Source of the DNA: a virus
Reading direction: 5' to 3' (one strand)
Length of the DNA: 43,490 bases
Virus record (IMG/VR): IMGVR_UViG_3300020056_000053
Location: 1 to 43,490 of that record
The translations under genes were made by a program, and so were the position numbers. The stretch's first letter is position 1, and each line of letters opens with the position of its first letter. This document shows, in pieces, positions 1 to 43,490 of this stretch. The notes beneath the pieces are model-generated. The model did not search any database. It saw only the letters and a list, made by a program, of their open reading frames with translations, and was not told the origin of the DNA.

Positions 1-188
1 GCGGTGCTGCGCCTGGTGTTCTAGTTGTCGAACGCATATCGAGACAGTACGACACAAACCGACTACAAACCGCAGCACCGCGCAACACAACCACACGCAC
101 AATATACACATGATTATATAACCCCCATAGTTCAATCGCGGCGCGGAGAAAATATAGATGAATACGTCAATGTTTATGTGGCAATTTG
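1..188. other. Non-coding junction with A/C-rich strand-biased tract
   Basis: No convincing gene starts here. From about 47 to 116 the plus strand is made almost only of A and C with very few G or T, unlike the rest of the genome. A 47-codon ORF (43326-43469) would read through the right-hand copy of this tract, but its codons (GTC, CGC, CGA, TCG) are unlike those of the phage. An origin, packaging signal or untranslated RNA are alternatives that I cannot separate by eye. Confidence 0.5.
9..134. repeat. Direct terminal repeat, left copy (126 bp)
   Basis: Bases 9-134 are identical to 43365-43490 at the right end. Such a repeat arises when a circular or terminally redundant genome is assembled past its start, and it could also be a true short terminal repeat. 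The first 8 bases do not match the sequence preceding the right copy. Instead bases 1-10 are the reverse complement of bases 72-81, so the extreme left end may be a fold-back artefact. Confidence 0.9.
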
Positions 189-265
189 TGGAGGTGGTGG
201 GAGTCGAACCCACGTTGGTTAGATGAGTATTTGGATAAGCATTTAACCCTGTCCAGATCACCCCC
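189..265 (-). tRNA. tRNA-like element, canonical T-arm and acceptor only
   Basis: On the minus strand a 7-bp acceptor stem (265-259 with 196-190, one G-U pair) encloses a perfect T-arm: stem 213-209 with 201-197 around the loop TTCGACT. The discriminator base is A (189). The 45 nt between acceptor and T-stem do not form a normal D-arm plus anticodon arm; the best pairing is a long hairpin with GGTTA/TAACC at its base. It may be a degenerate tRNA, a tRNA mimic, or a tRNA 3'-end remnant of the kind used as attachment cores. No integrase is recognisable in the window, which weakens the last reading. Confidence 0.4.
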
Positions 266-354
266 AGTCTACAGTATACTATATATAGTGTAGTCTAAAG
301 GTACTATATGTAGTGGTACTATATATTGTACTCTTTATATGTCGAGTTCTAGTA

Positions 355-384
355 GTAGGTGGTTCGATCCCTGTGTCACTCCCA
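355..384 (+). other. tRNA 3'-end-like fragment
   Basis: The plus strand carries GGTTCGATCCC, which fits the T-arm consensus, followed by a 7-nt acceptor-like strand and CCA at 382-384. Only two of the five T-stem pairs form well and no matching 5' acceptor strand is visible nearby, so this is at most a remnant. It lies about 170 bases from the better tRNA-like element on the other strand. Confidence 0.25.
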
Positions 385-514
385 ACCCAAACCAGTTTAT
401 TAAGTGTAGTAACAGTAAATGCGCTCTCTCTCTAATAAATAAAATGTGAGGAATGTGGCTCAACCCACGACTAAGGCGGTCCTGCTATGCCAACCCTATT
501 AACGAATCCTTATC

Positions 515-546
515 TTGTGGTGTTTGTGTAGGCAGGAACACCACAA
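515..546 (+). promoter_or_regulatory. 10-bp perfect hairpin in terL leader
   Basis: TTGTGGTGTT (515-524) pairs perfectly with AACACCACAA (537-546) around a 12-nt loop. No T-run follows, so it does not look like a terminator. It may be an RNA leader structure or a protein-binding site upstream of the packaging operon. Confidence 0.55.
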
Positions 547-557
547 TGCTTATCCTG

Positions 558-578
558 ATATGCTACACTATAGCATAT
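558..578 (+). promoter_or_regulatory. Extended -10 promoter inside an 8-bp palindrome
   Basis: ATATGCTA (558-565) and TAGCATAT (571-578) form an inverted repeat with a 5-base centre. Inside it TGCTACACT (561-569) fits an extended -10 box of the TGnTAnnnT type seen before other genes here. Transcription would start near 576, a few bases before the terminase ATG. The palindrome could be an operator overlapping the promoter. Confidence 0.45.
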
Positions 579-582
579 AGAT

Positions 583-2490
583 ATGTCAAATAATGAAAAA
601 ATCACCATCTGCGTAGCAGACAACTGTTTAGTCCCCTTACCAGAAGGTCGTAAAAAGTATTGTAGTGAGAGGTGTTCTAAAAGAACACGGCAGAGAGCGT
701 GGCGTGCAAACAAACCTACTAAAGAGATCCAGGTAGAAAAGACTGTAGATGAGAATGTACAGAAGCGTAGAGGAGATTACTACGCCATTATGAAGAAAAA
801 AAATTTTTTTAACGACATTTTAGAAGGTAAGAAGACAAAGAAGGAAGTAGCAAACATATTAAGCTGCAGTCCATCAACAGTGTCACGTGCAGTAGCAGCA
901 TATCTCGAAGATGTAGAAAAAGAAGCAAAGCTCGAAAAGCGTGGGGACCCCTTCGAGTTGCAAGCTGACGTAAACTCTTTTGTTGAGTTTCGTGATCAAT
1001 ATTTCTTAACAGAACAAGGTAAAAATTATGAGACACCAGACTTTCAAAAGAAGTGGATTGGTGCTATCTTAGATAGTATAAAGCACGGTAAGCGGTTAAT
1101 GATCTTGTCTCCGCCTAGACATGGTAAGACAGATCTACTTACACACTTTTGCGTATACATGATTTGTAAAAATCCTAACATACGTATCATGTGGTGCGGT
1201 GGTAACGAAGACATTGCACGTAACTCCGTAGGTGCGGTACTAGATCATTTGGAGAATAATGAAGGACTCATACAAGATTACGGAGACTGGGACGGATTTA
1301 GACCTTCTAATAGAGGTGGAAAGAGTTGGTCGTCCAGTCAATTTACTGTTGCAACTAGAACAGTCTCTGGTATTAAGTCGCCAACTCTTGTCGCAATTGG
1401 AAAAGGAGGTAAGATCCTTTCCAGAGACGCAGACCTTATTATCGCAGACGATATCGAAGATCATGGAAGTACTGTGCAGCCAAGTGCTAGAGAAAACACC
1501 AGGAACTGGTGGACCACAACATTACAGTCAAGAAAAGAGGAACATACAGGAATGGTCGTTATTGGATCAAGACAACACCCAGACGATCTTTACCATCATC
1601 TCTTAGAAAACAAAGCATGGGAAACTATTGTTGATCGTGCGCATGATTTAGAAGTACCGCTAGAAGACGAATCTATAGATCATACAAAACACATGTTATG
1701 GTCAAATAAACGTACACATAAATGGTTAATGGAACAGTTAGCTGCAGCAGAGACTACAGGTGGTAGAAATATATTTGAGATGGTCTATCTAAACAAAGCT
1801 ATACCACAAGGTATGGAGTTATTTACAGCAGAGATGATTGATAAGTGTTTAGATAAATCAAGGAAGCTAGGAGACATACCACCAGGCACAAGTCTTATTG
1901 CAGGACTCGATCCTGCTAGTACAGGTTATCAGGCAGCAGTTCTTTGGGCATATAACGTAAAAACACAACAAGTATGGCTTGTAGATATGAAGAACGATCA
2001 AGGTGGTGGTATACAAAAAGCACATAACTTAATGAAGGAATGGTATGACAAGTATTGGTTAAGTCACTGGATCATAGAAGAAAATGGATTTCAACGTGCT
2101 ATTGGTCAAGATAGAGATATAAAGTTATGGGCTGCTAATCATGGTGTACGTATAGAAGGACACCAGACTTATAAAAATAAATGGGATCCTACATTTGGTG
2201 TAACCAGTATGGTAGGTATGTATGAACAAGAAAAGATAAACATACCGTATGCAGATTCTAAGACACAAAGACTTGTCAATATATTTAGACAACAGTTAAT
2301 TTACTTTTCACAAGCAGGTGCAAGTAATTCACGTAATGTAAAAACTAAAACTGACTTAGTTATGGCAAGTTGGTTTCCAATGAAACGTATACGTACCAAT
2401 GTAAAAATGATGTTAGCTGAAGCAGAAAGCGACTATACTCCTTCATATAGCTATTATAAGCAAAGTGAATACAACGAGGTTTTTTGGTAA
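583..2490 (+). CDS. terL: Terminase large subunit with N-terminal Zn-finger and HTH
   Basis: This 635-aa protein is the ATP-driven packaging motor and nuclease. Walker A is SPPRHGKT (about 176-183) and Walker B is LIIADDIED (about 285-294). The RNase-H-like nuclease follows, with AGLDPAS (about 440), IIEENGF (about 498) and a C-terminal D-L-V-M-A motif (about 590). Upstream of the ATPase there is a four-Cys motif (C10, C15, C27, C31) with basic flanks and then a helix-turn-helix (about 85-110, KKEVANILSCSPSTVSRAV). No separate small terminase gene is seen next to it, so this N-terminal part may recognise the pac/cos DNA in place of TerS. The stop overlaps the portal start (TAATG). Confidence 0.93.
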   Translation: MSNNEKITICVADNCLVPLPEGRKKYCSERCSKRTRQRAWRANKPTKEIQVEKTVDENVQKRRGDYYAIMKKKNFFNDILEGKKTKKEVANILSCSPSTVSRAVAAYLEDVEKEAKLEKRGDPFELQADVNSFVEFRDQYFLTEQGKNYETPDFQKKWIGAILDSIKHGKRLMILSPPRHGKTDLLTHFCVYMICKNPNIRIMWCGGNEDIARNSVGAVLDHLENNEGLIQDYGDWDGFRPSNRGGKSWSSSQFTVATRTVSGIKSPTLVAIGKGGKILSRDADLIIADDIEDHGSTVQPSARENTRNWWTTTLQSRKEEHTGMVVIGSRQHPDDLYHHLLENKAWETIVDRAHDLEVPLEDESIDHTKHMLWSNKRTHKWLMEQLAAAETTGGRNIFEMVYLNKAIPQGMELFTAEMIDKCLDKSRKLGDIPPGTSLIAGLDPASTGYQAAVLWAYNVKTQQVWLVDMKNDQGGGIQKAHNLMKEWYDKYWLSHWIIEENGFQRAIGQDRDIKLWAANHGVRIEGHQTYKNKWDPTFGVTSMVGMYEQEKINIPYADSKTQRLVNIFRQQLIYFSQAGASNSRNVKTKTDLVMASWFPMKRIRTNVKMMLAEAESDYTPSYSYYKQSEYNEVFW

Positions 2491-4238
2491 TGGTGTATAC
2501 CCCAGACGAATTATTAATTAAGACTGACGACCTAAAAGGAATGCACGAACATAGTGGACACTATGAATATCGTGATAGAGTCAGATCCATTATGAACGGT
2601 GGTAGCAATGGTATTGCTGCACTGTTAGGTGAGAGCGCAAAGAATTACGACATTGATTTACCAATACCTAATCTTATAAATTCAGGTTTAGAACACTTAG
2701 CACAAAAATTAGGACGTATGCCAGACATAAAGGTAGACGCTTACGCAGATAGCGAACGTGCTAAAAACAAAGCAGAGAAGTTAGAACGTATAGTTACTAA
2801 CTTAGATAGCAATTCTAAAATGGATATGCAGTTACCACAAGCAGCTAGATGGTTGCCTGGTTATGGTTTTTGTGTATGGATCATAAGACAAAAGATGTCA
2901 CCAGATGGCATTATGTACCCACACGCAGAACTACGTGATCCTTATGATTGTTATCCAGGATATTACGGACCAGATCAAGATCCAAAAGAATTAGCACTTA
3001 TAAGACTTGTACCTAACGCTGTTATTAAACAGATGTACCCACAAGCACAAGTTATGGTTGATGAGTCAAGTCAGTTCCCATCAGGTTATAGTAAGTTTAA
3101 ATACCATGACGGATTTCAAAGAAGTTGGGATAATCATTTAGCTGACGGTACAGAACTTGTAGAGTTTTATGATGAAGATGGTACATACGTATTTTTACCA
3201 GAACAAAAACAAATACTAGACTTTACACCTAATCCTCTTAAATCAGGTCCACGTTTTGTTATATCTAAAAGATTTAGTTTTGATAGATTATCTGGTCAGT
3301 ATGACCATGTACTAGGTTTGATGGCAGCTATGGCAAAGATTAACGTCTTGTCCATAATTGCTATGGAAGACAGCGTATTCACAGAAACGAATATTATTGG
3401 TGAATTAGAGAGTGGGAACTACAAACGCGGTAGATTTGCAGTCAACTATTTAACACCAGGTTCACAAGTCGCTAAACCACCAAACAATGTTCCATATCAG
3501 TTGTTTCAACAGATAGACAGGATAGAACGACAACTTCGTGTTGGATCAAGCTATCCAGTTAGTGATGACGCTATATCTCCTAACTCATTTGTTACAGGTA
3601 GGGGATTACAAGAGTTACTATCGTCCGTTGATCTAAACGTAAAAGAATATCAGTTAGCACTTAAAACAGCAATAGAAGAACTAGATTATAAACGTTTAGA
3701 GATGGACGAAGTATTAAATGGTAACAAGAAAAAACCATTAGCAGGTTATCTTAAAGGCACAGCGTATGCAGAACAATATACACCTAGCACAGACATACAA
3801 GGTATGTACAAGACTAGACGTGTGTATGGAGTTATGGCAGGATTTGATGAGCCAACAAAGATTGTCTCTGGTTTACAGTTATTGCAAGCAGGAATAATTG
3901 ACAAAGAGACATTACAAGAAAACATGGACGGACTTGATAATGTACAAAAGATTAACGACAGAATATTAAAAGACGAAGCAGAACGTACTTTGTTTGAAAC
4001 ATTAAAGGTACAAGCAAGTCAAGGTGATCCTAAAGCAACAATGGCGTTAGTACAGATTTATAAAAATCCTAACTCTATGCAATCAATACTAGATAAATTT
4101 TATACAGCAGAAGAACCAGAAGTACCAGAAGGTGAAGCTGCGTTACTCGATCAAATGATGGGCGGTGGACAACCAGTACCACAAGGTCCTGCACCAGATA
4201 TAAGATCATTACTCTTAGGAGGTGTGCAAGGTGCCTAG
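2490..4238 (+). CDS. Portal protein
   Basis: This 582-aa protein directly follows the terminase and has the length and layout of a portal, the dodecameric DNA channel at the head vertex. The C-terminal half has the long helical stretch typical of portals (FVTGRGLQELLSSVDLNVKE, then further charged helices) and ends in a flexible Gln/Pro/Gly-rich tail. The ATG at 2490 is preferred over the TTG at 2484 because GAGG at 2476-2479 sits about 10 bases upstream and the start overlaps the terminase stop. Function rests on context and overall character, not on a catalytic motif. Confidence 0.85.
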   Translation: MVYTPDELLIKTDDLKGMHEHSGHYEYRDRVRSIMNGGSNGIAALLGESAKNYDIDLPIPNLINSGLEHLAQKLGRMPDIKVDAYADSERAKNKAEKLERIVTNLDSNSKMDMQLPQAARWLPGYGFCVWIIRQKMSPDGIMYPHAELRDPYDCYPGYYGPDQDPKELALIRLVPNAVIKQMYPQAQVMVDESSQFPSGYSKFKYHDGFQRSWDNHLADGTELVEFYDEDGTYVFLPEQKQILDFTPNPLKSGPRFVISKRFSFDRLSGQYDHVLGLMAAMAKINVLSIIAMEDSVFTETNIIGELESGNYKRGRFAVNYLTPGSQVAKPPNNVPYQLFQQIDRIERQLRVGSSYPVSDDAISPNSFVTGRGLQELLSSVDLNVKEYQLALKTAIEELDYKRLEMDEVLNGNKKKPLAGYLKGTAYAEQYTPSTDIQGMYKTRRVYGVMAGFDEPTKIVSGLQLLQAGIIDKETLQENMDGLDNVQKINDRILKDEAERTLFETLKVQASQGDPKATMALVQIYKNPNSMQSILDKFYTAEEPEVPEGEAALLDQMMGGGQPVPQGPAPDIRSLLLGGVQGA

Positions 4239-4452
4239 ACCATTAGATTATGAATTTAGCGATATTGTCAACAACTGTTTAGTTGATGTATGGCAAAAAA
4301 CAGAAGAAGCAATTGCTGATTACGAAGATGAAATATACGCAGATGAACCAATAATATCTGACATGCCACAAGGAATGGTTGTACAATACATACCAAATGG
4401 CTTAATTATATTTTTTGGACAACAGGAGGACTTTAATGGCGAATGGCAGTAG
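4231..4452 (+). CDS. Small acidic protein of the head operon, unknown
   Basis: This 73-aa acidic protein is not recognised. The GTG at 4231 is chosen because AGGAGG at 4217-4222 lies 8 bases upstream; a GTG at 4222 would sit on top of that site. It overlaps the end of the portal gene and the start of the next gene, so it is translationally coupled in the head operon. No transmembrane segment or Cys motif is visible. Confidence 0.7.
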   Translation: MPRPLDYEFSDIVNNCLVDVWQKTEEAIADYEDEIYADEPIISDMPQGMVVQYIPNGLIIFFGQQEDFNGEWQ

Positions 4453-4891
4453 TAGAAGTCGTGGTAGAAGAGGTGGAGTTAAGAGACCTGCTGCAGTAAG
4501 CGGTCCAGGTAGATTAGCTAGAAGAACTGACGGTGCCGCACCAACAATAGATGATGTAAGAGGTATGGTTAATGAGTCAGCAGGTGAAGAAGCTGCACTT
4601 GTAGAACAAGTTAGACAAGGAAACATAGAACAACCACAAACTACATTTGCTGCACCACAACCGCAGCCACAACAATTAGGTGGAGTATCACCTGGTATTG
4701 CAGATGTATTTGCACCAGGAGAAGATGATTTAAATGCGTACTCACGTCCACCAATGGAGGATCAATTTTTAGAACCAGATGACGTAATGTTAATACGTGC
4801 AATGGCAGAAGTTAATCCTACTGCAGAGCTTTTAGGTTTACTAAAATTTGCTTCTGATAGGCAGATAGGTAGAACGCAGCGTAATATCTAA
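4436..4891 (+). CDS. Basic-N-terminus head-operon protein of actinophage type
   Basis: This 151-aa protein begins with an Arg/Gly-rich segment and a motif VSGPGRLARRTDGA (about 21-34), then a Gln/Pro-rich linker and an acidic middle part. From memory, proteins with an SGPGxLxRRTDG motif occur just after the portal in many actinobacteriophages; I cannot check this. Function unknown, probably head-associated. AGGAGG at 4424-4429 supports the ATG at 4436. The stop overlaps the next ATG by one base. Confidence 0.75.
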   Translation: MANGSSRSRGRRGGVKRPAAVSGPGRLARRTDGAAPTIDDVRGMVNESAGEEAALVEQVRQGNIEQPQTTFAAPQPQPQQLGGVSPGIADVFAPGEDDLNAYSRPPMEDQFLEPDDVMLIRAMAEVNPTAELLGLLKFASDRQIGRTQRNI

Positions 4892-7800
4892 TGGCAGAAT
4901 TTCATAGAGATAATCCTGCACAAGAGCAAGAGTTTTATCAAGAACTACAACGTAGACAAGCAACATATAAACGTGCTAAACAATCTATAACTAAAGAAGA
5001 CGCTATGCGTGCAAGTTCTATTTCACAAGCATATCCTAACTTTTCACCAGATGTTATTACTGCATTAACAACATTACAAGTTAAACCAGAAGCAACAGTA
5101 TTAGAAGATATATCTAAGATGATTGCACAATCAAACAGCAAAACAATATTAGATAAAGTATTTGATCCGTTGCAAGCAGGTGTACGTTTAGGATTTTTAG
5201 GTTTAGAAGATTTATATAGAACAACAGTAGATAGACCTATTAACTCTTTTATTGCTTCTAAGTTTGGAGACAATGCAGAAAATTTAACATTTAAAGAAGC
5301 ATACAAACAATCAGGTAAGTCAACAATTAAACAACTTATAGGAGAACTTAATAAAGGTTCAAAAGTAAATTTAGGCGAAGGATTTTTGCCAGTGTCAGAA
5401 GTATTTGATCCAGAGAATCCACAATCTAAATTTTATGATGAGTACCAGTACATGATACGTTCTGGTTTTGATCAAGGTAGAGCGCAACAAGTTATACAAA
5501 ATTACTTAGGTACACCAATAACTGACATAGACAGAAGTATGCAAGAAGGTAATGAGAACTTTACTATTACAAGTCAATACGGTACTGCACCTATATCATT
5601 AGGTAGAACTATTGCATTACAAGTTGCAGAACCAAACAGTAGACCATTTAATGTTATATCTGGTGTATTAGACGCAGGTAAAGCATTGTTTTTAGATCCT
5701 GCAAACTATATGACATTAGGATTAGGTGCCTTTGCTAAAAGTAGAAAAGCATTAAAAGTACCAGATTATCTTGTAAAAGAATTACAGAAGATAGAACCTG
5801 ACAAGTTAACTAAAGCACAAAAAGAATACATAGGTGCAGTTAATAAAGGTTGGGGACTACCGTTTATGTCTGGTAGATCTATTTCTAATTATTTATCTAA
5901 AGATCCTGGCGGTAAAAAACTTATAGATTATATGTCAGAATTAGATAGTCCTAATAAATTTATAGAACTTACTGGCATAACAGACAGAGAAGCTATTGCA
6001 GCATTTATGGATATATCACAAGACTTTACAAAATCTGCAGATGAAAAACGTGAACTTATGTCTAATCTTATTACAGAATTTTTAGAAGATCCTTTTGGTC
6101 CTTTTGGTACAGGTCAAGCACCAACAGTAGGTGCTATAGGTAGATTTTTAGGTGGTGCTACAGAAGAATTACTAGGAGGAGTACCTAAAGGTACAGGTAA
6201 ATTATTTGGTGCTAAAAAAGTTATTAAGACAAAACTTATGGATAGTCCTAATAGATCAGCAAGAATATTAGCTACATACGCAGGTGAGTTTCCATACAGA
6301 TACGTAGATAGTAATCAATTAGATGACGCAGTAACAAACATTAAAGGTTGGCTAGATCAAACTACTGTAGATCCTGTTGCTAAAGATCAGATAATTAACA
6401 GAGCAGTAAGACTTGAAGATGGTGATCAGACAGGATTATTTAATGTTGTAAAAGATATGGTTACATACGCTACTGATGATTTAGTAGAAAAGTATGGTGT
6501 AAATAAAGAAGACGCATTTACATTTAGTAGAATCTTTGAAGATTATCTACCAGAGCTACGCGCATATTTTATTGACGCAGTTACAGGTAACAATGTTGCT
6601 AATCCAGGTGCAAAGATTAGTCAAACAATTGTAGATAACAAAGCATTTGTAAATCCAGATCCACACTTACTTACAGAGTTTATTAACAGAACAATACCTT
6701 TACCTGATCCTGGACAATTAGCAAAAGCTATGAATTCTATGTCACTAATAAGAGCTAAAGCGTCAGAAGCAGGAATAGATATGTTTAGTAAGTTACCTGC
6801 CAATATACGTGCAGGTACAATGTCTAAAATTATAGATAGTTATTATTCAGATTTTTGGAAACCATTTGTATTGTTACGTGGTGCCTGGTTACTTCGTGTT
6901 GTAGGAGAAGAGCAGCTACGTATGTACACACGTGGTTATGACAATATATTTTCACGACCATTGTCAGTATTGTCACTGGGATTACTTAAAAAACCTAACA
7001 AGACAGAAGCTGCAAGATGGACTAGCAAAAATGTAAAGTTTGCAGATTTGTTAGGTAATCCACTAGATGAAGCATTAGAGTGGCAGCAAGCTAGTTCACG
7101 TAGATATGGATCTAGCAACTTTGACTATTTATTTGGTGGTGCATACAAAGCAGGTAGGAGACGTAAAAAACCTGGTGTACACCCTATGGACGTTGTTACA
7201 AAAGAAGACGCATTACGTAACCAAGAGACACAACCTAGACTTATACAAAAATATTTTGATGATGGTATTGTACGTGAAATAGCACATTTACACTATGACA
7301 GATTATTTAACTTTTTATACAGAGGTGCCTTAACTAAAAAACAAAGAGACGCTAGATTAAAAGAGTTTATTGAAGGATCTAGTTCACGTGCTACAGAAAT
7401 TATAGAAGCATATAGTAAAGGCGGACCAACTTATAGAGCAAGAATGAATACTGCAGGTGGTAGATATGCTTATGCTGAATCTATTACAGCTAGAGTAAAT
7501 CAGTTAGCAGGTGGTGCTTTTGATCAAAATTTAGATGTATTAGATGATTTAAGTAAAAAAATAAACATTGATGAATTAGATTTTGCTAAAACACCATTCC
7601 CATTGTCAGTAGAAAAAACAGCAAATAACAACATACTTGAAATGTTGTTGCGTAACAGATTAAACAGATTAGACGGTAAACAATATGTTGATGAAACATT
7701 AGATGATTTTTTTGACAGTATAAAAAATGGTGATCAAACATTATATAAATCTGTAAAGAAAACACTAATGTCTGATGAATACATTAACGATCTTCCTAAC

Positions 7801-10275
7801 GTAGTTGCTGTTGGTAAAACAGATTATATAGACAATGTTGGTAAATTAGAGTTTTATACAAACAAAGCATTTGACGCATTAATGGGACAAAGAACAGATA
7901 ACGCGTCAAGATCACCAGTATTTAGACAAGCATACTGGAGAACTATATACGATCTTCTTCCATACATGTCAGGCAAAATGAGACAAGTTATGTTAGAAGG
8001 TGGTACATATACAATTGATGGCAAAGAAATAAAAGTTGCAGGTGCATTAAATGCAAGTTTACCTGGAGAAAACATGTTAGCTACATTTAGAGCTGACATA
8101 GGATTGCCTGCACAAAAACTACGTAAAGCAGATACAGAGATAAACATAGATATGTTTCAACGTAAAGTTAAAGAACTTAATGAAAAAGATACAGCATTAG
8201 GTTTAGGATTTGAAGATCTTGATGAAGAGTTTGAGAATTTATCTACAGCACTAAATAAAAAACGATCAAGACTAGAAGAAAAGTTAACAGACAAACAAGA
8301 AGAACTTATGAAACTAGAACTTGATATAACTGGTACATACGGATCAGGAGTTACATACGAAGATGACATAGTACCTGCAAATGTAAAAAAACGTGTAGAT
8401 GATTTAGCAGAAGACATATTTGACATAGAATCAGAGATAGATGATGTACAAGAAGTGTTTAACAACAACATGAAAGAAAAAGCAGAGTTACTAGGATTTA
8501 CAGATAAATCTGGTGACGTTGATTTAATTGATAGAATAGCAAAAGCTAGAGCTTTAACAGAAGTTCAAGAACTATTGTATGACTTAACTAAACGTAAAAA
8601 ACTAGCATATAACTTACGTGGTATATTTCCATTCGGCGAAGCATATATAGAGATTATGACTACATGGGCAAAGCTATTAAAAGAAAACCCAGAGATATTA
8701 CGTAGAGGTCAAGTGACAGTTAACGCTGCACGTGCTAGTAATCCATTTAGTCCAGTAGAAGGTGAAGGATTTTTAGGAGAAGATGAAGTTACTGGTGAAG
8801 AAGTATTTTACTATCCGCTTATAGATGATCTTGTATCTGATGGATTATTTGGTGAAGATAGGAATGTTGGTGTTAGATTACCTGGTTATGCAGGATCACT
8901 TAACCTAGCATTAGAAGTAGTACCAGGTATTGGACCTGCAGTTGCTATACCTGCTAGCTTTTTTGTAAACGCAAGTCCAAACTTTGACGAAGCTAAAAAA
9001 GTTTTGTTTCCGTATGGTTTGCCAGATGTACGATCTGCAGGAGATCTTATTGCTGCAGCAGGTGTACCTGCATGGTTACGTAATACATACCAGGCATTGT
9101 ACGCATATAACGAAGATGTAGGTCAAAACGAAATAACACGTATTGCTTCTAACACAACTATTGATGTTTACAGAATACTTAAAGCTGATGGTAGAGATGA
9201 CAGAACCGCAGGACAACAAGATGAGTTAATGAAAGAAGCACGATCTATTGCAAAAGGTTTAACACTTATAAAAGCTATATCACAGTTTGTTGGTCCAGTA
9301 GGACTTAATCCACGTTTTGACATTGGTAATGAAAAGAATGCAGGTCATATTTATTCTATGCAAATATTGTCAGATAGGTATAGAGAGTTATTAGAGACAC
9401 CACCTAAAGATCCAATTACAGGTAGATTTTTATATGCACCTGGCGATAACTATTCTGCTACTAAATATTTTATAGATGAGTTTGGATTTAATCCTATTGA
9501 CATTGCTACACCTAAAACAGTTGTAGTAGAACCTAGACCAGTAGATGAACGTGGTGTTAAGTTTCAAAAAGAAAATCCAGAGATATTTGAAGAATATTCA
9601 TTTACTGCACAATATGCAATACCACAAGGCGGTGGTGGTCCTTTTGATTATGAAGCATACGTAAGAACTATTGCTAATGAACAAAGAGAACCACTTAAAC
9701 CAGAAGAATGGTTAGCTAAACGTAACCAAAGACTAGGTCAGTTTTATATGGAAGAAAAGCGTGTATCTACATTACAAACATACGATATAACAGATCCTTA
9801 TCAAAACTTAGTACGTAACAGAGAGTTAGCATTTCATAGAGATATAGCTAAACAAAAATTTCCTGGATTTGACGCTACAGTACCAGGATTACCACAAACA
9901 TCTACATTAGAAATGCAGTATGAAGAACTTAAAGATTGGAAAAACAGTTCTAAATTATCTGGTACACCAGTAGGTAAAGACTTGCTTGTAGTGTTTAGTT
10001 TAATTAATACATTAGAAAAGCGATCACTTAGAGCAGGATTATCTAAGAATGGTTGGCGTACATCACGTACATTATTAAAAGAAAGACAACAATTACGTGA
10101 TCTTATAGGTACATTGATAAATAGTAATCCAGATTTCCAGGTTGTAGCTGAACGTGTATTGCTTCCATTATTCCAAGAACGTACAGATTTCTTAGAGGAT
10201 TTGCAATACGATTATGATACACTTAAAGAATACGGTGTATACTTACCACAGTTACCTGATACAGAGGATATTTAA
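4891..10275 (+). CDS. Giant virion-associated protein (1794 aa), candidate DNA-ejection protein
   Basis: This is the largest gene of the window. The protein is mostly helical and soluble in character, with a coiled-coil region (about 1105-1195, rich in E, K and L), a tract like those of other large phage internal proteins (FPFGEAYIEIMTTWAKLL, about 1245), and a hydrophobic Gly/Pro/Ala stretch (about 1335-1362) that could contact membrane. No enzyme motif is evident. It lies between head genes and the transglycosylase, where short-tailed phages keep proteins that are stored in the head and ejected with the DNA. That role is inference from size and context. A Mu-F-like or polyvalent role is an alternative. 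Confidence 0.65.
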   Translation: MAEFHRDNPAQEQEFYQELQRRQATYKRAKQSITKEDAMRASSISQAYPNFSPDVITALTTLQVKPEATVLEDISKMIAQSNSKTILDKVFDPLQAGVRLGFLGLEDLYRTTVDRPINSFIASKFGDNAENLTFKEAYKQSGKSTIKQLIGELNKGSKVNLGEGFLPVSEVFDPENPQSKFYDEYQYMIRSGFDQGRAQQVIQNYLGTPITDIDRSMQEGNENFTITSQYGTAPISLGRTIALQVAEPNSRPFNVISGVLDAGKALFLDPANYMTLGLGAFAKSRKALKVPDYLVKELQKIEPDKLTKAQKEYIGAVNKGWGLPFMSGRSISNYLSKDPGGKKLIDYMSELDSPNKFIELTGITDREAIAAFMDISQDFTKSADEKRELMSNLITEFLEDPFGPFGTGQAPTVGAIGRFLGGATEELLGGVPKGTGKLFGAKKVIKTKLMDSPNRSARILATYAGEFPYRYVDSNQLDDAVTNIKGWLDQTTVDPVAKDQIINRAVRLEDGDQTGLFNVVKDMVTYATDDLVEKYGVNKEDAFTFSRIFEDYLPELRAYFIDAVTGNNVANPGAKISQTIVDNKAFVNPDPHLLTEFINRTIPLPDPGQLAKAMNSMSLIRAKASEAGIDMFSKLPANIRAGTMSKIIDSYYSDFWKPFVLLRGAWLLRVVGEEQLRMYTRGYDNIFSRPLSVLSLGLLKKPNKTEAARWTSKNVKFADLLGNPLDEALEWQQASSRRYGSSNFDYLFGGAYKAGRRRKKPGVHPMDVVTKEDALRNQETQPRLIQKYFDDGIVREIAHLHYDRLFNFLYRGALTKKQRDARLKEFIEGSSSRATEIIEAYSKGGPTYRARMNTAGGRYAYAESITARVNQLAGGAFDQNLDVLDDLSKKINIDELDFAKTPFPLSVEKTANNNILEMLLRNRLNRLDGKQYVDETLDDFFDSIKNGDQTLYKSVKKTLMSDEYINDLPNVVAVGKTDYIDNVGKLEFYTNKAFDALMGQRTDNASRSPVFRQAYWRTIYDLLPYMSGKMRQVMLEGGTYTIDGKEIKVAGALNASLPGENMLATFRADIGLPAQKLRKADTEINIDMFQRKVKELNEKDTALGLGFEDLDEEFENLSTALNKKRSRLEEKLTDKQEELMKLELDITGTYGSGVTYEDDIVPANVKKRVDDLAEDIFDIESEIDDVQEVFNNNMKEKAELLGFTDKSGDVDLIDRIAKARALTEVQELLYDLTKRKKLAYNLRGIFPFGEAYIEIMTTWAKLLKENPEILRRGQVTVNAARASNPFSPVEGEGFLGEDEVTGEEVFYYPLIDDLVSDGLFGEDRNVGVRLPGYAGSLNLALEVVPGIGPAVAIPASFFVNASPNFDEAKKVLFPYGLPDVRSAGDLIAAAGVPAWLRNTYQALYAYNEDVGQNEITRIASNTTIDVYRILKADGRDDRTAGQQDELMKEARSIAKGLTLIKAISQFVGPVGLNPRFDIGNEKNAGHIYSMQILSDRYRELLETPPKDPITGRFLYAPGDNYSATKYFIDEFGFNPIDIATPKTVVVEPRPVDERGVKFQKENPEIFEEYSFTAQYAIPQGGGGPFDYEAYVRTIANEQREPLKPEEWLAKRNQRLGQFYMEEKRVSTLQTYDITDPYQNLVRNRELAFHRDIAKQKFPGFDATVPGLPQTSTLEMQYEELKDWKNSSKLSGTPVGKDLLVVFSLINTLEKRSLRAGLSKNGWRTSRTLLKERQQLRDLIGTLINSNPDFQVVAERVLLPLFQERTDFLEDLQYDYDTLKEYGVYLPQLPDTEDI

Positions 10276-12074
10276 TGGACAAAGATTTTAAGCAAGGTTT
10301 TGTAGATAGCATTATTGCACTTAGAGGTTTTGCACCAGATGAAGAAATAACAAAAATATTACAAGATTTAGTTAGTCAAGAAATACCAGATCAAGTATTT
10401 ATAGCAAAAGTCTACACAGAACTTAATGTGTATGACACTGTAGGTGCAAATATGTCTAATGATCTCATATCATTTCAAGAACCTTATGGAGAAGTAAATA
10501 GAAGAAGAACATCACGTACACCACTTAATACTTTTAACAAAGCATTAAACAATGCAGTATCACAATTATATGGAGTATCAGATTGGAAAACAGCACAGAG
10601 TGACGAAGATAAAAAAAGAAATGAAGATATTTACGCAGGACTAGATATTGCAGCAGGTTTAAAAGGTGCAGGTTCTCCAGGTGCTTCAGAAGAATACTAT
10701 GAATATTTAAATATAAAACTAGATAAGATATACGAAGATACAGGTTTATTAGGTGTTGTTATACGACCACCACAAGGTGAAGGCGGAACAATATATGTTA
10801 CAGAAGATTTAGATGAATACTTCAGAAACAATGCACCTGTTAGTTTAGGCGAAGGTTTTTATCCTGTAGAAGGTAAGAACTATAGAAAATATCCTGGTTT
10901 TGCAAAACCAACTATATTAACAAGACCTGCAATGAAACTTAATGAACAAACAAATACATGGGAACCAGTAGATGGCGAGTACTTAAAAGCTGTAGAATCG
11001 TATAGTTCTGATGGTAAATTTAATACAGACTTAGATATAGGAGATACATTTAGTGTAGCAATAGGTACTAAAACACCAGACGGTTCATCTGTAGGTGAAG
11101 TGAAAACTTTAAGTAGAGATGAATTGTTATTGCTAGAAGATGAGATAGCAGAAGATCCTACAAAAGAATTGATATTTGCAGGAGGTACTAAAGAGTCTGC
11201 ACAAGCAGCATTAGATGGTTGGATAGATTACAACACAAGTTTAGCTGCTGCACCAGAGTATGACATATTCGGTGGTATTACACCAGAATATGCAATATAT
11301 AAACAACCAGATTTAGCAGACGCATTTAAAGATGGAGAACCAACAGCGTCACAGATGAAAGACGCATTACTTCCAGAACAGATATATGCAGGTAGTATTC
11401 CAGAAGAACAGTTTTATGGTGCAACAGATCACATATCTGGTCAAGGTCCAGGACTAAACAATACACAAAAAATATCCTGGATCTCATTAGCACCACAAGA
11501 AATAAAAGCAGTGCAAACAGATCTTATGCAAGCAGGTTATTTAGGAGTAGAAGATTTTTTCTTAGAACAAGGTGCATGGCAAGATAAAACATCAGGTGCA
11601 ATGTATAGTGCAATGGTTGACGCTAACTTAAACATGATAGATGTATATACACAACTTAATGCAGAAAAGGAACGTTACTTTAAAAAACCACCACTTACAC
11701 CTAAAGTTTATCAAACACCATCACCAGGATTTATTAAAGATCAGATAGACGCAGCACTTAAATCTGCAGGTGTTACACGTAAACTTACAGACGCAGAACT
11801 TGTAGCGTTTTCTGACTTTTACATACAAGCAGATAAAGATTACGATACAGCTACTGCAGAGTATCAAAAGAATTTAGATTTAGCTGAAAGATTATTTCCT
11901 GGTGCGCCAACAGAAATATCTATACCATCAACAGCAGGTGAAGAACTAGCAGCTTTTGCAGAACAACAATTTGAACCACAGCTACAAGCACAACAGAGAG
12001 GTATACAAGAACGTAACGATCTAAGTTATTTGTTTAGTTCTATAGATCAATTTGACCGCATGATTGGAGGATAG
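10275..12074 (+). CDS. Structural-operon protein, unknown (599 aa)
   Basis: The 599-aa product is not recognised. It begins with a helical acidic region and continues as a mixed alpha/beta protein rich in D, E, Y and Gly, with no signal peptide, transmembrane segment or clear catalytic motif. Its ATG overlaps the stop of the 1794-aa gene by one base and its own stop overlaps the GTG of the 1729-aa gene. It is therefore made in step with the two giant proteins and may be a partner of them in the virion. Confidence 0.7.
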   Translation: MDKDFKQGFVDSIIALRGFAPDEEITKILQDLVSQEIPDQVFIAKVYTELNVYDTVGANMSNDLISFQEPYGEVNRRRTSRTPLNTFNKALNNAVSQLYGVSDWKTAQSDEDKKRNEDIYAGLDIAAGLKGAGSPGASEEYYEYLNIKLDKIYEDTGLLGVVIRPPQGEGGTIYVTEDLDEYFRNNAPVSLGEGFYPVEGKNYRKYPGFAKPTILTRPAMKLNEQTNTWEPVDGEYLKAVESYSSDGKFNTDLDIGDTFSVAIGTKTPDGSSVGEVKTLSRDELLLLEDEIAEDPTKELIFAGGTKESAQAALDGWIDYNTSLAAAPEYDIFGGITPEYAIYKQPDLADAFKDGEPTASQMKDALLPEQIYAGSIPEEQFYGATDHISGQGPGLNNTQKISWISLAPQEIKAVQTDLMQAGYLGVEDFFLEQGAWQDKTSGAMYSAMVDANLNMIDVYTQLNAEKERYFKKPPLTPKVYQTPSPGFIKDQIDAALKSAGVTRKLTDAELVAFSDFYIQADKDYDTATAEYQKNLDLAERLFPGAPTEISIPSTAGEELAAFAEQQFEPQLQAQQRGIQERNDLSYLFSSIDQFDRMIGG

Positions 12075-15000
12075 TGGATCCCCAAGAACTTATAAGAATA
12101 ATAAAAGCATTAGATCAGTTAGTTGAAACTGCTACTAAAGAAACAGTCAACAATAGAGATTTTGGCGGTCAAAAATTATTAGATTTTGTAGGTGAAGAGT
12201 GGTCTGATTTAATGGACGTTTTTCCTAGAGAAGATGGATTATTAGTTTATGGTCCTTATAATTTAGAAGAATTAGTAGGTGCAGGAAGAAGTGATTTAAA
12301 TTTAGTTATTGAACCATTGGCTGATGAAGCTAATGAAGATCTTGTATCAGGTTTTCGTTTAATGATTATGGATCAAAATACGCAATCAGTAGGTGGACCT
12401 AATATGATGAGACCAGAAATTGATGAAATTTTTATATTAGATTTAGGTGAGTTTTCTACAAAACAAGAAATGGAAAATTTATTTACTAAGACATCTGACA
12501 TAGATGGTGCAACTGCAAGTGTTTCATTAGTTGGTGACAAATTAGATGAAATATTTCCTAACAGTACAGCAAGTATAGAAATGGCATTGACAAATCAAGG
12601 ACCTGTTATATCTGACAGAATACGATCACAAATAAATCGTAGTTTTATTCCACCTTATGCACTAGAGGCATTTGAAAAAGTTGACGCAGAACAATCTGCA
12701 CAATACGGTGAATTGACTGGAGATGTAGAAGTACCAGACACAGTAGAAGCTGCAGCAGCAGATGTAGTACCAGATGATATATCGCAAGTAAATTTAGAAG
12801 ATGACGTAGCAGAAGTTAACAATGACTTTGTGTATAACAAGTTTAACGAAAAACAACGTACTGCAGACAATGTTATATTTAAAGAACTTGATGACGGAAC
12901 AATAGAGTTACTTGTTATAAAACGTAAACGTGGACCACATAGATCTTTGTTTGCATTACCTGGTGGAATTGTAGAGACAGATGTTAATTTGGATCAAATA
13001 ATTCAAGGTGTGGTAGATCCTGGAACACCTTCATTTAGAGATACAGAAGTGCATGATTTCTTAATGCCATTTGAAACAGAAAGTACTGTATTAGATATAT
13101 CAGATAAATATAGAGGAAACGAAATATTTGGTGCAGAAGCATTAAGAGAAGCAATAGAAGAAGTAAATTTAAGAAAAAGATTTATAGACAAAAGTTTTTA
13201 TTTACCAATTAAATTTGATAGATATGATTGGGACGCACGTGCAGCAAAAGGTGTTGATGTTGGTGGTATAGGAATAATAATAAAAGATGTTACTAAAACA
13301 AATACTGTTGACGGACAAAAAGTTAAATCTGTTGTAGAGACCTGGACACCTAAAGCACAAGATGACGCTGTATCGTATGAGTGGATAAAACTAGATGATG
13401 TTATTAGTGGTGAAAAACAATTAGCTTTTGGACACGTAGAATTTGTAGAAGACACATTACGATTTGCTTTAAAAAAGAATTTACTACAAAAATCAAATCA
13501 AGAAACTATATATACAAATGAATCTAAATATGATTACAACGACCTTACACAATTAAAAGAACGTGTAGCTGAAACCAAGAGAAGAAATACAGAAATTATA
13601 TTAGAAAGTAATAAAGTAAGAGTTGCTAATAGTCAACCAGAAATACCTATTAGCGGTAACAATATTGTTGATAGACAGAACAAAGCGCTTATTGACAGCA
13701 TAAGAGGATTAAAATCATACACACCATACGTAGGTATGGGTAAAGAAATTAAACCATTTACACCACAAATGATAATGTCACCTGATTTTATATTTCATAA
13801 TATAATTCAATACACAACACAAGAAGCAGGTACAGGATTAATATTTTCTGATAAAGAAATAGAGTCTAAAGAATTAGGATTTGAATTTGCAGACGATCCA
13901 GAGTCAACATACGAAAAAATAAAAATAAAACCAGAAGCTAGAAATAAAGCTAAAGTTACAATCCGTGAAAAAGTATTAAAACAATATGCTTCGGATTTAA
14001 AATGGAAAATAAATGACGGTATGCAAATTGAACCTTTTATTGCAGCAATGTATGATAACGCAGAACAGATAGTAAACAGTGAAGAGTTTGATATATTATT
14101 AGATGAATTAATTGATCAAGGTTTTGCGTCACATAAAGAAGACGAGGTTGGAACTACTGAAGTAATAGAAACATATTATACAGATAGTTTTGATGATGGT
14201 GAAGTAAAAGAGTATGCAGGTTTACACGAAGGAAATACAGTAATTCAAAGAGACGGAATAGAAAAAGCAGTTGATGACAATATAAATTATTTAATTAACA
14301 GTGATTACAAATCAGGACCTGCATTAGCTAAATTACGTGTAAGAAATACAGGATTTTTTAAAAATACTTTTCCAGATGAAATATATTTACCTTCATGGGA
14401 ATATTGGAAGACAAACAATTCAGACGTACCACAAGCATTACTTGACTCTAAACAAGCAACACTAGGTGCAGACGGTAGGTTAAAAGGTTTTGTATATCAT
14501 GGATCTCCTGGACTAAATGCACGTGGTAGAGCTATATTAGATATATTAGAAAAACACGGTAGTGGTTCCAAAACAGATATGCGAGGGTTGTTTGCAGATC
14601 TCACAAATAAAATAAATTATGAAACAGATTTAAATTGGTTAGATCCTTCTAAGTATCGTTCTCAAATGTTAAGACTAAATTACATGTATACAACATCTAA
14701 TCCATTTGTAGCTTCTTCGTATTCTATGGGAGGACATAATACTAGCAAAGTAAATGTTATGAATATAGACGCAAATGACAAATTTACTTCTATATTAAAC
14801 AGTGAAGATATTAAAAATAATCCTGAAATTATAGCTAAGATTGACAAAGATTTAAAAAAAATAGGTTTTACTATAAAAAAAGATGAAGGACTAGAAGGTG
14901 TGTTAAGAATAAGGGCTATTAACGAATCAGAATATAAACCTTTATTTGTAGATCCTGCAATTAGCCAAATAGAATTTGACGCACCTGGTGACAGTATATT

Positions 15001-17263
15001 ACATACAGACATGCCATTAGTACGTCAAATAAATAATCCTAAAGTTAAAAATCTAATTAACAATATAGTTAACAATACAAATATAGAAACAATTTTTGAT
15101 GAAGAAATGGTGGATCGATTCTTATTTAATATTATGGACCAGTTGAAAAAAACTGGTACAGGTCTTTTAGAAGGTATGTCAGAAGCAGATCAAAGCAAAA
15201 TTTATAACATGATTAAAAATGCTTTAGAAGGTAGGAATACTTCTAAAGATATACTTGATCTAAATAATAGGACTGACGGTAGCGAGGTTGTACAAACAAT
15301 CAAAGATTTTTATATAGACAACATGAGTGACGTACAAGATAATGTATCTAAGACCATACAAGAAGGATTAGAAGAAGGCAAGATGAATTTTTCTGATGTC
15401 CACTATATTCTTAGAGATAATCTATATGGTAATGAATCAATTACAAATGAAGCAAGAGAAGAAGCATGGGAATATATAAAAAGCACAGGTGTTAATAATA
15501 CTAAGCAACAATATTTTTATGATAAAAGATTAACTTATGCTGATGTTTTGTTTAATAAATTATTAAATGATGAATACGCTTTTTTAAATGACGGCAAAAG
15601 AATTGATTTTGATTTAGTAATGCGATTTGCAAATGAGTTAGATCCTAGTGCATTAGGTGGATCATATAGAGCAACAAAAGATTTATTGTATATTAAATAT
15701 TTTTTTGAAAATATGGAAATAGATAGTCCTATGTACAATGACGCAATAGATTATGTAACAAGAAATATGGCTAGCGATTCAGCAATGAAAATAAATGGAT
15801 ATATAGAACCTGACAGTACCTATTTAAGAGATATTGTCAGAAATTTAGAAAATTATTTTTTACAACAAAAGTTAAGGATTCAAAAAAAATTTGGCGAAGA
15901 TGTTACTGATTTTATAAAATTAAATTTAGAAGATGAAGTATTTGCTGTTCAAAATAATATATTACCTGAAGTAAAAGGTGATAAAACTTTAGTAAATTTT
16001 TTACGTAAATTAAATGGTATACCAAAAAGATATGTATCACCTGTAGGTAATAGCTATGCAGCAGGAGATATTTTATTATTAAAGTCATTATCACAAAGTG
16101 GTATCGAAATAGTTGCAGGTACAGGTGGTGGTAGAGTAGGTAATGATTTCCATGATGTATTTGGTATTGTAGATCCAGGTGATAAATTTGGTACAGGTGT
16201 ACCTAGAGAAGCTAAATTTAAAGTAAAACCTGTAGAAATAAATGCTGAAAAAATACAAACAATAAACGATTTAACAAGCGGTGTAAAAGGTTTTGCAGAT
16301 TTAGATGATCAGTCTATAAGAGCAATAGCAGAGTTAATACCATTACAAGTATTACTTGATAACGATACATTGTCAGATGAAACTAAAGAAAGATATTCTA
16401 AGTTATATAAAGATTTAGAAATACAAGATATTAGATTTTTTGATCCAAAACGTATAGAACCTTCAGCAGTTGACGGTGCTTTATTACAACAATTTGACGG
16501 TTTTAGACAGTTAATTGCACAACAAGGAATGTTTGGCAATGTTGAAGATGAAGTAATACAAGCACATGTGGCAGAACTATTTAATAAAATGGACGGACAG
16601 ATTGCACCAGAAGATCGTATTAACTTTATTAAGAGTTCTGGATTGTTAAAAACTTTTGCTGACGGACTTGATGTATTTGACGCAGCTGTATTAGCGCCTG
16701 TATTGGTTGATGTAATTATGTCAAAAACATCTGGGACAGGAAGTGCTACAGAGACTATTGGAGGTGCAGTAGCAGATGTTGCAGAAAAAATATATGATCC
16801 TGAAGAAGTAGATACTACCTTTGAATCTCTATATGGATCTCCAGAAGATCCTTCTACATTAGCAGGTGCTATGTCAGAGTCTTTTCAAGTAGGTAAAGAA
16901 GAAATTGTTAATCCATTATTTGAAGCTGCACAATCAAATAGGATTTTAAAAGAAGTATTTGGTAATTTAAAAGAAGGCGCTATATCTGCACTTGAAACTG
17001 TACGTGACGGTTTTGGTATGAATGATTGGTTATACAATGTTAAAAGAGATATGTATGTTTCATCAGTATTAAAAGAACGTGGTTATACTGACGGTAAGAG
17101 AATACCACCAGATCTTGTTAAAAAAATAGAAAATGAATATGAATCATACGTACCAAAAGAAGTTAACAAATATGGACAACCATTAGATGTTAGTGACACT
17201 TCTCGTTACAGCAATTCTTTTTACACCGCAGGTGGTGGAGGATCAGGAGTTAGGCACGAATAA
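12074..17263 (+). CDS. Giant polyvalent protein with Nudix and ADP-ribosyltransferase domains (1729 aa)
   Basis: Starts at GTG 12074 with GGAGG 4 bases upstream. Residues about 262-470 look like a Nudix hydrolase: LFALPGGIVE (about 291-300) and EALREAIEEV (about 353-363), split by an insertion of some 50 residues in the Nudix box. Residues about 800-960 carry an ADP-ribosyltransferase-like pattern: VYHGSPG (about 805), then YTTSNPFVASSYS (about 870-882), then a beta strand VNVMNID, as in ART domains of phage polyvalent proteins. The remaining 1000 residues are helical and acidic. Polyvalent proteins are injected with the DNA and act on host targets early in infection; that role is inferred for this one. 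Both activities are predictions from motifs. Confidence 0.75.
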   Translation: MDPQELIRIIKALDQLVETATKETVNNRDFGGQKLLDFVGEEWSDLMDVFPREDGLLVYGPYNLEELVGAGRSDLNLVIEPLADEANEDLVSGFRLMIMDQNTQSVGGPNMMRPEIDEIFILDLGEFSTKQEMENLFTKTSDIDGATASVSLVGDKLDEIFPNSTASIEMALTNQGPVISDRIRSQINRSFIPPYALEAFEKVDAEQSAQYGELTGDVEVPDTVEAAAADVVPDDISQVNLEDDVAEVNNDFVYNKFNEKQRTADNVIFKELDDGTIELLVIKRKRGPHRSLFALPGGIVETDVNLDQIIQGVVDPGTPSFRDTEVHDFLMPFETESTVLDISDKYRGNEIFGAEALREAIEEVNLRKRFIDKSFYLPIKFDRYDWDARAAKGVDVGGIGIIIKDVTKTNTVDGQKVKSVVETWTPKAQDDAVSYEWIKLDDVISGEKQLAFGHVEFVEDTLRFALKKNLLQKSNQETIYTNESKYDYNDLTQLKERVAETKRRNTEIILESNKVRVANSQPEIPISGNNIVDRQNKALIDSIRGLKSYTPYVGMGKEIKPFTPQMIMSPDFIFHNIIQYTTQEAGTGLIFSDKEIESKELGFEFADDPESTYEKIKIKPEARNKAKVTIREKVLKQYASDLKWKINDGMQIEPFIAAMYDNAEQIVNSEEFDILLDELIDQGFASHKEDEVGTTEVIETYYTDSFDDGEVKEYAGLHEGNTVIQRDGIEKAVDDNINYLINSDYKSGPALAKLRVRNTGFFKNTFPDEIYLPSWEYWKTNNSDVPQALLDSKQATLGADGRLKGFVYHGSPGLNARGRAILDILEKHGSGSKTDMRGLFADLTNKINYETDLNWLDPSKYRSQMLRLNYMYTTSNPFVASSYSMGGHNTSKVNVMNIDANDKFTSILNSEDIKNNPEIIAKIDKDLKKIGFTIKKDEGLEGVLRIRAINESEYKPLFVDPAISQIEFDAPGDSILHTDMPLVRQINNPKVKNLINNIVNNTNIETIFDEEMVDRFLFNIMDQLKKTGTGLLEGMSEADQSKIYNMIKNALEGRNTSKDILDLNNRTDGSEVVQTIKDFYIDNMSDVQDNVSKTIQEGLEEGKMNFSDVHYILRDNLYGNESITNEAREEAWEYIKSTGVNNTKQQYFYDKRLTYADVLFNKLLNDEYAFLNDGKRIDFDLVMRFANELDPSALGGSYRATKDLLYIKYFFENMEIDSPMYNDAIDYVTRNMASDSAMKINGYIEPDSTYLRDIVRNLENYFLQQKLRIQKKFGEDVTDFIKLNLEDEVFAVQNNILPEVKGDKTLVNFLRKLNGIPKRYVSPVGNSYAAGDILLLKSLSQSGIEIVAGTGGGRVGNDFHDVFGIVDPGDKFGTGVPREAKFKVKPVEINAEKIQTINDLTSGVKGFADLDDQSIRAIAELIPLQVLLDNDTLSDETKERYSKLYKDLEIQDIRFFDPKRIEPSAVDGALLQQFDGFRQLIAQQGMFGNVEDEVIQAHVAELFNKMDGQIAPEDRINFIKSSGLLKTFADGLDVFDAAVLAPVLVDVIMSKTSGTGSATETIGGAVADVAEKIYDPEEVDTTFESLYGSPEDPSTLAGAMSESFQVGKEEIVNPLFEAAQSNRILKEVFGNLKEGAISALETVRDGFGMNDWLYNVKRDMYVSSVLKERGYTDGKRIPPDLVKKIENEYESYVPKEVNKYGQPLDVSDTSRYSNSFYTAGGGGSGVRHE

Positions 17264-17264
17264 T

Positions 17265-18146
17265 ATGTTTGATATAAGAAGTTTTCCAGTTATAGAAGGT
17301 GGCGGCAAATATCCAGAAATTAAATACAGAGAGAATGGTATTGGTGTAGTTAATCCAGATAGGTTACTAGAAGCAATGCAAAACTTTAGAGATGATGATA
17401 TATCAGATTTAAATGGAAGAAGTAAAGCTGCATTTTATAACAATACTGTAGATGAAATGGACGAACTACTTACAATATTTGGTGTTGAGAGTGCAAGTAA
17501 TCGCACTAAAGACGGTGAGATTTTAAATATAAACAACGTACCTTACAATGCACATGCAGAATATAACGTTCCTGGAAGAGGTGAGAGTTATGGTTTATTG
17601 CAAATAGATGTATCAGGTGTAAATAAAACATACGTTATGCTAGCTATGGACGATAAATACAAAGAAATTATTAATAAAGAAAAAACTATTGAAGGTAGAA
17701 ATGCTGTAGGTGCAGAGCTATTTGAAGAGAATCGTGATGAAGCTATTAAGTTTTTAAAAGATATAAACAATTTAGATAAGCATTTACTTATTGCTTCTAC
17801 TATATATAACGATAATGGTCTCAATGGTTGGCGTGCATACAGTAATTACAACGATCCTAATGGTGACGCAGGTTTTAAAGAGCTATATGAAATGGTACAA
17901 AAGCAGAATCGTACAAGAGTTTTTAAATCCTGGTCAGATGAAGTAATGCAACGCAACGAAAAGAACACAGCAGACATGTTGCATATATTAGAATTAAGAG
18001 ACAAAATGCCTGTTAATATTAAAGATAGAGCAATGACTTTAATTGACGCATACAAGAAACTAAAAGAAGATAATCCTGATATGACAAATTTTGCTGACAA
18101 AAAAATAGAAAAACTTAAACCATTTGCAGGTATTTATGGCAGCTAA
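17265..18146 (+). CDS. Virion lytic transglycosylase (lysozyme-like fold)
   Basis: This 293-aa protein has the soluble lytic transglycosylase pattern: a catalytic Glu candidate in FGVES (E75), GESYGLLQI (about 106-114), and STIYNDNGLNGWRAYSN (about 178-194). It would cleave peptidoglycan glycan strands, most likely while bound in the virion during DNA entry, as it lies among structural genes and not with the holins. I use the ATG at 17265 just after the upstream stop; a TTG at 17187 would extend it within the previous gene. There is no signal peptide. Confidence 0.8.
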   Translation: MFDIRSFPVIEGGGKYPEIKYRENGIGVVNPDRLLEAMQNFRDDDISDLNGRSKAAFYNNTVDEMDELLTIFGVESASNRTKDGEILNINNVPYNAHAEYNVPGRGESYGLLQIDVSGVNKTYVMLAMDDKYKEIINKEKTIEGRNAVGAELFEENRDEAIKFLKDINNLDKHLLIASTIYNDNGLNGWRAYSNYNDPNGDAGFKELYEMVQKQNRTRVFKSWSDEVMQRNEKNTADMLHILELRDKMPVNIKDRAMTLIDAYKKLKEDNPDMTNFADKKIEKLKPFAGIYGS

Positions 18147-19383
18147 TCTCATACCACAACTACCTAGCGATACAGAACTATGGCAGGAAATAAACGAAGC
18201 AGGTCAAAGTGTATATTATCTTGTATTCCAATTACCACCTGAAGCTGCACAATTGTCTCCTGGACTAGAAAATTTTACGTTTAGATACAAAGTTAACGAT
18301 CTAAAAGAAATAGCACAAATAGGTACAACAGTAACTCCAGATGTAGTAGTTACTAAAGACGGAGATGTATACAGTACAGAAGGTGATACAACTATAGATG
18401 TTGATGATTATGTAAATAGTTTTTATTTTGGCACACACAATCAATTAGCTGCTATTAGTGGGCAAGTTGAAGACGGTGCTGCAGGATATGAATACTTTAT
18501 AGAATCATTAGAGACTGAAGCAAAGTATAAACCATATATGTTTAGTAAAAATGCACAAGGTCAATATGATTATCTTGCTGTTGTATTAGAAGCAGCTAAA
18601 GAAGGTAGAACTGCAAGAGAAGCAGAACTAGCACAAACAACCTGGTGGAAGACACATACAGCTACAGAACGCCAGGAGATGTTATTTGCACACCAGGATC
18701 CTGCAACATTTAGTCAACGTGGCATAAAGAAAAGAGAAGACATAATAAGCAGAATGATGGCTGCAGGTATAACAGAGTTAGATCCTAAAGTCATTGACGC
18801 TATTACACAGAAGTATCAATACGGTACATTCACTGATGATGATATTACTAAAACTTTACAGAAGTTAGCTAATCCTTTAATTAGATATACATTAGATCCA
18901 GAAGTAAAAGCTGCATTAGAAGGTAAGACATTAGAGACAATAGAACTTACAAGACAAATGGAAAATACTATTAACTCTATACTAGGTCCAGGAGTTGCAG
19001 ATAATTACAACTTAGAACAGTTACTTGCTAATTACCAGGATAATCCTACAGCATTTACACAAGAGTTTTTACCTAAACTACAAGATCAATTTCAAGCAAA
19101 GTTTACACAGTATGCAGGAACTAATGTTAAAGCATACGAAGATATTGCACCAGACCTTAGAACAGAATGGCAGAGCATTACAGGTGCAGCACCAGATGAA
19201 AGATCTGCACAATGGAATCAATTTATTGCAACTAATGATGTAGCAGAACGTAAAGATATTGCATTTGCTGCAGCAGCAGAGTCAGGTTCACAAACATATA
19301 GAGATCAATTTAAATCAGACATGGAGAGAGTATTTGGTAAAGCAGGCGCTAGATCAACTGGCGGAGGAAGGTTTGGGTTATGA
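18136..19383 (+). CDS. Structural-operon protein, unknown (415 aa)
   Basis: The product is not recognised. It is a mostly helical soluble protein with a Gly/Arg-rich C-terminus. The ATG at 18136 overlaps the transglycosylase stop by 11 bases, and the stop overlaps the next ATG (ATGA). Position between the transglycosylase and the capsid leader suggests a virion or internal head protein. No catalytic motif is seen. Confidence 0.7.
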   Translation: MAANLIPQLPSDTELWQEINEAGQSVYYLVFQLPPEAAQLSPGLENFTFRYKVNDLKEIAQIGTTVTPDVVVTKDGDVYSTEGDTTIDVDDYVNSFYFGTHNQLAAISGQVEDGAAGYEYFIESLETEAKYKPYMFSKNAQGQYDYLAVVLEAAKEGRTAREAELAQTTWWKTHTATERQEMLFAHQDPATFSQRGIKKREDIISRMMAAGITELDPKVIDAITQKYQYGTFTDDDITKTLQKLANPLIRYTLDPEVKAALEGKTLETIELTRQMENTINSILGPGVADNYNLEQLLANYQDNPTAFTQEFLPKLQDQFQAKFTQYAGTNVKAYEDIAPDLRTEWQSITGAAPDERSAQWNQFIATNDVAERKDIAFAAAAESGSQTYRDQFKSDMERVFGKAGARSTGGGRFGL

Positions 19384-20645
19384 GCGGTATATTAGGTAGA
19401 ATTATGCAATTAGGACCAAGATTAGGACCTCGTCCATTGCAAACAGAATTATCTGCTGACATGGATTTAAGTGCAGTACGTGAACAAGCTGCACAAAGCG
19501 CAGCAGTAGTAGCACAAAGAGAACAAGAAGCTAGATTAGCTGCACTTGCAGAAGAAGAACCACAAGCAGCAGCAGTAGTATCTGAACCAGATCCTGAACC
19601 ACAACCTGATCCAGATCCTGATCCAGAACCAACTGGTGATGAAGTAGCGTCAACACAAACAATAATTAAAAATGGAAGAATTGTATTTCAAACTATATAC
19701 AAAGATGGAAGAATAGAAGAACAAGATTTAGGTCCAAGTGATCCAGGTGTACCAGATCCTCCACCTCCTGCACCAGTTCCAGGAGATCCACAAGAACAGT
19801 TTAATGCTAGAGAGTTTGCACAAGCTAACTATAGCTATTTAGGTGAAGAGTTACTTGAAACATTTATAGGTGAATACAATTCTAATGGTGGTGACGTAGA
19901 TGAAGCGTTACGTACAATGAGAGGTACACAAGCATACAAAGATAAGTTTCCTGGAATATTTAGAGAAGATGGTACAACACTTAGGTTTACTACAGAGACA
20001 CCAGAACTAGATTACATTAAGATGAAGGAAGATTATTTTAACGCATTAGAAGATTACAATTTAAATCCTAGTTACTTTGAGGACAAGATTACACAATTGT
20101 TTGAAAATGATGTTGATCCACAAACATTTGGTACAAGATTAGATACTGCATATACATCACTGTTTAATCAGTTTGACGCAGTAAAACAATACTATGTAGA
20201 GAACTATCCTGGACAGTTTCCTACAACTGATGACATATCTGATGAAGCTATATTTGCTAGCTTTATATCAGAAGATGTATCAGCAGATATTATTTCACAA
20301 AGAGTTAAAGTATCACAGATTGGTGGTGCATTTAAAGAAGAAGACTTTGCAGTTTCAGCACAACAAGCACAACGATTAGTTAGTGCAGGTTTATCTGGTA
20401 CTGGTGCGCAACAGTTAGCAGCTAGAGCAGAGACACAGCTACCAAGATTACAAAGACTTGCTAGAAGATTTACAGGTAGAGAAGATATATTTGGTTTATC
20501 AGAGTTTATTGAATCAGAAGTATTTGGTGAAGGAGTAGCTGCACAAGTACGTGAAAAACTAGAAGCAGAGCAAGCTACAGTGTTCACACGTGAAGGTGGC
20601 GCTGCACAAACACAAGCAGGCGTAACAGGATTAGTCGAACAATAA
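19380..20645 (+). CDS. Structural-operon protein with Pro/Asp/Glu-rich linker (421 aa)
   Basis: The N-terminus is Ala/Gln-rich and helical (about 28-65). A strongly repetitive Pro/Asp/Glu linker follows (about 68-90, alternating PDPEPQPDPDP), then a second Pro-rich linker near 125-140 and a helical C-terminal domain of about 280 residues. Function is not recognised. The domain-linker-domain layout suits an elongated or internal virion protein. A purine-rich GGAGGAAGG precedes the ATG. It is the last gene before the structured capsid leader. Confidence 0.7.
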   Translation: MSGILGRIMQLGPRLGPRPLQTELSADMDLSAVREQAAQSAAVVAQREQEARLAALAEEEPQAAAVVSEPDPEPQPDPDPDPEPTGDEVASTQTIIKNGRIVFQTIYKDGRIEEQDLGPSDPGVPDPPPPAPVPGDPQEQFNAREFAQANYSYLGEELLETFIGEYNSNGGDVDEALRTMRGTQAYKDKFPGIFREDGTTLRFTTETPELDYIKMKEDYFNALEDYNLNPSYFEDKITQLFENDVDPQTFGTRLDTAYTSLFNQFDAVKQYYVENYPGQFPTTDDISDEAIFASFISEDVSADIISQRVKVSQIGGAFKEEDFAVSAQQAQRLVSAGLSGTGAQQLAARAETQLPRLQRLARRFTGREDIFGLSEFIESEVFGEGVAAQVREKLEAEQATVFTREGGAAQTQAGVTGLVEQ

Positions 20646-20895
20646 AAAAAATCTAAAACAGTCATTTTATGTGCTATACTATTTGTATTGGCGTGGTCAG
20701 AATCCGCCAAGTAAATAATAGATCGACAACTCTGGCATAGGGTTCCTACGTCCTTGCCACGTATTAAATTCGTAGAGGTGTTGTATGCGTAATTACAGCG
20801 CCGATTCAGCATGTAAACAAATACTGTAATCACTCCCAATATGATCCACACCTTATTGGAGATTAGTGTAATAGTGTGAGAAATGGAGAATATCA
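20646..20895 (+). ncRNA. Multi-hairpin leader RNA upstream of scaffold and capsid
   Basis: This 250-base gap has no supported gene on the plus strand. After the promoter it can fold into four successive stems: 20688-20693 with 20705-20710 (TTGGCG/CGCCAA); 20733-20741 with 20752-20759 (8 bp, one bulge); 20792-20798 with 20824-20830 (ATTACAG/CTGTAAT); and 20836-20841 with 20854-20859 (CCAATA/TATTGG), flanked by CACT/AGTG. A ribosome site GGAG lies at 20885-20888. No T-run terminator is present. A regulatory 5' UTR controlling capsid expression, or a processed small RNA, are possible. Confidence 0.5.
20672..20680 (+). promoter_or_regulatory. Extended -10 promoter of the capsid operon
   Basis: TGCTATACT fits the TGnTATAnT box found before several genes of this phage. 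It lies just after the end of block 1 and before the structured leader and the scaffold and capsid genes. No good -35 is visible. Transcription would begin near 20687, at the base of the first leader hairpin. Confidence 0.55.
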
Positions 20896-21342
20896 ATGAC
20901 AGACGAAACAATGGAAAGCATGGAAACCAACGAAGGTATAAAAGGTTTAAGGGAAAAACTTAAATCTGTAGAACAAGAGAATAAAGAATTAAAGAATGTT
21001 GTAAAGACTTCTTTATTTAAAGATGTTGGATTAGATCCTCACTCTGGCACAGGTAAGATGGCTTTTGATCTTTATGATGGAAAACCAGATACTGCAGAAC
21101 TAGGACAATGGCTTAAAGAAACTTACAATATCGATACTGAAGTACAGCAGAACAACGAAGTAGCTGCTGCGAAGATCGCTGAAAGTGACGATAAGCTAAC
21201 ACAGATACAACAAAACTCTGTAGCTGCACAACCTGCAGATTGGACACAGAAAATGCAAGACGTTATAGCAAGTGGAGACACTTCTGTTAGAGATAGTCTA
21301 AGAGCAAAATTAGCTTTACAAGAAGAACTTAAAAGAAAATAA
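20896..21342 (+). CDS. Candidate capsid scaffolding protein
   Basis: This 148-aa, highly charged protein begins with a coiled-coil (about 12-38, EKLKSVEQENKELKN) and ends in a basic amphipathic helix (KLALQEELKRK). Small acidic coiled-coil proteins immediately upstream of the major capsid gene are typically scaffolds, and that is the inferred role. GGAG precedes the ATG at a normal distance. It is the first gene after the structured leader. Confidence 0.75.
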   Translation: MTDETMESMETNEGIKGLREKLKSVEQENKELKNVVKTSLFKDVGLDPHSGTGKMAFDLYDGKPDTAELGQWLKETYNIDTEVQQNNEVAAAKIAESDDKLTQIQQNSVAAQPADWTQKMQDVIASGDTSVRDSLRAKLALQEELKRK

Positions 21343-21374
21343 TATCTCGTAAGAGAGAAGGGAAATAGTAGAAT

Positions 21375-22421
21375 ATGGCAGCAATATCAGGTGCTAATCC
21401 AATAGTTGCTAGTGACGTTAATAACTTTACTGGTGAATTATTTAAAATCACACCTCATAGAACACCATTGCTAGCTGCTGCAGGCGGACTTAACGGAGGA
21501 GTTGCGATCAACTCAACATTCTTCCAGTTCCAAACACAAGATAACGCCGTAGTGACTGCTGTTACTCCAGATGATGAAGGTGGTTCACCTAACTATTCTG
21601 GAAGAAGCAGAAGTTCACAACAGGGTACACTACAAATTTTCCATGAAGCAGCGCAAGTATCTTATACTGCACAAGCAGCTTCTGGAGAAATTGTACCGTT
21701 TCAATTATCAGGGAACTATAAGAACTCCGATCCTGCATTAGCATTAGCAGGTAACAATCCAATTACTGATGAGTTAGCTTATCAGATGGAATTAGTATTA
21801 GAGCAAGTAGCAAAGAAAGTCGAATGGTCAGCATTTAACGCTTCTTACAATGACGGTACTACAGGTAATCGTCAGATGAGAGGTCTTAAAGAACACCAAG
21901 ACTTATCAGGCGGAAACTCTGTCAACAATGATGACGGAGGAGATCCTGCTGCAGCACAAAAATTAAACTGGTCAATCATAGCTGACGCTATGAAAGCGTT
22001 GTATGACGCAGGCGCACCAATGAGACAACCAGTGCTTTTTGTTTCTCCAACAATGTTGTTGGATCTTAACAAAGAATTAATTAGTGCTTCAGTTGGAGAC
22101 GTTAATTATGGTATTATACCAAGAGACAGAAATGTCGGAGGTGTTGACATTGATACAATCGTCACACCATTCGGTTCACTCGGAATGGCATTATCTGACT
22201 ACTTGCCTGCAGGAACTATATCTGGTTCTAAGCAAGCATTTATCGTTGACCTTAGTTTTGTCAAACCAGTATTCCTTAACATTCCAGGTTATGGAACTAT
22301 GTTTGTAAGAGACTTAGATCAAAACGATCAAGCAAGAATTGCAAAAGCAGTATACATGGAAATGGCTTTCGATTTCGGACCACAACAATATCACTGTGCA
22401 ATCGACAACGTAGTAGGTTAA
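21375..22421 (+). CDS. Major capsid protein, HK97 fold, SU10-like
   Basis: This 348-aa protein has the hallmarks of the SU10/DUF5309 major capsid family: an N-terminal TGELFKITPHRTPLL segment, a central part ending in DVNYGIIPRDRNVGGVDIDT, then TPFGSLGMALSDYLPAG and a C-terminal beta-rich part. Codon use is richer in C-ending and G-ending codons than in the neighbouring genes, as expected for a highly expressed gene. It is preceded by the scaffold candidate and followed by two stable hairpins. Confidence 0.88.
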   Translation: MAAISGANPIVASDVNNFTGELFKITPHRTPLLAAAGGLNGGVAINSTFFQFQTQDNAVVTAVTPDDEGGSPNYSGRSRSSQQGTLQIFHEAAQVSYTAQAASGEIVPFQLSGNYKNSDPALALAGNNPITDELAYQMELVLEQVAKKVEWSAFNASYNDGTTGNRQMRGLKEHQDLSGGNSVNNDDGGDPAAAQKLNWSIIADAMKALYDAGAPMRQPVLFVSPTMLLDLNKELISASVGDVNYGIIPRDRNVGGVDIDTIVTPFGSLGMALSDYLPAGTISGSKQAFIVDLSFVKPVFLNIPGYGTMFVRDLDQNDQARIAKAVYMEMAFDFGPQQYHCAIDNVVG

Positions 22422-22429
22422 TCCTACTA
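22411..22429 (+). promoter_or_regulatory. 7-bp hairpin over the capsid stop codon
   Basis: TAGTAGG (22411-22417) pairs with CCTACTA (22423-22429), with the capsid stop TAA (22419-22421) in the loop. It sits 8 bases before a much longer hairpin. The tandem may protect the capsid mRNA 3' end or serve as a processing site. Confidence 0.5.
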
Positions 22430-22436
22430 ATTATTA

Positions 22437-22479
22437 ATACTCTAAGACCGCTAATCCACCTTAGCGGTCTTTAGAGTAT
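22437..22479 (+). terminator. Long hairpin terminator or mRNA-stabilising stem after the capsid gene
   Basis: About 18 bp pair (22437-22454 with 22461-22479, one bulged base) around a 6-nt loop TCCACC. The core is AAGACCGCTAA/TTAGCGGTCTT. No clean T-run follows, so it may be a weak terminator, an RNase-processing stem, or a 3' stabiliser that lets the capsid be made in excess over downstream genes. Confidence 0.6.
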
Positions 22480-22487
22480 GTTAAAAT
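22479..22487 (+). promoter_or_regulatory. Possible extended -10 before the small beta-rich head protein
   Basis: TGTTAAAAT lies 9 bases before the ATG at 22497 and directly after the hairpin. It resembles the TGnTATAAT boxes elsewhere, with one departure. Transcription would start within a few bases of the ATG. Confidence 0.3.
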
Positions 22488-22496
22488 AAGGACATC

Positions 22497-22841
22497 ATGG
22501 CATACGGAATGAGTAAAAGCGAAGTAGCTTTAATAGATGTTTCAGAAGACGCAAGCAACAGCGAAGGTGTTAACGTAGAAAATATGTTACTCTGCGGTGT
22601 TGTTTTTCCTGCAACAATGACAGGAACAGCAATTACATTTGACTATTCAGTAGATAACTCTAGTTGGGTAGATGTATTTGAAACTGACGGAACTGAAGTA
22701 TCTTATACAGTTAGCGCAGGTAATGTAGTGCGTATAGATCCTAGTGGTTGGGCATTTGCTTCCAATGGATATATAAGAGTTACATCTGACGGAACAGAAG
22801 CTGCTGACAGAAAAATTAAATTATTATTTAGAACTGCTTAG
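22497..22841 (+). CDS. Small beta-rich head protein, decoration-like
   Basis: This 114-aa protein reads as a beta sandwich, with the pattern ATMTGTAITFDYSVDNSSW, a Gly/Ser turn, then RIDPSGWAFASNGYIRV and a final strand IKLLFRTA. Similar small proteins sit after the capsid gene in many phages and are thought to be decoration or head-fibre proteins; that role is inferred. Its ribosome site (AAGGACATC) is weak. Confidence 0.65.
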   Translation: MAYGMSKSEVALIDVSEDASNSEGVNVENMLLCGVVFPATMTGTAITFDYSVDNSSWVDVFETDGTEVSYTVSAGNVVRIDPSGWAFASNGYIRVTSDGTEAADRKIKLLFRTA

Positions 22842-22849
22842 GAGGACCA

Positions 22850-23794
22850 ATGTCAACATTCGGTCAACTTATCGACAGAACTTACAGAGAGTATCTTAGA
22901 CCTGTAGAGGAACAAGAACCGTTAACACAAGTTGCTAATCTTGATAGTATATCTGGTGGTGCGCAAGGTTTAACATCAAGTGGCACAACTTTACAGTACA
23001 AAGAAGGACTTTTTACACCAGAAGAAGAAGAGCTTATTGGTGCAGGTTCTGTTTTAGAAATAGATCAAGAACTTTTAATGGTTGAAAACATTAATACAGT
23101 ATCACGTGAAATAACTGTAGAACGTGGTAGGTTAGGATCTACTGCAGTAGAACATACTAACGATACAGATATAATTTTAAAACCTAAATATCCTAGATTA
23201 AATGTAGCTAATGCTATTGGAGATCAAGTTATAGGTTTATATCCTGCCTTATATGCTGTAAAGAAAACGTCTATAACTACATCATCTACACAATTTGTAG
23301 AAATGCCTGCAGGAACACAAAGAATATTACAAGCAAAAATGGATAACTCAACATCTGGATCTTCTACTACTGTATACAGTGACGTTGCATTAGAGTTACT
23401 TACAGATTTTGCAGGATCAACAACAGAAGCAGCAGTACAATTTCCTACTGCACCTACATCAGGTAAAACTGTATATGTTGTTTATGCTTCAAAATTTACA
23501 AGACCTAGTGCAGAAACAGATGATTTAAATTCTGTATCTGGATTAGAAGATTTCCATGAGCAAATAGTTATGGTTGGTGCTGTAGCACAGTTACTATCAG
23601 AGCTAGATGTTGACGCTACAACACAAGATTACATTACAGAAAACTTAGAACAAAGAGGAATACCTGTAGGATCTGGAGAGAGATTACGTAACGCATTGTT
23701 AAGATACTACGGAGTATTATTAGATAGAGCAAGAAGAGAACAGAGATCACGCTTTCCACAAGGCGTAGAGTTATATGGAATCAGCTTTACCTAA
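22850..23794 (+). CDS. Head-tail connection protein candidate
   Basis: A 314-aa protein that starts with TFGQLIDRTYREYLRPVEEQ, then a beta-rich part resembling receptor/valve folds (EIDQELLMVENINTVSREIT), and a helical C-terminal part. The place, directly before the large tail protein, and the length fit a head-tail adaptor of a short-tailed phage. No enzymatic motif is present. AGGAGG lies 5-10 bases before the ATG. The stop overlaps the next ATG (TAATG). Confidence 0.6.
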   Translation: MSTFGQLIDRTYREYLRPVEEQEPLTQVANLDSISGGAQGLTSSGTTLQYKEGLFTPEEEELIGAGSVLEIDQELLMVENINTVSREITVERGRLGSTAVEHTNDTDIILKPKYPRLNVANAIGDQVIGLYPALYAVKKTSITTSSTQFVEMPAGTQRILQAKMDNSTSGSSTTVYSDVALELLTDFAGSTTEAAVQFPTAPTSGKTVYVVYASKFTRPSAETDDLNSVSGLEDFHEQIVMVGAVAQLLSELDVDATTQDYITENLEQRGIPVGSGERLRNALLRYYGVLLDRARREQRSRFPQGVELYGISFT

Positions 23795-25782
23795 TGCCTT
23801 TACCTTCAACTTCTAACGTTACAAATCCGTTAGCTTTTGGCTACCAGGCACAAATATCTGATGGTATTACAGACATCTTACTTAGACTTGCAGTAGCACC
23901 AGGTAGAGAATTATCTATTACTACTGCACCACTATCTGCGCAACAAGTTAACACAGCGCAAGTACCTGAAGAGTTTAGAGCAGAGTTTGGTCAATCTTTT
24001 GCACGATCTGATTTTTCTGGTGGCGCAGGTTTAGATCAAGCACATCAAAGAATACAAGGCACCAATGACTTTAGAAGATTTTTTGATAGCAAAGGTATTA
24101 ATGTATTTAAGAATGCAGATGATAGTGGTAAAGCATACAGTATAGAGTTATTAAATGAAACTACTGCTGTAACTGCAAGAGCAAGTACAGAGACAGAGCA
24201 ACACATTATTGCACACGAAGATGTGTTGTATGTTGCACAAGGACATGACGTATATTACTCATCTGATAATGGAGATACCTGGACACAAACAGATCCATAT
24301 TCTGCAGGACCAGGATTTGATGTAACAGGCATGGCGCTAGAAGGACATATATTGTATGTGTCTATGAATGACGGAACAGATAGTATTGTAAGAAAATTAG
24401 ACGCAGATGACATTGCAAGTGGTTGGTCTAACTATATGAATTTACATTCTTCACATATCTACACAGGATTATTTAATGTAAAAAATTATTTGCTAGCTAT
24501 TGATGATGACGGACACTTGCACGAACTAGACGGAACTAGCAGTCCTCCTTTAATAAAAGATTTACCTTCAGGATCTTTATGGACAGCAGTTATTGACGGA
24601 GGTTCTGTAATACTTGCAGCAGCAGATGACGGATATATATATGCAATTAAAGATGATCAAACATCTGGTCTGGTGCTTGCAGGACAAACATACATAGAAG
24701 GTGAAGACATTGTAGATATGACAGAGAGTAACGGTATTATTTTCTTTTCTACATCACAAACATCAGCAGGCGGTGGAAAAATAGGAAGAGTATATAGAGG
24801 AACTATTGCAACAGATGGTGTGCTGTATACACTTGATGAAAGACAATTAGTAAAAGAGTTTGGAGATAACGAGACAACAGTAGATAAAAGTCCTACTGCA
24901 TTTTTTAATACAAGAGACCAAATATATTTTGGTGTTATAGACAGTGCTAGTGAAACTGATCTATATTCTATTTACTTACCAACATTAGGTTACGCTAGAA
25001 ATATTTATTACACAGGTACATCAGGCAAAGTAAAAGGTATTGCTGTTGCTAATGGTAAATTATTCTTTTTAGTTACAGGTGTTGGTTTAATAAAAGAAGC
25101 AGCAACATTAGTCAGTAATGGTTACTTAATACTTCCTGCTGCAGATTTTTATACATCACAAGCAAAACAATGGATTGGTGGTCGTTTATATACTAACGAT
25201 ATACCTGCAGGATCAAGCGTGTTAGCAGAATTTAGTACAGAACTTGACGCATTAGAAAACCCAAACGCTTCAAGTTACTCTACTTTAACTAGAATTGAGA
25301 CATCACAAAGTGGTAACGAAATACCTATGATCAATGTTATAAATAGATGGCTAGTTGCTAAATTAACAATTAATGCAGACAGTGGTAGAACATCTAGTCC
25401 TGAAGTTTATTCTTATAGTTATCGTGCTTTCCCAGAACCAGAAGATATTATTGCAAGAATACCTATAAACGTATCTGATCGTATAGAGCGTCCAGGTAAA
25501 CGTGCAAAAAATATACCTGGTATTGGTAAGAAATTATTTGACGCTGTAAAAAAACTAGAAGGTAAATCAGTTACTTTAACTTTATTTAAACCTGATGAAA
25601 TTATTAGAGGTATTGTAGAAAACGTTACGTTACCTGTACAAGAAATTACTAAGTTAGGATCTACTATGGTGTTTTGTACAATACAAGTAAGAGGTCAGAG
25701 ACAAGCAGCAGGTACTGGTGAGATTTCTTCATTAGGCGCACTTGGTATTGGAAGATTAGGAATACACCAATACGGTGTGTGA
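23794..25782 (+). CDS. Tail protein with beta-propeller (Asp-box) repeat, nozzle candidate
   Basis: This 662-aa protein has an N-terminal structural segment, then repeated beta-propeller-like blades: VLYVAQGHDVYYSSDNGDTW contains a clear Asp-box (S-x-D-x-G-x-T-W, about 153-165), and similar strands recur (ILYVSMNDG, IILAAADDGYIYAI). The C-terminal 180 residues form a different domain ending in FCTIQVRGQRQ. Propellers occur in the tail-nozzle proteins of podoviruses such as T7 gp12, so a nozzle or tail-tip role is inferred. Confidence 0.65.
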   Translation: MPLPSTSNVTNPLAFGYQAQISDGITDILLRLAVAPGRELSITTAPLSAQQVNTAQVPEEFRAEFGQSFARSDFSGGAGLDQAHQRIQGTNDFRRFFDSKGINVFKNADDSGKAYSIELLNETTAVTARASTETEQHIIAHEDVLYVAQGHDVYYSSDNGDTWTQTDPYSAGPGFDVTGMALEGHILYVSMNDGTDSIVRKLDADDIASGWSNYMNLHSSHIYTGLFNVKNYLLAIDDDGHLHELDGTSSPPLIKDLPSGSLWTAVIDGGSVILAAADDGYIYAIKDDQTSGLVLAGQTYIEGEDIVDMTESNGIIFFSTSQTSAGGGKIGRVYRGTIATDGVLYTLDERQLVKEFGDNETTVDKSPTAFFNTRDQIYFGVIDSASETDLYSIYLPTLGYARNIYYTGTSGKVKGIAVANGKLFFLVTGVGLIKEAATLVSNGYLILPAADFYTSQAKQWIGGRLYTNDIPAGSSVLAEFSTELDALENPNASSYSTLTRIETSQSGNEIPMINVINRWLVAKLTINADSGRTSSPEVYSYSYRAFPEPEDIIARIPINVSDRIERPGKRAKNIPGIGKKLFDAVKKLEGKSVTLTLFKPDEIIRGIVENVTLPVQEITKLGSTMVFCTIQVRGQRQAAGTGEISSLGALGIGRLGIHQYGV

Positions 25783-25788
25783 TATACT
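25780..25788 (+). promoter_or_regulatory. Possible extended -10 before the fibre genes
   Basis: TGATATACT overlaps the stop codon of the propeller gene and precedes AGGAG (25792-25796) and the fibre ATG. It matches the TGnTATAnT pattern, but the start site would fall almost on the ribosome site, so the assignment is uncertain. Confidence 0.3.
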
Positions 25789-25807
25789 GACAAGGAGAAT
25801 TTAGAAT

Positions 25808-26518
25808 ATGGCAGATACAAGAAAAGCAGCAGAAACATTTACACGTAACGCATTTGAAACTACATTGTCAAGTACGTTTGGTGCTAGTGATACTACAGCA
25901 ACAGTAGCTTCTACATCTGGATTAACAAGTCCATGTTATTTAGTTATTGAACCAGACAGTGCTACACAAAGAGAGTATGTATTTTTTGATGGAACATTTA
26001 CAGCTACACAATTAAACACAACTACAACAGATAATAGATACCTTACAGGATCTGCAGCAGCTTCAGGTTTATCACACCCACAAAACTCAAAAGTTCGTAT
26101 GGTGCCTGTACAACAAGTATTTGAAGATATTTTTGACGCATTAGGTCAAGTAGTAGATGTAAGTTATGCTTCAGGAGACGCAGGCACACCTAAATTAGCA
26201 GCAGATTTAAACGCTAACAACAATAAAATTACAAACCTTACTACACCTACAGCAGCAGCAGACGCTGCAAACAAATCTTATGTGGACAATGCAGCGCCAT
26301 CATTAGTTGGCGGAAATGGAATTGATTATTCAAGTCCTACTATTTCTGTGGATATAAATGGTGCTACTGATGGAACAGGTATAACTATAGACGGATCATC
26401 AGATTTAGTATTAGTCTATGACGCAGATACACTAGCGGTCAAGAAAGTTTACACAAGTCAAATAGCTACACCTGTAAGTTTAAATTCTAGTAAATTGTTC
26501 TTCTCATTAAATGGATAA
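25808..26518 (+). CDS. Tail fibre or spike protein
   Basis: The 236-aa product is Thr/Ala/Ser-rich with short strands. It includes the fibre-type motif LNANNNKITNLTTPTAAADAANKSYVD (positions about 138-164), widely seen where a fibre passes from its virion anchor to its shaft, and the segment GGNGIDYSSPTISVDI. It probably trimerises and carries the downstream receptor-binding parts. Confidence 0.8.
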   Translation: MADTRKAAETFTRNAFETTLSSTFGASDTTATVASTSGLTSPCYLVIEPDSATQREYVFFDGTFTATQLNTTTTDNRYLTGSAAASGLSHPQNSKVRMVPVQQVFEDIFDALGQVVDVSYASGDAGTPKLAADLNANNNKITNLTTPTAAADAANKSYVDNAAPSLVGGNGIDYSSPTISVDINGATDGTGITIDGSSDLVLVYDADTLAVKKVYTSQIATPVSLNSSKLFFSLNG

Positions 26519-26532
26519 TGAAAATAACAATT

Positions 26533-26541
26533 TGCTATAGT
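26533..26541 (+). promoter_or_regulatory. Extended -10 promoter before the beta-rich fibre-region gene
   Basis: TGCTATAGT lies in the 52-base gap after the fibre gene. A start near 26548 would give a short leader with a GGAGAGA ribosome site before the ATG at 26571. Confidence 0.45.
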
Positions 26542-26570
26542 AAGTATATGAAACAGATCGGAGAGATAGA

Positions 26571-26906
26571 ATGGCAAGCGGAATACTAGGACAAGAGACA
26601 ATTACTTCAGCTTCTACTGGTACATCATTAGTTGTGTACACAGTACCTGCAAGTACATTAGCTGTTGTCAATGTAAACATTGCAAGTATTTCAACATCTT
26701 CTCAAACATTTAACTTAGCTATTCCTGATGAAACAGATGGTACTTATGATACTGCTGATACAGTAGAGCTAGATAGTACATTACAAGCTAAAGCTATTGT
26801 TGAAAGAACTAATATTGTTCTTGAAGCAGGTAGAAGTATTGTAGTTGAAAGTTCTGACGCAACAGGTGTAGTTGTTAATGTTTGGGGAATTGAAGAAGCA
26901 GTTTAA
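26571..26906 (+). CDS. Small beta-sandwich protein of the fibre region
   Basis: This 111-aa protein is nearly all beta strand: VVYTVPASTLAVVNVNIAS, an internal STLQAKAIVERTNIVLEAG and a final strand VVVNVWGIEEA. From memory, similar small proteins sit beside tail fibres in marine phages. Either a fibre-tip or a virion-decoration role would fit. It has its own promoter-like box and ribosome site. Confidence 0.65.
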   Translation: MASGILGQETITSASTGTSLVVYTVPASTLAVVNVNIASISTSSQTFNLAIPDETDGTYDTADTVELDSTLQAKAIVERTNIVLEAGRSIVVESSDATGVVVNVWGIEEAV

Positions 26907-26921
26907 ATTTAAGGATTAATT

Positions 26922-27287
26922 ATGGTTAGATATTCCGAAGCGGATATTAATTCTCAACAAATTAAATCTGTTCAACGTATAACTGGTAGCGCTAGTGTTC
27001 CTAGTACAGGTCAAGGTGGAGGTGGTTCACACGCTACTAGAAGTACTGATGTAACAATATCAGAAGTAGATACAACTAAATCATTTTTAATTGTTGAAAG
27101 TTGGATGGAAGGTGGTTATTGGTGGCAATGGGGTACAGGTGGTAATGACACACAAATGTATTGGGAAGGTGGTACTAATTCAGCTACACTAATAAACAGT
27201 ACAACAGTTCGTGTATATTATGGACAAAGCCATAATTATGGTGAACCAACAGCTCAGTGGTCTATACAAGTAGTGGAGTATTATTAA
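26922..27287 (+). CDS. Tandem fibre-tip-like paralog 1
   Basis: First of four adjacent genes that share one layout: an N-terminal (Q/K)-x-IKS(I/V)Q segment, a middle strand like VTISEVDTTKSFLIVES, and a closing V-x-EYY. This copy has 121 aa with a long, Gly/Trp-rich variable part (GGYWWQWGTGG). The pattern resembles C-terminal domains of phage fibres, so receptor binding is inferred. Its end overlaps the start of copy 2 within a 23-base exact repeat. Confidence 0.7.
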   Translation: MVRYSEADINSQQIKSVQRITGSASVPSTGQGGGGSHATRSTDVTISEVDTTKSFLIVESWMEGGYWWQWGTGGNDTQMYWEGGTNSATLINSTTVRVYYGQSHNYGEPTAQWSIQVVEYY

Positions 27288-27289
27288 TG
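27267..27289 (+). repeat. 23-bp junction repeat, first copy
   Basis: Bases 27267-27289 are identical to 27611-27633. Each copy encodes the last residues of one paralog (QVVEYY), its stop, the ribosome site GTGGAG and the ATG of the next paralog. The copies are 344 bases apart, so recombination between them would remove or duplicate exactly one gene module in frame. Confidence 0.9.
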
Positions 27290-27631
27290 GTAAGAAGTGA
27301 AAGCACACCTACTTCAGGAATTAAATCAATACAAAGAGGACAGCAATTAATTGCACCTAGTGGAAGTCAAGGTACTTATATTGTTAATATAACAATAACT
27401 GAAGTTGATTTAAACAATGCGGTATTATTTTGTAACGCTAGTTGGGATAGTGCAGGTGGAGTACATTCGTGGCAAAGTACGCATTATTGGTTAGGTACAT
27501 TCGCAAAACCTGAAGTACAATTAACTACATCTACTAATATAGAAGTTGATATGTTTCAAGGATATACTAATGGACCAGCAGGTAACGGTCGTGATCCTTA
27601 TGTATCATGGCAAGTAGTGGAGTATTATTAA
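27287..27631 (+). CDS. Tandem fibre-tip-like paralog 2
   Basis: This 114-aa copy keeps the frame IKSIQRG near the N-terminus, VNITITEVDLNNAVLFCNAS in the middle and VVEYY at the end, while the region between is different from copy 1. ATG 27287 overlaps the stop of copy 1; GTGGAG about 9 bases upstream is the ribosome site and itself lies in the coding end of copy 1. Translation should be coupled. Confidence 0.7.
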   Translation: MVRSESTPTSGIKSIQRGQQLIAPSGSQGTYIVNITITEVDLNNAVLFCNASWDSAGGVHSWQSTHYWLGTFAKPEVQLTTSTNIEVDMFQGYTNGPAGNGRDPYVSWQVVEYY

Positions 27632-27633
27632 TG
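27611..27633 (+). repeat. 23-bp junction repeat, second copy
   Basis: Exact copy of 27267-27289 at the junction of paralogs 2 and 3. The corresponding sequence at the junction of paralogs 3 and 4 (about 27877-27899) is related but no longer identical. Confidence 0.9.
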
Positions 27634-27897
27634 AGAACAGTACGTAATGCACAAATAATAAAATCTATACAACATAAATCGTATAGTAATTCAAGAAGCA
27701 ACGCCAATGTAACTATTACAGAAGTTGATTTAGATAAAACTATTTTGTTTCATAGTGCCAAACATGCACATGGAATGTGTAATGCAAATAATTCTGCACA
27801 TCTTTCAAGTAGTACAAACATTGCTCTTAAAAGTGAAGGAACTTACAATGAATATAATGCAGGTAATTCTTATCAGGAAGTGGTAGAGTATAATTAG
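27631..27897 (+). CDS. Tandem fibre-tip-like paralog 3
   Basis: This 88-aa copy has IIKSIQHKS, NVTITEVDLDKTILFHSAK and a final EVVEYN. The variable part is rich in His, Asn and Ser. The junction with copy 2 is the second exact copy of the 23-base repeat. It is shorter than copies 1 and 2, so the array shrinks in the 3' direction. Confidence 0.7.
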   Translation: MRTVRNAQIIKSIQHKSYSNSRSNANVTITEVDLDKTILFHSAKHAHGMCNANNSAHLSSSTNIALKSEGTYNEYNAGNSYQEVVEYN

Positions 27898-28133
27898 TGG
27901 GTAGATATAAAAAAATTCCTGGACAAGGTAAAACAATTAAATCAATACAAAGAATTGATAGACAAGCAAGTCCTATTACTATTAATCCTGTAGATGTTAA
28001 TAAAACTATTGTGTTAAACTACTTTAAAGGTGGCAATGATGGTCAAGGTTCTTGTTGGTATTTAAGCGATAGTACTACATTAACAAAAACAGTTGGTCAG
28101 AATTTTACTGGAGAAGTAATAGAGTTTTGGTAG
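27897..28133 (+). CDS. Tandem fibre-tip-like paralog 4
   Basis: The last and shortest copy (78 aa) has KTIKSIQRID, ITINPVDVNKTIVLNYF and GEVIEFW. It starts at GTG, overlapping the TAG stop of copy 3 by one base, and the junction has diverged from the 23-base repeat. Loss of most of the variable part suggests either a minimal module or a decaying copy. Confidence 0.65.
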   Translation: MGRYKKIPGQGKTIKSIQRIDRQASPITINPVDVNKTIVLNYFKGGNDGQGSCWYLSDSTTLTKTVGQNFTGEVIEFW

Positions 28134-28138
28134 AAAGG

Positions 28139-28144
28139 TATAAT
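28139..28144 (+). promoter_or_regulatory. -10 box giving a leaderless start at 28150
   Basis: TATAAT ends 5 bases before the ATG at 28150, with no ribosome site between. Transcription would begin at or next to the A of the ATG. Confidence 0.5.
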
Positions 28145-28149
28145 AAAAT

Positions 28150-28464
28150 ATGCACAATTTTATAGAGTTATCAACAGCAAACATAGTTGTAGGGTATAAA
28201 ACAGTTAAAAGTAATGTAATAAGCGTAAACGAAGATGGCACTGAAAATTTATTTTCTGATTTATCTAATCATATAGAAGCACCTGAACACGCTACTGTTA
28301 GTGAAGTAGGTAGTAAATATAATTCTGATGACCAATCATTTACTTCACCAGGAGAAGATAGTCAAGGAAATCCTCGTTGGTTTAATATTGAAGATGGAAC
28401 TTTATGGCAAAATACTTATGAAGAAGATGGCAGAGTTTCAGTTCCTGAACAAGTTGTAGAATAA
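28150..28464 (+). CDS. Small protein at the end of the fibre region, unknown
   Basis: This acidic 104-aa protein is not recognised. It has a beta-rich N-terminal part (NIVVGYKTVKSNVISVNEDG) and an acidic, Trp-containing C-terminal part (PRWFNIEDGTLWQNTYEEDG). Position after the fibre genes would suit a fibre chaperone, but no motif supports this. Its 3' end overlaps the converging halogenase-like gene by 27 bases. Confidence 0.6.
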   Translation: MHNFIELSTANIVVGYKTVKSNVISVNEDGTENLFSDLSNHIEAPEHATVSEVGSKYNSDDQSFTSPGEDSQGNPRWFNIEDGTLWQNTYEEDGRVSVPEQVVE

Positions 28465-29529
28465 ATCTCCTACACTTAAATAATCTAAATTTTCTTTTAA
28501 CATTTTTTGATCGTAAAAATGTGAGTAATTATATTTAACTCTTGGATCATATATATTTAATACTCTGTTTTTAAAATTTTCTGATACATTATTTGTAAAA
28601 TGTTCTAAAGCTAAACTATTAGCTGTATTCCAAAACTTTGTGTCTATATTTTTATTAGCTAAATAGTGCATAAGAATAGTATCTATTGCTTCATCAATAT
28701 AATCTCTTAACGCCTGTGGATCAAAAGTTCTTGGATTATTCCATAAATGATAAGCAGAATTTATTGTTATATTAATACCAGTTAAACTTGTTCCTTCAAA
28801 AGGTTCAACAAAAAAATTTTTATTTCCTATGTAAACTTTGTTTTTATTAAAAGGAAACTTTTTGTAATAATTTTTAAAAGGTAATACTTGATAATCTTTA
28901 AAAGCAAATTGTTTTTCTAATTCTTCTAGTATCTCATCTTGTGTATTTAAATTAGAATTAAACATGTGTGTAACAAACAAATATCTTTTACTTGGTATTA
29001 TTGAAATATAACCATGTTTCATTGCTTTTATTTTTGTGTACATAAATGGTGGATATTCGTGAGGTATTTTAATTCCTAATGCTGTATTGACTGGAATGTT
29101 TTTAATAAGATTATAGCTTTCATCTATATTAGGTATACCACTACCATCAAATATATAATCTGACGATATATTGTTAAAGTTGTCTGTTTCAATATATTTT
29201 ATTTTATTTATTGACATAAGATAATTAATAAAATCTTTACTATTAAATTGCAAACTAGCATTACTTAATTTGTATGATTGAAAATAATCTTTATTATTAA
29301 AATTTTCTTTCATAATTCCTAATTTTATGTTGGCATAAAACTTTTCTATATCCAAATAATTTATGTTATCTAATTGAAACGGTGTATCTAAAGCAGAACT
29401 TATACCTACGTCCCAGTGTTTTGCGTTTGGGTTTATTAAACAATCTATTTCCCAATCAGTGTGTAATTTAAAATAATTAATAGCAAGCATACTAGCAATG
29501 CCGTTACCAAGTACAGTAAGTTTCTTCAT
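28438..29529 (-). CDS. Flavin-dependent halogenase-like protein
   Basis: This 363-aa protein, on the minus strand, has the layout of the FAD-dependent tryptophan-halogenase family. GNGIAS (8-13) is the dinucleotide-binding turn. SYKLS (85-89) carries a Lys (K87) at the place of the catalytic Lys of PrnA/RebH. DYIFDGSG (124-131) resembles DLxIDCSG. FVEPFEGTS (240-248) matches the FLEPLEST motif with its catalytic Glu (E245). The signature WxWxIP is degenerate: residues 174-179 read YISIIP. No flavin reductase gene is visible nearby. It may halogenate another substrate, or be a related monooxygenase. The gene stands alone against the direction of all others, as morons do. Confidence 0.68.
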   Translation of the reverse strand: MKKLTVLGNGIASMLAINYFKLHTDWEIDCLINPNAKHWDVGISSALDTPFQLDNINYLDIEKFYANIKLGIMKENFNNKDYFQSYKLSNASLQFNSKDFINYLMSINKIKYIETDNFNNISSDYIFDGSGIPNIDESYNLIKNIPVNTALGIKIPHEYPPFMYTKIKAMKHGYISIIPSKRYLFVTHMFNSNLNTQDEILEELEKQFAFKDYQVLPFKNYYKKFPFNKNKVYIGNKNFFVEPFEGTSLTGINITINSAYHLWNNPRTFDPQALRDYIDEAIDTILMHYLANKNIDTKFWNTANSLALEHFTNNVSENFKNRVLNIYDPRVKYNYSHFYDQKMLKENLDYLSVGDLFYNLFRN

Positions 29530-29535
29530 ACCAAT

Positions 29536-29541
29536 ATTCTA
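29536..29541 (-). promoter_or_regulatory. -10 box giving a leaderless start of the halogenase-like gene
   Basis: On the minus strand TAGAAT, preceded by TG, ends 6 bases before the ATG (29529-29527). No ribosome site is present. It overlaps back to back with the plus-strand promoter at 29544-29552. Confidence 0.4.
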
Positions 29542-29543
29542 CA

Positions 29544-29552
29544 TGTTATAAT
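29544..29552 (+). promoter_or_regulatory. Extended -10 box giving a leaderless start at 29559
   Basis: TGTTATAAT is a full extended -10 consensus and ends 6 bases before the ATG. No ribosome site is present. This is one of the clearest leaderless promoters in the window. Confidence 0.6.
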
Positions 29553-29558
29553 AATTCT

Positions 29559-29798
29559 ATGTCAATGTTAATCATGCTTAAAGAAGGTGGTTCATTATTA
29601 ATAGATAGCATTGGTGGACCAATAAGTGAAGATATAAATTTATTACCTGAAGCTAGTGGCGGATCAGGTCTATCTTTATTTGATATGTTATTTTATGCTA
29701 ACTCTTTATTTATTATAGATGATACAGTTACTGGACCAAACACTACAATATTTGTAAACGGAAAAACAAAACATTTCTTTTCTTTGAACGCAGCTTAG
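29559..29798 (+). CDS. Small protein of the halogenase cassette, unknown
   Basis: This 79-aa protein is not recognised. It is hydrophobic in parts (LSLFDMLFYANSLFIID) but has no clear transmembrane anchor, and it ends in a beta-like segment GPNTTIFVNGKTKHFF. It is divergently transcribed from the halogenase-like gene over a 29-base promoter region. Confidence 0.6.
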   Translation: MSMLIMLKEGGSLLIDSIGGPISEDINLLPEASGGSGLSLFDMLFYANSLFIIDDTVTGPNTTIFVNGKTKHFFSLNAA

Positions 29799-29800
29799 TA

Positions 29801-29806
29801 TATAAT
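29801..29806 (+). promoter_or_regulatory. -10 box giving a leaderless start at 29813
   Basis: TATAAT ends 6 bases before the ATG at 29813, and no ribosome site lies between. It overlaps the region just after the stop of the preceding small gene. Confidence 0.5.
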
Positions 29807-29812
29807 TAATAC

Positions 29813-30529
29813 ATGCCTGAAATTATATTTACTTCAGATTTTGATGAATTTATAGATACAAAAGAAATTAATCCGCAACCTACTAAAAATTTTATTCCAA
29901 AGTGGTATAAAGATATGCCAGTAGATATGCCGCAAAATCATACATGGTTTAAAAGTAAATTAGTTCCTAACTGGAGAACTACTAAAATGTGTCCTTCTTT
30001 TGCAAATATATTTCACGAAGATACATACGTAGCTGTTGCACCTTGTGACATACATTTATTTAATATGAATGGTAAATGGCAAGGTAGAACATCTAATCCT
30101 AAAGTTGGTTTAAATCATCACGAAGATGATCAGTTTGTAAATCATATACCAGGAAAACCAATTAAAGCTGTATTTAGATTAGCGACTAGATTTCATTGTA
30201 TATTACCTAAAGGATATGCACTAAGATATATACCTTTAAATTTACATTTTAACAGTGATTGGTTTGCTACTTATGGTGTAATAGAACAAGATAAAATGAC
30301 ACAATTAAATGTACAAATATTAGTGACGACTGATAAAGAAGAATTGTTAATTAGAAAAGGGGAACCTATATGTTATTTAGTTCCTTATAGAAAAGAAAAA
30401 TATAAATATACTTTTAAATACATGGACGAAAAAATTAGAAGGTTTGTTAAAAAAATAGATTTAGTAACATTGAGTAGGTTTAAAGGAGGTTACAGTAAAA
30501 GTGAAAGTTACGATTATACCAAAGAGTAA
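29813..30529 (+). CDS. DUF6065-like protein, paralog A
   Basis: This 238-aa protein and the next one share a scheme: a Pro-rich N-terminal part with IPKWYKDMP, then TTKMCPSF with one conserved Cys, a central beta part with PKGYALRYIPLNLHFN, and a late KGEPICYLVPYRKE. From memory this fits a family (DUF6065) found in marine phages; activity is not known to me. The alternating strands and the G-x-P-x-x-Y/V motif suggest a jelly-roll or cupin-like fold. It lies beside the halogenase-like gene, so a shared small-molecule pathway is possible but unproven. Confidence 0.6.
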   Translation: MPEIIFTSDFDEFIDTKEINPQPTKNFIPKWYKDMPVDMPQNHTWFKSKLVPNWRTTKMCPSFANIFHEDTYVAVAPCDIHLFNMNGKWQGRTSNPKVGLNHHEDDQFVNHIPGKPIKAVFRLATRFHCILPKGYALRYIPLNLHFNSDWFATYGVIEQDKMTQLNVQILVTTDKEELLIRKGEPICYLVPYRKEKYKYTFKYMDEKIRRFVKKIDLVTLSRFKGGYSKSESYDYTKE

Positions 30530-31256
30530 AGAGTTTGAAGATCTATTAAAGTTATATCCGCCAGTAAAAGCTAAAGATATATTACCTGATTGGTGGAAAC
30601 AATTAAAACCTGGTAGTTACAGAGATAGTTGGAAAGACGCTCATTTAAACATTCCTTCAGGTGATAAATTTATTACAGCTAAAACATGTCCCGCTATACA
30701 AGATTATTTTGGTGAAGGTATTGTATTACCTTTATGGGGAAAAATGTATATAGGAACAGAAAAAGTAGATGGCAAAGATCATACTTATGCAGCATTTACT
30801 TCTGATACTTACCATAAAGAAAAATTATTAGGCGCACATGTAGAACATCAAGTAGGTGATATGCCTATAGGTATGACACCACAAGGAACTATATTAAAAT
30901 TAGGTATGCCTTACAAAATATTAGTACCTGATGGTTATAGTGTTATGTATCAAGATCCATTTTACCATTTTAGAAATGATATAAGAATGCTTACTGGTGT
31001 AGTAGAAGCAGATAAGTGGGGATATGTTGCATTTCCATTTTCTATTGAAAATTATAATTGCACTATAGAAGCAGGTACACCATTAGTTTATGTACATGTA
31101 TTTAAAAAAGAAGATATCAAATTAAAGGTTCGCAAAGGTACTAAAAAAGAATATGAAGAAAATTATTTAGAAAAACAGAACTTTGTAATTAATGAAAACT
31201 TTATAACAGGTTATAAAAAACAACCTAAATTTTATAAAGATTATCCGACTATGTAA
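30501..31256 (+). CDS. DUF6065-like protein, paralog B
   Basis: This 251-aa paralog has the equivalent blocks LPDWWKQLKPG, TAKTCPAIQDYFGEGIVLP, VPDGYSVMYQDPFYHFRND and EAGTPLVYVHVFKKE. It starts at GTG 30501, inside the end of paralog A, with an excellent ribosome site AAAGGAGGT (30482-30490), unlike its leaderless neighbours. The pair therefore forms a coupled two-gene operon, perhaps encoding a heteromer. Confidence 0.62.
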   Translation: MKVTIIPKSKEFEDLLKLYPPVKAKDILPDWWKQLKPGSYRDSWKDAHLNIPSGDKFITAKTCPAIQDYFGEGIVLPLWGKMYIGTEKVDGKDHTYAAFTSDTYHKEKLLGAHVEHQVGDMPIGMTPQGTILKLGMPYKILVPDGYSVMYQDPFYHFRNDIRMLTGVVEADKWGYVAFPFSIENYNCTIEAGTPLVYVHVFKKEDIKLKVRKGTKKEYEENYLEKQNFVINENFITGYKKQPKFYKDYPTM

Positions 31257-31261
31257 GCGTG

Positions 31262-31270
31262 TGTTATAAT
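31262..31270 (+). promoter_or_regulatory. Extended -10 box giving a leaderless start at 31278
   Basis: TGTTATAAT ends 7 bases before the ATG at 31278, with no ribosome site. It begins the lysis block. Confidence 0.6.
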
Positions 31271-31277
31271 TATATTT

Positions 31278-31430
31278 ATGGACTACATCATAGGATTTTT
31301 GTTAGGTTTTTTTTTAAAAGAAATTATTTCTTATCTTAAAAGATTAAGTCAATGGGATTGGGATAATCGTAAATCTTGGGATAAAGAATGGGATTGGATT
31401 ACACCTATCCAAGAAGATGATCTTCCATAA
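31278..31430 (+). CDS. Small membrane protein, 50 aa
   Basis: The ORF starts with a hydrophobic segment (residues 3-20, IIGFLLGFFLKEIISYL) and continues with a Trp/Asp-rich tail (QWDWDNRKSWDKEWDW). One N-terminal membrane anchor with a charged tail suits a lysis-associated protein, but it is not recognised. A perfect leaderless promoter precedes it, and its stop overlaps the next ATG (TAATG). Confidence 0.6.
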   Translation: MDYIIGFLLGFFLKEIISYLKRLSQWDWDNRKSWDKEWDWITPIQEDDLP

Positions 31431-31615
31431 TGTCTAACGGTAACGGCTTCACTACTAAGGAATACTTGCAATTAATTAAAGAAGAAGTTGATATTGCTAA
31501 TAAACGTATTGACGAACTTCATGAAAAAATAAATAAATCACCAACACGTCAGGAGATTTTAGGTTGGCTTGTTGCAATTACGAGCAGCGCAGCTTTCCTT
31601 AATAGTATAATGTAA
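31430..31615 (+). CDS. Coiled-coil plus C-terminal membrane segment, lysis-block protein
   Basis: This 61-aa protein has a charged helical N-terminal part (LIKEEVDIANKRIDELHEK) and a hydrophobic C-terminal helix (ILGWLVAITSSAAFLNSI). The layout resembles small phage holin or antiholin partners with a cytoplasmic coiled-coil. It is coupled to the preceding 50-aa ORF and lies 3 bases before the next gene. Confidence 0.6.
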   Translation: MSNGNGFTTKEYLQLIKEEVDIANKRIDELHEKINKSPTRQEILGWLVAITSSAAFLNSIM

Positions 31616-31618
31616 CCT

Positions 31619-31891
31619 ATGCAAGGTTACTCTTTATATTGGAATATATCTAAACGCATGATTGCTGTATTTATAGCACAAGCATTAAGTGTTATAGGTG
31701 CAGGATCACTTATAGGTATTGATGTTATACAATCATCATTACTTGCAGGGCTATTAGGTGTAGCTAATGTACTAGAAATCTTAGCAAGGAAATACCTAAA
31801 TGATGGGCAACTTACAATCGAGGAAGTTAATCAAGCATTTGGTATTTTAGATAGCAAGACACATAATGATATGAATGGGAGAGAAATATAA
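31619..31891 (+). CDS. Holin-like membrane protein (r1t type)
   Basis: This 90-aa protein has an Arg/Lys-containing N-terminus, two hydrophobic helices (MIAVFIAQALSVIGAGSLI and SSLLAGLLGVANVLEIL) and a soluble tail (DGQLTIEEVNQAF). This matches r1t-type holins of actinophages, which form the membrane lesions that release endolysin. It is one of two such genes in this genome. Its stop overlaps the ATG of a 14-codon ORF. Confidence 0.6.
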   Translation: MQGYSLYWNISKRMIAVFIAQALSVIGAGSLIGIDVIQSSLLAGLLGVANVLEILARKYLNDGQLTIEEVNQAFGILDSKTHNDMNGREI

Positions 31892-31935
31892 TGGCAGATC
31901 CATGCTGCGGTGGTGGTTGTTGCGGAACTAAGTAA
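31891..31935 (+). CDS. 14-aa vicinal-cysteine micropeptide
   Basis: The 14-codon ORF encodes MADPCCGGGCCGTK. It has a good ribosome site (GGGAGAG) and its ATG overlaps the stop of the holin-like gene (TAATG). Four of 14 residues are Cys, arranged as CC-GGG-CC, which could bind a metal or form disulfides. Its stop lies inside a small palindrome (31924-31940) just before the GTG of the secreted protein, so it may also act as a leader ORF. Confidence 0.5.
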   Translation: MADPCCGGGCCGTK

Positions 31936-31940
31936 GTTCC
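31924..31940 (+). promoter_or_regulatory. Palindrome before the secreted-protein start
   Basis: GGAACT (31924-31929) pairs with AGTTCC (31935-31940) around 5 bases, ending directly at the GTG 31941. It overlaps the stop codon of the 14-aa ORF, so a ribosome finishing that ORF would open it. This fits translational coupling. Confidence 0.45.
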
Positions 31941-33677
31941 GTGCTACACAAATTTAATACACTTGTTCGCTTATGTATTGTTGCGTTCTTAATAATTCCT
32001 TTTCCTGTACTTGCAGATCATGTACCTACGCAACCTGCTTATGGTCAAGATCTTACAACAGATAATAACGCAGGAACTATAACTATTGGTATATTGGGTT
32101 CTGATGGGTGGGAAGATAGTCCACCTGAAAATTACACAATATTTTTTAGTGGTAGTAGTGGTATAACTGAAACAAATAGCTTTTGTGTAACAACTTCTTT
32201 TGGTCATCAAACAAACACCTGGCAATATTATACATTTAGTAATGATGATTTAAAATATTACTTTGCAGATCTAGCAGGAAAAAACTTTTATTTTAGAATA
32301 AGAAGTAATAATGAAACAGATAATATTGTTTCTACTCTAACTACTGAAAGTGTTTATAACATTTATGCAGGTCCACCATTTGAATTTAACCAAACAGATT
32401 GGTCAGCACCTACAGGAACAGACGCTTGTAATCCTTATGTAGTTACTACTACAACCACAGTTGCACCTCCAACAACAGAATCTGCAGCACAAGAAGAAGT
32501 AGTAGAGGAAGAAACTACAACTACTAGCAGTACTACAACTACAACACAACCACCTCCGCCTCCTCCTCCGCCACCTACAACAACTACTACGTTGTATGTA
32601 GTAGTGAACGAAGATGGTAGCACATCAGAATATACTGAAACAGAAGTAGAAGATGGAACTGTAGATCGTGATAATCAACGTAAAGATAATGAAGATAAGT
32701 ATGGTTGTTACATGACAGACGCACAAATAGAACGTGGTGATTGTGACATACCTAAAGAAGAAGAAGTAGTAGAAGAAAAAGAAGAAGAAGTTATAATAAA
32801 AGAAGATGAAAAAGAACAACCAGATACCGAAGAAGTCATTTCTGATGATGATGTTGTGGTACCTGAAGTGGTCGTTGAAGATAAAGATGAGGATTTTTTT
32901 GATGAACCTAAAGAGGAAGTTATAGAAGATGAGTTGGATCAAGAGATACCAGGAGATGACGACATCAGAGAAGAGGGAATTCAAGAGGAAGATGACAAAG
33001 ACCAGGATAATAAAGAAGAAGAAATAAAAGAGGAGGAAGAAGTTGAAGAGACAAAAGAGATCATACTGGAACCAGAAGAAGAGCCAGAAAAATTTGAAGA
33101 GCAAACTGTACAAGATCTTGTAAAAGACATTGAAGAAGTAGAGCTAGAAGATCTTGAAACAGAGCAGGTTATCGAAGTACTTACTGAAGTTGCTGATGTC
33201 GGAGTGGAGAATCTTACAGAAGTTAGCGAAGATGTACTTGAAGTTGTAAGTCAGGTAGTAGAACAATCTATACAAAAAGCAGAAGAATTAACTGAAGAGC
33301 AAGTAGAAGTAGTTGCAACTGTACTTAATTTAGAAGATAAGAATGACGTAAAGGTTATAGCTGAAGCTGTAAAAAATGACGAAGCAGTGGCAGAAGCTGT
33401 TGAAGAATATGTAGAACGTGCAGTAGAAAACAAAGATGTAGAAGATTACACACTTGCTGATGTTGTGACAGAGATACAAACTGAACAATTCCTTGCAGAT
33501 CCTATTGGTGCATTTACTGATATAAATATACAAGAGATAGATCTAGGTGCTATTGGTAACGATATGACTAACGATCAAAAAGAAAAAGCACAAGAAGTTG
33601 TAGTACCAGTTATCATAGCTTCGCAAATTGTGGCTAGTGTGCAAGTCGTACCAGTTAGAATGAGACGTAGGATATGA
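31941..33677 (+). CDS. Secreted Thr/Pro-rich, Glu-rich surface protein (578 aa)
   Basis: The N-terminus is a signal peptide (basic start, hydrophobic core VAFLIIPFPV, cleavage after VLA at about 25). A beta-rich domain of about 135 aa follows, then a Thr/Pro linker (about 166-219, long T and P runs), a strongly acidic stretch with many E-E and K-E pairs (about 270-400), a helical region with repeats such as LTEEQVEVVATVLNLEDKND, and a C-terminal hydrophobic segment (about 552-570) before the basic end RMRRRI. The protein should be exported and anchored. Such Thr-rich proteins are typical of actinobacterial surfaces, so capture from a host is plausible. It may coat the host or block superinfection; both are guesses. 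Confidence 0.7.
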   Translation: MLHKFNTLVRLCIVAFLIIPFPVLADHVPTQPAYGQDLTTDNNAGTITIGILGSDGWEDSPPENYTIFFSGSSGITETNSFCVTTSFGHQTNTWQYYTFSNDDLKYYFADLAGKNFYFRIRSNNETDNIVSTLTTESVYNIYAGPPFEFNQTDWSAPTGTDACNPYVVTTTTTVAPPTTESAAQEEVVEEETTTTSSTTTTTQPPPPPPPPPTTTTTLYVVVNEDGSTSEYTETEVEDGTVDRDNQRKDNEDKYGCYMTDAQIERGDCDIPKEEEVVEEKEEEVIIKEDEKEQPDTEEVISDDDVVVPEVVVEDKDEDFFDEPKEEVIEDELDQEIPGDDDIREEGIQEEDDKDQDNKEEEIKEEEEVEETKEIILEPEEEPEKFEEQTVQDLVKDIEEVELEDLETEQVIEVLTEVADVGVENLTEVSEDVLEVVSQVVEQSIQKAEELTEEQVEVVATVLNLEDKNDVKVIAEAVKNDEAVAEAVEEYVERAVENKDVEDYTLADVVTEIQTEQFLADPIGAFTDINIQEIDLGAIGNDMTNDQKEKAQEVVVPVIIASQIVASVQVVPVRMRRRI

Positions 33678-33898
33678 AGTACATAAAGAAATTTTTTAAT
33701 TGGTTATCAGAAATAATCAAAGAGACAATAGCACAAACATTTACTTTGCTAGGTTTTTTTATAGCATGGCTAACATTAACTGGCACAGCTAAGGACATAG
33801 TTGGAGTTGCTATAATAATAAGTATAGTTTTATGGTTGTTAACTATAGGACTACGTAAAGATAAAGACGATCAACCGAAAAAGAAAGTGAGCAGATAA
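33674..33898 (+). CDS. Two-helix membrane protein
   Basis: This 74-aa protein has two hydrophobic segments (about 22-40, FTLLGFFIAWLTL, and 42-60, IVGVAIIISIVLWLL) and a basic tail. It starts at the stop of the secreted protein (ATGA) and its stop overlaps the next ATG. It may be a holin or a partner of the secreted protein. Confidence 0.6.
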   Translation: MKYIKKFFNWLSEIIKETIAQTFTLLGFFIAWLTLTGTAKDIVGVAIIISIVLWLLTIGLRKDKDDQPKKKVSR

Positions 33899-33963
33899 TG
33901 CCATACGATAAAAAAGGTAAGAAAAAAAGATACTCTTCTAAGAGAATCAAAAAGATGAAGTAG
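33898..33963 (+). CDS. Basic 21-aa peptide
   Basis: The ORF encodes MPYDKKGKKKRYSSKRIKKM plus one Lys; 12 of 21 residues are basic. The start overlaps the upstream stop. From memory, very small basic MPYxxKKGKK-type ORFs are common in phage late regions. It may bind nucleic acid or act in the virion. Confidence 0.55.
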   Translation: MPYDKKGKKKRYSSKRIKKMK

Positions 33964-33964
33964 C

Positions 33965-33970
33965 TATAAT
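33965..33970 (+). promoter_or_regulatory. -10 box giving a leaderless start at 33976
   Basis: TATAAT, preceded by GC and not TG, ends 5 bases before the ATG at 33976 with no ribosome site. It overlaps the region right after the stop of the 21-aa ORF. Confidence 0.5.
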
Positions 33971-33975
33971 ATAGT

Positions 33976-34137
33976 ATGGCAAAAAGTAAACCAGTATGGG
34001 ACAAACCACGTCCCAAAGATCTAGGAAAATCTAAAAAACTTACACCTTCACAAAAGGCAAAGGCAAAAGCTAGAGCTAAAGCTAATGGTCGTAAATATCC
34101 TAATATGGTGGACAACATGTGGGCAGCTAGCAGGTAG
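33976..34137 (+). CDS. Small basic phage protein, 53 aa
   Basis: This basic protein has a Lys/Ala-rich core (KKLTPSQKAKAKARAKANGR) followed by KYPNMVDNMWAA. From memory, the pattern LTPxQKxxAKxRAKxxGRxYPNxVDN recurs in many tailed phages and has no known function. It ends at TAG 34135-34137. The same frame stays open after this TAG for 35 more codons and encodes a zinc ribbon. Confidence 0.65.
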   Translation: MAKSKPVWDKPRPKDLGKSKKLTPSQKAKAKARAKANGRKYPNMVDNMWAASR

Positions 34138-34245
34138 GATCATACGAAAGTATCTTGTCCTAAATGCGGACAACCTCTTCTTGTCAAAAACAGTAAATTA
34201 TACTGTACAAATCCCCAATGCAAAGACTATACTAAGGTTAAGTAA
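34138..34245 (+). CDS. Zinc-ribbon ORF lacking a start codon, in frame after TAG
   Basis: The frame continues directly after the TAG of the 53-aa gene and encodes a compact four-Cys ribbon: CPKCG, then about 14 residues, then CTNPQC, before TAA at 34243-34245. No ATG, GTG or TTG occurs in this frame before the first Cys. The possibilities are readthrough of the amber codon, a non-standard start (ACG 34144 is in frame), a base error in the assembly, or a decayed gene. The intact Cys spacing argues against decay. Confidence 0.45.
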   Translation, partial: DHTKVSCPKCGQPLLVKNSKLYCTNPQCKDYTKVK

Positions 34246-34257
34246 ACAGGGAGAATA

Positions 34258-34821
34258 ATGAAAATACAAGTTGTTCGTACACAGTTCGGCATAGACGCTA
34301 CTAATGGTCTTATGTATATTGACGGTAAGTTTGAGTGTTATACACTTGAAGATCAATATCAAGCAGTAAAAGTAATGCACGAAACCTGCATACCTGAAGG
34401 TACATACGATATAAAGTTTAGAAAAGTTGGTGGATTTCACCAGAAATACAGTGCAAGATATAAGAATGCACACTACGGAATGTTAGAATTACAAAACGTT
34501 CCTGGATTTCAATACATACTTATACACTCTGGGAATACGGACGAGCATACATCAGGTTGTATTTTGACAGGTAACACACAACAAGATCTTGATCTAGGTA
34601 AAGACGGTATGATTGGACAATCACGCATAGCGTATCAAAACATGTATGCAAAGGTTGCAAAAGTATTACTACAAGGTAAACCAGTTACATTAGAAGTAAG
34701 TAAGATAAATTTAGATGGTGCTGCCGCACCAGAACAAAGTTCCGATAGTAAAACGTTGGATTCTATTCACGAAAAAGTGACACGAATTGACGCTAAACTA
34801 CAGGGAAGACCAATAATATAG
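34258..34821 (+). CDS. Endolysin candidate, DUF5675 / L,D-transpeptidase-like fold
   Basis: This 187-aa protein has the DUF5675 pattern: CYTLEDQYQ (about 27-35), ETCIPEGTYDIKF (about 42-54) and ILIHSGNTDEHTSGCILTG (about 87-105), whose H90, S99, G100 and C101 match the H...SxGC active site of YkuD-type folds. Such phage proteins are taken to act on peptidoglycan. A C-terminal 40-residue helical tail could be a wall-binding or oligomerising part. It lies directly before a holin, which supports a lysis role. GGGAG precedes the ATG. Confidence 0.68.
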   Translation: MKIQVVRTQFGIDATNGLMYIDGKFECYTLEDQYQAVKVMHETCIPEGTYDIKFRKVGGFHQKYSARYKNAHYGMLELQNVPGFQYILIHSGNTDEHTSGCILTGNTQQDLDLGKDGMIGQSRIAYQNMYAKVAKVLLQGKPVTLEVSKINLDGAAAPEQSSDSKTLDSIHEKVTRIDAKLQGRPII

Positions 34822-34833
34822 ACTGGAGATAAT

Positions 34834-35025
34834 ATGAGTGATGAACTCAAAGCACTTATCGAAAAAGTTGTATGGACATTCATTGAAGCATTTGGTTCTG
34901 CTTTACTTGTAGGTCCTGCACTCGACTTAGACATTACAGCAATCCAAGCTGCAGCAATTGCAGGTGGTGGATCAGTGATAGTAGTACTAAAAGAGTATGC
35001 AAAAAAACAACTCGCAGGTAAGTAA
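34834..35025 (+). CDS. Holin (r1t-like)
   Basis: This 63-aa protein has two hydrophobic helices (VVWTFIEAFGSALLVGPAL and IQAAAIAGGGSVIVVLKEYA) separated by DLDI and a basic tail KKQLAGK. This is the typical r1t-type holin layout. It lies 12 bases after the endolysin candidate and has a GGAGA ribosome site, making an endolysin-holin pair. Confidence 0.72.
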   Translation: MSDELKALIEKVVWTFIEAFGSALLVGPALDLDITAIQAAAIAGGGSVIVVLKEYAKKQLAGK

Positions 35026-36217
35026 ACTTACTGCAACCCAACAGGACGTAGCACACAACGAAGTTAAAGATACACCAAGTCACCCCAATGGTTGGGAACC
35101 TGGCGTAGAATTTAATTACAAAACTAAGACAGGCACAATAACAACAAGAGCTATGGACAATGCTAGTCCAGAGTTTAATGATCTTCTTAGATCGTGGGGA
35201 TTCGATCCTGATAAGTATTCTATTCTAAATGACACTATTCGTGTAAGCACGTGGGATATGAATATGGGCAAAGGAGACGTGCAACAAGCATGGGCATACA
35301 AAGCACAGATTGTTTACAAAGAACATGCACTAGACAAAGAAGATTATGATCGTATATCTAAGTGGATCCAGACTTACAAGCGTAAAGCTAAACCTAAAGT
35401 AACAAAACCTAAAGCTAGTTTTTTTGTTGCTATATCTGATCTACAGTTAGGCAAGCGTGATGGCGGTGGTACTGAAGCTATTGTTAATAGATTTTTAGAA
35501 AAGATAGATACAGTACGTGATCGTTATAACTTCTTGCGTAAAGCAGGAGTGCAGCTAGATCAGTTAACAGTTGTAGGATTAGGTGATATAGTCGAGGGCT
35601 GCGTAGGATTTTACCCACAAGCAATGGGACCGAACGGAGTCGAACTTGATTATCGTAATCAAATGAAGTTAGCTAGAAGACTTATTGCTAAAGCATTAGT
35701 TGAATGGTCAAGAGACTTTGATGTAGTTGTAGTAGGTGCAGTACCAGGTAATCATGGAACTAAAAGAATTGCAAAGAATCTTGCACCAACAGGTGAGATG
35801 GACAACTATGACATAGAAGTGTTTGAACAGATTGCAGAAATATTTGCAGATAAACCACAGTACAAACATGTAAAGTTTGTTATACCAGATGAACCACACT
35901 TATCATTAAATGTATGTGGCACAAACATGAGCTTTACTCATGGACATCTTGCAGGTTACAGTGGATCGGTAGAAAATAAACTAATGAACTGGTGGAAGAA
36001 CCAGACATTTGGTGGATTCCATGCAGGATCCAGTGACATTCTTGTGACAGGTCATTACCATCATCACCGTGAATTACATGATGGACGCACCTGGATCCAG
36101 GTACCTAGCTTAGATGAGTCAACATGGTTTGAGCAGCAAGCAGGTAAGAAAACCAAACAAGGTGTAATGACTATGGTTATAGATCATAAAGGACACAATA
36201 ATAAAGAGATAGTATAA
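34997..36217 (+). CDS. Metallophosphoesterase (calcineurin-like)
   Basis: This 406-aa protein carries the five metal-site blocks of the family: SDLQLGK (about 146-152, Gln at the usual His of DxH), GLGDIVEG (about 194-201), PGNHG (about 249-253), THGHLAG (about 314-320) and TGHYHHH (about 351-357). Related phage proteins act as DNA exonucleases or repair phosphoesterases, but this is inferred. The first 140 residues are a separate domain rich in charged and aromatic residues. ATG 34997 lies inside the holin gene and has a poor ribosome site; the next in-frame ATG is about 51 codons later. Confidence 0.75.
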   Translation: MQKNNSQVSKLTATQQDVAHNEVKDTPSHPNGWEPGVEFNYKTKTGTITTRAMDNASPEFNDLLRSWGFDPDKYSILNDTIRVSTWDMNMGKGDVQQAWAYKAQIVYKEHALDKEDYDRISKWIQTYKRKAKPKVTKPKASFFVAISDLQLGKRDGGGTEAIVNRFLEKIDTVRDRYNFLRKAGVQLDQLTVVGLGDIVEGCVGFYPQAMGPNGVELDYRNQMKLARRLIAKALVEWSRDFDVVVVGAVPGNHGTKRIAKNLAPTGEMDNYDIEVFEQIAEIFADKPQYKHVKFVIPDEPHLSLNVCGTNMSFTHGHLAGYSGSVENKLMNWWKNQTFGGFHAGSSDILVTGHYHHHRELHDGRTWIQVPSLDESTWFEQQAGKKTKQGVMTMVIDHKGHNNKEIV

Positions 36218-36220
36218 AGC

Positions 36221-36244
36221 AAAGCGGACTCACAGGTCCGCTTT
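36221..36244 (+). terminator. Terminator after the metallophosphoesterase
   Basis: AAAGCGGAC (36221-36229) pairs with GTCCGCTTT (36236-36244) around TCACAG, followed by ATT. The stem is strong; the T-run is short. The same AGCGGAC/GTCCGCT core is used by the terminator at 43248-43269. Confidence 0.75.
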
Positions 36245-36311
36245 ATTGCTTGTGGGAAGGAGTTGTCTAACGTTATGACACGTAAGATAACTATATCCAC
36301 AGATTACTGCA

Positions 36312-36320
36312 TGCTATAAT
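36312..36320 (+). promoter_or_regulatory. Extended -10 promoter of the candidate small RNA
   Basis: TGCTATAAT is a perfect extended -10 match. Transcription would begin near 36326-36328, and a terminator lies about 75 bases downstream. Confidence 0.6.
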
Positions 36321-36324
36321 AGTT

Positions 36325-36408
36325 GTCAAGTCAATTCATTGGTCAGAGGTTTCCTCCTTTACTCTGATCCTTGACACCAGATCATAACTTCGATCTGGTG
36401 TTTTTACT
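36325..36408 (+). ncRNA. Small RNA or attenuator with anti-Shine-Dalgarno loop
   Basis: After the promoter, GGTCAGAG (36341-36348) pairs with CTCTGATC (36362-36369), leaving a 13-nt loop that contains TTTCCTCCTTTA. CCTCCTTT equals the anti-SD tail of many 16S rRNAs. An outer stem TGTCAAG/CTTGACA (36324-36330 with 36370-36376) would close the structure, but its last three bases are also the first of the terminator stem, so the two compete. The transcript could be a free RNA of about 80 nt or a leader controlling the early block. Confidence 0.5.
36374..36405 (+). terminator. Rho-independent terminator of the small RNA
   Basis: ACACCAGATC (36374-36383) pairs perfectly with GATCTGGTGT (36392-36401) around an 8-nt loop, followed by a T-run to 36405. 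This is the cleanest terminator after the one at 41825. Confidence 0.8.
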
Positions 36409-36434
36409 ATAAATTCTTTACGATTCTGTATTTA

Positions 36435-36445
36435 TGCTATATAAT
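36435..36445 (+). promoter_or_regulatory. -10 promoter of the early/accessory block
   Basis: TGCTATATAAT contains both TATAAT and a TG motif upstream. It is followed by GGGAGG and the ATG at 36464, so the mRNA would have a short leader with a ribosome site. Confidence 0.5.
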
Positions 36446-36463
36446 TAATAGTGGGAGGTAGTA

Positions 36464-36700
36464 ATGACTGCAATTAATACTACGTTTGATGATAACTTTA
36501 TGTTGTCAGAACTTGTACAATCAGTTGGTGAGACTGGTAGAGGATTTGTTGTAATACATAAGAACAGTCCTAAGTACATAGACAGCACAGGTGAGTTACG
36601 TGACTGGTTACACAGACATGGTTTATATATATACCATTTTGAGAACTGGAATAACGTTATACATTATGTATTTGTTAGATCAGAACGCGGCGGCGATTAA
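36464..36700 (+). CDS. Early-block protein, unknown (78 aa)
   Basis: First gene of the block, with ribosome site GGGAGG about 7 bases upstream. The protein is a small alpha/beta type (VGETGRGFVVIHKNS, then HFENWNNVIHYVFVRSE) and is not recognised. No transmembrane or metal motif is seen. Confidence 0.65.
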   Translation: MTAINTTFDDNFMLSELVQSVGETGRGFVVIHKNSPKYIDSTGELRDWLHRHGLYIYHFENWNNVIHYVFVRSERGGD

Positions 36701-36703
36701 GTT

Positions 36704-36904
36704 ATGAACTTATTTACAAGTCAAAAGGAGATGAAGAAGTGGGCGATAGCTATGGCTAACGCATGTGGTGGACAAGAAGTGTCACAGACATCTATTAAAC
36801 TTAATAAAATTAATCCAAAAAAAGTAGAAGATTTAACAACAAAGTTTGTAACTGATTACAACGAAATGATGAATGCTGCTTTAGCTATAGGAGAACAAGA
36901 ATGA
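36704..36904 (+). CDS. Early-block protein, unknown (66 aa)
   Basis: A small, mostly helical protein (KEMKKWAIAMANACGG; ENLTTKF-type helices after it) that is not recognised. It follows the preceding gene by 3 bases and its stop overlaps the next ATG (ATGA). No ribosome site is evident before its ATG. Confidence 0.6.
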   Translation: MNLFTSQKEMKKWAIAMANACGGQEVSQTSIKLNKINPKKVEDLTTKFVTDYNEMMNAALAIGEQE

Positions 36905-37146
36905 GCGCACCTGATCCAATGGACAGAGATGTAAAAGTAATGTTTAGTGATCTAAGTACACGTGATTATATAATTACTGCTAGTAATTTAAAAGAAGCAG
37001 AAGAAGTATTTGATACAATATTTAATCACATGGAACAAAGTATTACAGATATTTTAAAACAATATAGTGTTGGCAAAAAAACAAAAGTGTGGGTAGAATA
37101 CCACATAGATAAAGTACAAGACATGAATGAGGAGGAGAACGACTAA
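36901..37146 (+). CDS. Early-block protein, unknown (81 aa)
   Basis: An acidic small alpha/beta protein with a strand-helix-strand pattern (VKVMFSDLSTRDYIITASN, a helix of E/A/K residues, then TKVWVEYHIDKV). Not recognised. It is coupled to the gene before and after by overlapping start and stop codons; the 3' end GAGGAG is the ribosome site of the next gene. Confidence 0.65.
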   Translation: MSAPDPMDRDVKVMFSDLSTRDYIITASNLKEAEEVFDTIFNHMEQSITDILKQYSVGKKTKVWVEYHIDKVQDMNEEEND

Positions 37147-37904
37147 TGGCATGGCAAGACGAATACGATTTAGTAGAAGATAGACTTAGAAAATTTTGGG
37201 AAGATAATCCTAATGGTAGAGTCAGCACAGAAATTTTATATATAACAGATGATCATAAGTCTGCTGTATTTAGAGCAAGCATATATAAAGATATTGCAGA
37301 TGAAGTACCAGTATCAACTGGTATAGCACAAGACCAACATGGATCAAAAGGTGCAAACCAAACATCATGGATAGAAAATGGTTCAACTTCAGCAGTTGGT
37401 AGAGCATTAGCTAATTGGATTTACGCAGCAAAGAAGAGACCATCAGTCACAGAAATGCAGAAGGTGGAGAACTTGTCGGACAGTCAAGTTACCAAGAGTG
37501 CAGCTAAAACTGGCAACAGCAATAGCTACACTCCTTCACCATCTGTACAAGAAAAGATTAAAGATGTACCTACTGGTCCAGTAGAAGATACTAAAGCAGC
37601 ATTAGAAGAAATTGGTGTAGTGGTTCAGGAAAAAGTTGTAGTAACTAATGGCACAATAGAGCCAAGATGTTTAAGCTGCAGTAGTGAGCTATGGGATAAC
37701 AGAGTAGACAAAGCAAGCGGTAAAATTAAAGATACTTATCCTGACTGGAAGTGTAAGAACAAAGAATGTGACAATGGTAATCCACGTATATATTACATGG
37801 AATCATTCAACGCAGCTAAACAAGCACCAGAAGAATGGTTTATGCCTGCAATGCCTGAAGCAAAAGCAATAGAGGATATTGGCGAAGACGAAGCACCGTT
37901 CTAA
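37146..37904 (+). CDS. ssDNA-annealing (ERF-like) protein with C-terminal zinc ribbon
   Basis: Residues about 5-100 fit a phage ssDNA-annealing or ssDNA-binding type: an N-terminal VEDRLRKFWEDNPNGRVSTEI, a strand VFRASIYKD, then TGIAQDQHGSKGANQTSW and ENGSTSAVGRALANWIYA, which resembles the conserved ETSAVGRALA block of Erf-like proteins. A variable linker follows, then a zinc ribbon CLSC...CKNKEC (about 177-200) and an acidic tail ending in DIGEDEAPF, as found on ssDNA-binding proteins. A role in recombination-dependent replication is inferred. Confidence 0.65.
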   Translation: MAWQDEYDLVEDRLRKFWEDNPNGRVSTEILYITDDHKSAVFRASIYKDIADEVPVSTGIAQDQHGSKGANQTSWIENGSTSAVGRALANWIYAAKKRPSVTEMQKVENLSDSQVTKSAAKTGNSNSYTPSPSVQEKIKDVPTGPVEDTKAALEEIGVVVQEKVVVTNGTIEPRCLSCSSELWDNRVDKASGKIKDTYPDWKCKNKECDNGNPRIYYMESFNAAKQAPEEWFMPAMPEAKAIEDIGEDEAPF

Positions 37905-38038
37905 TGATTCATATAAAAATAATACTTGATACTGGTGGTGTGTTTCAAGACGTAGAAATTGTAGAAAAACCTACACACATTGACTTACAAGTGACAGAAG
38001 AAATTAGGGAAGACGATAACTGGTATGAGCAAGAATAA
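37904..38038 (+). CDS. Small acidic protein, 44 aa
   Basis: The ORF starts at the stop of the previous gene (TAATG) and encodes strands IHIKIILDTGG and QDVEIVEKPTHIDLQV, then an acidic tail. Not recognised. The 3' end overlaps the next small ORF. Confidence 0.5.
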   Translation: MIHIKIILDTGGVFQDVEIVEKPTHIDLQVTEEIREDDNWYEQE

Positions 38039-38171
38039 ACAAAATGATCCTATAAATCCATTTGATGGACCAGGTGTTAAAGTAGGTTCAGAAGAATTTA
38101 AGAACATGGTCATGGGTGTAATGATAAATAAACATTTAGATCCTGATGAAGACTTTGATCTTAGCAAGTGA
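38025..38171 (+). CDS. Small acidic protein, 48 aa
   Basis: This ORF overlaps the preceding one by 14 bases in another frame and ends within the GTG start of the SET gene. It encodes MSKNKQNDPINPFDGPGVKV, then a Met-rich helix (FKNMVMGVMINKHL) and an acidic end. Not recognised; the compact overlaps on both sides support it as a real gene. Confidence 0.5.
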   Translation: MSKNKQNDPINPFDGPGVKVGSEEFKNMVMGVMINKHLDPDEDFDLSK

Positions 38172-38485
38172 CATATAGACCTTTACCTGATTACCTTACA
38201 ATTAAACCAAGCAAGATAGAAGGCATAGGTTTATTTACATTAGTAGATATAGATAAAGGTGTGAACTTAGGAATGTCACATATCATAGACACACCTACGT
38301 TAGATACAATACGCACACCGTTAGGTGGTTTTGTAAATCATAGTGACAAACCTAACTTAAAAAAAGTTTTAGATCATAGAAAATATTATTTATATACGAT
38401 CGTTGACATACCTATGGGCAGTGAATTAACATTGAAATACGAATGGTATGAAGTAGAAGGAGATAACAATGACAATGAGAGATGA
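38168..38485 (+). CDS. SET-domain protein (protein lysine methyltransferase-like)
   Basis: This 105-aa protein is a minimal SET domain: SKIEGIGLFTLVDIDKG (15-31) matches the first SET block, GGFVNHSDKPN (53-63) holds the NHSxxPN motif of the cofactor site, and ELTLKYEWY (86-94) matches the ELTxxY block with the catalytic Tyr. SET enzymes transfer methyl from S-adenosylmethionine to protein lysines. With no pre-SET or post-SET part it is comparable to short viral SET proteins. It starts at GTG 38168. A host DNA-binding or ribosomal protein would be a possible target. Confidence 0.75.
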   Translation: MTYRPLPDYLTIKPSKIEGIGLFTLVDIDKGVNLGMSHIIDTPTLDTIRTPLGGFVNHSDKPNLKKVLDHRKYYLYTIVDIPMGSELTLKYEWYEVEGDNNDNER

Positions 38486-38726
38486 TATATTGCAGCTACT
38501 TGATGATGACAAGTGGCATTGTGCAACAGAACTTATAGAGTTTGGTTGGTCAGCACGCAATAGAATATCAGAGATACGTGCAGATCATGGCGAAGATTAT
38601 ATCTTAGGTCAGAAGTGCAACATGCACACTCACAGAGGTGGTGTCAGCATGTATAAATTAAATGATCAGAAGAAAAAACAACAGTTGTTGAATAGACTTG
38701 AAGATCAAATTCAGCTACAGTTATAG
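38469..38726 (+). CDS. Winged-helix DNA-binding protein candidate
   Basis: This 85-aa protein reads as a winged helix: helix DDILQLLDDDKWHCATELIEFG, a recognition helix SARNRISEIRADHG, then a short beta wing (YILGQKCNMHTHRGGVSMYKL). It may be a small transcriptional regulator of the phage or part of a replication complex. GGAG lies about 6 bases before the ATG at 38469. Confidence 0.6.
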   Translation: MTMRDDILQLLDDDKWHCATELIEFGWSARNRISEIRADHGEDYILGQKCNMHTHRGGVSMYKLNDQKKKQQLLNRLEDQIQLQL

Positions 38727-38728
38727 TA

Positions 38729-39166
38729 ATGAGAGAAGTATTACAGAGCAAAGGCGCACGTAACGTCTGGGATATGATGGACGAATGTAATGGATTTCTT
38801 GAAGCTATTACATACTGTATAGAAGAAGACGAATCAAAGAAGATAGATTTTTTTCCATACGATAGTGCTAGTGAATCTAATCTAGTACAAACAATACTTA
38901 AAATAGATCCTTCATTCCCAACTGATCCTGGACCACACTATGGTGGGGTTAGAGTCGGTATCGTTACTAACAAAGGAGTCGGCGAACTTGAAGTCGTGCA
39001 TGATATGTATGACTACTTTAGTTATTCTTTTATCACACGTGGTACACAAATAGATTATGGTAGGTTGCCGCGTGCAGATATGATTGATTACATAAAAGCT
39101 GTAGCTAAAGTTCTTAATAGTTCTAAAGCATTGAAAGGTAGAAAACTATTTAAGAAAGAAGACTAA
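38729..39166 (+). CDS. Early-block protein, unknown (145 aa)
   Basis: An acidic alpha/beta protein that is not recognised. It contains a Pro/Gly-rich centre (DPSFPTDPGPHYGGVRVGIV) and aromatic-rich strands (HDMYDYFSYSFITRG). It lies 2 bases after the winged-helix gene and its stop overlaps the nuclease ATG. No cysteine or transmembrane motif that would suggest a function. Confidence 0.65.
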   Translation: MREVLQSKGARNVWDMMDECNGFLEAITYCIEEDESKKIDFFPYDSASESNLVQTILKIDPSFPTDPGPHYGGVRVGIVTNKGVGELEVVHDMYDYFSYSFITRGTQIDYGRLPRADMIDYIKAVAKVLNSSKALKGRKLFKKED

Positions 39167-39543
39167 TGTCAAAACAAAAACAACAGGGTACAAAGCTAGA
39201 GACATTCGTAGCAAAAATGTTGAATGGTTCTAGGATTGCGGAAGGTGGTATCAATGACAAGGGAGATGTACTATTTAATTGGAATGGTCAAGATTTTTTT
39301 ATTGAGTGTAAGGCAAGACAATCACTTAATGTTACACGTGAGCTTGCTAAATCTATAAAGAAGTCGAAGTCGCAATTTACAGCACTGGTATGGAAACGTC
39401 TGGTAAAAACTGACAAGAGTCGGCGGCAGCCAGATGGTGTACCAATCATAGTTTGTTTAACTCTTGATACTTTTGTCGAGATCGTTGAATCTAAAATCGG
39501 AAATAGTTTTTATGATGATCCCTTCTGGAAACAATTGCCGTGA
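39166..39543 (+). CDS. PD-(D/E)XK nuclease, Holliday-junction-resolvase-like
   Basis: This 125-aa protein has the fold's active-site series: an N-terminal Glu (KLETF, E12), then GSRIAEGGINDKGDVLF with D34, and FFIECKAR with E47 and K49, giving D-(12)-E-x-K. A basic helical segment follows. Size and motif fit phage resolvases or small recombination nucleases, which process branched DNA before packaging. It follows the ssDNA-annealing-like protein in the same block. Confidence 0.72.
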   Translation: MSKQKQQGTKLETFVAKMLNGSRIAEGGINDKGDVLFNWNGQDFFIECKARQSLNVTRELAKSIKKSKSQFTALVWKRLVKTDKSRRQPDGVPIIVCLTLDTFVEIVESKIGNSFYDDPFWKQLP

Positions 39544-39758
39544 GTCGTACGCAGGATATAGACAAAGCTGCGCGCACAACTGCACTTGCGCTGCAATCTT
39601 TAATGGCGCGTGTTGAATTTGAATACAACAGACATGAACCATGTTTAGTATGCAAAGAAAAATTTATGCACCACATTGACGGACTACCCTGCGAATCAGA
39701 TGACTCCAGGAAAAAGATAATTAGAAACAATCGTTGGAATAAAAACTTGACTAGATAA
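39540..39758 (+). CDS. Small protein with a C-x2-C pair, unknown (72 aa)
   Basis: This GTG-start ORF overlaps the nuclease stop (GTGA). The N-terminal half is helical; the second half has CLVCKEKFMHHIDGLPC, in which C-x2-C, two His and a later Cys could bind zinc, as in small HNH-like or zinc-finger proteins. No complete HNH motif is present. Confidence 0.6.
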   Translation: MSRTQDIDKAARTTALALQSLMARVEFEYNRHEPCLVCKEKFMHHIDGLPCESDDSRKKIIRNNRWNKNLTR

Positions 39759-39795
39759 CTCTTATAAACTAAATTTAATAGTGGAAAGGAGTTGT

Positions 39796-40626
39796 ATGGA
39801 TAAACTAGATATTCATGACGGCAAATTACAGGTTAGAGTTCCTATTACCTTAGCAGATTTAAAGCTGCTTAAAAATATGACAACGCTAGCAAGCAGCAAG
39901 AAAACATTTCATTCAACTAATAAATTGAATAGATTATATTTTGTTGTACAACAAAACGTATGGTATGCCTGGACAACAGACAGTTATGTTCTTGGTATAA
40001 CAGAGTTTTGTAAAGACGATTCAGTTATGGCGCAGTATCAGAAAAATGATCCCCAACCATTACTGAAATACGTTGACAGAGTATATGCAAGTGTTGATGT
40101 TCAAGAGTTCAATACTGATGTAGTAGAAATAAATAAACACTACAACAAAGAACAACTGGACGGACACATGTATCTTAGATTGGAAGGACACACACAGATA
40201 CTGCAGCCGCGTGTTATTACAGATGAGATAACTGGCGCAAAGTATCCTATGCCTGACGGCAAAGAGATTACTACTGACTGGGTAAGTATTGAGATAGACA
40301 ACGCAGGAGTCTTCACAATGTTGAATAAAGTTGACGGCATTGAAGGTGCAAGAGACATATTCAGAAACTTTTGGAGTGACGCACGTGGTTCTATTGGACC
40401 TGACAAGCGCAGACCAATTACTCATATACAGTATTCTCCAGTACATCTAAAGAAGGTTATGACATTTTTAACCTTCAATAAAGATGACCACTTTACATAC
40501 ATGTACAACTATGACGGCAATTTTGCTGACGCAGTATTGTTTCAGAAAACATGCAGCGGCACTGACAATGCAACTAACAAGCATGCCTGGATAATGCCGC
40601 AACGCAGTGAATTGGAGGAGGAATAA
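39796..40626 (+). CDS. Sliding-clamp-like protein (DnaN-like)
   Basis: This 276-aa protein resembles a divergent DNA polymerase III beta clamp. A strand-rich N-terminal part contains YFVVQQNVWYAWTTDSYVLGI (about 50-70), comparable to the TDG-type block of DnaN. The C-terminal part has FTYMYNYDGNFADAVLFQ and ends with HAWIMPQR, resembling the last strand and MPMR end of clamps. The length is shorter than bacterial DnaN (about 366 aa). Since no polymerase is encoded, it may recruit host polymerase. The ATG at 39796 is chosen because AAAGGAG (39785-39791) lies just before it. Confidence 0.5.
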   Translation: MDKLDIHDGKLQVRVPITLADLKLLKNMTTLASSKKTFHSTNKLNRLYFVVQQNVWYAWTTDSYVLGITEFCKDDSVMAQYQKNDPQPLLKYVDRVYASVDVQEFNTDVVEINKHYNKEQLDGHMYLRLEGHTQILQPRVITDEITGAKYPMPDGKEITTDWVSIEIDNAGVFTMLNKVDGIEGARDIFRNFWSDARGSIGPDKRRPITHIQYSPVHLKKVMTFLTFNKDDHFTYMYNYDGNFADAVLFQKTCSGTDNATNKHAWIMPQRSELEEE

Positions 40627-41045
40627 TGAAAATATACGAAGTTGAAACAATCACTACTCATTTAGAAGTTGAGATAGAAGATGATTGGGATTGTATTTGC
40701 GGATATACAAGTACAATTACATTTAAATATCCAAAAAATTTATGGGATAGTTTTAAATGTAATTTTTGTGACGAAAAATTAGTAATCGTTGAACCTATCT
40801 TGTTAGGTCAAACTTATTCTGAATTGCTAACTGAAAATAATTTGCAATTAGATGAGAGTGGATATGAACTAGAACCAATTGACGCATTTGTTGATATAAA
40901 ACTAACAGAAAATAATAAAGAAGTTGGTGAATTGATACACATTGGTAGTCACGAAATGGACGGCGCAACTTTATGTGACTGGTGCAACATGTACTTCAAA
41001 GGTGACGGACAATTAACACGCTGCAATGAATGTGAGGAGAAATAA
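40626..41045 (+). CDS. Double zinc-ribbon protein, unknown
   Basis: This 139-aa acidic protein has two likely metal sites: CICGY with CNFC (about 24-48), and CDWC with CNEC (about 116-136). The middle part is helical and acidic. Not recognised. The spacing suits adaptor-type zinc ribbons that bind nucleic acid or polymerases. It is coupled to the clamp-like gene (TAATG). Confidence 0.6.
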   Translation: MKIYEVETITTHLEVEIEDDWDCICGYTSTITFKYPKNLWDSFKCNFCDEKLVIVEPILLGQTYSELLTENNLQLDESGYELEPIDAFVDIKLTENNKEVGELIHIGSHEMDGATLCDWCNMYFKGDGQLTRCNECEEK

Positions 41046-41254
41046 TGGAGTATCACTTTAACGTAGTAAGTCATCTTATCTTCGGTATTGCAGGCGTGCT
41101 GCTTGGATATTACTTTGCTAATGAGTCCTGGAGAAATAATCGTATGTGGGAATGGAAGTCTATTACACAACAGTTAAGACTCCAGGAGACAGAGATACAT
41201 AGATTAGAAACTATTAACGAATCATTAGTAAGTCAGTTAAAGGAGTTAAAATAA
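41045..41254 (+). CDS. Membrane-anchored coiled-coil protein (69 aa)
   Basis: One N-terminal transmembrane helix (VVSHLIFGIAGVLLGYYFA, about 7-25) is followed by a coiled-coil (LQETEIHRLETINESLVSQL). The layout resembles Rz/spanin-like inner-membrane parts, but the gene lies away from the lysis block. The start and stop overlap its neighbours. Confidence 0.6.
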   Translation: MEYHFNVVSHLIFGIAGVLLGYYFANESWRNNRMWEWKSITQQLRLQETEIHRLETINESLVSQLKELK

Positions 41255-41337
41255 TGTGCGAATGTCAAGACGCATATTGTGACTGCTGCGGCAATGAATT
41301 AGTATGCAATAGTTGTAGAGAAGGAGAGTGTGAATAA
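41254..41337 (+). CDS. 27-aa cysteine-rich peptide
   Basis: The ORF encodes 27 residues, eight of them Cys (positions 2, 4, 9, 11, 12, 18, 21, 26) with several acidic residues. It has ribosome site AAGGAG and is coupled on both sides by TAATG overlaps. A metal-binding micropeptide is likely from composition; no family is recognised. Confidence 0.55.
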   Translation: MCECQDAYCDCCGNELVCNSCREGECE

Positions 41338-41615
41338 TGAATAGCTTTAAATTGCTTGTACGTTTTATTGCTGCGATAGGTGGCTATAAAATATTACAAC
41401 AAGAGTATGACAAGGCGCGTAAGTTCTGGACTAAAGTCTCAATAGAAAACAACTGGATAAGAAAAGAAGGTATGTACGTAGTGCTTTACGTAAATATTTG
41501 TGATTTGCAAATAGCTGACCACGTATACACACCTGCGGACAACAAGTTTGACTCTATCTTGTTTACTCATTGTGACATGGATTACTGCGAAGAATGTATA
41601 GGAGTGACATTATGA
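41337..41615 (+). CDS. Early-block protein, unknown (92 aa)
   Basis: It starts with a basic, hydrophobic helix (NSFKLLVRFIAAIGGYKIL) and continues as an alpha/beta protein with a late Cys/His cluster (HCDMDYCEEC, about 78-87) that could bind zinc. Not recognised. The stop overlaps the next start. Confidence 0.6.
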   Translation: MNSFKLLVRFIAAIGGYKILQQEYDKARKFWTKVSIENNWIRKEGMYVVLYVNICDLQIADHVYTPADNKFDSILFTHCDMDYCEECIGVTL

Positions 41616-41800
41616 TTTTGTTTGAATACAAAGGCGTAAAGATTACAGGACAAAGTCGTGACGAAGTCGCACTTTTGCGTGGTCGATTGAAAACAGAAAT
41701 TGATCTACGAATTGCGAACGAACAAATAAAAGATACGTTATGGGAATATATACAGGAGGAAGACATTGAAGAGATAAAGGAAAGAATAAAAGATATATAA
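41612..41800 (+). CDS. Early-block protein, unknown (62 aa)
   Basis: A short protein with two N-terminal strands (ILFEYKGVKITGQS) followed by a charged helix to the end. The ATG at 41612 is preferred over an ATG at 41594 because AGGAG (41600-41604) lies 7 bases upstream and the start overlaps the upstream stop (ATGA). It is the last gene before a terminator. Confidence 0.6.
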   Translation: MILFEYKGVKITGQSRDEVALLRGRLKTEIDLRIANEQIKDTLWEYIQEEDIEEIKERIKDI

Positions 41801-41824
41801 ATATCTAAAGTAAAAATAAAAAAG

Positions 41825-41858
41825 AGCTGCAGCGCCGAATTGTTGCAGCTTTTTTTTT
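41825..41858 (+). terminator. Rho-independent terminator in the early block
   Basis: AGCTGCA (41825-41831) pairs with TGCAGCT (41844-41850), followed by a T-run of nine bases to 41858. It ends the first early operon. The flanking A-run (41816-41823) could make it work on both strands. Confidence 0.85.
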
Positions 41859-41912
41859 ATGTTCTTGATTACTTAATTAATCCAGGTAAAATTGATTTAG
41901 AAGGAGGTTGTT

Positions 41913-42101
41913 ATGATATGGGAATATCCCCAAAGATTAGACAAACACAGTACAAACAAAATATCAGTATATAAGAACGTTGTTAATGGCGCTCTTATCT
42001 TGCATGACGCGGAAGACTTCGCAACAAAGCAAGTTTATATTGGTTACTCTATCCAGGAATCAAAAAGAATGTTTAGAGATTATTTGAAGGGAATAAGATA
42101 A
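41913..42101 (+). CDS. Unknown protein (62 aa) upstream of ardA
   Basis: A small alpha/beta protein (ISVYKNVVNGALILHDAED, then YIGYSIQESKRMFRDYLKG) with an excellent ribosome site AAGGAGG. Not recognised. It begins the second early operon after the terminator and lies directly before the ArdA-like gene. Confidence 0.65.
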   Translation: MIWEYPQRLDKHSTNKISVYKNVVNGALILHDAEDFATKQVYIGYSIQESKRMFRDYLKGIR

Positions 42102-42102
42102 G

Positions 42103-42693
42103 ATGACACAACAAACAGAGACAAAGAACTTTATAGAAATATGTCCTGGCTGCCTTGCTTGTTATAATCAAGGGCGCTTGACTTTTTATTGGTTCCAAAT
42201 AAACAAAGACACAACGCTTGAACAGATAGAGCGCGCGCTTGACGTGGAAGAGATTCACAGAAGAGCAAAAACTCCATTTGTTTGTGGCGGTGATGAAGTT
42301 CACATACAAGATAATGATTTTGGCGGCGGTGAGTACATGACCGCAAAAGAATTATACGGATATGTTGAGCTGCTGCAACTGGTCCCAAATTTTGACTACA
42401 TCAAAGCGTTTAAAGAAGTTTATTTAATGCAAGATGAGTTCCAACAATTTGGTAGCGGCATACAATACGAGCCAAGCGAACAGTTCAAAGAATTTGCTGA
42501 CTCCGTCCAGGTCTTCGACAACATAGACGAACAGAACACGCACCTGGAATATGAGTTTATGGAAATCTATGACGTGAGCGAAACAGATAGATTATATAAT
42601 TATATTGATTGGTCCACAGTGCGCCACGATATGCTTATAGATATGCAAAGAGCAGAAGTAAACGGAAAAATATATTTGTGGAGAGGAATATAA
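42103..42693 (+). CDS. ardA: ArdA-type antirestriction protein
   Basis: This acidic 196-aa protein fits the ArdA family, DNA mimics that block type I restriction enzymes. Matching blocks are CLACYNQGRLTFYWFQI (about 18-34; compare the family's xLxxYNxGxLxGxWI), VHIQDNDFGGGEYMTAKELY (about 66-85; compare the family's IHDYExF) and YIDWSTVRHDMLID near the C-terminus. Length and high content of D and E agree. It would protect incoming phage DNA. The gene is in the early block, where such genes usually sit. Confidence 0.75.
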   Translation: MTQQTETKNFIEICPGCLACYNQGRLTFYWFQINKDTTLEQIERALDVEEIHRRAKTPFVCGGDEVHIQDNDFGGGEYMTAKELYGYVELLQLVPNFDYIKAFKEVYLMQDEFQQFGSGIQYEPSEQFKEFADSVQVFDNIDEQNTHLEYEFMEIYDVSETDRLYNYIDWSTVRHDMLIDMQRAEVNGKIYLWRGI

Positions 42694-42900
42694 ATGGATA
42701 GAAACGAAGTTTATAGATTACTTTTAAATTTTGCCAAAGGAGTCAAAGCTGACACAACCATTGCTGAACAAGTCATGGGAGTAGGTAAAGCTATACAGAT
42801 TCTTGATACAGAAATTAGAATTGTTATAGACGAAGAGCAAAGAGTTAAATATAATAAGCTAGTGGAAAAAATAAATAGGAGATATGAATATGCAAATTAA
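42694..42900 (+). CDS. Early-block protein, unknown (68 aa)
   Basis: A small, mostly helical protein (VYRLLLNFAKGVKADTTI; DEEQRVKYNKLVEKINRRY) that starts directly after the ArdA stop. Not recognised. The start has no strong ribosome site, so it is probably translated by coupling to ardA. Confidence 0.6.
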   Translation: MDRNEVYRLLLNFAKGVKADTTIAEQVMGVGKAIQILDTEIRIVIDEEQRVKYNKLVEKINRRYEYAN

Positions 42901-43222
42901 TTACGTTGGTGTTCTAATTCTATTGTGGATTGTTAGCACTGCCTGGATTGTTTCAGGTTATGCTGCTAAAGGTTATCAAGCCAAGAATACTATCCGCTTA
43001 GATTATGAACTCTATGCAGCAATTAGACACGTGTTAGATTATTGTTATGACACAGAACGAGAGCATTATATTGAGACCTTCGGCGAGGAATCAAATAATT
43101 ATCTTTGGTTAGACAGTGACCTAGATTTACACGTTGACCAGGAAGACACGAATCACATATTTGTTAGTCTTCATTACTTACAAAAGCAATTAGTTCCTGG
43201 AGACACGCAGCCCTTAGCGTAA
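42890..43222 (+). CDS. Membrane-anchored protein, unknown (110 aa)
   Basis: An N-terminal transmembrane helix (VGVLILLWIVSTAWIVSGY, about 5-23) precedes a soluble helical part with acidic and aromatic residues. The ATG at 42890 is preferred over 42884 because AGGAG ends at 42881, giving a normal 8-base spacing. Last gene of the block, followed by a strong terminator. Not recognised. Confidence 0.6.
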   Translation: MQINYVGVLILLWIVSTAWIVSGYAAKGYQAKNTIRLDYELYAAIRHVLDYCYDTEREHYIETFGEESNNYLWLDSDLDLHVDQEDTNHIFVSLHYLQKQLVPGDTQPLA

Positions 43223-43247
43223 CGTACTAATAACCAGGAAGAGAGAG

Positions 43248-43269
43248 AGCGGACTTCGGTCCGCTTTTT
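43248..43269 (+). terminator. Terminator ending the early block
   Basis: AGCGGAC (43248-43254) pairs with GTCCGCT (43259-43265) around a stable TTCG tetraloop, followed by TTTT. The stem core is the same as in the terminator at 36221-36244. Confidence 0.9.
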
Positions 43270-43295
43270 CTTTGTATCACGTGCGCAAAGATTTA

Positions 43296-43325
43296 GATCT
43301 CCGCAAAAAAAAATAATTGGAGATC
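43296..43325 (+). promoter_or_regulatory. Hairpin with poly-A loop near the genome end
   Basis: GATCTCC (43296-43302) pairs with GGAGATC (43319-43325) around a 16-nt loop that contains a run of nine A. It lies directly before the weak ORF at 43326 and would hide its GGAG ribosome site. It could also belong to a packaging or origin region. Confidence 0.4.
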
Positions 43326-43469
43326 ATGATTTTAAAACCAGGTACGCCTGGAAGTTTTAAAGCAGCGCCTGGTGTTCTAGTTGTCGAACGCATATCGAGA
43401 CAGTACGACACAAACCGACTACAAACCGCAGCACCGCGCAACACAACCACACGCACAATATACACATGA
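43326..43469 (+). CDS. Doubtful 47-aa ORF crossing into the terminal repeat
   Basis: The ORF begins with MILKPGTPGSFKAAPGVLVV and ends Thr-rich. A GGAG lies only 3 bases before the ATG. Most of it lies in the 126-bp repeat, and its C-terminal half corresponds to the A/C-rich tract. Codons are unlike those of the other genes. I keep it only because it is the one ORF that would explain this tract. Confidence 0.2.
   Translation: MILKPGTPGSFKAAPGVLVVERISRQYDTNRLQTAAPRNTTTRTIYT
43339..43352 (-). terminator. Possible minus-strand terminator
   Basis: CCAGG and CCTGG form a stem around a 4-base loop. On the minus strand it is followed by TTTT, so it could end a transcript that comes from the tRNA-like element through the circular junction. 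The stem is only 5 bp. Confidence 0.35.
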
Positions 43470-43490
43470 TTATATAACCCCCATAGTTCA
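43365..43490. repeat. Direct terminal repeat, right copy (126 bp)
   Basis: Exact copy of bases 9-134. Upstream of it the sequence runs on without the 8-base inverted start seen at the left end, so the right-hand version is the more reliable reading of this junction. Confidence 0.9.

Follow-up and report, generated by a model that had tools for sequence, protein, structure and literature searches.

A predicted phage small RNA with an invariant anti-Shine-Dalgarno loop on a covarying hairpin stem

Does the short interval between the exonuclease gene and the next operon of this virus encode an RNA, and what would such an RNA pair with? The window, meaning the whole stretch of DNA that was analysed, is a 43,490-bp virus record from IMG/VR (G+C 35%), which we take to be marine from its IMG sample numbers. 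For its exonuclease, major capsid and portal proteins, the closest catalogued relatives (25-33% identity) nearly all come from actinobacteriophages, so the host is probably an actinobacterium. A first-pass annotation had proposed that the interval holds a small RNA (sRNA) gene with its own promoter and terminator, whose hairpin loop mimics the anti-Shine-Dalgarno (anti-SD) tail of 16S rRNA. The features of the locus are as follows.

34997-36217: exonuclease gene, just before the sRNA locus
36221-36244, plus strand: terminator hairpin of the exonuclease operon, which would insulate the sRNA promoter
36255-36293, plus strand: upstream element GGAAGGAG (36255-36262) and imperfect dyad AGTTGTCTAACG / CGTAAGATAACT, operator-like
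36312-36320, plus strand: extended -10 TGCTATAAT; TGnTATAAT in nearly all relatives, with n variable
36326-36404, plus strand: predicted sRNA of about 79 nt, its 5' end placed from the promoter and its 3' end from the terminator
36341-36369, plus strand: covarying 8-bp hairpin with the anti-SD loop
36349-36361, plus strand: invariant 13-nt loop GTTTCCTCCTTTA, as RNA GUUUCCUCCUUUA
36373-36402, plus strand: intrinsic terminator of the sRNA, a stem-loop ahead of a short T run (TTTAC); stem sequence varies in relatives
36464: start of the operon downstream of the sRNA

The elements named in the first-pass annotation are all in place. The extended -10 is perfect; no good -35 was found ahead of it, and extended -10 promoters work without one. 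The stem pairs GGTCAGAG (36341-36348) with CTCTGATC (36362-36369) over 8 bp including one G-U, encloses the 13-nt loop and is followed by the terminator. Ensemble folding leaves the loop unpaired with a probability of at least 0.96, and the sRNA folds at -29.6 as against -16.2 for 200 dinucleotide shuffles (z -4.2), beating all 200. The terminator loop is AU-rich, and only the first hairpin carries a C-rich loop. There is no open reading frame of note inside the sRNA (longest, 14 codons), and a coding role through the small upstream frame at 36276-36320 (MTRKITISTDYCML) was rejected, the frame being broken in L024 and L027. Rfam returned no family at gathering score in the window and none at E <= 1 in L031, a contig that bears the element. 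Judged from these signals, positions 36312-36404 are predicted to form a non-coding RNA gene of about 80 nt with its own promoter and terminator, and the sRNA is almost certainly real and structured.

Relatives were collected in two ways. An exact 30-nt hairpin probe returned 30 viral contigs. In a test independent of the loop, relatives were fetched by their exonuclease protein, and those that we read were 82-100% identical. All 72 anchored loci with readable downstream sequence carry the exact 13-nt loop no more than 800 nt from the exonuclease (many are near-duplicates, so independent observations number fewer than 72); it is on the same strand in 68 and inverted in 4. The invariant unit is thus the whole of GUUUCCUCCUUUA. 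Around this one loop the stems differ widely, from GGTCAGAG/CTCTGATC to CAAGTAGG/CCTACTTG, GATAGAG/CTCTATC and GGCGATGG/CCTTCGTC. The first-pass annotation had named stem covariation around a conserved loop as the pattern to look for, and it is there: when 19 distinct hairpins are aligned on the loop without gaps, 90.8% of stem cells are paired, compared with 65.6% after shuffling and at most 54.6% in slid-register controls. Two-sided changes number 40 (13.8 shuffled) and fall at six of the eight stem pairs. In the relatives TGnTATAAT keeps its place 19-30 nt 5' of the loop, and on the 3' side a terminator is retained although its sequence varies. Loop conservation and stem covariation are well beyond chance.

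Beyond the family, the exonuclease gene is followed by little or no intergenic space in the isolate phages phiELB20, PHL085M01 and Olliecat, and no sRNA counterpart was found at that site. A similarity search with a 4-kb stretch of the window found no catalogued phage. A scan of bacterial genome contigs for TATAATN{15,45}GGTTTCCTCCTTTA gave 32 stretches, none with the hairpin; these were set aside as host homologues, being mostly reverse-strand ribosome sites of unrelated bacteria.

The four inverted loci (L060, L061, L066 and L072) bear directly on whether the RNA belongs to a neighbouring gene. In each, the entire unit of upstream terminator, dyad, promoter, RNA and terminator is turned around at the same locus. 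The sRNA there occupies the opposite strand; it converges with the exonuclease gene and diverges from the genes that come next, and its own strand has no gene upstream of it. It follows that the element is a gene in its own right rather than a leader, attenuator or 3' UTR of a fixed neighbour. A hairpin equivalent to that at 36221-36244 precedes the unit in the relatives, inverted units included. By its sequence signals, then, the locus is a stand-alone transcription unit with promoter and terminator, and it carries a conserved, accessible seed complementary to SD sequences.

Ahead of the sRNA promoter, all family members carry the element GGAAGGAG and the dyad, starting 47-59 nt 5' of the -10. 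The position of the element is conserved and the dyad sequence is variable. G-U pairs in the dyad of several members hinted at an RNA hairpin, but the reverse strand folds better in L112, L119, L134 and L153, and that reading was set aside. With neither strand consistently the better folder, a DNA operator has at least equal claim, and we consider it the probable identity of the element. Within the sRNA loop, 6-7 nt are complementary to GGAAGGAG itself. On the other side, a promoter-like site (36417-36445) directly follows the sRNA terminator, ahead of gene 36464, and a TATATAAT-like box occurs 3' of the sRNA in several relatives; because of this box, the sRNA may stand at the head of an early operon.

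Other observations on the window concern its gene content. A tryptophan-halogenase-like gene (28438-29529, minus strand, phrog_2928) is surrounded by plus-strand genes and has a near-consensus promoter, TTGACA-18-TAGAAT, at 29565-29536. Two neighbouring, overlapping paralogues of unknown function (phrog_7084) occupy 29813-31256. An ArdA-like antirestriction protein (PF07275) lies at 42103-42693, and 37146-37904 encodes a 252-aa protein (phrog_11717) with an acidic EDEAPF C-terminal tail, as in single-stranded-DNA-binding proteins.

What does the loop resemble, and what could it bind? The description of the loop as a mimic of the 16S tail holds for eight bases, CCUCCUUU, the only stretch that the two share; the conserved unit is longer, and as a whole it is best seen as complementary to a strong SD flanked by A-rich sequence (AAAGGAGGAAA). 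On UUAAAGGAGGAAAUAU the loop pairs at -17.7 kcal/mol and the 16S tail at -12.0 kcal/mol, whereas over the ribosome-binding sites (RBSs) of 422 phage genes the tail is stronger on average (-8.17 vs -7.13). Since the tail out-pairs the loop on the average phage RBS, phage messages would mostly be spared. The longest match of the loop to a phage RBS spans 9 nt and belongs to a gene that most relatives lack. The strongest SD match to the loop in the window is that of the second phrog_7084 paralogue, a gene absent from most relatives. The strong sites singled out in the first-pass annotation do exist (TAAAGGAGG at 30481 and AAGGAGG at 41901), but their standing as special targets of the loop did not survive comparison: gene 30501 occurs in few relatives, and in eight related phage genomes no orthologous gene's RBS keeps a long match to the loop. 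The strongest complementarity kept in all eight is with the SD of gene 37146 (GAGGAGGA, mean -13.9), an SD retained in most relatives.

In an effort to place the hairpin more broadly, we scanned sequences outside the family with a pattern consisting of the loop and one closing pair. Such cases, found by their loop patterns, show stems recurring around the loop and not conservation of the loop itself. Stems of 9-13 bp enclose the loop in 5 of 50 distinct non-family contexts (L210, L212, L220, L221 and L237), compared with 0 of 65 with stems of at least 9 bp around a scrambled loop of the same composition (Fisher p = 0.014). A second loop pattern gave 1 of 45, that match being possibly coding, and the pooled p is 0.08; the enrichment over the scrambled-loop control is modest. 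Several hairpins with the same 11-nt core in unrelated phages have a promoter and/or a terminator. On L132, L114 and L149, virus contigs of up to 190 kb, TATAAT is followed by the hairpin and then by TTTTT. L540 (60-130, minus strand) has TATAAT followed by an intrinsic terminator whose own hairpin loop is the core TTTCCTCCTTT, and L508 (880-1010, plus strand) has TATAAT, a hairpin with the same TTTCCTCCTTT core and a terminator; the latter lies inside reading frames of 90-167 aa and is counted as a supporting example only. L231 is a further non-family hairpin with the motif. No protein of L132, L212, L221, L231, L210, L237, L508 or L540 is similar to those of the window, and similarity searches with L508 and L540 found no catalogued phage. 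The distant relatives L198 and L200 (L198 exonuclease, 36%) carry the loop on a stem of their own. In L212, L220 and L221 the hairpin lies just 5' of a gene and may act in cis. Two cases were excluded from the argument: the core-loop hairpin of L580, L644 and L555 (TerL 51% and portal 53% to the window), which overlaps the end of an opposite-strand gene, and that of L424, which is possibly coding.

Recurrence of one core in unrelated phages is what would be expected if its partner, the SD, were universal. It is possible, though on present evidence doubtful, that unrelated phages have repeatedly evolved a minimal promoter-hairpin-terminator RNA with a generic anti-SD UUUCCUCCUUU loop. Such a translation-takeover RNA would win over the ribosome tail at those host RBSs that are strongest and A-flanked, and would thereby tilt translation towards phage messages.

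Known RNAs offer partial parallels. The actinobacterial sRNA B11/6C (ncRv13660c) represses through G-rich 5' UTRs by means of C-rich loops in mycobacteria (PMC10470900), and it is chaperone-independent according to the title of Mai et al. 2019, cited there. Like it, the phage RNA is small and would pair with G-rich 5' UTRs through a C-rich hairpin loop. However, 6C is chromosomal and has two loops with C runs, whereas the phage-encoded sRNA has one fixed loop, GUUUCCUCCUUUA, and matches no Rfam covariance model; it resembles 6C/B11 in mode and is not a member of that family. Yfr1 of cyanobacteria, an abundant short RNA, has an ultraconserved 11-nt motif that includes CUCCU and stays unpaired, with variable hairpins on either side (PMC2190773). 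That motif, ACUCCUCACAC, separates two hairpins instead of forming a loop, and it is absent from the phage sRNA. Among phage RNAs, c4 of P1/P7 and sar of P22 block translation by pairing near an RBS, and the complementary stretches of c4 are thought to lie in loops (PMC12197685). The likeness would be in pairing near a message's RBS to block translation; the difference is that they act on one phage mRNA (ant), in immunity, whereas the loop described here corresponds to a generic strong SD with no unique phage target, its best phage RBS match of 9 nt falling short of extended complementarity to one mRNA. The statement in the first-pass annotation that no phage RNA of this design is known is therefore nearly right, with the amendment that phage antisense RNAs with RBS-complementary loops are known, each reported to act on one specific target (c4; PMC12197685). 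Mycobacteriophages L5, D29 and StarStuff also make abundant non-coding RNAs of unknown function (PMC5712189). These too are actinophage non-coding RNAs, highly expressed in those phages, but their right-end RNA comes from a region of ~500 bp, and D29 36000-49127 holds no hairpin with a CCTCC loop. A literature search by loop sequence returned nothing relevant.

The explanation that we favour, with a probability of roughly 0.5, is that the locus encodes a trans-acting sRNA that works by anti-SD pairing and represses mRNAs, most likely those of the host. In this model a stand-alone sRNA of about 80 nt, probably expressed early, would present GUUUCCUCCUUUA as a single-stranded seed on a rigid hairpin. 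The seed would base-pair with strong SD regions flanked by A (the AAAGGAGGAAA type), block 30S binding and in this way keep a set of messages, most likely those of the host, from being translated during takeover. The gene unit, its structure, the invariant loop and its independence of neighbours come from sequence comparison and the advantage on A-flanked SDs from computed energies; transcription, timing, targets and repression we infer. The seed never drifts and no phage target is conserved, which suggests that its partner is either host mRNA or a conserved protein of the host.

All 13 nt are invariant, even the G and the A, whose contribution to SD pairing is small; this could instead mark a protein-binding loop, longer than SD pairing needs. 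On this explanation, which we consider unlikely and the most interesting of the rivals, the loop is a decoy for a host protein that reads pyrimidine or anti-SD RNA, such as ribosomal protein S1 or a MazF/RelE-type toxin RNase that disables the 16S anti-SD in abortive infection. Mycobacterial RelE1 and MazF-mt11 remove the 16S anti-SD (PMC12620021, PMC12274833), the phage has an exonuclease, capsid and portal with actinophage affinities, and the loop holds published cleavage motifs of M. tuberculosis MazF-mt6 (UUCCU), MazF-mt3 (UCCUU) and MazF-mt9 (UUU) (PMC12274833). Nonetheless, a pyrimidine-rich loop easily matches such short motifs, the bases flanking CCUCCUUU are unlike the 16S tail, the MazF-mt11 site CACCU is absent, and the same-loop hairpins in dissimilar phages would demand a widely shared protein target. 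Antisense timing of the phage's own messages is rather unlikely as well. In its favour are the retained complementarity to gene 37146 and the position of the sRNA just 5' of that region; but GAGGAGGA shares bases with the end of the reading frame before it, and coding, or service as an ordinary strong SD, may explain why it is retained, the 16S tail out-pairs the loop across all genes, and a loop of this kind should drift with its target, yet shows no drift.

The sRNA lies between the exonuclease gene and an operon that has a promoter-like site of its own, and in three unrelated phages the same-loop hairpin is found just 5' of a gene. Both would suit a local cis element, which could be a leader or attenuator of the downstream operon or part of the 3' UTR of the exonuclease operon. 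Inversion of the unit in four relatives with loop, promoter and terminator retained, and the terminators flanking the sRNA on both sides, make this improbable. Least probable is a hairpin acting as DNA, for example as a protein or replication site, with incidental promoter and terminator. An invariant loop on a variable stem would also fit a recognised single-stranded DNA loop, but TGnTATAAT constantly precedes the loop by 19-30 nt and a terminator constantly follows, and several stems keep pairing through G-U, which favours RNA.

Taken as a trans-acting anti-SD RNA, the locus would add to phage biology in several ways. With its comparative model it describes a conserved phage RNA family absent from Rfam, in viruses probably of uncultured marine actinobacteria. 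If the proposed mechanism is true, these phages redirect ribosomes by RNA and not by proteins alone, through a decoy of the very sequence with which the ribosome reads SDs, and this would constitute a compact, general mechanism of host shut-off.
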